Origin: Agrococcus sp. Marseille-P2731
GTDB lineage: Bacteria > Actinomycetota > Actinomycetes > Actinomycetales > Microbacteriaceae
Direction of reading: 5' to 3'
Length of the DNA stretch: 64,000 nucleotides
NCBI RefSeq assembly: GCF_900117395.1
Contig: NZ_FPEG01000003.1
Span: 558,001-622,000, forward strand
Below are positions 1 through 64,000 of this stretch, piece after piece. A program made the position numbers and the translations under genes. The notes beneath the pieces are model-generated. The model was given only the letters and a program-made list of their open reading frames with translations. It made no database searches and was not told the DNA's origin. How positions within the stretch are numbered: the first letter of the stretch is position 1; each line of letters begins with the position of its first letter.

Positions 1-2
1 GG

Positions 3-431
3 TTGAGCGCCGGCGCGCTTGCCGCTGGCATCTGGCTGAACGCACTGGTCCTCCCGCCCGGTGCAGACCAGAGCGAGGCGACGATGGCTCTCCTAGGCCT
101 CTCCCGCTGGCTGCCAGCGATCCTCATCGGCCTCGCGATCGGATGGGGCGGTGCGGGGACCATCGGCCGGGTGGTCGCCGTGCTCGGGGGATCGGTCATC
201 CTCTGGGTCGGCCCCGCCGCGATCACCGCCGTGAGCTCGGCGACCGGCGCGCACGGACTGCTGCGGGATCCTGCAGAGATGCTGCAGTACGGACTCGAGG
301 TCTTCCGCGCGGCCGTGACCATGCCGGGGCTCGCCGTTCCGCCGGTGCTCCTCGCGCTCTTCGTCGGGGCGATCGTGGTGCTGGTGCGTGCGCACAGCAG
401 GAGCGCATCAGCGACGCCTTCGCACGCGTGA
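3..431 (+). CDS. Membrane protein of unknown function, 5' truncated by window edge
   Basis: The reading frame is open to the left edge and stops with TGA at 429-431, so only the C-terminal ~142 residues are seen. A TTG lies at position 3, but there is no room for a ribosome site, so I treat the gene as truncated rather than starting there. The visible part has about four hydrophobic helices (around residues 1-20, 33-55, 58-80 and 110-130) separated by short loops, and ends in a short polar tail. I do not recognise the family. The hydrophobicity pattern supports an integral membrane protein and nothing more specific. Confidence 0.6.
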   Translation: MSAGALAAGIWLNALVLPPGADQSEATMALLGLSRWLPAILIGLAIGWGGAGTIGRVVAVLGGSVILWVGPAAITAVSSATGAHGLLRDPAEMLQYGLEVFRAAVTMPGLAVPPVLLALFVGAIVVLVRAHSRSASATPSHA

Positions 432-502
432 TGCGGTTGCGAGGATCACCGCCACTCAGACGGGATCGGCGCCGAAGGGCGTGATGTGGCTGGCACCATC
501 CC

Positions 503-540
503 CGGGACTCGAGGCGGCTGTGCCAGACTCCCGAGTCCCG
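503..540. terminator. Perfect 9-bp inverted repeat between two genes
   Basis: CGGGACTCG (503-511) and CGAGTCCCG (532-540) are perfect complements with a 20-base loop. The repeat lies 72 bases after the stop of the first gene and 60 bases before the LysR start. There is no T-tract. It could be a GC-type terminator of the upstream gene or an operator for the LysR protein. Confidence 0.4.
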
Positions 541-600
541 ATTCGATAGGCAGAGTCGATCGAACGGGGTCATCTATAGGAATCGCGACTGGAGCTCTCC

Positions 601-1455
601 ATGGACCTGCACCGACACCTCCGCTTCTTCCTCGCGGTCGCGGATCACCGCCACTTCGGCGCGGCGGCGGTCTCGCTCGGGATGACCCAACCGCCACTGT
701 CCCAGGGCATCCAGAAGCTGGAGCGCACCCTGGGCGTGCGACTGTTCGAGCGCGATGCCCGCGGCGTCTCGCTGACGGCGGACGGCAGCCGCTTGGAGCC
801 GCGAGCGCGTCGGATCATCGAGATGGCCGAAGAGCTCGTCGAGCAGGCGGGCCGCCTGCGATCGCGCGCGACCCTTCGCATCGGCATGTTCGACGACCTC
901 GACCCTCTCGTCGATCCTGTGCTCACCGCGGTCCGGGAGGCGGGCGCGCCGTGCACGCCGACGATCCGGGGAAGCCGAGAGCTCATCGAGCTGGTCGCCA
1001 GCGGTCAGCTGGACATCGCCATCGTGCGCCACCCCAGCATCATCGACGGCACCGAGGCGACGGCGGTCACGAGCCTCCCGATGACGCTCACAGCACGGCA
1101 TCCCAGCCGGCTCCACCCCTTGCGCGGGCTCACGCTCCCTGTCGCGGTCGCCCCGAGGACCGATCACCCAGCGGCGCACGACCAGTTCGTCGATCTGCTC
1201 CGCAGGCTCGGCCATACCGGCGAGACCGTCGAAGCAGATGGCCTCGTGGCTCGCAGGGCCCTCGTCTCGGCGGGGATCGCCGCGGGCACGTCGCTCGCCG
1301 CGCACGACGACGAAGGGCCTCAGCTCGCACTGCGCGTGAAGGCCGTCGTGCCCGTGGCCAGATCGCGTGCCATCGCCTACGAACCCATCACCTCGGCGAT
1401 CACGCGGGTGCTCGAGCAGCACGCACTCCCTCCTCGCGCCGACGCCCGATCGTGA
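601..1455 (+). CDS. LysR-family transcriptional regulator
   Basis: A 284-residue protein. The N-terminal winged helix-turn-helix (about residues 1-60) has the classic LysR layout: an FLAVADHRHFGAAA helix, then TQPPLSQGIQKLE as recognition helix, then LGVRLFERDARGVSLT as wing. The rest is a substrate-binding-like effector domain. The ATG at 601 follows GGAG at 592-595. The stop overlaps the start of the serine hydrolase by four bases (GTGA), so the two are co-translated. Most LysR regulators of beta-lactamases are divergent from their target; here the regulator is first in the same operon, so it would regulate itself together with the hydrolase. The effector is not predictable. Confidence 0.9.
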   Translation: MDLHRHLRFFLAVADHRHFGAAAVSLGMTQPPLSQGIQKLERTLGVRLFERDARGVSLTADGSRLEPRARRIIEMAEELVEQAGRLRSRATLRIGMFDDLDPLVDPVLTAVREAGAPCTPTIRGSRELIELVASGQLDIAIVRHPSIIDGTEATAVTSLPMTLTARHPSRLHPLRGLTLPVAVAPRTDHPAAHDQFVDLLRRLGHTGETVEADGLVARRALVSAGIAAGTSLAAHDDEGPQLALRVKAVVPVARSRAIAYEPITSAITRVLEQHALPPRADARS

Positions 1456-2339
1456 GCCGCGCCGCAGCGGCGATCGCCGACGTCTTCCTCGATGCGAGCG
1501 TCGAGGGGTTCCTGCACGCCCGCCAGATCGGCGGCCCCATGGCCGTCGACATCGGCGGCTCGGTCGTCGTGCCGATGGCCTCGGTCTACAAGGCGCACGT
1601 GGCTGCGGCTTGGGCACGTGCGGTCGAAGCGGGTGAGCTCGATCCCAGGGAGCGGCACCGCTGCGCTCCGGACCACCGGCTGGAGGGGCCGACCGGCATC
1701 GCGGCGCTCGCCGACGACATCGAGATGAGCAGCCGCGACCTGGTTCGATCCATGCTGAGCGTCTCGGACAACGCGGCGGCCGACATCGTCTTCGATGCCG
1801 TGACGCCGGCCCGCATGGAGCGGCTCGTCAGCGACCTCGAGCTGCGAGCGACGACGTTGCGTCGGTCGACGCGCGAGTCGCTCGACGCAGCGATGCACGA
1901 CACGGCCACCCATTCGTTCGACGCCGCGCTCATCGCCCTCGCGAGCATCGCCCAGGACCAAGGCACGTCCGAGTACGATCCAGCGCACGCGAGCGCCACC
2001 TCGGCCTTCGATGCCACACGTCTCCTGACGTGGCTGTGGCAGCAGGAGGGACGCGCGTTCGACTGGGTGCGCGCCTCGATGGCGGGGCAGGCGTGGAGAC
2101 ATCGCATCGCCTCCGGGTTCCCGCACGACGACGTCGTGGTCGCCGGCAAGACCGGCAGCCTCGGGGCGCTGCGGCACGAGATCGCGGTGGTGACGTTCCC
2201 CGACGAGCTGCCGATCGCCGTCGCGATCTTCACCCGCGCCATTCGCGCCGAGCGCCATCAGCCGCGCATCGACGCGGCCATCGGTGAAGCAGCGCGCATC
2301 GCCGTGCACGGGCTGCGCGAGCCTCGCGACGCAGCGTGA
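1452..2339 (+). CDS. Serine beta-lactamase-like hydrolase (class A fold)
   Basis: A 295-residue protein starting at GTG 1452 inside the LysR stop region. The active-site motifs of the class A / penicillin-binding fold are in order and spacing: SVYK (S44-K47, the SxxK nucleophile motif), SDN (105-107) and KTG (233-235). What is missing is the ExxLN omega-loop motif that carries the deacylating glutamate of true class A beta-lactamases; the segment after SDN runs through an R/E-rich stretch without it. No signal peptide is visible at this start. I infer a serine hydrolase or peptidase relative rather than an efficient beta-lactamase, expressed with its LysR partner. Confidence 0.8.
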   Translation: MSRAAAAIADVFLDASVEGFLHARQIGGPMAVDIGGSVVVPMASVYKAHVAAAWARAVEAGELDPRERHRCAPDHRLEGPTGIAALADDIEMSSRDLVRSMLSVSDNAAADIVFDAVTPARMERLVSDLELRATTLRRSTRESLDAAMHDTATHSFDAALIALASIAQDQGTSEYDPAHASATSAFDATRLLTWLWQQEGRAFDWVRASMAGQAWRHRIASGFPHDDVVVAGKTGSLGALRHEIAVVTFPDELPIAVAIFTRAIRAERHQPRIDAAIGEAARIAVHGLREPRDAA

Positions 2340-2410
2340 CGGCGAGGCGGCACCCTCCGACGCCCGGGCTGCGAGACTGCGCCGCCCCTCGCGCTGTCCG
2401 GTGGCTCAGT

Positions 2411-2439
2411 CGCGATGCAGATGCAGCGAGAGCATCGCG
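2411..2439 (+). terminator. Stem-loop after the serine hydrolase
   Basis: CGCGATGC (2411-2418) pairs with GCATCGCG (2432-2439) around a 13-base loop, followed by CACTTTG. It lies 71 bases past the stop, which fits an intrinsic terminator of the LysR-hydrolase operon. The remaining sequence between 2340 and 2542 shows nothing else. Confidence 0.5.
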
Positions 2440-2542
2440 CACTTTGCCCTCACCGCTCCGCCTCGAGATGCTGGGGCGCAGCACCCGCGCCCCGAGCGCC
2501 TCCACTGGCTCGGCGGCGACCGACCGAAGGGATGGATGAGCG

Positions 2543-6141
<3,599 letters not shown>

Positions 6142-6257
6142 GGTCGCTTCCTCGAGGGAGCGGCGGGGGCGAGGCGCATGCTCGGAGGCTAGCGAGCGCA
6201 CCTCCACGCGGAGTACAGATCTCCTGCGAGGCGCAGCGGCGCAGGCCTTCCCGTTCC

Positions 6258-6282
6258 ATGTGAACGGTGTTAACATCGCCGC
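6258..6282 (+). promoter_or_regulatory. Palindromic operator overlapping a leaderless promoter (-10 TAACAT)
   Basis: ATGTGAACGGTGTTAACAT (6258-6276) is a 19-base near-perfect palindrome: the ATGTGAAC and GTTAACAT arms match at 7 of 8 positions around GGT. Its last six bases, TAACAT (6271-6276), form a -10 element six bases before the ATG at 6283, so a bound repressor would sit on the promoter itself. The size and shape fit a TetR-type operator; which regulator binds is unknown. Confidence 0.6.
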
Positions 6283-7014
6283 ATGCTGCGCATCGATGCG
6301 ACCACCCCGGCCCCGCAGGTCGTCGACAGGGAGGCGTGGATGCGAGCGCGCCTGGCACTGCTCGACCGAGAGAAGGCGCACACGCGCGAGGGAGACGCGA
6401 TCGCGGCGGCTCGCCGCCGGCTGCCGATGACCGAGGTGCCGAACGTCACGCTCGTCGGCGAGCGCGGGCCGACGCCGCTGCTCGAGCTCTTCGAAGACCG
6501 CCCGCAGCTGGTCGTGTACAAGCACATGTGGCACGACGGCCAGCCCATCGAGGGCCAGTGCGAGGGCTGCACCGCGACGCTCTGGGATGTGCACGACGCC
6601 TCCTACCTCAACGCCCGCAGCATCTCGTTCGCCGTGCTGAGCCGAGGCGCGTGGAGCGAGCTCGCGCCCTTCCGTGCCTTCATGGGCTCCGCGCATCCGT
6701 GGTTCTCGAACCGCGAGGTCGACGACGCGATGCTGGGGCCCGAGACCGAGGGCGCGTACCTCGCGCTGCTGCGACGGGGTGACCGGATCTTCGCGACGAA
6801 CTGGATCACGGGGCGCGGCGTCGAGGCCATGATGAGCCAGATGGCGGTCGCCGATATGACGGCCTACGGTCGCGGCGAGGAGTGGGAGGATTCGCCGGAC
6901 GGCTGGCCGCAGGAGGCCACGTTCAGCGCCTGGCGCGTCGACGGGCGACCCACGGCGCAGTGGAGCCGGCCCGACGCGACGCCCGTGGACGCATCCGCGC
7001 AGCACCACCACTGA
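6283..7014 (+). CDS. DUF899 thioredoxin-fold family protein
   Basis: A 243-residue protein of the DUF899 family. Recognisable family features are an N-terminal VDREAWMRARLALLDREKAHTR helix, the VYKHMW strand, a CEGCTA Cys-x-x-Cys in the thioredoxin-like position, and the SDRIFATNWITGRG-type segment near the C-terminus (here GDRIFATNWITGRGVE). The family is widespread in actinobacteria, and a biochemical role is not established. There is no Shine-Dalgarno sequence. The start lies six bases after a -10 element, indicating a leaderless mRNA. It is followed 35 bases later by a VOC protein, probably in the same transcript. Confidence 0.85.
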   Translation: MLRIDATTPAPQVVDREAWMRARLALLDREKAHTREGDAIAAARRRLPMTEVPNVTLVGERGPTPLLELFEDRPQLVVYKHMWHDGQPIEGQCEGCTATLWDVHDASYLNARSISFAVLSRGAWSELAPFRAFMGSAHPWFSNREVDDAMLGPETEGAYLALLRRGDRIFATNWITGRGVEAMMSQMAVADMTAYGRGEEWEDSPDGWPQEATFSAWRVDGRPTAQWSRPDATPVDASAQHHH

Positions 7015-7049
7015 CCGCAGCACGCACGCTGCCGACGAGAGGCACGACC

Positions 7050-7454
7050 ATGACAGCGATGTCGATCTACATCTGGTTCCCGGGGACCGCGCGGGAGGCG
7101 CTCACCTTCTACCAGGGCGTGTTCGGCGGCGAGCTCGCACTGCACACGCTCGCCGACATGGGGCGCACCGACGGCCCGGCGGATGCCATCGGTCACGGGA
7201 TGCTCGTCGGGCCCGTCTCCTTCTACGGCACCGACGCCGTCGGCGACGACGAGCCGCTCGACATGCGGGGCGCGAGCGTCGCGCTGCTCGGCACCGCCGA
7301 CCCCGAGACCCTCGCGCGCTGGTTCGACGCGCTCAGCGAGGGCGGCACGGTGCTGGATGCGCTGCAGGAGCGCCCGTGGGGAGCGAGCGACGGGCAGGTG
7401 GTCGACCGCTACGGCATCCGCTGGCTCATCGGGTTCGAGCACGCCGGAGCCTGA
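7050..7454 (+). CDS. VOC-superfamily (PhnB/3-demethylubiquinone methyltransferase-like) protein
   Basis: A 134-residue protein with one glyoxalase/VOC module. YIWFPGTAREALTFYQGVFGGEL at the N-terminus is the hallmark of the PhnB-like subgroup, and DRYGIRWLIGFE closes the fold. These proteins are often metal-free or bind small ligands, so no substrate can be named. ATG 7050 is preceded by GAGAGG at 7037-7042. It lies 35 bases after the DUF899 gene and is probably co-transcribed with it. Confidence 0.85.
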   Translation: MTAMSIYIWFPGTAREALTFYQGVFGGELALHTLADMGRTDGPADAIGHGMLVGPVSFYGTDAVGDDEPLDMRGASVALLGTADPETLARWFDALSEGGTVLDALQERPWGASDGQVVDRYGIRWLIGFEHAGA

Positions 7455-7470
7455 TCGCCCGACTCATCTC

Positions 7471-7478
7471 GGGGTACA
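7471..7478 (+). promoter_or_regulatory. GGGGTACA motif, possible stress-sigma -10 element
   Basis: GGGGTACA contains GGGTAC, which resembles the -10 element (GGGTAT) of SigB/SigF-type sigma factors in actinobacteria. It lies 70 bases before the YihY/BrkB start. No clear GTTT -35 is found at the right spacing. The same octamer occurs at 22135-22142 (minus strand) and twice at 63468-63488. Confidence 0.3.
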
Positions 7479-7548
7479 TCGCTCAGCCTCTCGGAGTAGC
7501 GTGCTCACACGCGCTCCGCGCCCGGGGCGACGAGCGAGAGGACACCCG

Positions 7549-8916
7549 GTGACGACGAGAGACCCGATCGACGCGACGCTCGACGCTGCCGACGCGCCAG
7601 CACCCGACCACGGGGCGAAGCCCGACGACCCGCCCAAGCTCGAGGGCGCCAGCTGGAAGTACGCGTTCAAGCGCGCCATCAAGGAGTTCAGCAGCGACGG
7701 CGGCACCGATCTCGCCGCGATGCTCACCTACTACATGGTGCTGTCGCTCGCGCCCGGCCTGCTGGCCGTCTTCTCCATCATCGCGCTGGTGTTCGCGAAC
7801 AACGCGCAGACGGTGACGACCCTCGTCGACGACGTCGTGCAGCAGTACGTCCCCGCAGACGCGCAGCCGATCGTCGTGAACCTCGTCACGACCATGACGG
7901 AGTCCGCGACCGGCGGTGTCATCGCCCTCATCATCGGCATCGCGACCGCCGTGTGGTCGGCATCCGCCTACGTCAAGGCCTTCTCGCGCTGCATGAACAT
8001 CGTGTACGGCATCGAGGAGGGGCGCGGCTTCATCAAGCAGACCGCCACGATGCTGCTGATCACCATCTCGGTGCTCGTCGGCATCGTGCTGATCCTCGTG
8101 TCGATCGCCGTCAACGACGCACTGGTGACCGGTGTCCTCGGTCCCATCGCCGAGCCGCTCGGGCTCAGCGACTTCCTCGCCTTCATGACGCAGACCTTCC
8201 TGCCCATCTGGGCGTGGGTGAAGTGGCCCGTCATCCTCGGCCTCGTCGTCCTGATGATCGCGCTGCTCTACTACCTGGCTCCCAACCTGCAGCAGCCCAA
8301 GTTCACGTGGGTGAGCATCGGCTCGATCGTCGCGATCGTGGGCATCGCGGTCGCCGCCGTCGCCCTGTCGATCTACTTCGCCTTCTCCTCCGGGTACGGC
8401 GCCTACGGCGCGATCGGTGGCGTCATGGCGCTGCTGTTCGCCCTGTGGATCTTCAACATCGTCCTGCTGCTCGGCGCCGAGGTCGACGCCGAGGTCGAGC
8501 GCGCCCGCGAGCTGCAGGCCGGCATCGAGGCGGAGTCGGCGATCCAGCTGCCGCCGCGCGGCACGAAGAAGGTCGAGAAGATGGCCGAGGCGCGCGACAA
8601 GCTCGAGGCCGAGGGTCGCGAGCTGCGCGAGGCGCACGCCGACGACGCGCCGGCTGAGGACGACGACTCGGACGACCACGACCACGACCGCGGCCGCGAA
8701 CGCGCGAGCAGCCGTGGCCGGGACAGCGGCGACGGCGGCAGCGACGATCAGCACGCGCAGGCCGACGCGAAGGCCGGCCGCAAGGCGAGCCAGCGCGCCG
8801 TCCGCGCCCAGCACATCAGCGTGGTCGCCGCGACGCGCCAGCACGTCGAGCTCGGGCAGACCGGTCAGCCAGCGCAGCGCCCCCGCCGCTGGCCGTGGCA
8901 GCGCAAGGGCCGCTGA
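7549..8916 (+). CDS. YihY/BrkB-family inner-membrane protein
   Basis: A 455-residue protein. The core (about residues 45-310) is the YihY/BrkB (formerly 'ribonuclease BN') fold, with the N-terminal helix FKRAIKEFSSDGGTDLAAML, six membrane helices, and the family signature around YYLAPNLQQPKFTWVSIGS and LGAEVDAEVERAR. The last ~140 residues are a highly charged, probably disordered cytoplasmic tail: an Asp/His run, then Arg/Ala/Gln-rich sequence. GTG 7549 is chosen because the protein then begins with a typical charged leader; sequence upstream in frame is unlike protein. The family is often annotated as a virulence factor or RNase but has no settled function. Confidence 0.85.
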   Translation: MTTRDPIDATLDAADAPAPDHGAKPDDPPKLEGASWKYAFKRAIKEFSSDGGTDLAAMLTYYMVLSLAPGLLAVFSIIALVFANNAQTVTTLVDDVVQQYVPADAQPIVVNLVTTMTESATGGVIALIIGIATAVWSASAYVKAFSRCMNIVYGIEEGRGFIKQTATMLLITISVLVGIVLILVSIAVNDALVTGVLGPIAEPLGLSDFLAFMTQTFLPIWAWVKWPVILGLVVLMIALLYYLAPNLQQPKFTWVSIGSIVAIVGIAVAAVALSIYFAFSSGYGAYGAIGGVMALLFALWIFNIVLLLGAEVDAEVERARELQAGIEAESAIQLPPRGTKKVEKMAEARDKLEAEGRELREAHADDAPAEDDDSDDHDHDRGRERASSRGRDSGDGGSDDQHAQADAKAGRKASQRAVRAQHISVVAATRQHVELGQTGQPAQRPRRWPWQRKGR

Positions 8917-8983
8917 CCCCGGCACCGAACACATACGAACTCACGGCCACGCCGAGCGCCGGCCGAGCGCCGCCGCGGCGAGG

Positions 8984-10270
<1,287 letters not shown>

Positions 10271-10304
10271 GGGAGCTTCCCTTCGACGGGTTCGCGTACA
10301 CCCC

Positions 10305-10310
10305 ACCCTA
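10305..10310 (-). promoter_or_regulatory. purA -10 element (TAGGGT)
   Basis: Read on the minus strand, 10310-10305 is TAGGGT, a good TANNNT -10 hexamer. It would give a 5' leader of about 30 bases before purA. No clear -35 is visible. Confidence 0.5.
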
Positions 10311-10342
10311 TCGAGCGCCGGACGCCCTCCGACGCGGGTGCG

Positions 10343-10348
10343 TAGGCT
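10343..10348 (+). promoter_or_regulatory. -10 element TAGGCT of a leaderless start
   Basis: TAGGCT at 10343-10348 lies exactly six bases before a GTG at 10355. This is the same geometry as at argG, xth, the HAD phosphatase, SpoU and pyrE in this window. It is divergent from the purA promoter. Confidence 0.5.
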
Positions 10349-10354
10349 GGCGGG

Positions 10355-10426
10355 GTGAGCTTCGCAGCAGCGACGCCCTCGAGGCGTGAGGAGGTCGTCG
10401 GCGGCACCCCCGCCGGCGGCAGGTAG
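10355..10426 (+). CDS. Putative 23-residue leaderless ORF ahead of the FBP gene
   Basis: GTG 10355 opens a 23-codon frame that ends with TAG at 10424-10426. The peptide begins [15 protein letters not shown] and has no recognisable motif. The support is the promoter geometry: TAGGCT ends six bases before the GTG, so the mRNA would start at or next to the start codon. The 133 bases between its stop and the FBP start contain several GC-rich inverted repeats, including GCCGGC copies at 10522-10527 and 10535-10540 just before the downstream ribosome site. It may be a regulatory leader peptide, or simply an untranslated leader whose first triplet happens to be GTG. Confidence 0.35.
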
Positions 10427-10559
10427 TCGCCGCACCCGGTCCGCCTGCGTGGCAGACCGGCACGCGGCACCGCGACGGCCCGGCCGGGCCCGCGTCGCTG
10501 TGCCCTCCTCCACCATCCATCGCCGGCCCCCTGCGCCGGCTCTCGAGAGGCGATCCCTC

Positions 10560-11054
10560 ATGCTGCCCATCACCGCCACCGACCTCCGCGCCACCTTCGT
10601 GAACGCGAGCCGCAAGGAGGCCACCAGCATCACGCTGCCCGACTGGTTCGACGACACCGACTGGGGTGCGCTCGACTACCTCGGGTGGCGCGATCCGAAG
10701 ATCGCTCGGCGCGCCTACGTGATCGCGCCCTCCCTCGACGGTGCGCCGGTCGGCATCCTGCTGCGGCGCGCCGACGCCGCGCCTCGCGCCAGGGCTCAGT
10801 GCTCGTGGTGCCAGGACGTGCGCCTGCCGAACGACGTCGTCTTCTACAGCGCGAAGCTCGCGGGCCCCGCAGGCCGCAACGGGAACACCGTCGGCACGCT
10901 CGTGTGCGAGGAGTTCGAGTGCTCGCGCAACGTGCGCAGGCTGCCGCCGCTGGCCTATGAGGGCTACGACCTCGAGGCAGCGCGGCTGCGCCGCATCGAC
11001 GAGCTGCGGATGCGCGCGGCTGGCTTCGCGGACGCGGTCGCGCGGCAGCGCTGA
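10560..11054 (+). CDS. FBP-type treble-clef zinc-finger protein (EF-G-binding C-terminal domain family)
   Basis: A 164-residue protein of the FBP family (Pfam 'FBP C-terminal treble-clef zinc finger'), named for the C-terminal zinc domain of FusB-type EF-G-binding proteins. The domain starts with a WCxxD-type segment: [13 protein letters not shown] supplies the first Cys pair and [11 protein letters not shown] the second, giving a four-Cys zinc site. The N-terminal part is a short alpha/beta segment. By family, a ribosome or EF-G contact is possible, but in actinobacteria this is unproven. ATG 10560 is preceded by GAGAGG at 10545-10550. An upstream mini-ORF and strong secondary structure suggest post-transcriptional control. 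Confidence 0.75.
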
Positions 11055-11150
11055 CGGCTGGGACGCCGACCGTCCCGCCACGGCGCGCTCCCTGGCGGCT
11101 TCCCCTCCCGCCCCCTGGACCGCTCGGCACCGAGCGGCTCCTCCGAGCGT

Positions 11151-11330
11151 CGAGTGGCGCCTCCCGCCATCGAGTGGCGGCTCCCGCGATCCAGTGGCGG
11201 CTCCCGCGATCCAGTGGCGGCTCCCGCGATCGAGAGGCGGCTTCCAGCATCCAGTGGCGGCTCCCGCGATCCAGTGGCGGCTCCCGCGATCCAGAGGCGG
11301 CTTCCAGCATCCAGTGGCGGCGCGCGCGGC
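11151..11330 (+). repeat. Left half of a palindromic array: nine 20-bp tandem repeats
   Basis: Units of exactly 20 bases run in register from 11151, typified by CCAGTGGCGGCTCCCGCGAT. Eight are good copies and the ninth (11311-11330) is degenerate. Units 3-5 (11191-11250) and 6-8 (11251-11310) form two nearly identical 60-base blocks, differing at one base, so the array has grown by a recent 60-bp duplication. The array reads in the opposite orientation to the one at 11391-11600. It lies in a non-coding gap between the convergent FBP and KDG kinase genes. Confidence 0.9.
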
Positions 11331-11390
11331 CGACGGCTGGCAACGACACCTGACGCCGCGGCTGGGCATCGCGACTCGATGGCGGTGGGT

Positions 11391-11600
11391 GCCGATCGAG
11401 GCTGGAGGGCGCCACTCGACGCTGGGAGGCGCCACTCAACGCCGGAAGGCGCCACTCAACGCCGGAAGGCGCCACTCGATCGCGGGAGGCGCCACTCAAC
11501 GCCGGGAGGCGCCACTCGACGCTGGGAGGCGCCACTCAGGGCCGGAAGGCGCCACTCAGGGCCGGGAGGCGCCACTCGATGTTGGAGGGCGCCACTCGGA
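11391..11600 (-). repeat. Right half of the palindromic array: about ten 20-bp tandem repeats, inverted
   Basis: Units typified by GCCACTCAACGCCGGGAGGC repeat every 20 bases from 11411 to 11590, with nine good copies, a degenerate one at 11391-11410 and a half copy at 11591-11600. Their reverse complement (GCCTCCCAGCGTCGAGTGGC for the 11411 copy) matches the left array (11159-11178) at 16 of 20 positions. The two arrays could therefore pair into a long hairpin around a ~60-base unique centre (11331-11390). Confidence 0.9.
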
Positions 11601-11612
11601 GCGTCGGCGGCA

Positions 11613-11658
11613 GGGGCCTGGGCGGCGGGCGGGGCGTGGGCGTGGGCGGCGGGCGGGG
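11613..11658 (+). other. G-quadruplex-prone tract
   Basis: Nine runs of three or more G lie within 46 bases on the plus strand, separated by one to four bases, ending directly at the kinase stop codon. A 15-base unit GGGCGGCGGGCGGGG occurs twice. This density satisfies the usual G3+N1-7 quadruplex pattern more than twice over. It sits at the foot of the inverted 20-bp arrays. Confidence 0.6.
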
Positions 11659-12600
11659 TCAGCGCTGGACCGGGTCGCCTCCGTCGAGCAGTCGGGCGAT
11701 CGCGGCACGGTCCGGCGCCGCCTCCCAGTCCCCAGGTGCGGTGCACGCCAGCGCCCCGCATGCAGCGGCGGTGCGCAGCCGCTCAGCGACCGGCGAGCCT
11801 GCGAGCAGCTCGCAGAGGTAGCCGGCGACGAACGCGTCGCCCGCCCCGACGGTGTCGACCGCCTGCACCGGGAAGGCGCTCTGCTCGGCCAGCTCGCCGT
11901 CGACCAGCGCGATCGCCCCCTCGGCGCCGCGCTTGATGACGACCTGGCCGGCGCCGAGCGCCGCGATCGCCGCAGCCTGCTGCCGGGGGTCGCGCTCCCC
12001 CGTCACCAGCTCGGCCTCGTCCTCACCTGCGAAGACGACGTCGGCGCGCGCGACGAGCGCGCGATAGGCGGGCACCGCCTCCGCTGCGCCCCACAGCCGC
12101 GAGCGGTGGTTGACGTCGAACGAGACGACCGTCCCGGCCTCCTGCGCCGCATCGAGCGCCGCGTCGAGCGCCGCGCGCGGCGCGTCGCCGAGCGCAGCAG
12201 AGATGCCGGTGACGTGGAGCACGCGCGCACCGCGGATGCGCTCGAGGTCGAGGTGCTCGGGCGCGAGCCGCGAGCCGGCGCTCCCCGCCCGGTAGTAGCT
12301 CACCGAGCTCGCGCCCGCGGCGGGCCGCTCCTTCAGCATGAGCGCGGTGGGCGCCTGCTCATCGAGCGTGACGGAGGTCGTCACGCCCTCCGCCCGCAGC
12401 TGCCGCACGATGAGCCGGCCTAGCGCGTCGTCGCCGAGCCTGCCCATCCAAGTCACGGGCGTACCCAGCCGGGCGAGGCCGACGGCCACGTTGCTCTCGG
12501 CGCCGCCGAAGCCGAGGTCCATGCTCGGCACGAGCTCGAGCCTCCCGATGCGCCCGGCGACGAGCAGCCCGAGGGACTCGCCGATCGTGACGACGCTCAC
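11659..12600 (-). CDS. kdgK: 2-dehydro-3-deoxygluconate kinase (PfkB family)
   Basis: A 313-residue PfkB-family sugar kinase that phosphorylates 2-keto-3-deoxygluconate to KDPG with ATP. The N-terminal FGGAESNVAVGLARLG (PfkB signature 1 region), FDVNHRSRLW and the C-terminal VDTVGAGDAFVAGYL (anion hole and catalytic Asp) are present. The substrate call rests mainly on context, because the next gene upstream is KDPG aldolase. GTG 12600 overlaps the aldolase stop by four bases. It is last of the four minus-strand genes ADH-kduD-eda-kdgK. Confidence 0.9.
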   Translation of the reverse strand: MSVVTIGESLGLLVAGRIGRLELVPSMDLGFGGAESNVAVGLARLGTPVTWMGRLGDDALGRLIVRQLRAEGVTTSVTLDEQAPTALMLKERPAAGASSVSYYRAGSAGSRLAPEHLDLERIRGARVLHVTGISAALGDAPRAALDAALDAAQEAGTVVSFDVNHRSRLWGAAEAVPAYRALVARADVVFAGEDEAELVTGERDPRQQAAAIAALGAGQVVIKRGAEGAIALVDGELAEQSAFPVQAVDTVGAGDAFVAGYLCELLAGSPVAERLRTAAACGALACTAPGDWEAAPDRAAIARLLDGGDPVQR

Positions 12601-13220
12601 GGCTGCGCCTCGACGATCGCGACGGCCTCGCGGGCCGCTGCGGCGATCGCCTCGGGGCCTGCCGCGACGCGGTCGGCCGAGGCGATCCATGAGCCGCTGG
12701 CTGCGAACACCGACGGATGCGCGAGGTAGTCGGCGAGGTTGGCGGGCTTCACGCCGCCGGAGGGCATGAAGCGCACCTTCGGGAAGACCGGCGCGAAGGC
12801 GTCGATGAGCCCCAGGCCGCCCACGGCCGCCGCGGGGAAGAGCTTCAGCCGGTCGAGGCCGAGCCGCAGCCCGCGCTGCACCTCGCTCGCCGTCTGCACG
12901 CCCGGCAGCACGGGGACGCCTGCCGCGAGCGCCGCCTCGACGATCTCCTCGTCGAGCCCGGGCGAGACGATGAAGCGCGCCCCCGCGTCGAGGCTGCGCT
13001 GCAGCTGCCCGACCGTCAGCACGGTGCCGGCGCCGACCACCACGTCGCCGCGGGCGGCGATGCGCGCGATGCCCGCGAGCCCGAAGTCGTTGCGCAGCGC
13101 CACCTCGATGACGGGCAGACCACCGGCGACGAGGCCCTCGGCGATGGCGTCGGCGGCGGCCTCCCCCTCGACGGTCGCGAGCGGGACGACGCCGCTCAGG
13201 TCGATCGCCACCGCGCTCAT
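12597..13220 (-). CDS. eda: KDPG aldolase (2-dehydro-3-deoxyphosphogluconate aldolase)
   Basis: A 207-residue class I aldolase splitting KDPG into pyruvate and glyceraldehyde-3-phosphate. Visible signatures are VIEVALRNDFGL (active-site Glu), VGAGTVLTVGQ, FIVSPGLDEEIV, GVQTASEV and LKLFPAAAVGG with the Schiff-base lysine, then PSGGV for phosphate binding. The length is normal for the Eda family. ATG 13220 overlaps the kduD stop (ATGA), and its own stop overlaps the kdgK start, so the operon is tightly coupled. Confidence 0.93.
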   Translation of the reverse strand: MSAVAIDLSGVVPLATVEGEAAADAIAEGLVAGGLPVIEVALRNDFGLAGIARIAARGDVVVGAGTVLTVGQLQRSLDAGARFIVSPGLDEEIVEAALAAGVPVLPGVQTASEVQRGLRLGLDRLKLFPAAAVGGLGLIDAFAPVFPKVRFMPSGGVKPANLADYLAHPSVFAASGSWIASADRVAAGPEAIAAAAREAVAIVEAQP

Positions 13221-13972
13221 CGCGCCATCCAACCACCGTCGACCGGCAGCGTCACGCCCGTGACGTACGCCGCCGCGGGGCTCGCGAGGAACACCGTGGC
13301 GCCCTGCAGATCCTCGGGCCTGCCCCAGCGCCCGGCCGGGATGCGCTCGAGGATCGCCCGCGAGCGGTCCTCGTCCTCGCGCAGCGCAGCGGTGTTGTCG
13401 GTGGCGATGTAGCCGGGCGCGATGGCGTTGACGGTGACACCGCGAGCCGACCACTCGTTGCTCAGCGCCTTCACGAGACCGGCGATGCCGGACTTCGCGG
13501 CGGTGTAGCCGGGCACGTTGATGCCGCCCTGGAAGCTCAGCAGGCTGGCGGTGAAGATGACCCGGCCGTGACCGCGCTCGAGCATGCCGGCGCCGATGGC
13601 CTGGGTCAGCACGAACTGGTTGCGCAGGTTGACGTCGAGCACCTCATCCCACCACTCGAGCGGATGCTCGGCGGCCGGTGACCGACGGATGGTGCCGGCG
13701 TTGTTGACGAGGATGTCCGCGCGGCCCTGCACCGCCTGTCCGAAGGCGAGCACCGCCTCCCGGTCGGTGAAGTCGACGCGGTGGCCCTCGAACGCGCGGC
13801 CGAGCTCGCGCACGCGCGCGCCGATGGCGCCGCCGTCGGCCTCCTGGCTCGCGCTTGCGGCGATGATGTCGGCACCCGCTGCTGCGAGGCCCTCGGCCAT
13901 CGCGAAGCCGATGCCGCGCCGTGCCCCGGTGACGACGGCGGTGAGGCCGGTGAGGTCGAAGCTGATGGTCAT
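13217..13972 (-). CDS. kduD: 2-dehydro-3-deoxy-D-gluconate 5-dehydrogenase (SDR)
   Basis: A 251-residue short-chain dehydrogenase. It has the TGARRGIGFAMAEGL cofactor motif (residues ~15-29), NNAG, catalytic Ser in FTASLLSFQGG, and YTAAK (Tyr/Lys). The C-terminal APGYIATDNTAALREDEDR with ERIPAGRWGRPEDLQG is typical of KduD and gluconate 5-dehydrogenases. Next to kduI, kdgK and eda, the KduD reaction is the best call: 2,5-diketo-3-deoxygluconate to 2-keto-3-deoxygluconate with NAD(P)H. It overlaps the upstream ADH stop and the downstream aldolase start by four bases each. Confidence 0.88.
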   Translation of the reverse strand: MTISFDLTGLTAVVTGARRGIGFAMAEGLAAAGADIIAASASQEADGGAIGARVRELGRAFEGHRVDFTDREAVLAFGQAVQGRADILVNNAGTIRRSPAAEHPLEWWDEVLDVNLRNQFVLTQAIGAGMLERGHGRVIFTASLLSFQGGINVPGYTAAKSGIAGLVKALSNEWSARGVTVNAIAPGYIATDNTAALREDEDRSRAILERIPAGRWGRPEDLQGATVFLASPAAAYVTGVTLPVDGGWMAR

Positions 13973-15000
13973 CGGTCTGCTCCCTGCACGTCGACGAGGA
14001 TCTTCATGGCTGCGGCCGAGAGCAGCGCGTCGAACGCCGCCATCGTGTCGTCGAGCTGCACGACCCGGCTGATCAGGGCGGCCGCAGGCACGGCGCCCTG
14101 GTCGAGCAGCACGATCGCGCGCTCGAAGTCCTCGCGCTCGTAGACGCGGGCGCCGAGCACCTCGAGCTCGCGCCAGAAGATGCGGTGCAGGTCGACGGGC
14201 ACGGGCTCCGGGTGAATGGCGACGAACACGACGCGACCACGGGTGCGTGCGTGCCGGGTGGCGTCCAGCGCGGTGCCCTTCGTGCCGGCGACCTCGAAGA
14301 CGACGTCGGCGCCGGCGCCGCCGGTGCGCTCCTCGACGATCGCCGCGAGATCCTCGCTGATCGGGTCGACCGCGATCGAGCCCTGCGCAGCGGCGAAGGC
14401 ACGGCGCTCGGCGTCGGGCTCGGCGACGATGACGGTCGCGCCCGCTGCCCTGGCGACCACGGCGATCAGCTGGCCGATGGGGCCGCCACCGATGACGACC
14501 GCCGTCTCACCCGCGGTCAGCCGTGAGCGCCGCACGTCGTGCACGGCGACCGCGAGCGGCTCGACCAGCGCCGCGTGCTGCAGCGGGAGGCCCTCCGGCA
14601 GCGGCACGACGATCGAGGCAGGCACGGTCCACAGCTCCTGCAGCGCTCCGGGTGAGTCGATGCCGACGAAGTCGAGGCGCTGGCAGATGTGGGTGTGACC
14701 GGCGGCGCAGGAGGCGCACTCGCCGCACCAGCGCAGCGGCATCACCGTGACCGGCTGCCCCACCGTCAGCGAGTCGACCCCGCCACCGATCGCGTCGATG
14801 ACCCCGCTCATCTCGTGGCCGATGACGGCGGGCGCGTCGACTCGCGCATCCATGTGCCCCTGCACGATGTGCAGGTCGGTGCCGCAGATGCCGTTGTAGG
14901 CGACGCGGATGGTCACCTCGTCGTCCGCCGGGGTGCGGGGCTCGGCGGTGCCGACCTCCATGCGACCGCTGCCGGTGTATCTCGCTGCTCGCAACGCCAT
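13969..15000 (-). CDS. Zinc-dependent medium-chain alcohol/polyol dehydrogenase
   Basis: A 343-residue MDR-family enzyme. CGTDLHI supplies the catalytic zinc Cys, GHEMSGVI the His-Glu pair, and CGECASCAAGHTHIC the four structural-zinc cysteines. VVIGGGPIGQLIAVVARAAGA is the NAD(P) fold. It resembles sorbitol, threonine and butanediol dehydrogenases; the exact substrate is not predictable. As first gene of the KDG operon it may oxidise or reduce an aldonate or uronate that feeds the pathway. ATG 15000 has an excellent GAAGAGGAG site directly upstream; an in-frame ATG 22 codons earlier is less likely. Confidence 0.85.
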   Translation of the reverse strand: MALRAARYTGSGRMEVGTAEPRTPADDEVTIRVAYNGICGTDLHIVQGHMDARVDAPAVIGHEMSGVIDAIGGGVDSLTVGQPVTVMPLRWCGECASCAAGHTHICQRLDFVGIDSPGALQELWTVPASIVVPLPEGLPLQHAALVEPLAVAVHDVRRSRLTAGETAVVIGGGPIGQLIAVVARAAGATVIVAEPDAERRAFAAAQGSIAVDPISEDLAAIVEERTGGAGADVVFEVAGTKGTALDATRHARTRGRVVFVAIHPEPVPVDLHRIFWRELEVLGARVYEREDFERAIVLLDQGAVPAAALISRVVQLDDTMAAFDALLSAAAMKILVDVQGADR

Positions 15001-15151
15001 CTCCTCTTCGAGGTCGTGCAGCGCGCCGATGAAACTTGCTTCCATTTGGAGTTCCGTCTGGCGCAACTGAGTTCTATCTGGTTAGAGTAGCCCCTGACCC
15101 CGCCACGGGCGCAAGCCCGAATGCCACATGGCTCTCAACGAGGAGGAACTC
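15001..15151. promoter_or_regulatory. Divergent control region of the deoxyuronate locus
   Basis: This 151-base gap separates the ADH operon (minus) from the TRAP-kduI-iclR operon (plus). It is the most AT-rich stretch nearby. ATGAAACTTGCTTCCAT (15029-15045) is an imperfect inverted repeat with ATGRAA half-sites, resembling IclR/KdgR operators. GAGTTCCGTCTGG (15049-15061) and GAGTTCTATCTGG (15069-15081) are direct repeats 20 bases apart. Overlapping -10 elements face both ways: TAGAGT (15083-15088, plus) and TACTCT (15090-15085, minus). A strong AGGAGG (15141-15146) serves dctP. I infer that the IclR protein encoded at 18868 binds here. Confidence 0.6.
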
Positions 15152-16162
15152 ATGCAGGGACGACGAATGCTGGGCGCGCTGAGCGTCGCAGCGGTCATGA
15201 CGATCGGTCTGGCCTCGTGCTCAGGCGCCGGAGGGGACGGCGAGCAGCCGGCGACCACCTTCCGCGTCGCCTTCAACCAGGATGCCGAGCACCCGCAGGC
15301 GCAGGCGCTCGCGCAGCTCTCCGAGGAGCTCGAGTCGCGCACCGACGGCCAGTACTCGCTCGAGCTCTACACCGACGAGACGCTCGGCGACCAGGCCGAG
15401 ACGATCGAGCAGGTGCAGTCGGGCACGATCGACTTCGCCATCGTCGCCGGCAGCCTGCTCGAGAACTTCGAGCCGGACATGTCGGTCGTGAACCTGCCCT
15501 ACCTCTACGAGTCGCCCGAGCACCAGATGAGCGTGCTCAACGACCGCGAGATCGTCGGCGAGCTCTACGACGCGCTGCTCGACGACAACATCCAGGTCAT
15601 GACCGCCTACCACGGCGGCGTGCGCAACGTGTACTCGAGCGTCGGCCCGGTGCAGTCGCCCGCTGACCTCGGCGGCCAGAAGATCCGTGTCATCGGCTCG
15701 GACACGAACGTGCGGATGATGGAGCTCATGGGTGGCGTCGGCACGCCGATGGCCCAGGGCGAGGTCTACACGGCCATCCAGTCGGGCGTGCTCGACGGCG
15801 CCGAGAACAACGAGCTCATCTTCTCGACGCTGTCGCACGACGAGATCGCGCCGTACTACTCGCGCACGCAGCACCTCATGATGCCCGACTACCTGATCGC
15901 GAGCCCCGCGGTCTGGAGCGGCCTCGACGAGGAGACGCAGAGCATCTTCCAGGAGCTGCTCACCGCATCCACCGACTCCGAGCTCGAGCTCTTCAGCACG
16001 GCGGTCGACGAGGCCGTCGCCGCTGCAGAGGAGGCCGGTGCCGAGTTCAACGACGTCGACGTCGAGGCGTTCCGCGAGGCCGTGCTGCCGCTCCACGAGG
16101 AGCGCGTCACGACCGAGATGACGCAGTCGATCTACGACGCCATCGAGGCGGCGCGCGGCTGA
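15152..16162 (+). CDS. dctP: TRAP transporter solute-binding lipoprotein
   Basis: A 336-residue DctP-family extracytoplasmic binding protein. The N-terminal signal ends in GLASC with Cys23 as the lipidation site, so it would be tethered to the outer face of the membrane. FRVAFNQDAEHPQAQALAQLSEEL, GTIDFAIVAGSLLENF, LGGQKIRVIGSDTNVRMMELMGG and GVLDGAENNE follow the DctP pattern; the binding-site arginine is in GQKIRV. DctP proteins of this type bind carboxylate sugars, which agrees with the uronate genes around it. The AGGAGG ribosome site is ideal, and dctQ starts within the stop codon. Confidence 0.93.
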   Translation: MQGRRMLGALSVAAVMTIGLASCSGAGGDGEQPATTFRVAFNQDAEHPQAQALAQLSEELESRTDGQYSLELYTDETLGDQAETIEQVQSGTIDFAIVAGSLLENFEPDMSVVNLPYLYESPEHQMSVLNDREIVGELYDALLDDNIQVMTAYHGGVRNVYSSVGPVQSPADLGGQKIRVIGSDTNVRMMELMGGVGTPMAQGEVYTAIQSGVLDGAENNELIFSTLSHDEIAPYYSRTQHLMMPDYLIASPAVWSGLDEETQSIFQELLTASTDSELELFSTAVDEAVAAAEEAGAEFNDVDVEAFREAVLPLHEERVTTEMTQSIYDAIEAARG

Positions 16163-16698
16163 TGGCTGCCAGGAAGCTCATGACGACGGCCAGGACCTGG
16201 CTGGACACGACGCTGCGCACGCTGTGCGTCGGCCTCTTCGCCCTGCTCGTGGGGCTGGTCGCCTGGCAGGTCTTCACCCGGCTCGTGCTCGGCGCACCGA
16301 GCGCGTGGTCGGAGGAGGCCGCACGGTTCACCTTCGTCTGGGTGAGCCTCATCGGGATCGCGATCGCGGTCGGCGAGAAGGCCGACGTCGTCATGGACTT
16401 CCTCGTCGAGAAGCTCCCCCTCCGGCTGCAGCGGGTCGCCGACATCCTCGCCTACCTCGCGACGCTCGCGTTCGTGCTGTACGTGATGGTGTTCGGCGGC
16501 CTGCAGCAGTCGATGATGGCGTGGGGCCAGACCAACCCGCTGCTGCCTCTGTCGCAGGGCCAGCTCTACCTGGCGCTGCCCATCTCGGGCGCGCTCCTCA
16601 CCGTCTACCTGCTCATCCACCTCGCCGGGACCTTCACGAGCCGCTACGTCGGCCACGTGGGTGACCCCGACGAAGACCTCGAGGCGGCGGCACTGTGA
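16162..16698 (+). CDS. dctQ: TRAP transporter small permease
   Basis: A 178-residue DctQ protein with four membrane helices (about residues 20-43, 56-77, 96-118 and 132-155). SAWSEEAARFTFVWVSLIGIAIA carries the conserved W-EE-aR--f-W motif of the small TRAP subunit. It assembles with DctM and helps position the binding protein. Its ATG shares a base with the dctP stop, and its stop overlaps the dctM start. Confidence 0.92.
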   Translation: MAARKLMTTARTWLDTTLRTLCVGLFALLVGLVAWQVFTRLVLGAPSAWSEEAARFTFVWVSLIGIAIAVGEKADVVMDFLVEKLPLRLQRVADILAYLATLAFVLYVMVFGGLQQSMMAWGQTNPLLPLSQGQLYLALPISGALLTVYLLIHLAGTFTSRYVGHVGDPDEDLEAAAL

Positions 16699-18002
16699 TC
16701 GACCCCGGCACCATCAGCGCCATCCTCATCGGCGGCCTCGTGCTGCTGCTGGCGATCGGCGCGCCCGTCTCCATCTCGATCGCGCTGCCCAGCGCGCTCT
16801 GCATGCTCCTGATCGTCGACTTCGACCGCGGCGCCATCACGGCGGCGCAGCAGATGTTCGGTGGCGCGAACTCCTTCGCCCTGCTGGCGATCCCCTTCTT
16901 CATCCTCGCCGGGGTGATCATGAGCAACGGCGGCATCGCCGAGCGGCTCATCAACCTCGCCAGGGTGCTCGTCGGACGCACGCCCGCGCCCTACGTGCAG
17001 ACGAACGTGATCGCGAACACGATCTTCGGAGCGGTCTCGGGCTCCGCCGTCGCGACCGCCGCGGCGGTCGGCGCCACGATGTCGCCCATGCAGCGGAAGG
17101 CAGGCTACGACCGGGCCTTCAGCGCAGCGGCGAACATCGCCTCCGCACCGGCAGGCATGCTCATCCCGCCGAGCAACACGCTCATCGTCTACTCGCTCGC
17201 CGCGGGCGGCACCTCGGTCGGCGCGCTCTTCATCGCCGGCTATGTGCCCGGCGTGCTATGGGCGCTCGCGTGCGCCGCGGTCGTCTTCGTCTACGCGCGC
17301 CGCCACCCGGAGCTGAAGGGCGAGCCGTGGCCGCCGCTGCGCGTCGTGCTGACGACCTTCTGGCGCGCCGTGCCGTCGCTGGGCCTCATCGTCGTCGCCA
17401 TCGGCGGCATCGTCGCCGGCTTCTTCACCCCCACCGAGGGCTCGGCGATCGCGGTCATCTACGCGCTCGTGCTCTCCTTCATCTACCGCACCATCTCGGT
17501 CAAGGACCTGCCGCGCATCCTCTACGAGGCGTGCCGCACGAGCTCGATCGTGATCTTCCTGATCGCGGTCTCGACGATCATGTCCTACGTCATGACCTAC
17601 GCTCGGCTCCCGCAGCTCATCGCCGAGTCGCTGTTCGGCTGGACCGACTCGAAGGTCGTCGTGCTGCTGATCATGATGATCGTGCTGCTGCTCATCGGCA
17701 TCCCGCTCGACCCGACCCCGGCCATCCTGATCTTCACGCCGATCTTCCTGCCGATCGCCGTCTCCTACGGCATCGACCCCGTGCACTTCGGCATCATGAT
17801 GGTCTTCAACCTGTCGATCGCGGTCATCTCACCGCCCTCGGCGCCCGTGCTGTTCGTCGGCGCGCAGGTGGCGAAGGTCAGGCTGGAGCCCGTGATCGTG
17901 AAGCTCGTGCCGTTCCTGCTGGTGCTCATCGCCATGCTGTTCGTCATCGTCTTCGTCCCGCAGCTCTCGCTGTGGCTGCCCGGCCTCCTCGGCCTCCTCT
18001 GA
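16695..18002 (+). CDS. dctM: TRAP transporter large permease
   Basis: A 435-residue DctM protein with about twelve membrane segments, the sodium-coupled transport subunit. Family marks are LLAIPFFILAGVIMSNGGIAERL, FGAVSGSAVATAAAVGATM, IPPSNTLIVYS and the C-terminal NLSIAVISPPSAPVLFVGA. The GTG start at 16695 overlaps the dctQ stop by four bases. With DctP and DctQ it completes a three-part high-affinity importer, presumably for (unsaturated) uronates or their keto-deoxy products. Confidence 0.94.
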   Translation: MIDPGTISAILIGGLVLLLAIGAPVSISIALPSALCMLLIVDFDRGAITAAQQMFGGANSFALLAIPFFILAGVIMSNGGIAERLINLARVLVGRTPAPYVQTNVIANTIFGAVSGSAVATAAAVGATMSPMQRKAGYDRAFSAAANIASAPAGMLIPPSNTLIVYSLAAGGTSVGALFIAGYVPGVLWALACAAVVFVYARRHPELKGEPWPPLRVVLTTFWRAVPSLGLIVVAIGGIVAGFFTPTEGSAIAVIYALVLSFIYRTISVKDLPRILYEACRTSSIVIFLIAVSTIMSYVMTYARLPQLIAESLFGWTDSKVVVLLIMMIVLLLIGIPLDPTPAILIFTPIFLPIAVSYGIDPVHFGIMMVFNLSIAVISPPSAPVLFVGAQVAKVRLEPVIVKLVPFLLVLIAMLFVIVFVPQLSLWLPGLLGLL

Positions 18003-18025
18003 TCCCTCGTCGAAAGGACCTCATC

Positions 18026-18859
18026 ATGACCGCGATCTTCGGACCCACGTCGCCCGAGCAGGTGCCCGGCGCCTCGCAGCAGCAGCTGCGCGACCGCTAC
18101 CTCGTCGAGGACCTCTTCACGCCGGGCGCCGTGCGCACGGTCGTCACCCACTACGACCGGGTGGTCGCCGTCGGCGCTGTGCCGACGGATGCGCCGCTCG
18201 CGCTCGAGGCGGTGCCGGAGATCCGCTCGGAGCGGTTCCTCGACCACCGCGAGATCGGCATCGTCAACATCGGCGCCGCCGGCACGGTGGTCGCCGACGG
18301 CGAGCACTTCGCGATGGCGAACGGCGCGTGCCTGTACCTCGGTCGAGGTGTCGGCGACGTGACCTTCGAGAGCGACGACGCCGCGCATCCGGCCCGGTTC
18401 TACGGCTTCTCCGCGCCCGCCCACACCACCTACCCGACCGCCCTCGTCGAGCCCGGCCAGGGTACGGTGCGCGAGCTCGGCGATCCGCTGACCTCGAACC
18501 GCCGCACGCTCAACCAGTACATCCACGAGAACGGCGTGCGCTCCTGCCAGGTCGTCATGGGCGTCACGCAGCTGCACCCGGGCAGCATGTGGAACACGAT
18601 GCCGGCGCACACGCACGACCGGCGGACCGAGTTCTACGTCTACTTCGACGTCGCAGAGGACGCGCGCGTCGTGCACCTGATGGGCGAGCCGCAGGAGACG
18701 CGGCACCTGCTCGTCGGCGACGGCGGCCTCGTGCTCTCGCCCTCGTGGTCCATCCACTCGGGCGTGGGAACATCGAACTACTCGTTCGTGTGGGCGATGG
18801 CCGGTGAGAACCAGTCCTTCGACGACATGGACGGCGTCGCGATCGTCGACATGAGATGA
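18026..18859 (+). CDS. kduI: 5-keto-4-deoxyuronate isomerase
   Basis: A 277-residue cupin-fold enzyme converting 5-keto-4-deoxyuronate to 2,5-diketo-3-deoxygluconate, the step before KduD. Signatures include RDRYLVEDLF, LDHREIGIVNIG, TSNRRTLNQYIH and the metal-binding TMPAHTHDRRTEFYVYFD with PETRHLLV-type sequence after it (here PQETRHLLVG). Length and sequence match bacterial KduI. AAAGGA (18013-18018) precedes ATG 18026, 23 bases after dctM. No polysaccharide lyase or unsaturated glucuronyl hydrolase is in the window, so polymer breakdown must be encoded elsewhere. Confidence 0.93.
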   Translation: MTAIFGPTSPEQVPGASQQQLRDRYLVEDLFTPGAVRTVVTHYDRVVAVGAVPTDAPLALEAVPEIRSERFLDHREIGIVNIGAAGTVVADGEHFAMANGACLYLGRGVGDVTFESDDAAHPARFYGFSAPAHTTYPTALVEPGQGTVRELGDPLTSNRRTLNQYIHENGVRSCQVVMGVTQLHPGSMWNTMPAHTHDRRTEFYVYFDVAEDARVVHLMGEPQETRHLLVGDGGLVLSPSWSIHSGVGTSNYSFVWAMAGENQSFDDMDGVAIVDMR

Positions 18860-18867
18860 GGCAGACC

Positions 18868-19653
18868 ATGACTGCTGAGGCGAAGGTGCTCGACACGAGC
18901 GCAGCCCCCTCCGGGGGTGCGAGCGAGAAGACGCTGCGCGTGCTCGAGGCCGCGATCCTCCACGACCGGTTCACCGACATCGTGGAGGAGTCCGGGCTCG
19001 CGAAGGCGACCGTGCACCGGATCCTCGCGACCCTCGTCGAGCAGGAGTTCATCACCGGCGACGCCGAGCGCGGCTACCAGCCAGGGGCCCGCTTCCTGCG
19101 GATCGCGGGGCGTGCCGTCTCGCACATCGACATCTCGGCGATCGCCGGCCCGATCGTCGATCGGCTCGTCGCAGAGGTCGACTGCACCATCCACGTGGGC
19201 ATCGCGAACGGGTTCGAGATGGTCTACGTGGTCCGCAAGGACTCCTCGAAGCCCTACCGGATGGCCTCGCGCGTGGGGCTGTCGATGCCGATGCACTGCT
19301 CGGGCATGGGCAAGGCGGTGCTCGCGGGGTGGCCCGCCGAGCGCGTCGACCAGCTGATCGCTTCGGTGGGGCTGCCCGCCCGCACCGAGGACACCATCAC
19401 CGAGCCGGCGCTGCTGCACGAGGAGCTCGCGCGCGTGCGCGAGCGGGGCTACGCGCTCGACCTGGGCGAGAACGAGCGCGGCACCGTCTGCGTGTCCGCT
19501 CCGATTCGCGACCACCTGGGCCGCACGACCTACGGCATCTCGATCTCGTCGATCGCGCTCGAGCACCCGGGTTCCAGCATCGAGCAGCTCGCGCCGCAGG
19601 CGATCGCCGCAGCGGACGCGATCTCGCGCGCGCTCGGGGCGCCGACCGCCTGA
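18868..19653 (+). CDS. IclR-family transcriptional regulator
   Basis: A 261-residue IclR protein: an N-terminal winged helix (about residues 20-75, with GLAKATVHRILATLVEQEFI) and a C-terminal effector domain with HCSGMGKAVLAGWP and GYALDLGENERGTVCVSAPI. ATG 18868 sits behind GATGAGG; an alternative ATG at 18856 overlaps the kduI stop and would add four residues. Being last in the transporter-kduI operon, it is the obvious local regulator, functionally like KdgR, with the palindrome at 15029-15045 as probable operator and a keto-deoxy sugar acid as probable effector. Confidence 0.9.
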   Translation: MTAEAKVLDTSAAPSGGASEKTLRVLEAAILHDRFTDIVEESGLAKATVHRILATLVEQEFITGDAERGYQPGARFLRIAGRAVSHIDISAIAGPIVDRLVAEVDCTIHVGIANGFEMVYVVRKDSSKPYRMASRVGLSMPMHCSGMGKAVLAGWPAERVDQLIASVGLPARTEDTITEPALLHEELARVRERGYALDLGENERGTVCVSAPIRDHLGRTTYGISISSIALEHPGSSIEQLAPQAIAAADAISRALGAPTA

Positions 19654-19673
19654 GCCGGGCTGGATCCGGCGGC

Positions 19674-21023
19674 CTACCGGCCGGCTTCCCGCTGCCTGCC
19701 GAGCTGGTGCCGCAGCGCATCCTCCAGTCGCGGTCGGCGGAAGCGGTGGCCGATCGCCGCGAGCACCTCCGGCACCACGTGCTGGTTCGCGAGCGCCAGC
19801 TCCTGCATGCCCTGCTGCCCGAGCAGGATGCGCGGCCCGAGCGCAGGCGTCGGCAGCAGCGCCGGGCGATGCAGCACCGATGCCAGCACCGACGCGAACT
19901 CCTCCTGCCGCACCGGCTCGGGAGCGACCGCGTTCACCGGCCCCTCGAGATGCGCGTCGACGAGCGCGCGCACGTAGATGTCGACGAGGTCGTCGAGGTC
20001 GATCCACGACTGCCAGTGGGCGCCACCCGCGAGCGGCCCGCCGAGCCCCGCCTGGTAGATCGGGCGCAGCACCTGCAGGATGCCGCCGCGGGGCGAGAGC
20101 ACCAGCCCGGTGCGCACCTGCACGCTGCGCATCCCGTGCCCGGCCCGGGACTCCGCCTCCCAATCGGCGACGACCTCCGCGAGGAAGCCCTGCCCGCCGC
20201 CGCTCGTCTCGGCGAGCGTCGACTCGCCGCGATCGCTGCCGTACCAGCCGATGCCGGATGCGCTGACGAAGGTGCGCACGCCGCTCGCGGCCGCGAGCTC
20301 GGCGAGCCGGCGCGTCGGGCCGACGCGGCTGCTGCGGATGCTGTCTCGGTGCCCCGCGTCGAAGCGGCCGAAGATCGAGGCACCGGCGAGGTGCACCACC
20401 GCGTCGACACCGTCGAGCAGATCGTCGGCCGGCGCAGCCGGATCCCAGCGCCGCTCCCCCGGCCCGGCCTCGCGCCGCACGAGACGGATCACGGTGTGCC
20501 CACCCGTGGTGAGGAACGCGCGGAGCGCGGTGCCGATGAGACCGCCGCCGCCCGTGACCGCGACGGTGAGCGGCTCCATCCCGAGCTCCCGGTGCCGTCG
20601 GATGTCGTCGGCGAGCTGCTGGTGGCGGTAGGCGAACATCGGCCGCAGCACCTGCGAGCCGACGGGGGTGTCGACGATGTCGTGCATCCGGGTGCCGACG
20701 CCCGCGGGCAGGTCGACCGCCTCGAAGCGATGCTCGTGATGCCAGCGCACGGGCGACAGCGCAGCAGAGGTCACGCCCTCGTCGATGCGCTCGTCGACGA
20801 ACGCACGACCGGCCACGTAGCCCTCGGGGTCGTGCTGCGCCACCCAGATCTGCCCGCCGGGGAGCGCGAGCTCTGCCCGGCCGTCGGCGAGCGATTCGGC
20901 CTCACGACGAACCCGCCCCGGCAGCCACGGCGGCATGAGCCGCTGCAGCGCACCGGGGCGGGTGTGCCAGTCGAAGACCTCGTCGAGCGGTGCGGCGATC
21001 GTGCTCCAGTGCTGGATGCCCAT
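19674..21023 (-). CDS. SRPBCC domain fused to TIGR01777 NAD(P)-epimerase
   Basis: A 449-residue two-domain protein. Residues 1-145 are an SRPBCC/START-type ligand fold (MGIQHWSTIAAPLDEVFDWHTRPGALQRLMPPW). From about residue 150 comes a TIGR01777-type epimerase: VAVTGGGGLIGTALRAFL (cofactor loop), VHLAGASI, VSASGIGWYGSDRGE and a C-terminal LPTPALGPRILLGQQG with the DUF1731-type end. This fusion is common in actinobacteria, and its substrate is unknown. ATG 21023 starts exactly at the SRPBCC fold. It converges on iclR with only 20 bases between, and two more SRPBCC genes precede it on the same strand. Confidence 0.85.
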   Translation of the reverse strand: MGIQHWSTIAAPLDEVFDWHTRPGALQRLMPPWLPGRVRREAESLADGRAELALPGGQIWVAQHDPEGYVAGRAFVDERIDEGVTSAALSPVRWHHEHRFEAVDLPAGVGTRMHDIVDTPVGSQVLRPMFAYRHQQLADDIRRHRELGMEPLTVAVTGGGGLIGTALRAFLTTGGHTVIRLVRREAGPGERRWDPAAPADDLLDGVDAVVHLAGASIFGRFDAGHRDSIRSSRVGPTRRLAELAAASGVRTFVSASGIGWYGSDRGESTLAETSGGGQGFLAEVVADWEAESRAGHGMRSVQVRTGLVLSPRGGILQVLRPIYQAGLGGPLAGGAHWQSWIDLDDLVDIYVRALVDAHLEGPVNAVAPEPVRQEEFASVLASVLHRPALLPTPALGPRILLGQQGMQELALANQHVVPEVLAAIGHRFRRPRLEDALRHQLGRQREAGR

Positions 21024-21081
21024 GGCGGCACCGTACTCGCTGCGCCTCTGCGCTCCCTCGGTCTTCGGGAGTCGACCGGGG

Positions 21082-21564
21082 CTAGTGCCCGGTGCTGTCG
21101 GCCGGGCGCTCGATGTCGCCCTCCCAGCCCGAGTTCGCCGCGTGCTCCGCGGGCGCCTGCTCGGCGAGCTCCTTGAAGGTGCGCAGATCCTTGCCGATCT
21201 GCAGGTCATCGATCTGCAGCAGCGCGCCGGCCTTCTCGACGATGCCCTGCGGCTTCCAGTCGAGCTGCAGCGAGACGCGCGTCTGGTCGTCGTCGATGCG
21301 GTGGAAGGTCACGACGCCGGCGTGGGTCTCGCCGTCGGTCGAGGTCCAGGCGACGCGCTCGTCCAGGTGCTGCTCGGTGATCTCGGCGTCGAACTCGCGC
21401 TCGACCCCCGCGATCGAGACGACCCAGTGGAGGCGCTTGTCGTCCAGCTGCGTGATGGATTCCACGCCGCCCATGAACTTCGGGAAGTCCTCGAACTGGG
21501 TCCAGAGCGCGTAGACGGCGCTGATGGGTGCGTTGACATCGATGGAGTCGGTGAGCTTGGGCAT
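21082..21564 (-). CDS. SRPBCC (polyketide cyclase/dehydrase-like) protein
   Basis: A 160-residue single-domain protein. DSIDVNAPISAVYALWTQFEDFPKFMGGVESI is the standard start of the polyketide-cyclase/coenzyme Q-binding SRPBCC group, and VAWTS and TFHRIDDDQTRVSLQLDW follow as the middle strands. The C-terminus is acidic and polar. ATG 21564 has GAGAGG upstream. Homologues are often stress-induced in actinobacteria and may bind lipids. It lies between another SRPBCC gene and an SRPBCC-epimerase fusion, suggesting a duplicated set. Confidence 0.85.
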   Translation of the reverse strand: MPKLTDSIDVNAPISAVYALWTQFEDFPKFMGGVESITQLDDKRLHWVVSIAGVEREFDAEITEQHLDERVAWTSTDGETHAGVVTFHRIDDDQTRVSLQLDWKPQGIVEKAGALLQIDDLQIGKDLRTFKELAEQAPAEHAANSGWEGDIERPADSTGH

Positions 21565-21637
21565 GTCTGCATTCCTCTCGGTCGGACGATGGATCAGGCG
21601 CGGGCAGCGCGATCCGCGAGGACCGCGTGCCCGACGT

Positions 21638-22078
21638 TCAGGCGGCTTGGGCCGGCAGCGCCGCGGCCGCTCGCGCCTCGGCGAGCGCGCGGAACCGCTG
21701 GAGGTCGCAGCGGATGGTGAGCTCGTCGAGCTCAGGGGCTCCGGCAGGCGAGCGGTCGTCGCCCCTCGGCGCCCAGATCACCCGGACGGTCATGAGGGTC
21801 CGATCGGCGCCGAGGTCAGCGAGCTCGACCCACCACCCCATGGTGGTCAGGTCGACGCTCTGCCAGGCGATGCGCTCGTCGGGGACGCGCTCGGTGACCA
21901 GTGCGTAGAACGACGGCTCGACGCCGTCGATGGCGACTCGCCACCGCAGTCGCACCGCGGTCTCGGCGAAGACGGACTCCACGCCGGTCATGAAGTGCGG
22001 GAACTCGTCGAACGCGCTCCAGAGGCGGAAGACCTCCGCTCGCGGAGCCGCCACCTCGATCCGTTCGTCGACCTGCAT
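21638..22078 (-). CDS. Second SRPBCC-family protein
   Basis: A 146-residue paralogue of the downstream gene: MQVDERIEVAAPRAEVFRLWSAFDEFPHFMTGVESV aligns with its N-terminus, and RIAWQSVDL and MTVRVIWAPRGDD with its middle. The C-terminus is Ala-rich. ATG 22078 is the natural start of the fold. On the minus strand a GGGTAC hexamer (22141-22136) with GTAT 17 bases upstream resembles a SigB/SigF-type promoter, which would fit the stress-linked expression seen for this family elsewhere. 73 bases separate it from the next gene. Confidence 0.82.
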   Translation of the reverse strand: MQVDERIEVAAPRAEVFRLWSAFDEFPHFMTGVESVFAETAVRLRWRVAIDGVEPSFYALVTERVPDERIAWQSVDLTTMGWWVELADLGADRTLMTVRVIWAPRGDDRSPAGAPELDELTIRCDLQRFRALAEARAAAALPAQAA

Positions 22079-22134
22079 CGCCCGTCTCCCCTGCGCCGTG
22101 CCCCTGCCCGGATACCGGGCCGGGATACGCAATC

Positions 22135-22142
22135 TGTACCCC
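22135..22142 (-). promoter_or_regulatory. Possible SigB/SigF-type promoter of the SRPBCC genes
   Basis: On the minus strand GGGGTACA reads from 22142 to 22135, and GTAT lies 17 bases upstream of GGGTAC. The consensus for stress sigma factors in actinobacteria is GTTT-N15-17-GGGTAT, so one base differs in each element. The start codon at 22078 follows 57 bases later. Confidence 0.4.
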
Positions 22143-22244
22143 GTTACCTCAGCGTGACATACGCCCCAAGGGCCAACAATGGGCGGACTCCCAGGTTGCC
22201 CGCCAGCCGCTTCGGCCACCGGAATCAGGCCCGCGCATCCGGAA

Positions 22245-22250
22245 TAGGAT
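22245..22250 (+). promoter_or_regulatory. argG -10 element (TAGGAT), leaderless
   Basis: TAGGAT ends six bases before ATG 22257, with TGAGGC between, leaving no room for a 5' leader. The transcript would begin at the start codon. Confidence 0.6.
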
Positions 22251-22253
22251 TGA

Positions 22254-23678
<1,425 letters not shown>

Positions 23679-23687
23679 GCACCGCAC

Positions 23688-23704
23688 GCCGCCTCGACGG
23701 CGGC
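23688..23704. terminator. Stem-loop between convergent argG and glycosyltransferase
   Basis: GCCGCC (23688-23693) pairs with GGCGGC (23699-23704) around TCGAC, ten bases after the argG stop and nine before the end of the convergent gene. It could end both transcripts. Confidence 0.45.
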
Positions 23705-23712
23705 TGGCCCGG

Positions 23713-24444
23713 CTACGGCTGGCCCAGCGCGGCGAGGTAGGAGGCGAAGCCGCCCTCCACGCGGCTGCGCGTGCGCGCTGAGGTGCGCACGGGAGGCCGC
23801 TGCCGGTCATCGATCACGGCGCCCGCCGCGCGCATCCGGGCGACCAGATCGACATCCTCGTGCAGGCGCATCGGCGCGATCCCGCCCACGACCTCGAGCG
23901 CCGAGGCGCGCACCCCGAGGTTCGCGCCGTGCACCGCGGCACCGACAGGGAGCCGGTCGTGCGCGGCGTGCCACGCCGCGAGCACGGGCGCGCGCAACGG
24001 CCCGTGCGGCACCACGCGCCCGACGAGCAGGTCGCATCCGCCGTCGGCCGCAGCCAGGTGGTCGAGCAGCCACGAGTGCGGCACAACGCTGTCGGCATCG
24101 GTGGTCGCCACCCAGGTCGCCGCGAGCGCGTCGGCCGCCGGCCAGCGGGCGAGCCCGTGCGCGATGCCCTCGCGCCGCGCTGCGCCGACCGAGGCGGCAT
24201 CGATCTCGAGCACCTCGGCGCCCGCGCTGCGCGCGACGCCCGCGGTGCCGTCGACGCAGGCGTCGGCGACGACCAGCAGCCGCGCCTCGACGTGCGGCGA
24301 GCGAGCGGTGAGTCGGTCGAGCGCTGCCGCGACGCTCTCGACGCACGCGCCGACGCTCGCGGCCTCGTCGCGGGCGGGCACGACCACGAGCACGCGCTCG
24401 ATCGGCACGCTGCTCATCCCCGCGCTCACGACGGCCGCGCTCAC
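23713..24444 (-). CDS. Family 2 glycosyltransferase of a three-gene cluster
   Basis: A 243-residue soluble GT2 (GT-A fold): VLVVVPARDEAASVGACVESV opens the nucleotide-sugar domain, ATTDADSVVPHSW holds the DxD metal motif, and MRLHEDVDLVARMRAAGA the acidic catalytic motif. No membrane helix is seen. GTG 24444 overlaps the stop of the PIG-L/methyltransferase gene by four bases, so translation is coupled. Donor and acceptor are unknown. Coupling to an N-deacetylase/methyltransferase suggests a glycan or glycolipid bearing a modified amino sugar. Confidence 0.85.
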   Translation of the reverse strand: MSAAVVSAGMSSVPIERVLVVVPARDEAASVGACVESVAAALDRLTARSPHVEARLLVVADACVDGTAGVARSAGAEVLEIDAASVGAARREGIAHGLARWPAADALAATWVATTDADSVVPHSWLLDHLAAADGGCDLLVGRVVPHGPLRAPVLAAWHAAHDRLPVGAAVHGANLGVRASALEVVGGIAPMRLHEDVDLVARMRAAGAVIDDRQRPPVRTSARTRSRVEGGFASYLAALGQP

Positions 24445-25736
24445 GACGGCACCAGCACATCGAGCAGGAACGCCGCGTCGCGGTGCTCGACCACGCGCCG
24501 CATGCCGGTGGTGCCAGCCGCGAGCGCATGCACCTGCTCGGCGGAGGCGAGGAGATCCTCGCCCTCGCCACGCCAGTGGCAGAGCACGACCTGCGCACCG
24601 GCGTCGCGCGCCTCGTGCAGGATGCCGCGGAGCGCATCCGCCTCGACGTAGGAACCGATCTCGCTGAGCACGATCAGGTCGACATCGGCTCGCGGCAGGC
24701 CGTCGTGGACGGCTCGGTGCTCGACCCACGCGTTCGTGCGCCCGGCGATCGTGCGCCGCGCCTCGGCGAGCGCCGGCAGCGAGGCGTCCACTCCGAGCGC
24801 GGCATCGCAGCGCGTCGCGAGCTCAGCCGTGAGCATCGCGGTGCCGCAGCCCACTTCGACCGCGAGCCGGTAGTGCTGCTCTGGCAGGGCGGCGAGCACG
24901 AGTGCGCGCTTGCGTCGCTCGTACCAGGCGGTGCGCGTCGACCAGGGGTCGCCCTCGTCGGCGTAGCGCTCGTCGAAGGGCATCGGTCGGGCGGGCGGCG
25001 CGAGCACCAGCCACTCGTCACCGGCAAATCGGGCGAGCATCGAGGGACTGAGCACGGCGCGATCGGCAGGATCCGGCGACAGCGCCGCGATCTGCGAGCG
25101 GTGGGCCGCGATCGCGCGCGCCTTGACCTCGCGGGCGTCGGCGTCGAGCGGCAAGCGGTGCAGCGCGACGTCGTCGAGCAGGCCGGGCTCACCCCAGAGC
25201 CACGCCCAGATGGGCGCCCATGCGCACTCGCGGCCCGCTTCTCGCGCGATGGCCGCGACCGCGTCGCCGACGAGCTCGTGATCGGGGTGCCCGTCGCGCG
25301 CCCAGGGCGCGATCACGCGCGCGTCGCTCGGCAGCGCGGCGATGAGCGGCGCGATGGCTGCCACCAGCTCGCGGCGGTGGCGCCGCAGCGCTCCGTCGGG
25401 AAGCCCGAGTCGGAGGATGTGTGCCCCGGTGCCCGCGAGCGCCGCCTCCTGCTCGGTGCGACGCTGCTGCGCGAGCGCTGCCTGCGACAGCGTCGGCGAG
25501 CCGGGGTGCGAGCCCTCGCCGTCGCTCGCGACCACGACGGTGACGGGGATGCCGCGCCGGGCAGCCTCGTGGATCGAGCCGAAGGCGCCGAGCACCTCGT
25601 CATCGGGGTGCGCGGCGACGACGAGCAAGGCGCCCGGCTGGCGATCGAGCACGGGCGCGGCGCGCAGCGCTGCGCTCTCGAGCCAGGCCTCGTGCGGCGT
25701 GCCGGCGTCGTCGCCCTCGAAGCGGGGCGCGCTCAC
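24441..25736 (-). CDS. PIG-L deacetylase fused to a SAM-dependent methyltransferase
   Basis: A 431-residue bifunctional protein. Residues ~35-230 are a PIG-L/LmbE zinc N-deacetylase with AHPDDE (42-47) and GHPDHE (149-154) for metal binding. Residues ~255-431 are a class I methyltransferase with VEVGCGTAMLT (motif I, ~293-303), GVDASLPAL and DLIVLSEIGSY; it resembles NodS-type N-methyltransferases in length and motif order. The order suggests removal of an N-acetyl group followed by methylation, perhaps on the freed amine. GTG 25736 overlaps the upstream gene's stop (GTGA), and a GTG at 25739 is equally possible. Confidence 0.85.
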   Translation of the reverse strand: MSAPRFEGDDAGTPHEAWLESAALRAAPVLDRQPGALLVVAAHPDDEVLGAFGSIHEAARRGIPVTVVVASDGEGSHPGSPTLSQAALAQQRRTEQEAALAGTGAHILRLGLPDGALRRHRRELVAAIAPLIAALPSDARVIAPWARDGHPDHELVGDAVAAIAREAGRECAWAPIWAWLWGEPGLLDDVALHRLPLDADAREVKARAIAAHRSQIAALSPDPADRAVLSPSMLARFAGDEWLVLAPPARPMPFDERYADEGDPWSTRTAWYERRKRALVLAALPEQHYRLAVEVGCGTAMLTAELATRCDAALGVDASLPALAEARRTIAGRTNAWVEHRAVHDGLPRADVDLIVLSEIGSYVEADALRGILHEARDAGAQVVLCHWRGEGEDLLASAEQVHALAAGTTGMRRVVEHRDAAFLLDVLVPS

Positions 25737-26764
25737 CACTGCTGCGATCCGGCCGCCGCGCGAGCGGCGATCGCGGCACCGAGGGATGCCTGGTCGCGCT
25801 CGGCGTGGTGCTGGCGCACATAGAGCTGCAGGTCGGCGACGCGGCGCGCGTGCTCGGCTTCGAGCGCGAGCGGCGCGGGGCCGAGCGCTCGGCCGACGCG
25901 CTCGAGCACCTCGTCGACGGCTCGCGCGACGATGCCGCGCGTGCGGAGCGCGAGCGTGGCGGGATCCACCGAGGCATCACCCGCGTCGATGCGCCGGGCG
26001 GCGTCGGCGAGCGCGAGGCGGGATGCGGTGAGCGCCTCGTCGACGGCGCCCAGGTGCGCCAGTCGCAGCGGCGCATCCGCCGTCGCTCGCAGCAGTCGGC
26101 GCGCGATCGCCACGGCGCCGCCGTGCCAGCACGCCGCGACCCCGATGCCGCCCCACGCGAAGCCGGGGCGTCGCAGGTACCAGCCGGGCTCGCCGACCGG
26201 CTCGGCGGCCGCGCGGTCGAAGCGCACCGGGCCGGACGGGATGCCGGCGAGGCCCCGCGCATGCCACGCATCCGCCATGACCTCGACGCCCGACTGGCGC
26301 AGGTCGACGTCGACGAGCACGCGCTCCTCGCCCGACCACGCGGAGACCAGGGCGCGATCGAGCCGGTCGGCGAGCGAGCACCACGGCTTCTCGCCCACCA
26401 GCCGCCCCTCGCGCAGCTCGAGCCGCGCGCCGGGCCCCTCTGCCGCGAAGACGCCGTATGCGCCGGGGGCGGGCTGGATCCCCGCCTCGGCCAGGATCGC
26501 CACCGCGTCGAGGTGCGGCTCGATCGCCCGCGCGACCTCGAGATCGCGCGCGCCGAGGGTCGCGAGCGCCTCGAACCGCGCTGCGGTGCGGCCGGCGGCC
26601 GGGAGCGATGTGCTGGCCGCGAGCGCGGGGGCCGCGGCGAGCGCATCAGCGACGCTCGCGGGCAGCGATCCGAGCGCGGTCAGCAGCGCCTGTGCGCCCG
26701 TCCCGTCCTCGATCGTCACTGCCCCGGCCTCGATCGGTGTTGTGGCGGGCACGGGCTCTGGCAT
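25733..26764 (-). CDS. Acyl-CoA dehydrogenase-like protein heading the cluster
   Basis: A 343-residue protein, somewhat short for the ACAD family (usually ~380). GAYGVFAAEGPGARLELREGRLVGEKPWCS is the N-to-beta-domain junction, PGFAWGGIGVAACWHGGAVAIARRLL the start of the C-terminal helical domain, and LQLYVRQHHAERDQASLGAAIA its end. I cannot locate a confident catalytic glutamate, so it may not act on an acyl-CoA. It is first of three minus-strand genes linked by four-base overlaps (ACAD, PIG-L/methyltransferase, GT2). ATG 26764 lies 52 bases from the divergent lhr start, so the promoters overlap. Confidence 0.75.
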   Translation of the reverse strand: MPEPVPATTPIEAGAVTIEDGTGAQALLTALGSLPASVADALAAAPALAASTSLPAAGRTAARFEALATLGARDLEVARAIEPHLDAVAILAEAGIQPAPGAYGVFAAEGPGARLELREGRLVGEKPWCSLADRLDRALVSAWSGEERVLVDVDLRQSGVEVMADAWHARGLAGIPSGPVRFDRAAAEPVGEPGWYLRRPGFAWGGIGVAACWHGGAVAIARRLLRATADAPLRLAHLGAVDEALTASRLALADAARRIDAGDASVDPATLALRTRGIVARAVDEVLERVGRALGPAPLALEAEHARRVADLQLYVRQHHAERDQASLGAAIAARAAAGSQQW

Positions 26765-26816
26765 TGCTCCATTCTCCACCGGCTGTCCCCCAAGGCTGCT
26801 GTGCTGTACTGAGCGG

Positions 26817-31499
<4,683 letters not shown>

Positions 31500-31527
31500 T
31501 GCGCTGCGCGATCGCGGCGGCACGCTG

Positions 31528-32325
31528 ATGCCCGAGGGAGACACGATCTACCGCGCCGCCGTGCGCCTGGGCGCGGCGATGGCCGGGCGCGAGCTGCTGC
31601 GGAGCGACTTCCGGGTGCCCTCGCTCGCCACCGCCGACCTCGCCGGGGAGCGCATCGACGAGGTGCGAGCGGTCGGCAAGCACCTGCTCATGCGCGGCGA
31701 GCGCTTCACGATCCACTCCCACGCCGGCATGGACGGGCTGTGGCACGTGCTCGAGCCCGGTCGCCGCGCGCCCGTCGCGACCCACACCATCCGCGTCGTG
31801 CTCGCCACCGACCAGCACGAGATCGTCGGGTCGAGCCTGCCGGTGCTCGAGCTGCTGCCGCGCGCGGGCGACCTCGAGACGCTCGGCTACCTCGGCCCCG
31901 ACCTGCTCGACGAGGGATGGGACGAGGAGATGGCCGCGGAGGCCGCGCGGAGGCTGCGCGCGACCGGGGCGCCGGTGGGCGTCGCGCTGCTCGACCAGCA
32001 CGCCGTCGCCGGGCTCGGCAACGTGTACCGCGGCGAGCTGTGCTTCCTGCGCGGCGTGCACCCGGCGACGCCCGTGGGCGAGGTCGATGTGGAGCGGCTC
32101 GTCGCGCTCGCGAGGCGGCTGATGGTCGCCAATCGCGAGCGCACCGAGCGCACGTTCACGGGCGACACGCGCAACGGCCGGCGGACGTGGGTCTATGGGC
32201 GCGGCGGCCAGCCGTGCAGGCGGTGCGGCACGCGCATCAGGGATGCGCAGCTCGGGCTCGAGGACGGGATGCTGCGGCAGGTGCAGTGGTGCCCCAGGTG
32301 CCAGCCGGAGCCGGCAGCCGCGTAG
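31528..32325 (+). CDS. nei2: Endonuclease VIII-like DNA glycosylase (Nei2 type)
   Basis: A 265-residue Fpg/Nei-family bifunctional glycosylase/AP lyase for oxidised pyrimidines. MPEGDTIYRAA gives catalytic Pro2 (after Met removal) and Glu3. VGKHLLMR holds the conserved lysine, and DQHAVAGLGNVYRGELCFL is the helix-two-turn-helix. CRRCGT...WCPRC is the C-terminal zinc finger. It starts 28 bases after lhr on the same strand, the same pairing seen in other actinobacteria, which suggests the two act together in repair. Confidence 0.92.
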   Translation: MPEGDTIYRAAVRLGAAMAGRELLRSDFRVPSLATADLAGERIDEVRAVGKHLLMRGERFTIHSHAGMDGLWHVLEPGRRAPVATHTIRVVLATDQHEIVGSSLPVLELLPRAGDLETLGYLGPDLLDEGWDEEMAAEAARRLRATGAPVGVALLDQHAVAGLGNVYRGELCFLRGVHPATPVGEVDVERLVALARRLMVANRERTERTFTGDTRNGRRTWVYGRGGQPCRRCGTRIRDAQLGLEDGMLRQVQWCPRCQPEPAAA

Positions 32326-32363
32326 CGGCTCTGTCCCGCGGCGCGCCCTCCCGACGGCCGTCC

Positions 32364-32455
32364 GCACAACGCAAGCCCGGCGACGAGGAACAGCGGGCTG
32401 CGGGGGCCAGAAGCGGCGTTCGCCCCGCGAGAGGGCTGCGGTGCTTGCGTTGTGC
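32364..32455. repeat. Element bounded by a perfect 13-bp inverted repeat
   Basis: GCACAACGCAAGC (32364-32376) and GCTTGCGTTGTGC (32443-32455) are perfect 13-base complements 66 bases apart. The interior has further GC-rich pairing (for example GCGGG near 32392 with CCCGC near 32424). It lies in the gap between convergent nei2 and SpoU genes. It could be a structured 3' end shared by both transcripts or a small mobile repeat. No target duplication is evident. Confidence 0.55.
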
Positions 32456-32466
32456 TCGGGCGGAGC

Positions 32467-32486
32467 GGGGCGGGGCGGGGCGGGGG
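32467..32486 (+). other. Canonical G-quadruplex motif with single-base loops
   Basis: Three GGGG runs and one GGGGG run are separated by single C bases on the plus strand, the pattern that gives the most stable parallel quadruplexes. It sits between the 13-bp inverted repeat element and a REP-like repeat. Confidence 0.75.
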
Positions 32487-32532
32487 CTTCGAGACGGCTG
32501 TGGGCTGCGCCCGCGGCCTCCTCAGCCAGCGG
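32486..32532. repeat. REP-like palindrome overlapping the 3' end of the SpoU gene
   Basis: The segment begins GCTTCGAGACGGCTG and ends CGGCCTCCTCAGCCAGCGG, with an imperfect palindromic core. This is the general shape of the dispersed intergenic repeat of Microbacteriaceae, and of the copy inside lhr. Its end contains the stop codon of the SpoU gene (32522-32524), so the repeat supplies the last codons of that protein. Confidence 0.5.
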
Positions 32533-33181
32533 AGGCGGGAGGGACGGCGGCGTGCGCGCGGATCCACTCGTGCATCACGATGGCGGCTGCCGCTGCGGCG
32601 TTGATCGAGCGGGTCGAGCCGAACTGGCGGATCGCGACGTGCGCATCCGCGGCCGCGACCGCCGCCTCGGTCAGCCCCGGCCCCTCCTGGCCGAACAGCA
32701 GCACGCAGCGCTCCGGCAGCGGCGCCGCGTCGACGGGCACGCTGCCCTCGGTGTTGTCGACGGCCACGACGGTCAGGCCCGCACCGCGCGCCCACGCGGT
32801 GAACGCATCCGTCGTCTCGTGGTGCAGCACGTGCTGGTAGCGGTCGGTGACCATGGCGCCGCGGCGGTTCCACCGGCGCTTGCCGATGATGTGCACGGCG
32901 GATGCGGTGAACGCGTTGGCGGTGCGCACGATCGACCCGATGTTGAGGTCGTGCTGCCAGTTCTCGATCGCGACGTGGAAGGGGTGCCGGCGCGTGTCGA
33001 GGTCGGCCACGATCGCCTCGTGCCGCCAGTAGCGGTAGCGGTCGACGACGTTGCGCCGATCGCCATGCTCGAGCAGCTCGGGGTCGAGGCGCTCGTCGCT
33101 CGGCCACTCGCCCGCGAACGGCCCGACGCCGACGGCCAGCTGGGGCTCGTCGGCGTCGGGGCGTGTCACCGGTGGCTGCAT
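32522..33181 (-). CDS. SpoU/TrmH-family RNA 2'-O-methyltransferase
   Basis: A 219-residue SPOUT methyltransferase. NIGSIVRTANAFTASAVHIIG is motif 1, LLFGQEGPGLTEAA motif 2, and VAIRQFGSTRSINAAAAAAIVMHEW motif 3, which forms the knotted SAM site. An N-terminal extension of ~55 residues precedes the catalytic fold. The RNA target (tRNA or rRNA) cannot be told. ATG 33181 follows TAGCCT by six bases on the minus strand, the leaderless layout. Its C-terminal codons run into a REP-like repeat. Confidence 0.88.
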   Translation of the reverse strand: MQPPVTRPDADEPQLAVGVGPFAGEWPSDERLDPELLEHGDRRNVVDRYRYWRHEAIVADLDTRRHPFHVAIENWQHDLNIGSIVRTANAFTASAVHIIGKRRWNRRGAMVTDRYQHVLHHETTDAFTAWARGAGLTVVAVDNTEGSVPVDAAPLPERCVLLFGQEGPGLTEAAVAAADAHVAIRQFGSTRSINAAAAAAIVMHEWIRAHAAVPPASAG

Positions 33182-33203
33182 GCCTCCAGGCTACGGGCGG
33201 CGA

Positions 33204-36200
33204 CTACAGGAGCGGCTCCTGGTCGTCGCGCGCCCGCCGCGAGCGCCACACGAGCAGCCCACCGAGGAGCAGCAGCAGCGCGGCACCGCCCGCGATCAGC
33301 GGGATCGGCACCTCCATGCCCGTCTGCGGCAGGCCCGTGCCCGGGTGCTCGGGGCTCGGCACGTCGACCGTCGCGGAGGCGCCGTCCGTCGGCGGCTCCA
33401 TGCCGGTCGGCGGCGTGCCCGTCGCCGTCGCGTCGTTCACGACCGTGTCGCCCTCGATGTCGGCCGCGGTCAGCGCATAGGTCGCCGTCGCCGCGACCGT
33501 CTCGCCCGGCAGCAGCACGCCCGCCTGGCCCGGCCAGGTGTAGGCGATCTCGGACAGGCCCGGCATCGCATCCGCGATCGACACCTCGGTCAGCGTCGTG
33601 CTGCCCGTGTTCGAGACCTCGAACGCGTAGGTGATGCGGTCGCCGACCTCGCCGATCGCGCCCTCCTCCACCGCGCCGACCTTGGTCAGCTCGATGCCGG
33701 TGGTGCGCGGCAGCTCGGTCGTGGTCTCGTCGCCCGGCGTCAGCGGCGCGGGGACCGGCGCCCCCGGTGCCGTGGGCGGCGTCGCCGTGCCGGTGGCCGC
33801 GTTGTGCACGGCGCCTGCGTCGAGGTCGGCCTGCGTCAGCGCATACGTCGCCGTCGCCGTCGCGACCTCGCCCGGCAGCAGCACGCCGGGGCGCGCCTCG
33901 TCAGGCCAGGCGTACTCGATGGTCGACAGGCCCGCGAGCTCGTCGATCACCGCGACACCCGTGAGCGTCGTCGTGCCAGCGTTCTCGAGCCGGAAGCCGT
34001 AGGAGATCGTGTCGCCCACCGAGGCCGGCGCGCCGAACAGCGGCGCCGCGTAGCCCGCGGTCTTCTCGAACAGCAGCTCGGAGCGCTGCTGCAGCGGCGT
34101 CGTCGTCTCACCCGGCTCATCGGGCCCGTCGGTCGATGCGAGTGCGGCGTTGCGCACGAAGCCCGCATCGATGTCGGCCTGCGTCACCGCATACGTCGCC
34201 GTCGCGGTCACCGTCTCGCCCGGCGCCAGGACGCCGGCCTCGCCCGGCCACGCGTAGGCGAGCTCCGACAGTCCCGCCATGGGGTCGTCGATGCCGACGC
34301 CGGAGAGCGTGCGGGTGCCGTCGTTCGTCACCACGAAGGCGTAGGTGATGACATCGCCGGGCTGCGCGTCGCCCTCAGCGTCGAGCGTGCCCGACTTGGT
34401 GAACGTCAGCGAGCCGAAGCCGGGCGTCGGGGTCGTCACGGAGTCCTCGTGCTCGACGGGCCCGCCGCCGGGCACCTGGCCACGGACGACGACCGAGTTC
34501 TCGACCGATCCGCGATCGAGATCGGCCTGGGCGATCGCGTAGGTCGCGGTCGCCGTCACCGTCTCGCCGGGCGCCAGCACACCGGCCGCACCGGGCCAGT
34601 CGTAGGCGATGTCGCCCAGCCCCTCGAGCTCGTCGCTCAGCGCCACCCCGGTCAGGGTCACGGTGCCCGTGTTGGTCGCCGAGAACGCGTAGGCGATCTC
34701 GTCGCCCACGAGCCCGGCACCGGTCACGGTCGACGACTTCTCGACGTCGAGGGCGCCGCGCTGCTGCGTGCCGACCTCTGCCGAATCGCCGTCGGTGACC
34801 GTCTCGCCCGTGGGCGAGGCGGCGGATGCGGTGGCGTCGTTCACGACGCGGCCCGCGTCGATGTGGGCCTGCGTGAGCACTGCGCTCGCGCTCGCCGTGA
34901 CGGCCTGCCCCGGCGCCAGCACGCCGGACTCGCCCGGCCAGGCGCCGAAGGCGATGTCGCTCAGCCCCGGCAGGGGGTCGTCGATGGCCACGCCCGTGAG
35001 CGTGACGTCACCGGTGTTGACCACCTCGAAGGCGTAGTCGACGCGGTCGCCCGCGACGCCGGCGGCGCCGGGCGCGAGCGTGCCGAGCTTCGCGAGCCGC
35101 AGCGACGGGTGCCGGTCGATCTCGACCTGCTCGGTCGCGCTCGGCTCGAGGGTGTCGCCGTCGGGCGTCGTGCCCGTCGCGGTCGCCGTGTTGTCGACCG
35201 TGCCGGCGTCGACGTCGCCCTGCGTGATCCCGTAGGTCGCGGTCGCGGTGACCGTCTCCCCCGGCGCGAGCACGCCGACCTCACCCGGCCAGGAGTACTC
35301 GAGCGGGCTCAGCCCCTCCATCGCGTCGTCGATGGCGACGCCGCGCAGGGTGGTGTTGCCGGTGTTGGTGACCTCGAAGGTGTACGTGACGGTCTCGCCC
35401 AGCGCGGGCGCGGCATCCGTCGACGCGGTCTTCGTGAACGCCATGCTCGGCGACTGCACGATCGTGACCACCGCCGTCGCGTCGTCGTCGACGGGGCCCA
35501 CGGGCGAGCTGCCGCTGGCGACCGCCGTGTTGTCGACGCGCCCTGCGTCGACGTCGGCCTGCGTGAGCACGTGCGTCGCGGTGACCGTGAGCGTCTCGCC
35601 GGGGGCGAGGCTGCCCTCGGTCGTGGCGCCGCTCCAGTCGTAGGCGAGCGCGTCGGCGGCGAACATCGGGTCGTCGACCGTGACGTCGTCGACCGTGACG
35701 GTGCCGTCGTTGACGACGACGATCGTGTAGTCGACCGCCTCGCCGACCGCACCGGTCGAGCCTTCGGGCAGCTGGGCGCCCTTGTCGGTGGTGAGGCTCG
35801 GCAGCTGCGGCAGCGGCAGCGTGCTCGAGTCGCCGGCCTCGATCGGCTCGCCGCCGTCGGGGGTGGCGGATGCGGTGGCCTCGTTCACGACGGAGCCCGC
35901 GTCGACGTGGGCCTGCGTGAGCGTGAGCGTGGCGGTCGCGGTGACCGTCTCGCCCGGCGCCAGCTCGCCCTCGACGGCCGCGGTCGACCAGTCGATCACG
36001 GGCGCCGAGACGCCCTCGAGCGCGTCGACGAGCGCGATGTCGCGCAGCGTCACCGTGCCCTCGTTCGCGAGCTCGAAGCGGTACTCGACCGCCTCGCCCA
36101 CGGCGTCGGCGTCGTTGACGACGCGCTTGTCGAGCGTCAGCAGCGGCGTGCCCTCGAGCGCGACGGTCGCGGAGTCGCCCGCCTCGACGGGGTTGCCTCG

Positions 36201-39200
36201 CAGATCGGCGGCCGCGACGGTCGCCGTGTTCTCCACCAGCCCGGCGTCGACGTCGGCCTGCGTGAGCGTGTAGTCGGCGGTGGCGATGACCTGCTCGCCG
36301 GGGGCGAGCTGCCCCTCGATGGCGGCGGTCGACCAGTCGATCACGGGCGCGCTGAGGCCCGGCAGCGGGTCGCTCAGCACGATGGAGGTGAGCGTGCGCG
36401 AGCCCTCGTTGGCGATCACGAGCTCGTAGGCGACGGTGTCGCCCGCGACGCTCGCGGCGCCGGCGGAGGCCACAGCCGACTTGTCGAGCGAGATGCCGAT
36501 GGTGCCGGGCGTCAGCAGCCGCTCGTCGTCGTCGACCGCGATGCGGTCGCCCGACGGCGGCTGTGCGGAGGCGGTCGCCGTGTTGTCGACGAAGCCAGCG
36601 TCGACGTCGGCCTGCGTGAGCGCGTAGGTCGCCGTCGCCGTGACCTGCTCGCCGGGCGCCAGCTGCCCCGCGGTGCCGGGCCACTCGCCGAACGCGATGT
36701 CGCTGAGCCCCGCCAAGGGGTCGGTGAGCTCGATCGTGGTGAGCGTGACGTCGCCGTCGTTCCGCACCACGAGCGTGTAGGTGACCTCGTCGCCCGCGAC
36801 GCCGGCCGCACCGTCCTCGAGCGTCGCGGCCTTGTCGAGCACGAGCGCGGGCTGCGTGGTGATCGGCACCGTCACCTCGTCGGTCGGCCGCACGGGCTCG
36901 CCGACGGGCGGCGCGCCGACAGCGGCCGCGCTGTTGGTGACACCGCCGGCATCCACGTCGGCCTGCGTGATCGTGTAGGTGGCGGTCGCCGTGGCGATCT
37001 CGCCCGGCAGCAGCACCCCGGCGTCGCCGGGCCAGCTGTAGTCGAGCTCCGAGAGGCCAGGCAGCGGGTCGCTGACCGCGACGCCCGAGAGCGTCACGTT
37101 GCCGGTGTTCTCGAGCTCGAAGCCGTAGGTGACGACCGAGCCGAGCGCCGGCGCGTCGACCTGCGCCTCCTTCGCGAAGCGCAGCGAGGGCGAGGCCTCG
37201 AGCGTGTCCGTGACGGATGCGTCGTCGCGGGCCACGACGCCGGCGGCGGCGCCGCTCGGCGCGGTGCCGACGGCGGTCGCCTCGTTCGCGATCGAGCCGC
37301 GGTCGACGTCCGCCTGCGTGAGCACGTACCGGGCCGTGGCGGTGACGACGTCACCGGGAGCGAGGACGCCCTCGGTGCCCGGCCACTCGCCGAAGACGAT
37401 GTCGCCGAGGCCCTCGAGCTCGTCGCTCAGCGCGACGTCGGTGAGCGTCACCGTGCCGGTGTTCTCGAGCGTGAAGGCGTAGTCGACGCCGTCGCCGGCG
37501 CTGGAGCCCCCGAGGACCGAGGTCTTCTCGAGCGAGATCGACGGCAGCTGTGCGAAGGGCACCGTGTCGGTGACCGTCTCGCGCAGCGGCTCGCCGGCGG
37601 GCGGCGTCGCGGCCACGACGGCCTCGTTGACGACGCTGCCGGCGTCGACGTGCGTCTGCGTCACGACGAGGTTCGCGGTCATGACGACCGACTCGCCCGG
37701 CAGCAGCACGCCCTCGGCGCCATCCCAGGTGGTGCCGGTGATCTCGAGCCCGTCGAGGGCATCCGTCACCTCGACCTCGCGCAGCGTGACGTGGCCGTCG
37801 TTCGTGGCGACGATCGTGTAGGGCACGGTCTCGCCGACCACGAAGGCCGAGCCCTCGTGCGACTTCTCGATCGTGATCGAGGGCGCCGCGCCGAGCGGTT
37901 GCGTGTGCGCGGCCTCGTCGGCGACCGGGCCCGCTGTCGCCGTCGTGCCCGTGACGGATGCCTCGTTGACGACGGCGCCCGCGTCGGCGTCGGCCTGCGT
38001 CAGCACGTAGGCGGCGCTCGCCTGGACGGACTCGCCCGGCGCCAGCGCACCCGGCTCGCCCGGCCACTCGCCGAAGGCGATGTCGCCGAGACCCTCGAGC
38101 TCGTCGCTCAGCTCGATGCCCGAGACCGTGACGGTGCCGTCGTTCGTGATCGTGAACGCGTAGTCGATCGTGTCGCCCGTGACGCCGAGCGCGCCATCGC
38201 GCAGCTCGCCCGTCTTCTCGAGCGCGATGCTCGCGCGCTGCAGCAGCGGCACGCGGTCGTCGTCGGTCGTCACCGGCGGCGTGATGCCGTCGCGCGGCGG
38301 GGCGCCGGTGACGCTCGCCTCGTTCAGGATCTCGCCGGCGTCGACGTGCGCCTGCGTCACCGCGAGCGTCGCGGTCGCCGTGACCGACTGGCCAGGCAGC
38401 AGCGTGCCGGCGGTGCCGGACTCCCACTCGCCGTAGGCGATGTCGCCGAGGCCCGTGAGCGCATCCGACACCGTCACGTCGGTGAGCGTGAGGCCGCCGA
38501 CGTTCTCGACCAGGAATGTGTAGGTCACGTCGTCGCCGACCGCGAGCGGGCTCGCGGGCGCTTCGTGCGACTTCGTGAGCTCGAGCAGCGCAGTCGCGCC
38601 CAGGCCCTGCGTGTGCGCGGCCTGGTCGTCGACGGGGCCGGCGGGCGTGGTGCCCGAGGCGGATGCGTCGTTGACGACGGTGCCGGCGTCGGCATCCGCC
38701 TGGGTCACGACGTAGACCGCTGTCGCCTCGACGGACTCGCCGGGCAGCAGCGTGCCCGACTCGGCCGGCCAGTCGCCGAAGGCGATCTCGCCGATGCCGG
38801 GCAGCGCGTCCTCGAGCTCGATGCCCGAGACGGTGACGTTGCCGTCGTTCGTGATCGTGAAGGTGTACGTGAGCGCGTCACCGGCATCGCCGATGCCCGC
38901 GAGCTCGCCGGTCTTCAGCAGCTCGATGCTGGCGATGCGCTCGAGGGCGACGCGATCGGTGTCGCTGTCGCTCGGGTCGTCGCCGCGAGGAGCGGTCGCC
39001 GTCGCGGATGCCTCGTTCAGGATCTCGCCGGCATCCACGTGGGCCTGCGTGACCGTGAGCGTCGCGGTCGCCGTGACCGACTCGCCGGGCAGCAGCACGC
39101 CCTCGGCGGCCGGCCACTCGCCGTAGGCGATGTCGCCCAGGCCCGGCAGCTCGTCGGCCACGGAGACGTCCGCGAGCGTGAGCCCACCGGTGTTCGTGAC

Positions 39201-42200
39201 GAGGAAGGCGTACTCCACCTCGTCGCCGACCGCGAAGGTGCCGGCGGTGTGCGACTTGTCGATCTCGATGGCCGAGACCGAGCGCAGCTCCTGCGTGTGC
39301 TCGTCTGCGTCGGAGACCGGCTGGCGCGTGGGCGTGAGCCCCGACGCGGTCGCCTCGTTGTCGATGGAGCCGCGATCGGCGTCCGCCTGCGTCACCGCAT
39401 ACGTCGCGGTGGCCGTGACCGACTCACCGGGAGCGAGCACGCCGTCGATGCCGGGGAACGGGCCGAAGGCGATGTCGCTGAGGCCCTCGAGGTCGTCGGC
39501 GAGCGCGATCGCCGCGATCGTGACGTTGCCCTCGTTCTCGATCTCGAAGGTGTAGGTCACCGTGTCGCCCGCGTTGCCGACGCCGCTCGTCAGCGCGCCC
39601 GTCTTCGTGAGCGTCAGGCGCGGGGTCGGCTCGAACGGCACCGTGTCGGTGTCGTCGTCGGAGACCTCGGTGTCCTGCGGTGTCGTGCCGACGACCGAGG
39701 CGGTGTTGTCGATGGCACCGGCGTCGATGTGCGCCTGCGTCACGACGAGCGTCGCCGTCGCGGTGACCGACTGCGTCGGTGCGAGCACGCCGGCCTCGCC
39801 CGGCCAGGTGCGGTAGGCCAGATCCGACAGGCCCTCGAGCTCGTCGCTCGCCTCGACGCCCGTGAGGGTGAGGTCACCGGTGTTGGTGACCACGAACGAG
39901 TACTCGACGGTGTCGCCGACCGCATAGTCGCCCGCGGGGTGCGTCTTGTCGATCGACAGCGCGCCGACGGCGGGCAGCGGCTCGACGTGCCGCGCGCTGT
40001 CGCCGACGTCGCCGGCGGTCGCGGTCGTGCCGGTGGCGGATGCCTCGTTCACGACCTCGAGCGCGTCGGCGTCGGCCTGGGTCAGGACGAGCGAGGCGGT
40101 CGCGGTGACCGCCTCGTCGGGCGCGAGGACGCCGGGCACGCCCGGCCACGTGCCGAAGGCGATGTCCGTGATCCCCGCGAGCTCGTCGCTCAGCGCGATG
40201 TCCGAGACCGTCACGTCACCGTCGTTCGTGATCGTGAAGGTGTAGTCGATGCGGTCGCCGGCGACGCCGTCGACGAGGTCGACGAGCGAGCCCTCCTTGA
40301 CGAGCGACAGGCTCGGCGACTGCGCGAGCACGACCGTGTCGTCGTCAGTGACCGACGGCGTCGGCAGCGTCGCGCGCGGCGGCGTGCCGGTCGCGGTGGC
40401 CTCGTTCTCGATGAGCCCGGCGTCGAGGTGCGCCTGCGTCACCGCGAGCGTCGCGGTCGCGGTGACCGACTGGCCCGGCAGCAGCGTGCCCTCGGTGCCC
40501 GACTCCCACTCGCCGTAGGCGATGTCGCCGAGGCCCGGCAGCGCATCCGCCACCGTCACGTCGGTGAGCGTGACGTCACCCGTGTTGGTCACCAGGAAGC
40601 CGTAGGGCACGACGTCGCCGACGCCGAAGCCTGCGCCGGTGTGGGACTTGGCGATCGAGAGGCCGGGCGCGGCGCCGAGCGCCACGGTGGCGTCGTCTGC
40701 ATCGGCCACGGGGCCGGCGGTCGCGGTGTCACCCGTGACGTCTGCGGTGTTGTCGACCAGGCCCGCGTCGGCGTCGGCCTGCGTGACCGCGTAGGTCGCG
40801 GTGGCCGTGACGACATCGCCAGGTGCGAGGGTGCCGGGCTCGCCCGGCCAGAGCGCGAAGACGGGCTCGCTGAGGCCGTCGAGCTCGTCGGTCAGCTCGA
40901 CACCGGTGACGGTGACGTTGCCGTCGTTGCGGATGCTGAACGCGTAGGTGATCACGTCGCCCGCGACTCCGGTCGCGCCCTCGGTGAGCGCGCCGGTCTT
41001 GACGAGCGTCAGCACGGGATCCTGCAGCAGCGCGACCGTGTCGGTGTCGGTGCCGCTCGGGGCCGGGCCGCGGGGCGCGGTGGCCGAGGCGGTCGCGACG
41101 TTCACGATCTCGCCCGCGTCGAGGTGCGCCTGCGTCACGGTGAGCTGCGCGGTCGCGGTGACCGTCTCTCCGGGCAGGAGCACGCCATCGGCAGCGGGCC
41201 ACTCGCCGTAGGCGATGGCGGTGAGGCCCGGCAGCGCGTCGGCGATCGAGACGTCGCTGAGCGTGAGGCCGCCGGTGTTCTCGACCACGAAGGAGTAGTC
41301 GACGACGTCGCCCACGGCGAGGCCGTCAGCCGTGTGCGTCTTGTCGATCGTCAGCGCGCCGACCGAGGCGAGCGGCTGCTCGTCGGTGTCGGTCGCCTCG
41401 ACCTCGCCGTTCTCCTGCGTCGAGCCCGTGGCGGTCGCCGAGTTGTCGACCGTGCCGGCATCGGCATCGGCCTGCGTCACCGCGTAGCTGGCGGTCGCCT
41501 CGACCGACCCGCCCGGCGGCAGCTCGCCCTCGGTGCCCGGCCAGGTGCCGAAGGCGATGTCGCTGAGCCCCTCGAGCTCATCGGCGAGCGCGATGTCGCG
41601 CACGGTGACGGTGCCGGTGTTCGTGATCGTGAACGTGTAGTCGATGGTGTCGCCGGGGTTGCCGACGCCGCTGAGCGCGCCGTCCTTGACGAGCGTCAGG
41701 CTCGCCGTGCCGGGCAGCGGCACGGTCGCGTCGTCGGTGTCGCTGACCGGCTCTGCGTCGTTCGGCGGGGTGGCGGATGCGGTGGCCTCGTTCACGACGC
41801 CGTTGGCGTCGAGGTCGGCCTGCGTCAGTGCGCGCTCGGCGCTCGCCGTGACCTGCTGGCCGGGCGCGAGCGTGCCGGGCGCGGCAGCGTCGGGCCAGGC
41901 GCCGAAGGCGACGCCGGCCGGGAACATCGGGTCGTCGATCGAGACACCGGTGACGGTGACGTCGCCGGCGTTGCGCACGACGAAGTCGAACTCGACCACG
42001 TCGCCGACCGCGCCGGTGCTGCCCGTCGCGAGCGACGCATCCTTCGTGAGGACGATCGATGCGTCGGTCGAGAGCTGCACGTCGCCGTCGGCGCTGTCGG
42101 AGACCGGCTCGCCGCGAGCCGGGGTGCCGGAGGCGGCGGCGGTGTTCTCGACCACGCCGCGGTCGACATCGGCCTGCGTCACCGTGTACGTCGGGCTGGC

Positions 42201-45200
42201 GGTGACGCGCTGGCCCGGCTGCAGGGTGCCGGGAGTGCCCGGCCACGTCAGCGTGAAGCCCGTGAGGCCCGCGAGGTCGTCGGTGAGCGTGACCCCGGTG
42301 AGCGCGACGTTGCCGGTGTTCTCGGCGACGATCGCGTAGCTGATGGTCGCTCCTGCGACGCCCTCGCCCGAGAGCGTCGGGGTCTTGGTGACCGTGATGC
42401 CCGGCGCGGCGGGCAGCTCGACGCGCTGCTCGTCGGAGTCGCTCGTGCTCTCGCCCTCGAGCGAGGATGCGAAGACGGTCGCGGCGTTGTCGACGAAGCC
42501 GCGCTCGATGTCGGCCTGCGTGAGGACGTAGGTCGCGGTCGCGGAGACCGACGCTCCCGGAGCGAGCGTCGCGGGCTGCTCGGGGTCGGGCCAGGCGCCG
42601 TACTCGATGGCGCTGATGCCCGGGAGCGCGTCGACCAGGACGACGCCGGAGAGCGTGAGCGGGCCGTCGTTGACGATGTCGAAGCCGTAGGAGATCGTGC
42701 TGCCCACGACGGCGCCGCCCGTGAGCGCGCCCGTCTTCGTGAGGGCGATGCTGGGCTCGACGACGATCGGGAGCGAGTAGTCGTCGATGACGCTGGTGCT
42801 GGCACCATCCGGCGTCGTGCCGGAGACGATCGCGGTGTTCTCGCGCGTCAGCGCGTCGACGTCGGCCTGCGTGAGCGTGTAGGTCGCGGTGAGCTCGACC
42901 GACTGGCCGGGCAGCAGCACGCCTTCTTCTGCAGGCCACGCCTGGGCGGTGGGCGTCGAGAGGCCGGGCAGCGGGTCCTCGACGGTGACGTCGGTGAGCG
43001 TCGTGTTGCCGGTGTTCTCGACCACGAAGGTGTAGACGACCTCATCGCCCGCGATGCCCTGCGCGCCGTCTGCGAGGGTGCCCGTCTTCTCGAGCGAGAA
43101 GCGGGACGTCTGCGGAACGAGCACGCGGTCGTCGTCGGTCGTCACGGGGTTCTCGCCTCGCGGCGAGGTCGCGGATGCGATTGCGACGTTGTCGACGAAG
43201 CCCCCGTCGATGTCGGCCTGGGTGAGGGTGTACTGCGCCGTGCCAGTCGCCGACTGGCCGGGGAGGAGCGTGCCGGCGGCCGCGGGCCACGTGATCGCGA
43301 CCGGTCCGTCGACGAGGTCATCGGCGATCGCGACAGCGGTGAGCGTGACGTTGCCGGTGTTGGTGACCGTGAAGTCGTAGGCGACGGTGTCGCCCTCGAG
43401 GCGCATGCCCTCGGCGAGCGAGCCCGACTTGTCGAGCGTGAGCGCGGGGCGGGAGACGATCGGCACGATCGCCGTGTCGTCGTCCTCGACCGCAGCGCCC
43501 TCTGGCGAGGTGCCGCTGACGACGGCCGTGTTCTCTGCGCGACCCGCGTCGCGCTGCGCCTGCGTGACCGACCAGGTCGCGGTCGCGGTCGCCGTCTGTC
43601 CGGGTGTGAGCGTGCCCGCGTCGCCGGGCCAGGTGTAGCTGATCGTCGCGCCGCCGAGGTCGGCGTCGTCGAGCGCGACCTCCGTCAGCGTGACGTTGCC
43701 GCTGTTGACGATGGTGAAGGTGTAGTCGATCCGGTCGTCGGCCACGCCCGGTCCGCCGAGCACGAGCGTGCCGGCCTTCGCGAGCTCGACGCCGGGCTCC
43801 TGCTCCAGCGAGATCGTGAAGGAGTCGGTGTCGGTGGCATCGGCGAGCCCGCCGGGCGGGGTGCCCGAGACGTTCGCGGTGTTGTCGAGTCGGCCCGCGT
43901 CGACCTCGTCCTGCGTCAGCAGGTGCGTCGCCCGGAAGGTCATCGACTGGCCTGCCAGCAGCGTGCCGGCGTCGCCGGGCCACTCGCCGACGACCTGGAG
44001 CTCGTCGGCGGCGAACAGCGGGTCGCTGACCGTCACGCCCGTGAGGGTGGTGTTGCCGTTGTTCGTGACGACGAGGTCGTAGACGGCCGGGTCGCCCGCG
44101 ACGCTGCCGCCGGTGAGGGTGCCGCGCTTCTCGATGTCGATCGAGGGCTCGCGCTCGACGACGACGCGGGTGCCGCCCTCGTCGCTGATCTGGGGGCCGG
44201 TCGGCGGCGTGCCGACGACCGTCGCGGTGTTGCGCGCCTCGCCCGCATCCGCCTGCGCCTGCGTCAGCGCGGCGGTCGCCGTGGCGGTGACGGTCTGGCC
44301 GGGGGCCAGCTGACCGGGCGTGCCGGGCCAGGTGTACGAGAGCGCGCCGAGGCCCGGCATCGGGTCGCTGATCGCGACGCCGGTGAGCGGCACGTTGCCC
44401 GTGTTGCGCGCGGAGAAGGTGTAGACGATCGGGTCGCCCGGCATGCCCTCGGCGAGCACGCCCGACTTCAGCAGCTCGAGCGCAGGGAGGCTCGGGATCG
44501 GGTGCGTCGCACCGTCGAGCGCTGCGACCCGGTTGCCGGAGGCATCGGAGCCCTCGACGCGGGCGTTGGCGTTCACGACCGAGCCGCGGTTCACGTCGGC
44601 CTGCGTCAGCACGTAGGTGGCGCGAGCGATGACGGTCTCGCCTGCCGCGAGGGTGCCGGAGGGGCTGGCGGGGTTGCTCGACGTCGCCCAGTCGATGGCG
44701 AGGCCCTGGAGGCCCGCCATGTCGTCGGTGAGCACGATGCTCGTGAGCGGGCTCGTGCCGGCGTTGCGCACGACGAAGGCGTACTCGAGCGTGTCGCCCG
44801 CGCGCGCGGTGTAGTCGGCGCCGGGCGAGACGCGCTTGTCGAGCTCGATGTCGGTGTACTGGATCACCGAGGGGTCACCCGCATCGCGCACGGCGACGCC
44901 GCCCGAGGTCTCGGCGCTCACGGTCGCGACGTTGGTGTAGCCCTCGAAGACGGGCGGCCCGACGCACTCGTAGGAGATGGACTGGCCGATGGCGAGGTTG
45001 CCGATGACGCGGTCGCAGGCGGTCGCCCACGGGTCGCTCACCCGCACGTTCCGCAGCGGCGCGGAACCCGTGTTGCTCACCACGATCGTGAAGGTCGGGA
45101 TCTCTCCCTCGACGAGCTGCTGCAGGTCGTCAGCACCGTTGACGCTCTTGTCGACGGTGACGGCACCCACGGGCACCGAGAGCGCGACCGACTGCAGCAT

Positions 45201-46358
45201 GTAGGAGTCGCCGGTCGTGCCGAGGACCAGCTCTGGCTGCACCTGCCCCGTGCCGATCGCGGTGAGCGGCGCGTCCACCACCGTCATGCTCGCGTTGTAG
45301 AAGCTGCCGGTCGACGTGCCCTGGTACCGCACCGACGACGCGGTCGAGCCCGTGCCGATGTTGTCTGTCACGCCTGTCGGTGAGGTGATGCGCGTTCGCG
45401 CTCCGCTGGGACCGTTGCGGTACTCCGCGTAATCGCCCACGATCGCGGCGTCTCCCTCGCCGATGGAGAAGCTGGCGCGCGTGCCGGGGGCGACGGAGTT
45501 GAACGTGCCGAACGGGACAGTCAGCGGGACGTCCGATGATGCGAGACGCGCGTGGCCGTCAGAGAGGATGACGTTGCGCGCAACCGTGCCCGGGTCGTTG
45601 GCGCTGTAGCTGCCGAAGTCGTACACGAGCGACATCGACCAGCCGCCGAAGCAGCCGTGTCCTTGCGCGAGCCACAGGTCTCCGACGCTCACCAGCTGCT
45701 GCGATCCAGCAGGAAGGCCCGCGAGCAGCGACGTCACGTCGGCTCGGCCCGAGTAGTAGTAGGACTCGTTCGTGTTGACGGTCGGCTCCGTCGTGAACGT
45801 CGCGCCAGAGACGACCTGCACCGGGCCCGTGCCGATACGGACGCGCGGCATGCGGTCGCGGTACGAGCCAGTGGGCACCGAGCCGGTCACGCCGGCGTTG
45901 GCCGAGCATCGCGCGCCCGTTTGGCCCTGGACGACTCCCGTGTTGCCCATCCAGTACAGCTCGGCGTGCACGACCTTCGCGCCGGCAGGGATGCTGACTC
46001 GTGCCTGGCTCGAGTTCGAGCCCATCGCCGCGGAAGCCCCGACGTTCACCATGTTCAGGTAGTCGTTGTAGTTCACGCGGGAGGTGCCGGTACCGCTGAC
46101 GGTGCCGTTGTGCAGGCCCGTCGGGGAATCGCTGCGCTGAGAGAGCACAGGGGTGGAGGCGACGAGGTTGCCGTTGCCGATCATCACGTAGTCGCCGTTG
46201 ACGATCTCGTCGTAGCTCGACGTGACCGGCTTGATCACGGCCGCCTCGGCCGCCACCGCTGGCGTGAAGACCACGGCGGTCGCTGCGAGGAGCATCGTCA
46301 GGCCCGCCGCGATCGGCTTGGTGATGGAGCGGCGGTGCGTGCGGGCGCGAGGGTGCAT
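33204..46358 (-). CDS. Giant LPQTG-anchored surface protein with ~34 DUF11-like repeats
   Basis: About 4,384 residues in one uninterrupted frame. It has a signal peptide ([10 protein letters not shown], then hydrophobic [14 protein letters not shown], cut near AVAAEA), a ~370-residue N-terminal domain ([20 protein letters not shown] to about [12 protein letters not shown]), then about 34 immunoglobulin-like DUF11/TIGR01451 modules of ~115 residues. Each module runs from a 'L-L-K-G' strand through 'Y-F-V-NTGN-TLT-V--D-LPGL' and '[24 protein letters not shown]' to 'N-A-ATGT-P'. The C-terminus is LPQTG, a hydrophobic helix and RSRRARDD, a sortase sorting signal. No sortase is in the window. A GTG at 46394 would add 12 residues. 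It is probably a very long adhesin or cell-surface stalk. Confidence 0.93.
37560..41712 (-). repeat. Six two-module super-repeats (~692 bp) within the giant surface-protein gene
   Basis: Modules 10-21 alternate between two types. Even modules begin with a K-T-G or K-D-G strand and contain TQADADAG or a near variant ([15 protein letters not shown]); odd modules begin K-S-H or K-T-H and contain TQAH(L/V/I)DAG or a near variant. The pair length is about 692 bases. Matching DNA recurs at multiples of this: CACTCGCCGTAGGCGATGTC near 38425, 39115 and 40506. This implies that a two-domain unit was the unit of amplification. Confidence 0.75.
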
Positions 46359-46394
46359 CGAGTCAGCAATCTTCGTTGGGGAGAGAGCACGCAC

Positions 46395-46571
46395 GGCGGC
46401 GACAGCACGCGGCGGGCATAACGACTCGACAGTAGTTCACACTTGAGGAAACGTAAAGAACATTTTCGGTAACTGTTCTATAACAGACGCGATCCCGCGT
46501 CCGGGTGGGGGCCCCGACCCGGGCAACATCTCCGTCATCCGCCTGCAACCCGCACGCCGTAGCCTCAGGGC
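46395..46571. promoter_or_regulatory. AT-rich divergent control region of the giant surface-protein gene
   Basis: This gap separates the giant gene (minus) from the HAD gene (plus). Bases 46420-46490 are markedly AT-rich for this genome. CTGTTCTATAACAG (46473-46486) is a palindrome with five-base arms. CTTGAGGAAAC (46442-46452) recurs in inverted orientation at 47413-47423. For the HAD gene, TAGCCT (46560-46565) ends six bases before ATG 46572. I cannot assign the minus-strand promoter with confidence. Confidence 0.5.
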
Positions 46572-47390
46572 ATGCGAACGCGCGAGGACATCGAATGCTG
46601 GCTCACCGACATGGACGGCGTGCTCGTCCACGAGAACCGCCCGCTCCGGGGCGCCAAGGAGCTGCTGCGGCAGTGGCAGGACGCGGGCACGGAGTTCCTC
46701 GTGCTCACGAACAACTCGATCTTCACGCCGCGCGATCTCGCGGCGCGGCTGCGCGCATCCGGTCTCGACGTGCCGGAGGCGCGGATCTGGACGAGCGCGC
46801 TCGCCACCGCCGACTTCCTGCACGACCAGGCGCCCGGCGGCTCTGCCTACGTGATCGGAGAGGCGGGCATCATCACGGCGCTGCATGAGATCGGATTCAC
46901 GATGACGGACTCGGATCCGGACTTCGTGGTGATCGGCGAGACGCGCTCCTACTCGTTCGAGGCGATCACGAAGGCCATCCGCCTGATCGCCGGCGGTGCC
47001 CGCTTCATCTCCACGAACCCCGATGCGACAGGCCCCAGCGCCGACGGCATCCTGCCGGCGACCGGCGCCATCAACGCGCTGATCACGACGGCGACGGGGC
47101 GCACGCCCTACATCGTGGGCAAGCCGAACCCGATGATGTTCCGCTCGGCGCTCAACAAGATCGGCGCCCACAGCGAGGTCACCGGCATGATCGGCGACCG
47201 CATGGACACCGACATCATCGCCGGCATGGAGGCCGGGCTGCACACCGTGCTCGTGATGACCGGCATCTCGACCCGCTCGCTCGTCGACACCTACCCGTTC
47301 CGGCCGGACGAGATGCTCGAGGGCGTGTTCGAGCTCGTGGACGCGGCGCCGGTGGAGTCAGAGGTCGAGTCGCCGCGCGACGACATCTAG
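46572..47390 (+). CDS. HAD-IIA (NagD-like) phosphatase
   Basis: A 272-residue HAD-superfamily hydrolase of the NagD subgroup. WLTDMDGVLVHENRPL is motif I with the nucleophile and acid Asp. LTNNS is motif II, VGKPNPMMF holds the motif III Lys, and MIGDRMDTDIIAGMEAG is motif IV. The cap lies between motifs II and III. Substrates are usually small phosphate esters such as p-nitrophenyl phosphate or nucleotides; the true one is unknown. The mRNA is probably leaderless (TAGCCT six bases before ATG). It is divergent from the giant surface-protein gene. Confidence 0.92.
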   Translation: MRTREDIECWLTDMDGVLVHENRPLRGAKELLRQWQDAGTEFLVLTNNSIFTPRDLAARLRASGLDVPEARIWTSALATADFLHDQAPGGSAYVIGEAGIITALHEIGFTMTDSDPDFVVIGETRSYSFEAITKAIRLIAGGARFISTNPDATGPSADGILPATGAINALITTATGRTPYIVGKPNPMMFRSALNKIGAHSEVTGMIGDRMDTDIIAGMEAGLHTVLVMTGISTRSLVDTYPFRPDEMLEGVFELVDAAPVESEVESPRDDI

Positions 47391-47412
47391 GCGCTGCGCT
47401 CGCAAGCCCAGA

Positions 47413-47427
47413 GTTTCCTCAAGGGTG
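47413..47427 (+). promoter_or_regulatory. Motif shared with the giant gene's upstream region
   Basis: GTTTCCTCAAGGGTG lies upstream of the TetR gene. GTTTCCTCAAGTGTG (14 of 15 bases the same) lies on the minus strand at 46452-46438 upstream of the giant gene. Both copies point toward the gene they precede, 80-120 bases from the start. This is a possible shared regulator site. Confidence 0.35.
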
Positions 47428-47546
47428 CGCGACGTTGCTCAGCGGTGGTCGAGCATGCCCTTGTCGATTTGCGCTCCATAACGTCGTTCGCGCAGACTTG
47501 CGCAGGCCGCGCCATCGCCGGCCGACGCACGACCTGAGTGAGATCG

Positions 47547-48185
47547 ATGTTCGCACCCGCACCTCCTGCTGATCAGACCACGGCCCAGGGCCTCCGCGCC
47601 CGCAAGAAGCAGATGACCTACCGCACGATCGCCGACGCCGCACTCACCCTCACGACCGAGCGCGGCCTCCCGAACGTGACGATCGATCAGATCGCCGAGC
47701 GCGCGTTCGTCTCTCCCAGGACGGTGTCCAACTACTTCGCCTCCAAGGAGGCGGCGCTGCTCGCTGCGTTCGACAGCGGGCCGAACGACCTCCTCGACGG
47801 TCTCGCCGCCCGCCCCGCCCACGAGCATCCGCTGCGCTCGGTGCTCACCGTGCTGCTGGAGGACGTGCGCGGCTGGGATGAGGAGCGGCTGCAGCTGCTG
47901 CGCGACAAGGAGGCGCTGCTCGAGGAGAACCCCTCGCTCGTGCCGCATCGCCTGGCGCAGCTCGAGCAGTTCGACGGCGCCGTGCGAGCGATGATCGCCG
48001 CCCGCACGGAGAGCGACCCCGCGAGCGACCTGCTCGCGCAGCTCACGGCGGGAGCGGCCACGGCCGCCCTCAAGACGGCCATCCGCACCTGGTCGGCGAC
48101 CGACGGCGACGCGAACGACCTCGCGGCACTGCTCGAGTGCGCGTTCGACGCCTTCTCGAGCGGGCTGCAGCCCGACCTCCGCTAG
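47547..48185 (+). CDS. TetR-family transcriptional regulator
   Basis: A 212-residue TetR protein. The N-terminal helix-turn-helix is clear: RKKQMTYRTIADAALTLTTERGLPNVTIDQIAERAFVSPRTVSNYFASKEAALLAAFD. The ligand domain is helical and acidic, typical of the family, with no informative signature. I take ATG 47547; a GTG three codons earlier (47538) is also possible. It ends ten bases from the convergent HTH gene. The target is unknown; a motif shared between its own upstream region and that of the giant surface-protein gene makes that gene a candidate. Confidence 0.88.
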   Translation: MFAPAPPADQTTAQGLRARKKQMTYRTIADAALTLTTERGLPNVTIDQIAERAFVSPRTVSNYFASKEAALLAAFDSGPNDLLDGLAARPAHEHPLRSVLTVLLEDVRGWDEERLQLLRDKEALLEENPSLVPHRLAQLEQFDGAVRAMIAARTESDPASDLLAQLTAGAATAALKTAIRTWSATDGDANDLAALLECAFDAFSSGLQPDLR

Positions 48186-48195
48186 CAGCGTCCGG

Positions 48196-48855
48196 TCAGC
48201 CGAGCCGTCCGCGGTCGTCCATCCGGCGGCCGTTGGCGCGGATGCGCTGCTCGACACCGCGCGGCGTGACACCGAGCAGGGCCGCGAGATCCTGCACGGC
48301 CATGCCTGCCTGCACCAGGTTGCGCAGCGCCGCCGAGCGCTCGCGCATCGCGGCCTCCATCTGATCCATCGCCTCGCGGTAGCGAGCGCAGGCCTCGGCG
48401 ACCCGCGGGTCGCTGCCCGCCTCGTCGAGGGCGGGCGCCTCACCGGCGTCGAGCAGGTCGCTCAGGCGCTTTGCCACCACCCGCTCGCCATCGATGTCGC
48501 GCCGCCAACGGCTGCCGTCGAAGCCGACCTGCACCGGCACGGCGGCGCGCTTCGAGGGCGTGCGCGGCGCATCGATCGCGTGCCGGTCGGCACCGATGGC
48601 CTCGACCACCTCGGCCTGCGGCACGCCGAGCGCGCTCGCGATGGCTGCGCTGCTCGCGAGGCTGGGCTGCGACCGGCCGTTGAGCCAGCGGCTCACCTGG
48701 GACTGCCCGATGAGCCCGTTCGAGGCGCGTGCGACGTCGATGCCGCGCAGCCCCTGCTCGCGCATCTGATCGCGCAGCCACGAGGAGAACGCGGGCCGGT
48801 CACCGGCGGATGCACTGGGCTCGACGTCGGTCGGCTCGGGCCTGAGATCACGCAT
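48196..48855 (-). CDS. Helix-turn-helix (XRE-type) DNA-binding protein
   Basis: A 219-residue protein with two putative DNA-binding modules. Near residues 25-85 is an XRE/Cro-type HTH (FSSWLRDQMREQGLRGIDVARASN, then GQSQVSRWLNGRSQPSLASSAAIASALGV). Near the C-terminus is a second short HTH (VQDLAALLGVTPRGVEQRI). The middle is charged and helical (AEACARYREAMDQMEAAMRERSAAL). ATG 48855 is preceded by GAAAGGAC. It lies 89 bases downstream of the membrane-anchored surface-protein gene and may be the third member of the sigma-fusion/surface-protein group. Confidence 0.8.
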   Translation of the reverse strand: MRDLRPEPTDVEPSASAGDRPAFSSWLRDQMREQGLRGIDVARASNGLIGQSQVSRWLNGRSQPSLASSAAIASALGVPQAEVVEAIGADRHAIDAPRTPSKRAAVPVQVGFDGSRWRRDIDGERVVAKRLSDLLDAGEAPALDEAGSDPRVAEACARYREAMDQMEAAMRERSAALRNLVQAGMAVQDLAALLGVTPRGVEQRIRANGRRMDDRGRLG

Positions 48856-48944
48856 CGCACGTGTCCTTTCCATCGGTGGCAGCTGACGACGATGGGCATC
48901 CAGTGTCCGCGGCACGGCGGCGGCTGGGCGGTTAAGGACGAAGG

Positions 48945-51857
48945 TCATGGCATTCGCTCCGATCTGCGGTTCCTGATGAGTGTTCGCGCGAGCAGCGCGA
49001 GTCCGGTGAGCAGCAGCAGCGCTGCGATGCTGGCGAGCACGGGCGGCAGCAGCTGCAGCGCCGGCGGTGCTGCCTGCGCGCTCGAGAGCGGCGGGGCATC
49101 GCCCGCGCCCGGATCCCGCTCTGCTGCCTCGTCGACCGGCACGCAGTCGATGCGCTCCGATCCGGCCTCGCCGACGCGCTCGCAGATGGCGGTGCCGCCC
49201 CCGAACTGCACGGCTGCCGACTCGCCGTCCGCGAGCGCACCGAGCGAGACCGGCTGACCGGTCAACGGATCGATCACGACGATGTCCTGGCCGTCCGCTG
49301 CACCGCTCGAGATCTCGAAGCGCCAGACCACCGATGTCGCGCCCACCGTTCGCGCGGGCCGGGTGGGCGACTGCGCGCTCGGCGGCGCCGGCGCCGGGGC
49401 GGGCGCGGCGACCGCCGGCGGCACGGGCGGATCGACGACGACGGGCGGGCGCGGCGCGTCACCGCGACCGGGGAACGGGATCGAGCTCACGGGGGGCTGC
49501 GGCGGGCGAGCGGGCGGGTCGACCACGACGGGCGGGCGGCCCGGGCTCGGTGGCCCCGTCTCCGCGCCGCCGCCCGGGGGCGGCCCTGGCGCGGGTCCGA
49601 CGCGCGGAGGGGCCTCGCCGACGTACCACGACGCATCCGTCGCAGCGCTCGGCTGCGCCTCGAGCGGCCGGCCGCGCGGGTCGACCGCGGTCGCGCGCGC
49701 CACCGTCGTGCCCTCGTAGGCCCCCTCGATGACGATCGCGCTCGAGGTGAAGCGACGCGTCTCGCCGGGGGCCAAGGCGCCCAGCTCGTCGCTCGTGGCC
49801 GGGCGCAGGCCCGAGCTGTCATCACCTGCGACGAACCGCTCTGCCACCTCGAGCGCATCGAGCATCGCGTTGCCCGTGTTCGTCACGACGTGGCTCCACC
49901 GCACGGTGTCGCCCGCACGCAGGCGCGGGCCGGGCGCGGCGCCGTCGGGCCATCCCTCCACCGCGCTCTCCACGCGCAGCGCGGGCGCCGCGACCGGCGT
50001 CACGCTCGCGCGCGTCGAGGTGAAGGACTCGGCGGCGCCCCCGGAGCTGCCCGAGGCAGTCGCGTCGTTGACCGCGCGGGCACCAGCGAGCGCGTCGCTC
50101 GGCATGCGGCTCGCGAGCTCGAGGTCCACCGTCGCACCCGGTGCCACCGTCCCGAGCGCCGCGCGGAACGCGACCGCACCGGCGGGGTCGCTCGACCAGG
50201 AGCCCGTGTCGGCGGACGTCGCATCCCGCGAGTACTCCACGGTCGCGCCTGCTGGCACCTCGATCGCTCCCGCGAGCGCCAGCGAGAGCTCGCTGCCGCG
50301 CTCGTCGCCGACGGCGGGCAGGCGGTCGAACACCACGACGTCGTGGATGGGGCGCGGCAGCTCGTTGCGCACCTGCACCCGCCAGCGCGCGAGCTCACCC
50401 GCCCGAACGGTGGCCGAGCTCGCCCAGGCACCGCCTTCAGCAGCCGCGCTCGCCTCCAGCCGCACGTCCCCGGCGCCGGTCACGACGCTGGAAGCCGACA
50501 GGTGCGCGATCGCGTCGCGCGCAGGGTCGAAGTCGTGCACGTCGGCGCTCACGTGCGGGGCGTAGAAGCCGAGGGGCACCTCGGTGCGGGCCGCGTCGCT
50601 CGTCGACGCCCACGCCTCGAACTCGACCGGAGCCCCGGAGTCGAGTGCCGCGGGACGCGCGGCGACGGGGATCGCGTAGCGATAGCCGTCCGAGAGCTCG
50701 AAGCGGTGGCGTGGCTCACCCGCCGCGCGCACGGACGCGACCTCGTCGAGGAGCAGCACCACCACCTGGCGATCCCCGAGGGTCTCGGTCGCGACGCGCA
50801 CGCCGTCGCCGATGTCGGGCACCGCGCGGCCGGTCAGCGTCTGAGCCGCCGCGCGCGAGACTCCCGTCTCTGCGTCGTAGACGACGCCCCGTGGCAGCAC
50901 CACCCGCACGAACGCGTCGGTGATCGGCCGCCCCGCCGGGTCGGTGTTGACGACGGTCGCCGTGATCGGCGCGCTCGTGCCGAGCCCGATCGTCGTCGGC
51001 GCCTCGACGTTCGTCGTGAGGTTGACGCGGTCGGCGATCGTCACGCCCACGGCGTCGCGGTCGGCCAGCCGCTCGCCGCCGATCGTCGTCCCCGCAGCGG
51101 TGACGGCTGCGCTGAGGTCGCCGGAGGGCGGTGCCCCGGTCGTGAAGGAGGGCAGGCTCGCGACGACGTCCGCTCTCACGTGGACCTCGGCGCGGCCGGG
51201 CACCCGCGTCGCGGCGTCCGGCGAGACCGTCACGCGCCAGCTCGTGAGCCGCTCGCCCGCGGCGAGCTCGAGCGCCTGGTCGAAGCCGCTCTCGAGCCAG
51301 CCGCTCGAGCCTGCCGGCTGCACCGCGATGCGCGCATCGCTCGCCGTGGTGGAGTCGGTCGGGACGAAGCGCTGCCAGCCCGCGCCCGCATCCGTCGTGT
51401 ACTCGACGGCGTAGGGCACGGCCGCGCGCGCGAGCTGCGGCGAGAAGTCGATGCGCATGCGGTAGACGTCGAGGTGGTCGGCCGCCGGATCGGCGCGGTG
51501 CGTGCGCGCGTCGCGGCCAACCGCATCCGTCACCACCAGCGACTCGAGGCCGCCACCGGTGTAGGAGGTGATGGCGGAGAGCTGCTCGTGCCACCGCCCA
51601 CTCTCGAGCGCGAGGGTCTCCGCGCCGGCGTTCAGCTCGGTCGAGATGCGCTCCGTCGCGTCGCCTCCGGGCGCGGGGTCCGGTGCGTCATCGGTGCGCT
51701 GCGCCTGCCATGCGCCAGCGGCATCCGTCGGAGCGGCGGCAGCGGCATCGGGCAACGAGGACGTGGCGAGCGCGACGGCAGGGATGAGCGCCAGGATGAG
51801 CGCTCGTGCGCGCCGCAGCGTCTGACTTCGCCTGATCCATGCATTGCTCGCGTGCAT
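48945..51857 (-). CDS. Secreted, membrane-anchored surface protein with DUF11-like domains
   Basis: A 970-residue protein. A signal peptide (RRARALILALIPAVALATSS) precedes several Ig-like beta domains. Residues ~525-640 and ~650-760 look like DUF11 modules (RVQVRNELPRPIHDVVVFDRLP; WSHVVTNTGNAMLDALEV). A Pro-rich linker (~775-860, with repeated PPVVVDPP) acts as a stalk, then a small domain with a Cys pair (AICER, DCVP), then a C-terminal membrane helix followed by RNRRSERMP. There is no LPXTG, so it is anchored by the membrane rather than the wall. GGGCGGA precedes ATG 51857. It lies 123 bases after a sigma factor gene whose C-terminal domain is outside the cell. Confidence 0.8.
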   Translation of the reverse strand: MHASNAWIRRSQTLRRARALILALIPAVALATSSLPDAAAAAPTDAAGAWQAQRTDDAPDPAPGGDATERISTELNAGAETLALESGRWHEQLSAITSYTGGGLESLVVTDAVGRDARTHRADPAADHLDVYRMRIDFSPQLARAAVPYAVEYTTDAGAGWQRFVPTDSTTASDARIAVQPAGSSGWLESGFDQALELAAGERLTSWRVTVSPDAATRVPGRAEVHVRADVVASLPSFTTGAPPSGDLSAAVTAAGTTIGGERLADRDAVGVTIADRVNLTTNVEAPTTIGLGTSAPITATVVNTDPAGRPITDAFVRVVLPRGVVYDAETGVSRAAAQTLTGRAVPDIGDGVRVATETLGDRQVVVLLLDEVASVRAAGEPRHRFELSDGYRYAIPVAARPAALDSGAPVEFEAWASTSDAARTEVPLGFYAPHVSADVHDFDPARDAIAHLSASSVVTGAGDVRLEASAAAEGGAWASSATVRAGELARWRVQVRNELPRPIHDVVVFDRLPAVGDERGSELSLALAGAIEVPAGATVEYSRDATSADTGSWSSDPAGAVAFRAALGTVAPGATVDLELASRMPSDALAGARAVNDATASGSSGGAAESFTSTRASVTPVAAPALRVESAVEGWPDGAAPGPRLRAGDTVRWSHVVTNTGNAMLDALEVAERFVAGDDSSGLRPATSDELGALAPGETRRFTSSAIVIEGAYEGTTVARATAVDPRGRPLEAQPSAATDASWYVGEAPPRVGPAPGPPPGGGAETGPPSPGRPPVVVDPPARPPQPPVSSIPFPGRGDAPRPPVVVDPPVPPAVAAPAPAPAPPSAQSPTRPARTVGATSVVWRFEISSGAADGQDIVVIDPLTGQPVSLGALADGESAAVQFGGGTAICERVGEAGSERIDCVPVDEAAERDPGAGDAPPLSSAQAAPPALQLLPPVLASIAALLLLTGLALLARTLIRNRRSERMP

Positions 51858-51886
51858 TCCGCCCTCGACCTCGATACCGCGGCGCA

Positions 51887-51924
51887 ATTTCGCGCCTAAC
51901 CGCAAGACGGGCTCGGCGCGAAAT
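51887..51924. promoter_or_regulatory. Perfect 10-bp inverted repeat ahead of the surface-protein gene
   Basis: ATTTCGCGCC (51887-51896) and GGCGCGAAAT (51915-51924) are exact complements 18 bases apart, in the 123-base gap between the sigma-fusion stop and the surface-protein start. It could be a terminator hairpin or a pair of operator half-sites. A nested GGCGC-N6-GCGCC palindrome reads on the minus strand. Confidence 0.45.
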
Positions 51925-51980
51925 CGTGACAGCGGGCGAGCGACGCGCCGCGCGGGCGGGGTGAGGCGGGTGGAGCGGCG

Positions 51981-53300
51981 CTACTGCACCGAGATCGAGC
52001 CCTCGGCGGTGCCGATCACCGCGAGTGATCCGGAGGCGGCCGTGACCGCCACCGAGTAGGTGCCGGAGGCCGGAGCGCCGTCGAGCGTCTCGACCGACAG
52101 CTCGCCGGCCACCGCGCCCACCGGCAGCTCGCAGGTGCTGCCCCCCGGTGCGTGCGAGCACGTCCAGTCCGCGGGGCCGCTCGCGACCTGCATCGAGTCG
52201 GGCAGCTCGAGCGTCACGGTGACCGGCCCGTCGACCTCGCCCCGCGGCTCGACGGCGACGGCGACATCCGTCGCGCCGGCGCGCTCGGTCGTCGAGACCT
52301 CCATCGCGATGGGGCTCTCCACCACTGCCGGCTCGCGCTGGGCGAGCCACACGCCGCCCGCGGCGAGCGCGACGATCGTGCCGCCGCCGAGCAGCAGCGC
52401 GGTCGTGCGACCGACCTCACCCGCGAGGAGGCCCTTGGCCGGGGCGGCGTGCGCTGCACCGGCCACGGCCGCAGCACCCGCAGCGCCGGCGGCCGCGCCC
52501 TTGACCGCAGCCGTGGTGATCGCTCCGCCTCCGGCGAGGATGAGCGGCAGGGCGGTGAGCACCGCCGGGATGGCCTTGAAGCTCTCGAGCGCCCGCGTGC
52601 ACCGACCGCATGCGTCGAGGTGCGCGCGAGCCTCGGGGGACTTCGCGAGGCCGTCGCGCGAGAGCTCGTCCCGGAATGGCTCGCAGCCCTCGGCGCCGAG
52701 CCGAGCGAGCATGACGGCCCGCAGCTCGATCGCGAGCGCTACGCGCGCCCGCGAGGCCTTCGCAGCGATCGTGTTCGCGCTCTGGCCCTGCTCGCCGGCG
52801 ATGTCGGCGGGCTTGCGGCCGTCGACGGCGGTCTCGTGCAGCACCTTGCGCTGCTCGGGCTTCAGCCGCGCGAACGCGGCGCGCACGGCCGAGCGCTCGA
52901 TCAGCAGCTCGATCGAGGGATGGTCCTGCGGCGAGACCTCGAGCCGGTGCTCCCCCACGGACGCATCGAGGGACACGTTGGCGGTCTCGCGCAGCTTGCT
53001 GTGGTCGGTCGCGAGGTTGCGGATGGAGGTCGTGAGGTAGGCACCGGGATTGCTGGTGGGGCCACCGCCCTTGGCGAGCGACTCGATGAAGCGCAGCGTC
53101 GCGGTCGCCACGAGGTCGTCCGCCGGCATGGTGGGCGATGCGCGCTGGTGCGCGACGTGGAACATCAGCGGCCGCAGCGCCTCCAGCAGCTCGCCGACTG
53201 CGTCATTGTCGCCGCGGCGGGCTCGCTGGAGCAGCCGCTCGAGTCGCTGGGCGGTGGCGCGCTCGGTGACCGCAGCGGCTCGGGGAGCCTTCATCTGCAT
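51981..53300 (-). CDS. Sigma-70-family (ECF-like) factor fused to a zinc anti-sigma domain, membrane segments and an extracellular domain
   Basis: A 439-residue single-chain regulator. Residues ~20-105 are sigma region 2 (LLQRARRGDNDAVGELLEALRPLMF, DDLVATATLRFIESLA). Residues ~135-200 are region 4 with the HTH (RLKPEQRKVLHETAVDGRKPADIAGEQGQSANTIAAKASRAR). Then come H227-x3-C231-x2-C234, the zinc anti-sigma motif, hydrophobic segments at ~244-285 and ~298-320, and ~119 exported residues with a Cys pair (WTCSHAPGGSTCELP) in a beta-sandwich pattern. The factor would be held at the membrane and need proteolysis or conformational release. ATG 53300 follows AAGGGA. The surface-protein gene downstream is the likely target. 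Confidence 0.85.
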   Translation of the reverse strand: MQMKAPRAAAVTERATAQRLERLLQRARRGDNDAVGELLEALRPLMFHVAHQRASPTMPADDLVATATLRFIESLAKGGGPTSNPGAYLTTSIRNLATDHSKLRETANVSLDASVGEHRLEVSPQDHPSIELLIERSAVRAAFARLKPEQRKVLHETAVDGRKPADIAGEQGQSANTIAAKASRARVALAIELRAVMLARLGAEGCEPFRDELSRDGLAKSPEARAHLDACGRCTRALESFKAIPAVLTALPLILAGGGAITTAAVKGAAAGAAGAAAVAGAAHAAPAKGLLAGEVGRTTALLLGGGTIVALAAGGVWLAQREPAVVESPIAMEVSTTERAGATDVAVAVEPRGEVDGPVTVTLELPDSMQVASGPADWTCSHAPGGSTCELPVGAVAGELSVETLDGAPASGTYSVAVTAASGSLAVIGTAEGSISVQ

Positions 53301-53451
53301 CCGGATTCCCTTCTTCTGGGACGTCGCAGTGCCCGCACAGCGTCGTCGCTGCCTCGCGGCCGGGGCCGCGGGGGCTACAGCCTACGTCGAACCTGCGAGT
53401 CGACCGTCACGCGGGCAGCACCGCTGCGAGCAGCGATGCCGGTGACCGCTG

Positions 53452-54450
53452 CTACCACGAGCGCTCGGCGAGAGCGGATCCCGCGAGCCGCGGCCGGCCG
53501 AACACCTCCTCGACGAGCAGGTCCACCATCTCCGGTGCGGCCTCCGAGTGCGCGCCGAACCGGGCGTCGACGTCGAGGACCACCGGCATACCGTCGTGCA
53601 TGCGACGGATGTCGAGGTCGACCGGACCGATGAGGCCGAGCGACTCGACCGCGCGTGCGGCCAGCCGCTCGACGTCGGGCACCTCGCCGGGCTCGCAGCG
53701 CCGGATCGGGGCCGCATCGCCGAACCGAGCCTCCCGCACCTCGGTCCTCTCGAGCACGACGACGTCGGTCCTGCCCGTCTCCCACGAGCGGAACACCTGG
53801 GGGCAGTACGCAGCGCCCGACGCGAACGCCTGCACGATCGAGCCCGCCGGCAGCGACGACCACTCGAGCCCGTCGCCCGCGCGGATGACCTGCACGCCGC
53901 GCGCGCCGCGCGACCCGCGCGGCTTCACGACGATCGGGCCGTGGAACCGCTCGAGGGCGGCCTCGGCGCTCGAGAGCTGCTCCGCCGGCGCGTAGTCCGG
54001 CACGTGCACCGCCGCGCGATCCAGCGCCCACATCGTGTGGAGCGTGTCGGCGGCGAGCGCGGTCGGCCCGGGCGGCGAGATGACGACCGGCGGCGAGACC
54101 CAGGGCGCGATCTGCGCGATGTTCGACCACTCGCCGTCGACACCGGCCATGGGGCTGAGGTCGGCGCCGATGAGGTCGGCGAGCACTGCGACGATGGGCA
54201 GCTCCTCCGGCACGGTCGGGATGATGAGGTCGGCTCGCACGATCCCGATGAGGTGCTGCAGCGCCGGCGTGTAGGCAGGATCGAGCGCTGCCGGCAGCCG
54301 GGCGCTCAGGCTGAGACGCGGGTCGTCGAGCGTCGCCGTGTCGGCGCCGATGAGCACGACCTCCTCGCCGTCGATGCGCCTGCCGTGCAGCTGGGCGATG
54401 AGCGCGCGGCCTGCGGGGCCGCCGGCTCCGGTGATGAGGATGTTCTTCAA
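53452..54450 (-). CDS. ATP-grasp domain protein (CarB-like)
   Basis: A 332-residue ATP-grasp ligase-type protein. KNILITGAGGPAGRALIAQL is the N-terminal Rossmann-like pre-ATP-grasp fold. GPIVVKPRGSRGARGVQVI is the ATP-binding lysine strand and glycine loop, QAFASGAAYCPQVF the hinge, and GPVDLDIRRMHDGMPVVLDVDARFGAHSEAAPEM the metal-binding end. Substrates are unknown; relatives join a carboxylate to an amine or thiol. The start is the unusual TTG at 54450, chosen because a strong GGAGGTGG lies four bases upstream on the minus strand and the fold begins right there. Confidence 0.8.
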   Translation of the reverse strand: MKNILITGAGGPAGRALIAQLHGRRIDGEEVVLIGADTATLDDPRLSLSARLPAALDPAYTPALQHLIGIVRADLIIPTVPEELPIVAVLADLIGADLSPMAGVDGEWSNIAQIAPWVSPPVVISPPGPTALAADTLHTMWALDRAAVHVPDYAPAEQLSSAEAALERFHGPIVVKPRGSRGARGVQVIRAGDGLEWSSLPAGSIVQAFASGAAYCPQVFRSWETGRTDVVVLERTEVREARFGDAAPIRRCEPGEVPDVERLAARAVESLGLIGPVDLDIRRMHDGMPVVLDVDARFGAHSEAAPEMVDLLVEEVFGRPRLAGSALAERSW

Positions 54451-54462
54451 CGTTCCACCTCC

Positions 54463-54963
54463 GTGAGGTCGAGTGAGGCGCGCTCGGGCTCGAGGCCCTC
54501 GGCGGCGACGAGCGGCGCCTGCCTGCCGATCGGCCGCATGGCATCGGGCACTGCGGGGTCTTCCAATGTCTGCTTGCTCCCTGTATTCGGCGCAGGCGGC
54601 GGCACTCCACCTGCGGGGCGGACTCGATGGGGCGCTGCGGATGGAGCGGCGTGACACGCATTCGGATCCGGAGGCGTCCGTCAGTGTGCTCGCTTGTTCC
54701 TGGGACTTCTTCTCTTGCATTGCTGCAAGGCATCGAGGCCGGGACCATCGGCGGCTTGCAGAGATGCAATGCACTCGAGTGCGGCCACCGTGAGGAGCTG
54801 CTCGCAACGGCGAACCTGCTCGCATCCACGAGGCATGCCCGTGCTCCGGAGCGATGCGTGCGCGACGCACGACGAGCTGCCGGCTCTGATGGAGCGATTG
54901 CCGTGATGCAACCGTTCTCACCGACCGGCCGGCCGATGCGATCGACCGCGCTGTGCCGACCCA
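54463..54963. promoter_or_regulatory. Non-coding stretch with two matched TTGCA-N4-TGCAA palindromes
   Basis: About 500 bases hold no convincing gene; the short open frames lack ribosome sites and typical third-position GC. Two palindromes of the same form stand out: TTGCATTGCTGCAA (54715-54728) and TTGCAGAGATGCAA (54756-54769), 41 bases apart centre to centre (about four helical turns). Each fits a regulator half-site pair and the T-N11-A pattern of LysR boxes. They lie about 265-320 bases upstream of the ATP-grasp gene (minus) and 210-260 bases upstream of the gene at 54977 (plus). Confidence 0.5.
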
Positions 54964-54969
54964 TAGGGT
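54964..54969 (+). promoter_or_regulatory. -10 element TAGGGT of a leaderless gene
   Basis: TAGGGT ends seven bases before GTG 54977. GGAGG lies between them but abuts the start too closely to serve as a ribosome site, so a leaderless mRNA is likely. Confidence 0.5.
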
Positions 54970-54976
54970 CGGAGGC

Positions 54977-55348
54977 GTGATCCCCGCCGACTGGATGCCG
55001 CACCGCCGCGCGGACGGCGAGGTCGTCGGCTTCGTGCGCACCGTCGATACGGGCTTCCAGCCGATGGACCTGTTCGGGCGGCCGCTGGCCGAGGCCGGCG
55101 ACTGGCTGCAGGCGGAGGAGCTGCTCGACGAGCACTCGATCGCCTGGATCGACCAGCCGTGGCTGCTGGAAGAGGATGGCGCGCAGGTGCGCGTGCGGGT
55201 CGTCGAGGTGACGCCCTCGCGCATCCGCGTGAAGCTCGACGACTTCGGCGATGTCACGGCGAGCGCGCGCTCCTGGGAGGTGCCGGTGCCCGAGACCGGT
55301 CGGCTGCAGCCGGCGCCGCCCGTCACGGAGTGGCCCGCTCGCGGCTGA
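54977..55348 (+). CDS. Small conserved protein of unknown function
   Basis: A 123-residue acidic soluble protein starting IPADWMPHRRADGEVVGFV. It reads as beta-rich (RTVDTGFQPMDLFGRPL, VRVRVVEVTPSRIRVKLDDFGD) with no cysteine, membrane helix or signal peptide. I recognise it only as the type of short hypothetical protein seen in Microbacteriaceae. Third-position GC is strongly biased as in true genes, supporting coding. GTG 54977 is favoured by the TAGGGT seven bases upstream. It ends 26 bases from the convergent AEC transporter gene. Confidence 0.65.
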   Translation: MIPADWMPHRRADGEVVGFVRTVDTGFQPMDLFGRPLAEAGDWLQAEELLDEHSIAWIDQPWLLEEDGAQVRVRVVEVTPSRIRVKLDDFGDVTASARSWEVPVPETGRLQPAPPVTEWPARG

Positions 55349-55374
55349 GCGGCGCAGCGCGCGTCAGCGCGGCG

Positions 55375-56301
55375 CTAGGCCGGCTTCAGCAGCCAGGCGA
55401 TCAGCAGCATCACCGGCAGCGACGTCACGGTCGTCAGCAGCACGATGTCGCGCGTGATCACGGTCGCGCGGTCGTAGCGCAGCGCGTACTGGTACATGTT
55501 CTGCGCGCTCGGCAGCGCCGCCATGACGGTGCAGGCGTAGACGAGCTCGTCGTCCATGCCGAACGCGAGCTTCGCCAGCAGGAACGCGGCGACCGGCATC
55601 GCGAGGTTCTTCAGCACCACTGCGAGCGCCACCTCACGACGCCCGGAGCCCGGCTGCAGCGGCCGGTCGCCGCCGAGCGAGATGCCGAAGGCGAGCAGCA
55701 TGAGCGGCACCGCCGCCCCACCGAGGATCTCCAGCGGCGCGAGCACGGGCTCTGGCAGCTCGATGTCGAGCGCCGCGACGACGGCTCCGAGCATCGCGCC
55801 GATGAGCATCGGGTTGCGCAATGGCTGCGTGATGATGCCGACGAAGGATGCGCGACCGGCAGTGAGGATGTCGAGGGTCGCGAGCAGCACGGGGGCGATG
55901 AGCAGCAGCTGCAGCAGCAGCATGGGCCCGACGAAGCTCGCATCGCCGATCACGTAGATCGCGACGGGCAGGCCGATGTTGTTGACGTTGCTGTAACCGG
56001 ATGCGGTGGCACCGAGCGCGATGCGGCTCGGGTCCTTCGTGAACCAGACCCGGGCGACGACGGCGTAGACGAGCGCGACCGCGACGAAGGCGATGAGCGC
56101 GACGGCGAGCACGCCGGAGAAGAGCAGGCCGACGTCGGCGCCGGCCAGCACGGTGAACAGCAGCGCAGGGCTCGCGGCGAAGAACGAGGTGCGGTTGAGC
56201 ACCAGCCGGCCCTCTTGCGAGACGATGCCGAAGCGGGCGAGCAGCCAGCCGACGAGGATGACGAAGCCGATGATGGCGAAGCCGATCAGCACGCCGCCCA
56301 C
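55375..56301 (-). CDS. AEC (auxin efflux carrier)-family transporter
   Basis: A 308-residue membrane protein with about ten helices. The AEC signature is visible in GYSNVNNIGLPVAIYVIGD (first half) and PSAQNMYQYALRYDR (second half), the N-x-G-P-like crossover regions of the two inverted repeats. Family members export or import organic acids such as malate or auxin-like compounds; the substrate here is unknown. GTG 56301 is preceded by GGGAGGTC. A TetR-type palindrome lies about 22 bases upstream, so the gene is probably repressor-controlled. It is transcribed away from pyrE's 3' hairpin. Confidence 0.88.
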   Translation of the reverse strand: MGGVLIGFAIIGFVILVGWLLARFGIVSQEGRLVLNRTSFFAASPALLFTVLAGADVGLLFSGVLAVALIAFVAVALVYAVVARVWFTKDPSRIALGATASGYSNVNNIGLPVAIYVIGDASFVGPMLLLQLLLIAPVLLATLDILTAGRASFVGIITQPLRNPMLIGAMLGAVVAALDIELPEPVLAPLEILGGAAVPLMLLAFGISLGGDRPLQPGSGRREVALAVVLKNLAMPVAAFLLAKLAFGMDDELVYACTVMAALPSAQNMYQYALRYDRATVITRDIVLLTTVTSLPVMLLIAWLLKPA

Positions 56302-56322
56302 GTGACCTCCCGCATCCGCTTG

Positions 56323-56337
56323 TCAGACAGCCAGTCT
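56323..56337 (-). promoter_or_regulatory. Palindromic operator before the AEC transporter
   Basis: CAGACAGCCAGTCTG is a perfect five-base-arm palindrome (CAGAC/GTCTG), 22 bases upstream of the GTG start on the minus strand. The AGAC-N5-GTCT core is a common TetR-family operator form. The cognate regulator is not adjacent. Confidence 0.55.
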
Positions 56338-56376
56338 GCCACCTGCGGGGCGGCCGCCCCGCCCACCCAGGCGACG

Positions 56377-56439
56377 CTCAACCGGTCAGCTGGTCGGCCG
56401 AAGCCCTGACAGCGCTGGCCGGCCAGTCAGCCGGTTGAG
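56377..56439 (-). terminator. Long stem-loop after pyrE
   Basis: Arms 56377-56399 and 56417-56439 (23 bases each, beginning CTCAACCGG and ending CCGGTTGAG) pair with about five mismatches around a 17-base loop, seven bases beyond the pyrE stop. It is a likely transcription terminator for pyrE. Confidence 0.65.
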
Positions 56440-56445
56440 ATCTGC

Positions 56446-56997
56446 CTACTGGGGCGTGAGGCCCAGGTCGTCGAGCCTGATCGCCGCGCGGTACTCGACG
56501 CCCGCAGCCTCGATCGCCGCCTGCGCGCCCGTCGCGCGGTCGACGATCACCGCGACCGCCACCACCTCGGCGCCGACCTTGCGCAGCGCCTCGATCGCCG
56601 CGATCGGGCTGCCGCCGGTCGTCGACGTGTCCTCGAGCACGACCACGCGCTTGCCCGCGAGCTCCGGCCCCTCGACCTGACGCCCGCGGCCGTGGTCCTT
56701 CGGCTGCTTGCGCACGACGAACGCGTCGACGGCGAGGTCGCGCGCGAGCCCGCGGTGCAGCACCGCGTTCGCGAGCGGGTCGGCGCCCATCGTCAGACCG
56801 CCGACCGCCGCGACATCCGGGATGTCGGCGATCAGGTCGAGCAGCACGTCGCCGATGAGCGGCGCCGCCCGGTGGTCGAGCGAGAGCTTGCGCAGATCGA
56901 TGTAGTAGCTGGCGCGCTTGCCGCTGGTGAGCACGAAGTCGCCGTGGAAGACGGCTTCGTCACGGATGAGCTGGATGAGCTGGTCGCGCGCGGTCAC
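56446..56997 (-). CDS. pyrE: Orotate phosphoribosyltransferase
   Basis: A 183-residue type I phosphoribosyltransferase joining orotate and PRPP to OMP in pyrimidine synthesis. FVLTSGKRASYYIDLRKLSLD (orotate-binding), VGGLTMGADPLA (PPi loop), FVVRKQPKDHGRGRQVEG (flexible catalytic loop) and VVVLEDTSTTGGSPIAAIEAL (PRPP motif) are all present. The length is normal. GTG 56997 lies six bases after TAGCCT on the minus strand, so the mRNA is probably leaderless, ruling out classical leader-based pyrimidine attenuation. It is isolated from other pyr genes. Confidence 0.96.
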   Translation of the reverse strand: MTARDQLIQLIRDEAVFHGDFVLTSGKRASYYIDLRKLSLDHRAAPLIGDVLLDLIADIPDVAAVGGLTMGADPLANAVLHRGLARDLAVDAFVVRKQPKDHGRGRQVEGPELAGKRVVVLEDTSTTGGSPIAAIEALRKVGAEVVAVAVIVDRATGAQAAIEAAGVEYRAAIRLDDLGLTPQ

Positions 56998-57021
56998 GCC
57001 CCCAGGCTACTTCGGTCGGGC

Positions 57022-57666
57022 TCAGCCCGCGTCCGTCGGCGCGCTGGGGGCGCTCGCGACGCTCGGGGTCGCCGGATGGTCGGGCATCGGCACGTAGGCG
57101 ACGCGCGGCACGCGGCCCGACCAGGCGGCGAAGCGCTCGGAGCGCGTCGCATCCGCCGGCGGCTCGACCGCCGCCTGGAAGATGCCCGGCCCGCGGATCG
57201 AGCCCTCATCGGCACGCTCGCGGTACTGCTCCATCCACTCGAGCCACCCGGCGGGGAACTCGAGGTTCGCGGCGAGCCCGACGCGCACCGCGCCCCACCG
57301 GATGTCCCACGCGTGCATCACCATGTCGAGCCCCGCGAGCGAGAGCGACGAGAAGTCGGCTTCGGTCGCGTCGTGCGCGGCGCGGCGCAGCTTGGTCGCG
57401 AGCTGCTCCCACGCCTCGACCGCCTCCCAGTCGCTCGAGCCCGTCGTCACCGACTGATGGTCGGCGGTCAGGCCGTTCTCACCGAGCGCCCGACCCAGCA
57501 GCACCGCCCCGCCGTACTCGGCCTGCACGCCCGTGACGTGGCGCACGACATCAGCGATCGACCACTCGCTGCACGCGGATGGGAGCCCGAGCCGGTCGGC
57601 CGCGGCTCGCGTCTCCGCCGAGAACAGGTCGAGAGCCTGGAGGTAGCGTTCGCGCGCGTTGCTCAT
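57022..57666 (-). CDS. DinB-like / mycothiol-type maleylpyruvate isomerase family protein (TIGR03086-like)
   Basis: A 214-residue four-helix-bundle protein. RERYLQALDLFSAETRAAADRLGLPSACSEWSIADVVRHVTGVQAEY is the family's N-terminal pattern, with the W-xx-xD-V-xH metal-site His. LSLAGLDMVMHAWDIRWG carries the later His/Asp of the metal site. The Pro/Ala-rich C-terminal tail looks disordered. Family members use mycothiol or bacillithiol or are of unknown activity, consistent with an actinobacterial host. ATG 57666 is the family-consistent start; the 63-base gap to xth holds divergent promoters. Confidence 0.8.
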   Translation of the reverse strand: MSNARERYLQALDLFSAETRAAADRLGLPSACSEWSIADVVRHVTGVQAEYGGAVLLGRALGENGLTADHQSVTTGSSDWEAVEAWEQLATKLRRAAHDATEADFSSLSLAGLDMVMHAWDIRWGAVRVGLAANLEFPAGWLEWMEQYRERADEGSIRGPGIFQAAVEPPADATRSERFAAWSGRVPRVAYVPMPDHPATPSVASAPSAPTDAG

Positions 57667-57729
57667 GGAGCAATAGTGCATCACCTGCGCTTCACCCGCG
57701 CATCACCGCCCGGCCAATAGGCTCGATCC

Positions 57730-58542
57730 ATGCGCATCGCCACCTGGAACGTCAACTCCGTGCGAGCGCGCGCGGGCCGCGTCGTCGACTGGCTCGAGCG
57801 CAGCGACGTCGATGTGCTGGCGATGCAGGAGATCAAGTGCAAGACCGAGCAGTTCCCCTACGCCGCCTTCGAGGCCGCCGGCTATGAGGTGCAGGCCCAC
57901 GGCCACAGCCAGTGGAACGGCGTCGCCATCGCCTCGCGCCTGCCGATGACCGAGGTCGAGCGCGACTTCCCCGGCCAGCCCGGCTACGCGAACACGGGCG
58001 ACCCGGTCGTCGAGGCGCGCGCCATGGCGGCGACGGTCGAGGGCGTGCGGCTCTGGAGCCTCTACGTGCCCAACGGCCGCGAGCTCACGCACGCGCACTA
58101 CGGCTACAAGCTCGAGTGGCTGCGCGTGCTGACGGGCCTGCTCGACGAGTGGCGGGGCCAGCCCCTCGCGCTCATGGGCGACTTCAACATCGCGCCGCTC
58201 GACACCGATGTCTGGGATGTGCGCGCCTTCGAGGGTTCGACGCACGTCTCCAAGCCCGAGCGGGATGCGTTCAGCGCACTGCTCGAGGCTGGGCTCGTCG
58301 ACGTGGTGCGCGACCGGGCGCCGGGCTACACCTACTGGGACTACAAGGCCGGTCGCTGGAACAAGGGCGAGGGCATGCGGATCGACTTCGTGCTCGGCTC
58401 CCCCGAGCTCGCAGAGCTCGTCGCTCGCGCCTCCATCGACCGCGACGAGCGCTCGGGCGACGCCCCGAGCGACCACGTGCCCGTGGTGGTCGACCTCGAC
58501 CTCGAGACCGAGCTCGACGACGACCGGCCGATGATCTTCTGA
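57730..58542 (+). CDS. xth: Exodeoxyribonuclease III / AP endonuclease
   Basis: A 270-residue EEP-fold nuclease cleaving at abasic sites and removing 3' blocks. IATWNVNSVRAR, VLAMQEIKCKTEQF (metal-binding Glu), NGVAIASR, YVPNGRE, LMGDFNIAPLDTDV and the C-terminal SDHVPVVVDLDL with catalytic His are all in place. TAGGCT (57718-57723) ends six bases before ATG 57730, so the mRNA is leaderless. A small membrane-protein gene begins inside its stop codon. Confidence 0.95.
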   Translation: MRIATWNVNSVRARAGRVVDWLERSDVDVLAMQEIKCKTEQFPYAAFEAAGYEVQAHGHSQWNGVAIASRLPMTEVERDFPGQPGYANTGDPVVEARAMAATVEGVRLWSLYVPNGRELTHAHYGYKLEWLRVLTGLLDEWRGQPLALMGDFNIAPLDTDVWDVRAFEGSTHVSKPERDAFSALLEAGLVDVVRDRAPGYTYWDYKAGRWNKGEGMRIDFVLGSPELAELVARASIDRDERSGDAPSDHVPVVVDLDLETELDDDRPMIF

Positions 58543-58913
58543 TGGCGGATGCATCGGGGGCGCCGGGAGGCGCGGCCCACGAGGAGTGGGAGGAGCTCGA
58601 GCCGCACCGCGAGTGGAGCGGCGCCGATCGGTGGCGGCTCGCCGCGTGGGGCTTCGTGTTCGCGAACATCCTGGCGCTGCTGATGCTGGCGCCCGTCGGC
58701 GACGCCGCGGTCGTCGAGGCAGCGGATGCGGCGGGCACCGACGCGGAGCCGGCCAGGCTGACGTACTGGGTCGCGGTCATGGCGTGCACGCTCGTCGGCA
58801 ACGCCGTGGGCGCTGCGGCTGCTGCGACGAAGCGCCGCTGGGCGATCGTCGCGCCGCTGCTCGCGGCGGTCGGCTGCTGGGCGGGCTTCGGCGTCGCCCT
58901 CGCGATGGTCTAA
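58542..58913 (+). CDS. Small two- or three-helix membrane protein, unknown function
   Basis: A 123-residue protein whose ATG (58542) shares a base with the xth stop codon, so it is translationally coupled to xth. A charged ~30-residue N-terminus precedes helices at about residues 33-53, 74-96 and 101-122. The loop between the first two is acidic and Ala-rich. I do not recognise it. Its stop region overlaps that of the convergent gene by four bases. Confidence 0.65.
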   Translation: MADASGAPGGAAHEEWEELEPHREWSGADRWRLAAWGFVFANILALLMLAPVGDAAVVEAADAAGTDAEPARLTYWVAVMACTLVGNAVGAAAAATKRRWAIVAPLLAAVGCWAGFGVALAMV

Positions 58914-59398
58914 ACGGCGGCCGCGACGCTCGCCCGCGCGTGGCGGAGGCGCCGCTCGCTCGCGGCGACCGCGACCACCCCGGCGCAGCCGGCGAGCAGC
59001 CACGCGGCGATCGCGATGCCCGTCGCCTGCACGGGCACCTCCAGCACGATGAGCGGCACCGCGGCCGCGAACGCGACGATCGCGACGATGATCGCGGACA
59101 TCGCGAAGTAGGTGCCCTCCGCTCGCCGCCGGGATGCCGCGCGGACGAGCACGAAGCCGCCCCAGACGACGGCGGGGGCGATGGCCGTCTGCGTCCACAG
59201 CAGCCAGTACTGGCTGACGAGGGTGGTGCTCGGCCACCCCCAGACGCCCGTCTCCCCGATCACCGGATCGATCGCCCACACGAGCACCGCCAGCAGCGCG
59301 GCGTGAAGGGCGACGGCCGCGAGCACGCGACCCGCGGAGACGACGACGGGGCGGCTCGCTGCGGCGAGGGTGCGCTGCGGAGCGGTCGATGCGGTCAC
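58910..59398 (-). CDS. Four-helix membrane protein, unknown function
   Basis: A 162-residue protein with four predicted helices (about residues 21-43, 62-80, 93-115 and 119-140) and a basic C-terminal end (ASERRLRHARAS). The aromatic loop SQYWLLWTQTAIAPAVVWG lies at the start of helix 2. No family is recognised. GTG 59398 is the first start giving a short polar leader before helix 1. It converges on the xth-linked membrane protein. Confidence 0.6.
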   Translation of the reverse strand: MTASTAPQRTLAAASRPVVVSAGRVLAAVALHAALLAVLVWAIDPVIGETGVWGWPSTTLVSQYWLLWTQTAIAPAVVWGGFVLVRAASRRRAEGTYFAMSAIIVAIVAFAAAVPLIVLEVPVQATGIAIAAWLLAGCAGVVAVAASERRLRHARASVAAAV

Positions 59399-59401
59399 AG
59401 G

Positions 59402-59684
59402 GCAGACGCTACGGCTCGGCGCCGCCCAGCACCAGAGCGTTCTTGGGCGCCTCCGAATCTGCCCTCGCGCAAGGGAGTTGCGGTTGACGAGCGCATCGCG
59501 CGCTGCGCCAGGAACGGGCGCGAGACGCGGGCCGAGGCGCAACAAACGTGCGCAAGGGCTTCCGTACGCTGGAAACACGCGCATCAAGAGCGTCCGACCC
59601 CTGGGTCCCGAGGACCGTGCGCGTCGCATCCCGCCCCACCACCGCATCCGGCCCCCGCGCCGACAGACCCGCCAGGAGGCCCCC
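59402..59684. other. Intergenic region before the DUF6421 gene
   Basis: These 283 bases hold no convincing gene. CTTCCGTACGCTGGAAA (59559-59575) is an inverted repeat (TTCC/GGAA) containing TACGCT, which could be a -10 element, about 115 bases before the DUF6421 start. The AGGAGG site for that gene is at 59673-59678. Confidence 0.4.
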
Positions 59685-61058
59685 ATGACGATGACCCAGG
59701 CCACCGCCGCCGACCTCCGCCAGCACCCCGCCTGGCTCCGCATCAAGGCGGCCGCGACCGCGCTGCAGCCGCTGCAGTCGAAGAGCGGCGCCATCGACGA
59801 CGCCGCGCACCACGACGCAGCCGCCACCCACGTGAGCGCGCTCGCGCAGGGCATCCGCGAGCTCGCCCCCGAGTTCCCCCACGACGCCGCCTACCTCGCG
59901 CAGGCAGCGATCGACTTCGAGCGCTGGGCGGAGGCCGACTTCGGCGAGCCCGACTTCTTCGACGCGCTCATGCAGTTCCAGCCGCAGGAGCACCGCGTCG
60001 ACGGCCTGCAGCACCTCGTCGTCTTCCCCATGTACACGCAGAACGGCTCGTCGAACCGCCTCGTCGAGGCCGTGCTCGTCGAGGTCATCTGGCCCGAGTT
60101 CATCGCCGACCTCGAGGCCGGCGACTACTCCAACAAGCTCTTCGTGCCGCTGCGCTTCATCGACTTCACCGCCGGCTACGACACCAACTCGGCCGTGCTG
60201 TTCCCCGAGACGGTCGCGATGCGCGAGATCCCGTCGTTCACGTGGGGCGCGATCTTCCAGGACCGCGAGGCCGCGCGCTTCCGACGCGTCGTCGAGGCCG
60301 CCTGCGAGGTCACGAAGCTCGAGCTGCCGGCCGATGCCGCGGAGATGCTGCACGACCAGCGCCTCGCCGAGGAGACCTTCGTCATGTGGGATCTCATCCA
60401 CGACCGCACCCACATGCGCGGCGATCTGCCCTTCGACCCGTTCATGATCAAGCAGCGCATGCCCTTCTTCCTCTACTCGCTCGAGGAGCTGCGCTGCGAC
60501 CTGACGGCGTTCCGCGAGTCGGTCGCGATCGAGCGGCGCATCGCGGCGGACGACAAGGCGACGGATGCGGATCTCGCGCTCGCGAAGCACGCCAAGCACG
60601 TGCAGTACGCCGTCATCTTCGACCGCATCTTCCGCTTCTCGATCACCGGCTCGCGCACTCGCAACTACGACGGCCTCGGCGGCCAGCTGCTGTTCGCGTG
60701 GCTGCACCAGCACCGCGTGCTGCACTGGACGGACACGCAGCTCGCCTTCGACTGGGACGAGGTGCCGGATGTCGTCAACAAGCTCGGCGCCGCGATCGAG
60801 GAGCTCTACTGGCGCTCGATCGACCGCCCGAAGGTCGCGCACTGGCTGGCCGCCTACGACCTCGTGTCGTCGGTCGTCGAGCCGCACCCGGCGTCGAAGT
60901 GGAAGGCGCGCGAGCTGCCGCTCGACGGCACGCCGCGCCAGCTCACCGACCTGGTGATGGACGACGAGTTCCCGCTCTCGATGTTCTTCGAGGCCTTCGA
61001 GAAGAAGATGCGCGACGTCATCGCCTCGACGGCGGGCATCACGGCCGAGTCGGCCTGA
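59685..61058 (+). CDS. DUF6421-family protein
   Basis: A 457-residue soluble protein that I recognise as the DUF6421 family of actinobacteria. Characteristic stretches are DGLQHLVVFPMYTQNGSSNR, EVIWPEFIADLEAGDYSNKLFVPLRF, LFPETVAMREIPSFTWGAIFQDRE and HDRTHMRGDLPFDPFMIKQRMPFFLYSLEELRCDL. The many conserved His, Glu and Asp residues (for example WDLIHDRTHMRGD) suggest a metal-dependent enzyme, but no activity is established. ATG 59685 has AGGAGG seven bases upstream. A strong hairpin (61078-61107) ends the transcript, so it is monocistronic. Confidence 0.78.
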   Translation: MTMTQATAADLRQHPAWLRIKAAATALQPLQSKSGAIDDAAHHDAAATHVSALAQGIRELAPEFPHDAAYLAQAAIDFERWAEADFGEPDFFDALMQFQPQEHRVDGLQHLVVFPMYTQNGSSNRLVEAVLVEVIWPEFIADLEAGDYSNKLFVPLRFIDFTAGYDTNSAVLFPETVAMREIPSFTWGAIFQDREAARFRRVVEAACEVTKLELPADAAEMLHDQRLAEETFVMWDLIHDRTHMRGDLPFDPFMIKQRMPFFLYSLEELRCDLTAFRESVAIERRIAADDKATDADLALAKHAKHVQYAVIFDRIFRFSITGSRTRNYDGLGGQLLFAWLHQHRVLHWTDTQLAFDWDEVPDVVNKLGAAIEELYWRSIDRPKVAHWLAAYDLVSSVVEPHPASKWKARELPLDGTPRQLTDLVMDDEFPLSMFFEAFEKKMRDVIASTAGITAESA

Positions 61059-61077
61059 CCTCAGGCCGCTGGGCCAC

Positions 61078-61107
61078 GGGCCGGGTGCGCACCAGCGCGC
61101 CCGGCCC
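61078..61107 (+). terminator. Strong GC-rich terminator hairpin
   Basis: GGGCCGGG-T-GCGC pairs with GCGC-G-CCCGGCCC around ACCA, 19 bases after the DUF6421 stop and followed by TTCG. It is nearly perfect over 12 pairs. Confidence 0.75.
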
Positions 61108-61196
61108 TTCGCGTCCGCCGCGAGGCATCCGCGGCTGCGTCGTCGCCACGCGTCGTGTCCGCCCAAAGGATGACGCGACGATCCCGCGTGCAGGGT

Positions 61197-61202
61197 TACA
61201 GT
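61197..61202 (+). promoter_or_regulatory. -10 element TACAGT of the GT1 gene
   Basis: TACAGT fits TANNNT and lies 50 bases before ATG 61253, giving a short leader that contains the AGGAG site at about 61239-61243. Confidence 0.4.
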
Positions 61203-61252
61203 GACCGCAGGGGCACTCATGCAGCGTTGCGGCCCCCGTCAGGAGTCACGCC

Positions 61253-62488
61253 ATGGCGACGATCGCGGCCTACACGAGCCCGGCCCTCGGCCACGTGCTG
61301 CCCTTCGCGGGCGTGCTCCGAGAGCTGCGGCGGCGCGGGCACAGCATCCGGCTGCGCACGCTGACGAGCGAGGCCGGGCGAATGCGCGACCTCGGCTTCG
61401 ACGCGGACGGCGTGGACGAGCGGGTGGAGGCGATCGCGCTCGACGACGGGGACGGCCGCCGCGTGCGCGACAGCATGCGGGGCATGAGCGAGGCGCACTG
61501 CCTGCGCGCCACGCACGAGGCGACCGACCTGCAGACGATGATCGACGACGCGCGACCCGATCTGGTGCTCACCGACATCAGCGCCTGGGGTGCGGCCGCG
61601 GTCGCGGAGCGCAGCGGCCTGCCGTGGGTGTCGCTCGCGACGCACCCGCCCGCGGTGCGCTCGAAGGGATGCCCGCCCTATGGCTCCGGGCTGCGCCCGG
61701 CGCGCGGCCTCGGCGGCCAGCTGCGCGATGCGGCGCTCACGACTGCCGTCTACGGGCCGGCGATGCGCGCGCTGACGCTCCACCTCAACGCGATGCGGCG
61801 GGAGGTCGCCGGGCTGCCGCCGGTCCGCTCCTACGACGCGATGGTGCGCCGCGCGCCGCTCACCCTCGTGACGACCGCCGAGCCGCTCGAGTATGCCCAC
61901 GCCGATTGGGCGCCGCACCTGCGGCTCGTCGGGCCGACCGCGTGGGAGCCCGCGGCGCCCGCGCCGGCGTGGTTGGCGCGCCTCGCGCATCCGATCGTGC
62001 TCGTGGCGACCGCCACCGCCTATCGCGGCGACACGGAGCTCGTGCGCACGGCGCTCGCGGCGCTCGCGGGTGAGCCGGTCACGGTCGTCGTGACGATGGG
62101 CGAGGGGGCGGCGCCCGGCCTGCCCGTGCCGCGGAACGCCCGCATCGAGCGGTTCCTGCCGCACGGGCTGCTGCTCGAGCGGGCGAAGGTGGCGATCACC
62201 CACGGCGGGCTCGGGGTCACGCAGAAGGCGCTCGCGCATCGCGTGCCGGTCGTCGCGGTGCCTGCGGGCCGCGACCAGGTCGAGGTCGCGGCACGCGTGC
62301 AGCACGCGGGCGCTGGCGTGCGGCTCGATCCCGAGCGGCTGACGCCCGCGCGGCTGCGGGATGCGGTGCGGCGGGCACGGGGGATGCGCGAGGGGGTCGA
62401 CGCGGTCGCGGCGGGGCTCGCCGCGGCCGGTGGCGCGCCGCGAGCCGCCGACCTCATCGAGGAGCAGCTCGCGGCGCAGCAGCGCTGA
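61253..62488 (+). CDS. GT1-family (UGT/MGT-like) glycosyltransferase
   Basis: A 411-residue GT-B enzyme. The N-terminal ATIAAYTSPALGHVLPFAGVLRELRRRGH is the acceptor-domain start of macrolide/flavonoid-type transferases. PHGLLLERAKVAITHGGLGVTQKALAHRVPVVAVP is the C-terminal nucleotide-sugar signature with the HGG loop and the PAGRDQVEVAARV end. Such enzymes glycosylate small hydrophobic molecules, antibiotics or lipids; the substrate is not predictable. AGGAG precedes ATG 61253. It converges on the catalase gene with a 22-base gap. Confidence 0.88.
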   Translation: MATIAAYTSPALGHVLPFAGVLRELRRRGHSIRLRTLTSEAGRMRDLGFDADGVDERVEAIALDDGDGRRVRDSMRGMSEAHCLRATHEATDLQTMIDDARPDLVLTDISAWGAAAVAERSGLPWVSLATHPPAVRSKGCPPYGSGLRPARGLGGQLRDAALTTAVYGPAMRALTLHLNAMRREVAGLPPVRSYDAMVRRAPLTLVTTAEPLEYAHADWAPHLRLVGPTAWEPAAPAPAWLARLAHPIVLVATATAYRGDTELVRTALAALAGEPVTVVVTMGEGAAPGLPVPRNARIERFLPHGLLLERAKVAITHGGLGVTQKALAHRVPVVAVPAGRDQVEVAARVQHAGAGVRLDPERLTPARLRDAVRRARGMREGVDAVAAGLAAAGGAPRAADLIEEQLAAQQR

Positions 62489-62510
62489 CGCGGGTCGCGC
62501 TGACCGCCGG

Positions 62511-63392
62511 TCACTCCATGTGCAGCTTGTCCTGCACCTCGCCGGCGACCTTCTCCATCAGGTTGGGCTTGGGCGTCGTGCCGTACCAGCGGGCGTCCGG
62601 CTGCGTCGGCGGCGGCATGGGCACGCCGCGCTCGGGCTCAGCACGATAGGAGAACTCGCCGTTGCCGTCGGGGGTGGGACCGCTCGCCCAGCTGCCCTCG
62701 CCGGCCGCTGGGCCGTCGCTGAAGTTGATGTACTCGTAGGACACCTCGGTGTGCTCCTTCTTCTGCGGGAAGTTGCTCGGCACCGGCAGGCTCTCGATGC
62801 CCTCCGCCTGCAGCTCGGCGGCGGCGGCGATCCACTGGTTCTGGTGCATCGTGTCGCGTGCCAGGAGGAACTTCAAGAGGTCGCGCACTCCGTGGTCGTC
62901 CGTCATGTGATAGAGCCTGGCGACCTGCACGCGGCCCTGCATCTCGGCGTTCGCGTTGGCCGTGAAGTCGGCCAGCAGGTTGCCGCTGGCGGTGATGTAG
63001 CTGCCCGACCAGGGGTTGCCCATCGAGTCGACCGGGCGCGCGCCCGCGCCCGCGACGATGCCCTGCTGGATGTCGGTGCCACCCACGACCGCGGCGACGG
63101 TCGGGTCTGCCTGGACCGCTTCGTCGGTGATGCCGAGCGGGGCCTTCTCGAGCAGCTGCGCGATCATCGTCGCGAGCATCTCGACGTGCCCCATCTCCTC
63201 GGCGCCGATGCCGAAGACCAGGTCGCGGTACTTGCCGGGCATGTGCATGTTCCAGGCCTGGAACTGGTACTGCATCGCCACGCTGATCTCGCCGTACTGG
63301 CCTCCGAGCACCTCTTGCAGCTTGCGCGCGTACACGGCGTCCGGCTTGTCGGGGGTGGCCTTGTGCTGCAGCTCTTGCCTGTGGAAGTACAT
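62511..63392 (-). CDS. Manganese (non-haem) catalase
   Basis: A 293-residue dimanganese catalase of ferritin-like fold that disproportionates H2O2. QEVLGGQYGEISVAMQYQFQAW carries the first metal Glu, GAEEMGHVEMLATMI the Glu-x-x-His pair, and EMQGRVQVARLYHMTDDHGVRDLLKFLLARDTMHQNQW the second-half ligands. The C-terminal ~50 residues (GPTPDGNGEFSYR...GTTPKPNLMEKVAGEV) match the family. ATG 63392 follows GGAGGAGC. It is oriented away from the NAD(P)-binding gene. Confidence 0.94.
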   Translation of the reverse strand: MYFHRQELQHKATPDKPDAVYARKLQEVLGGQYGEISVAMQYQFQAWNMHMPGKYRDLVFGIGAEEMGHVEMLATMIAQLLEKAPLGITDEAVQADPTVAAVVGGTDIQQGIVAGAGARPVDSMGNPWSGSYITASGNLLADFTANANAEMQGRVQVARLYHMTDDHGVRDLLKFLLARDTMHQNQWIAAAAELQAEGIESLPVPSNFPQKKEHTEVSYEYINFSDGPAAGEGSWASGPTPDGNGEFSYRAEPERGVPMPPPTQPDARWYGTTPKPNLMEKVAGEVQDKLHME

Positions 63393-63467
63393 GGTGAAGC
63401 TCCTCCGGTCTCGCTCTGCCCGGGCCCCTGCGGCCGCGGTGCCGATCGGCACGCTACGCCCGCGAGT

Positions 63468-63488
63468 GGGGTACAACAACGGGGTACA
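63468..63488 (+). promoter_or_regulatory. Paired GGGGTACA motifs
   Basis: GGGGTACA occurs at 63468-63475 and 63481-63488, a 13-base period, between the catalase and NAD(P)-binding genes. The GGGTAC core resembles a stress-sigma -10 element reading toward the plus-strand gene; no GTTT -35 is present at the right distance. Confidence 0.35.
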
Positions 63489-63612
63489 TTGCCGCATCTC
63501 GTGCGAATCTCCTGAGAACGTCCCTCCTACGGCTCCATCGGAATGCGCTGCCAGCGACGCGGGTTGGCTCGAGCAGAACGATCGGCAGCAGTGCGACGAC
63601 CAAGGAGACGAC

Positions 63613-64000
63613 ATGGCGAAGATCACGGTGCTCGGCGCGACAGGGTTCGCGGGCAGCCACATCGCGGCAGAGGCAGCGGCGCGCGGCCATGAGGTCACCC
63701 TCGTCTCGCGGTCGCAGCCGAAGGATGCGCCCGCGGGCGCGCGCGTGCTGCAGGGCTCGGTGCTCGATGGCGCGCTGCTCGCGCAGGCGCTCACCGGCGC
63801 CGACGCGGTGATCGGCGCGCTGTCGCCGCGCGGCGACATGGAGGGCAAGGTGGCGGATGCCTATGCCGACATCGCGGGCAGGCTCGCGGGCACGACGGCG
63901 CGGTTCATCATCGTCGGCGGCTTCGGATCGCTGAAGGACGCGAACGGCGAGCGCATCGTCGAGACCGAGGCCTTCGCACCGGAGTACAAGGACGAGGCGC
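63613..64000 (+). CDS. NAD(P)H-binding epimerase/reductase-like protein, 3' truncated by window end
   Basis: The frame opens at ATG 63613 behind AAGGAG (63602-63607) and stays open to the window end, giving ~129 residues. AKITVLGATGFAGSHIAAEAAARGHEVTLVSR is the Rossmann GxxGxxG fold of atypical short-chain dehydrogenases (YwnB/NmrA-like). VLDGALLAQALTGADAVIGALSP and FIIVGGFGSL continue the family pattern. The C-terminal half lies outside the window. It is divergent from Mn-catalase, so a shared oxidative-stress promoter region is plausible. Confidence 0.85.
   Translation, partial: MAKITVLGATGFAGSHIAAEAAARGHEVTLVSRSQPKDAPAGARVLQGSVLDGALLAQALTGADAVIGALSPRGDMEGKVADAYADIAGRLAGTTARFIIVGGFGSLKDANGERIVETEAFAPEYKDEA

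Follow-up and report, generated by a model that had tools for sequence, protein, structure and literature searches.

The actinobacterial ECF groups ECF48, ECF52 and ECF53 are described as fusions of a sigma factor with a zinc anti-sigma part (PMC8999054). ECF52 is reported to be exclusive to Actinobacteria, and its first characterised member (2018), SCO4117 of Streptomyces coelicolor, is built of sigma, zinc-finger, membrane and Pro-rich parts together with a carbohydrate-binding module, the last of which was proposed to be ligand-binding (PMC5826349). According to the same account, expression of SCO4117 was raised in a strain whose truncated version of the protein had lost the zinc finger, membrane and carbohydrate parts; positive autoregulation was suggested, and release by a protease of unknown identity was proposed (PMC5826349). 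The only experimentally shown case of proteolytic release is given as IutY of Pseudomonas putida (ECF243; PMC8999054). One-piece sigma/anti-sigma proteins of this sort are listed in reviews.

The window, by which we mean the whole 64,000-nucleotide stretch of Agrococcus (family Microbacteriaceae) DNA analysed here, belongs to a genome of 3.0 Mb in 3 contigs. Its minus strand encodes, in this order, a 439 amino acid fused sigma/anti-sigma membrane protein (51981-53300), a surface protein (48945-51905) and an XRE-type regulator (48196-48948). Beyond the regulator there are two plus-strand genes, which were named from our own reading of their sequences as TetR-like (47538-48185) and HAD-like (46572-47390), and then a giant LPXTG surface protein (33204-46394) on the minus strand. 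The fused protein resembles the ECF52 kind, represented by SCO4117, and a one-piece sigma/anti-sigma protein is not in itself new, as the earlier note had recognised for actinobacteria and as the accounts of ECF52, ECF48 and ECF53 bear out (PMC5826349, PMC8999054). The core of the locus is thus of a known kind; what is new is the recurring pairing with a large surface protein, for which no description was found in the open-licence papers searched.

Pfam analysis of the fused protein revealed Sigma70_r2 (PF04542) at residues 38-100 (53001-53189, minus strand; 32.6 bits, cut-off 24), the same bases being returned by a whole-genome scan, and Sigma70_r4_2 (PF08281) at residues 138-189 (52734-52889, minus strand; 27.4 bits, cut-off 25.7). 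TIGR02937 was also above its cut-off, and regions 2 and 4, as expected of ECF52, were both present. A structure model built from a 15-sequence alignment showed pLDDT values mostly >90 in the sigma regions and no confident structure for residues 241-344. When the sigma part was searched with Foldseek, ECF sigma structures ranked first, many of them with an anti-sigma factor or RNA polymerase; the top entries included SigL, AlgU-MucA, BldN-RsbN and SigmaE-RseA, with low TM-scores (TMt 0.37-0.49 for the first five). There was no second match to this protein in its own genome.

The anti-sigma zinc motif HLDACGRC (H-x3-C-x2-C) begins at residue 227 (residues 227-234; 52599-52622, minus strand), and H227, C231 and C234 were invariant in three alignments of 14, 3 and 15 rows. 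The zf-HC2 model found no match at E 1 in the window protein, yet HLDACGRC aligned with the motif of a Streptomyces griseofuscus homologue (L150) and of 13 others. The same model passed its cut-off in the relatives L138, L146, L147 and L041 and stayed below it in L150 (E 0.014); the relatives that it matched carried the motif at the same place as the window protein. The zinc-site residues were kept in 58 of 58 homologous ORFs from a phmmer search that did not require the motif and in 68 of 71 homologues from a profile search, which agrees with the anti-sigma motif proposed in the earlier note. A scan of named genomes gave 33 loci, L150 among them, but its pattern contained the zinc motif itself and it is therefore silent on motif conservation.

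Hydrophobic segments were found at residues 243-261 and 301-319. Several family members with only one such segment place it at a distance like that of 301-319. Around the last hydrophobic segment, 109 Lys and Arg residues were counted in the preceding 15 positions and 29 in the following 15 (97 of the 104 family proteins having one), a charge bias that would place the C-terminus outside; residues 301-319 (52344-52400, minus strand) are then likely to be the sole membrane span. By prediction, the fused protein therefore has the transmembrane helix and exported C-terminal part of ECF52. Of the domain set that had been read from this one chain, sigma regions 2 and 4, the H-x3-C-x2-C motif and, by prediction, the exported Cys-paired beta domain all held up, while the charge bias reduced the membrane helices to a probable one, the second segment.

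Like ECF52, including SCO4117, the window protein has regions 2 and 4, a predicted membrane helix and a predicted exported C-terminal part in one chain, and its putative zinc anti-sigma segment stands between them. Unlike SCO4117, it lacks both a carbohydrate-binding module and an extended exported part rich in Pro, and carries a predicted 112 amino acid Cys-paired beta sandwich instead; Pfam analysis did not return the Pro-rich extension and carbohydrate-binding module expected of ECF52. The S. griseofuscus homologue, with a sigma part, a weak zf-HC2 match and NPCBM, has the make-up reported for SCO4117 and shared 29% identity with the window protein in the best pairwise segment. The neighbouring gene also differs, being a surface protein gene in the window and the regulator gene atrA at SCO4117 as described (PMC5826349). 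ECF48 and ECF53 are alike by description only, with a fused zinc anti-sigma part, one or two membrane helices and an expected proteolytic release (PMC8999054). IutY, likened again by description, is a sigma factor fused to a membrane anti-sigma part from which proteolysis frees the sigma, but it belongs to a Gram-negative iron-starvation system that responds to aerobactin (PMC8999054).

The exported domain (residues 328-439; 51984-52319, minus strand), modelled alone, was predicted to be a nine-strand beta sandwich with the Cys pair C381/C390 (pLDDT 88.8, pTM 0.81 in the best of five models, which were built from a two-sequence alignment and spanned 49.8 to 88.8). Both cysteines were invariant (W-x-C, later GG...C) across three same-genus sequences including that of the window. 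The best solved fold was the rat alpha-1-macroglobulin receptor-binding domain (Z 11.8, 110 aligned, 2.8 A), followed by an integrin fold (Z 11.4, 110 aligned, 3.0 A), a chitin-binding fold (Z 11.2, 93 aligned, 2.4 A), a cohesin-like fold (Z 10.7, 110 aligned, 3.4 A) and a basal pilin fold (Z 10.0, 107 aligned, 3.2 A); Foldseek also matched the domain to a fibrillar-adhesin domain (E 3.7e-05). The earlier note had called for a comparison with DUF11 folds. The DUF7507/DUF11 repeat profile did not match the exported domain (score 10.3, with 17 of 30 scrambled controls equally high), and neither name occurred among the folds shown in the structure list, an absence that says nothing against such a fold.

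One alternative is a ligand sensor: the exported domain would recognise something in the wall or the surroundings, such as a glycan, and the surface protein would serve as an output at most and not as the sensor. Relatives of the window protein carry NPCBM (L150) and a ricin-type lectin (L138) in their exported domains, chitin-binding domains are among the closest solved folds, and ligand binding was likewise proposed for the carbohydrate module of SCO4117 (PMC5826349). The window's own exported domain, however, matched no carbohydrate-binding Pfam family, and the model describes it as a common adhesin-like sandwich, the fold of which points to no function or ligand. We regard this alternative as rather doubtful.

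The gene that follows the sigma ORF after 75 bases (48945-51905, minus strand; probable start ATG 51857) encodes what the earlier note had described as a secreted, Pro-stalked, membrane-anchored surface protein, and this description was borne out. Pfam analysis showed DUF7507 (41.6 bits) and DUF11 (30.9 bits), both over cut-off, a Pro-rich stalk was seen in the sequence, and a C-terminal hydrophobic segment was found at residues 955-973; the protein ends without a sortase-like xTG signal. Its N-terminal part had matches in two of 60 relatives, namely the window's genome and, at three places, another genome of the family (G026), and in none of 23 other same-genus genomes.

The third gene (48196-48948, minus strand) was correctly read as an XRE-type regulator (HTH_3, E 2.1e-11). 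One could suppose that this protein, and not the upstream sigma, governs the surface gene, and that the sigma acts elsewhere: its ORF overlaps the stop of the surface gene by 4 bases on the same strand, and an inverted repeat with 9-base arms, TTTCGCGCC...GGCGCGAAA, lies at 51888-51923, between the sigma gene and the probable start of the surface gene and close to the latter. Neither arm has a second copy in the window, and the repeat is a possible operator. The XRE protein was, however, unmatched at the second Agrococcus locus and at 20 other same-genus sites, and across the family it had matches in three of 298 other genomes, in the HTH domain only, with at most nine candidates scored per genome. 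Within the searched genomes, then, only the window carries this XRE gene, and we consider its control of the surface gene improbable.

A conserved unit of three genes, as had been supposed, is thus contradicted both by the XRE searches and by the distribution of the sigma gene at this site. A fused sigma match at E 1e-8 was found in five of 24 same-genus genomes, and only in the window's genome and Agrococcus sp. RM44_bin.009 (G005) do coordinates place the sigma between the AEC permease and the HAD gene (2/24); in G008, G021 and G023 the fused sigma is some 50-90 kb away from this site. The order in RM44_bin.009 is sigma, surface protein, HAD gene and the start of a giant at the contig end. 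Seven of the eight matched flanking genes in this genome are 85-96% identical to those of the window and one is 74% identical; the sigma is 46-49% identical.

The suggested link to the giant gained some support in one respect and was weakened in another. The giant itself gave 34 repeat hits with a DUF7507-type profile seeded from its own sequence. The surface gene next to the sigma in RM44_bin.009 differs from that of the window and is related to the giant's N-terminal part (44% over 569 amino acids). Conversely, G013 encodes a giant 96% identical over the N-terminal 629 amino acids and has no fused sigma match, so the giant does not strictly need a fused sigma; G013, G021 and G023 all have relatives of the giant while lacking a sigma at this site.

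Around the HAD gene, other Agrococcus genomes carry different surface genes (20 of the other 22 same-genus sites were examined, G003 and G015 being the two left aside). Pfam analysis revealed a pilin-sortase set in the interval flanked by the AEC permease and HAD genes, which is the place of the sigma, at L113 and another in the place of the giant at L102; L104 and L107 have triplets that resemble that of L113 by hydropathy alone. In G002 and G017 only about 0.7 kb separates the AEC permease and HAD markers. Because of this variety, both sides of the HAD gene (L100-L119) are a swap point for surface genes, occupied by pilin-sortase operons, by giants or by almost nothing, and the sigma is part of one cassette. 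A rival reading is that the sigma is a general envelope sensor that stands beside surface genes only because the stretch collects cassettes, with no functional pairing. Its presence at the site in so few genomes fits such an explanation, as does the finding, set out below, that the majority of fused sigmas in other places lack a neighbour of this kind.

The adjacency was compared with a background in other genomes. In a first set of 99 relatives, 41 had a match at E 0.001, and the stretches around 52 matches and seven more of G026 were fetched; matches weaker than about E 1e-8, often ordinary sigma factors to judge by their length, were for the most part left aside. The 71 fused-sigma-like genes obtained were reduced to 66 in 27 genomes by E <1e-20 and the zinc motif, which is thus given by construction. 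A partner was defined, by length and hydropathy only, as an immediate same-strand neighbour of at least 500 amino acids with a C-terminal hydrophobic segment, and the background consisted of the other genes of the same stretches on either strand. Gene calling was crude and misses some partners: at L070 a small called ORF stands between sigma and partner, and at L055_12881 the upstream gene calls came out empty.

Partners were found beside 24 of the 66 fused sigma genes (20 upstream and 7 downstream, three having both) versus 13 of 505 background genes. In G026 the counts were 16/25 versus 5/139, and outside it 8/41 versus 8/366. Outside G026, the upstream slot alone gave 5/41 (p 0.006 against 8/366) and the downstream slot 3/41 (p 0.09). 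A second sample was drawn from the 111 of 299 family genomes that had a match at E 1e-30, with five candidates scored in each; 20 genes with short and 20 with long open frames were picked by hand, and 38 of them passed the filters. In this sample 6 of 38 fused sigmas had a partner versus 5 of 398 background genes (p 1e-4), although one of these partners (L174) is probably a spurious ORF and another (L182) contains no family that was found. Fused sigmas without such a neighbour numbered 42 of 66 and 32 of 38, respectively. The adjacency is accordingly above the same-stretch background, strongly in G026 and moderately outside it, which speaks against a mere gathering of cassettes.

The same holds for two further observations. 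Over the 16 pairs of G026, sigma and partner similarities agreed (Mantel rho 0.73, 0 of 5000 permutations), as might be expected of duplicated units; across genomes this agreement was weak (rho 0.19, equalled or exceeded in 70 of 2000 permutations). Three pairs of G026 and one of G037 have the partner gene first and the sigma gene overlapping it by 4 bases, as is typical of operons. Taking both sides together, we think it unlikely that the sigma is simply a hot-spot neighbour. As to several origins of the pairing, the partner label required 12 changes on a 66-row tree, at least 10 of these by well-supported branches, a count inflated by lost or missed partners. The idea that a short exported part implies a partner was dropped: it separated the first set (21/30 versus 3/36, p 3e-7) and failed in the second sample (3/13 versus 3/25, p 0.39).

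Fourteen partners were scanned with Pfam, namely those of the window, L045, L055, L056, L057, L067, L069, L070, L085, L159, L166, L167, L168 and L182. All except that of L182, in which none was found, contained Ig-like, SdrD_B, SpaA, DUF5979, DUF11, DUF7507, GEVED or RCC1-type domains (13/14), and many partners, judged by eye, end in a sortase-like xTG signal. G026, a genome of the same family, encodes 25 fused sigmas (L037, L045, L050, L072, L075 and others), 16 of them beside giant anchored proteins, many with LAxTG-like ends.

There seems to be a correspondence between the type of exported tail and the family of the partner, a lead that was noticed after the fact in the sequences. The exported pattern of the window type (W-x-C...C) occurs in three Agrococcus members and in L166 with DUF7507 partners, three of which also have DUF11 (the window, L070 and L166; that of L070 is not in the pair counts). 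L057, also of this type, has an RCC1-type partner, and L077, L083, L052, L088 and L039 show the pattern and have no counted partner; L093, the tree neighbour of L057, shows no such pattern and lacks a partner. Acidic-Thr-Trp tails go with one partner cluster in three genera, with SdrD_B and DUF5979 in the two scanned members (L167 and L168), the other members having been joined by sequence similarity. The Trp-tail pattern, written after the tails had been seen, fits 4 of 104 sigmas, all four with a partner; L037_16628, whose partner belongs to the same cluster, deviates from the pattern in its tail. That sigmas had exchanged the Trp tail as a module was unsupported: a single clade was not rejected (AU p 0.81) on a tree of 102 rows from which the long-branch L041 and L068 had been left out. 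In a separate group, three fused sigmas of one type (L066, L169 and L171) share a terminal LYFGDWT-x-W motif; upstream of L066 and L171 lies a protein with a C-terminal hydrophobic stretch, which at L171 is just under the length limit.

The reading that we favour, by a small measure, is that of a tethered ECF52-like sigma dedicated to the adjacent surface protein, the gene of which it would control. Sigma regions 2 and 4 would lie in the cytoplasm, held by the zinc-binding anti-sigma segment, with helix 301-319 crossing the membrane and the Ig-like domain outside. A signal from outside, which most likely reflects the neighbouring surface protein (whether it has arrived, is assembled, or carries a load or ligand), would bring about cleavage of the tether, and the sigma so released would then drive transcription, probably of its own sigma-surface protein operon. 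That the anti-sigma part inhibits the sigma until the tether is cut is suggested by analogy with SCO4117 and IutY, and the proposal that the signal comes from the surface protein, by docking on the exported domain, follows from the pairing. Control of the partner gene would be achieved most simply by autoregulation of a shared transcript.

In cell-surface signalling, a surface protein passes a signal on, and this served as our working analogy. A bolder version, which we offer tentatively, is a single-membrane form of such signalling, in which each large wall-anchored protein is encoded with its own tethered sigma, the exported domain or tail of which docks on the partner and reports its state. 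On that one-sigma-per-surface-protein reading, some lineages would have expanded to a switchboard, as with the 25 fused sigmas, 16 of them partnered, in one genome. If true, this would be an actinobacterial system with one switch per surface protein. For a subset of the fused sigmas, the repeated association with giant adhesin-like proteins, which co-vary with them in one genome, points to a candidate partner and target; what such sigmas sense can thereby be put to the test in Agrococcus or its relatives.

Promoter searches bore on the same proposal. A -35/-10 pair shared by the sigma, surface protein and giant genes, which had been suggested, did not emerge: nothing beyond chance was found upstream of the three in the window. 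In 15 partner upstream regions of G026, one of which (L037_17814) has its start off the stretch, no exact 4-base dyad with a spacing of 14-20 occurred in at least six regions; the search yielded only Shine-Dalgarno-like TAGGGGA(T) near starts. RNA elements were absent from the window at gathering score, and in seven loci of G026 the only hits were one tRNA and one tmRNA.

Two further observations concern the window's genome as a whole. The assembly is marked as 7.69% contaminated. On contig 3 (G000:C3), a stretch of at least 13 kb is duplicated in inverted orientation with 100% identity (L033/L034, at about 111-124 kb and 269-283 kb), which represents either a recent duplication or an assembly fault.
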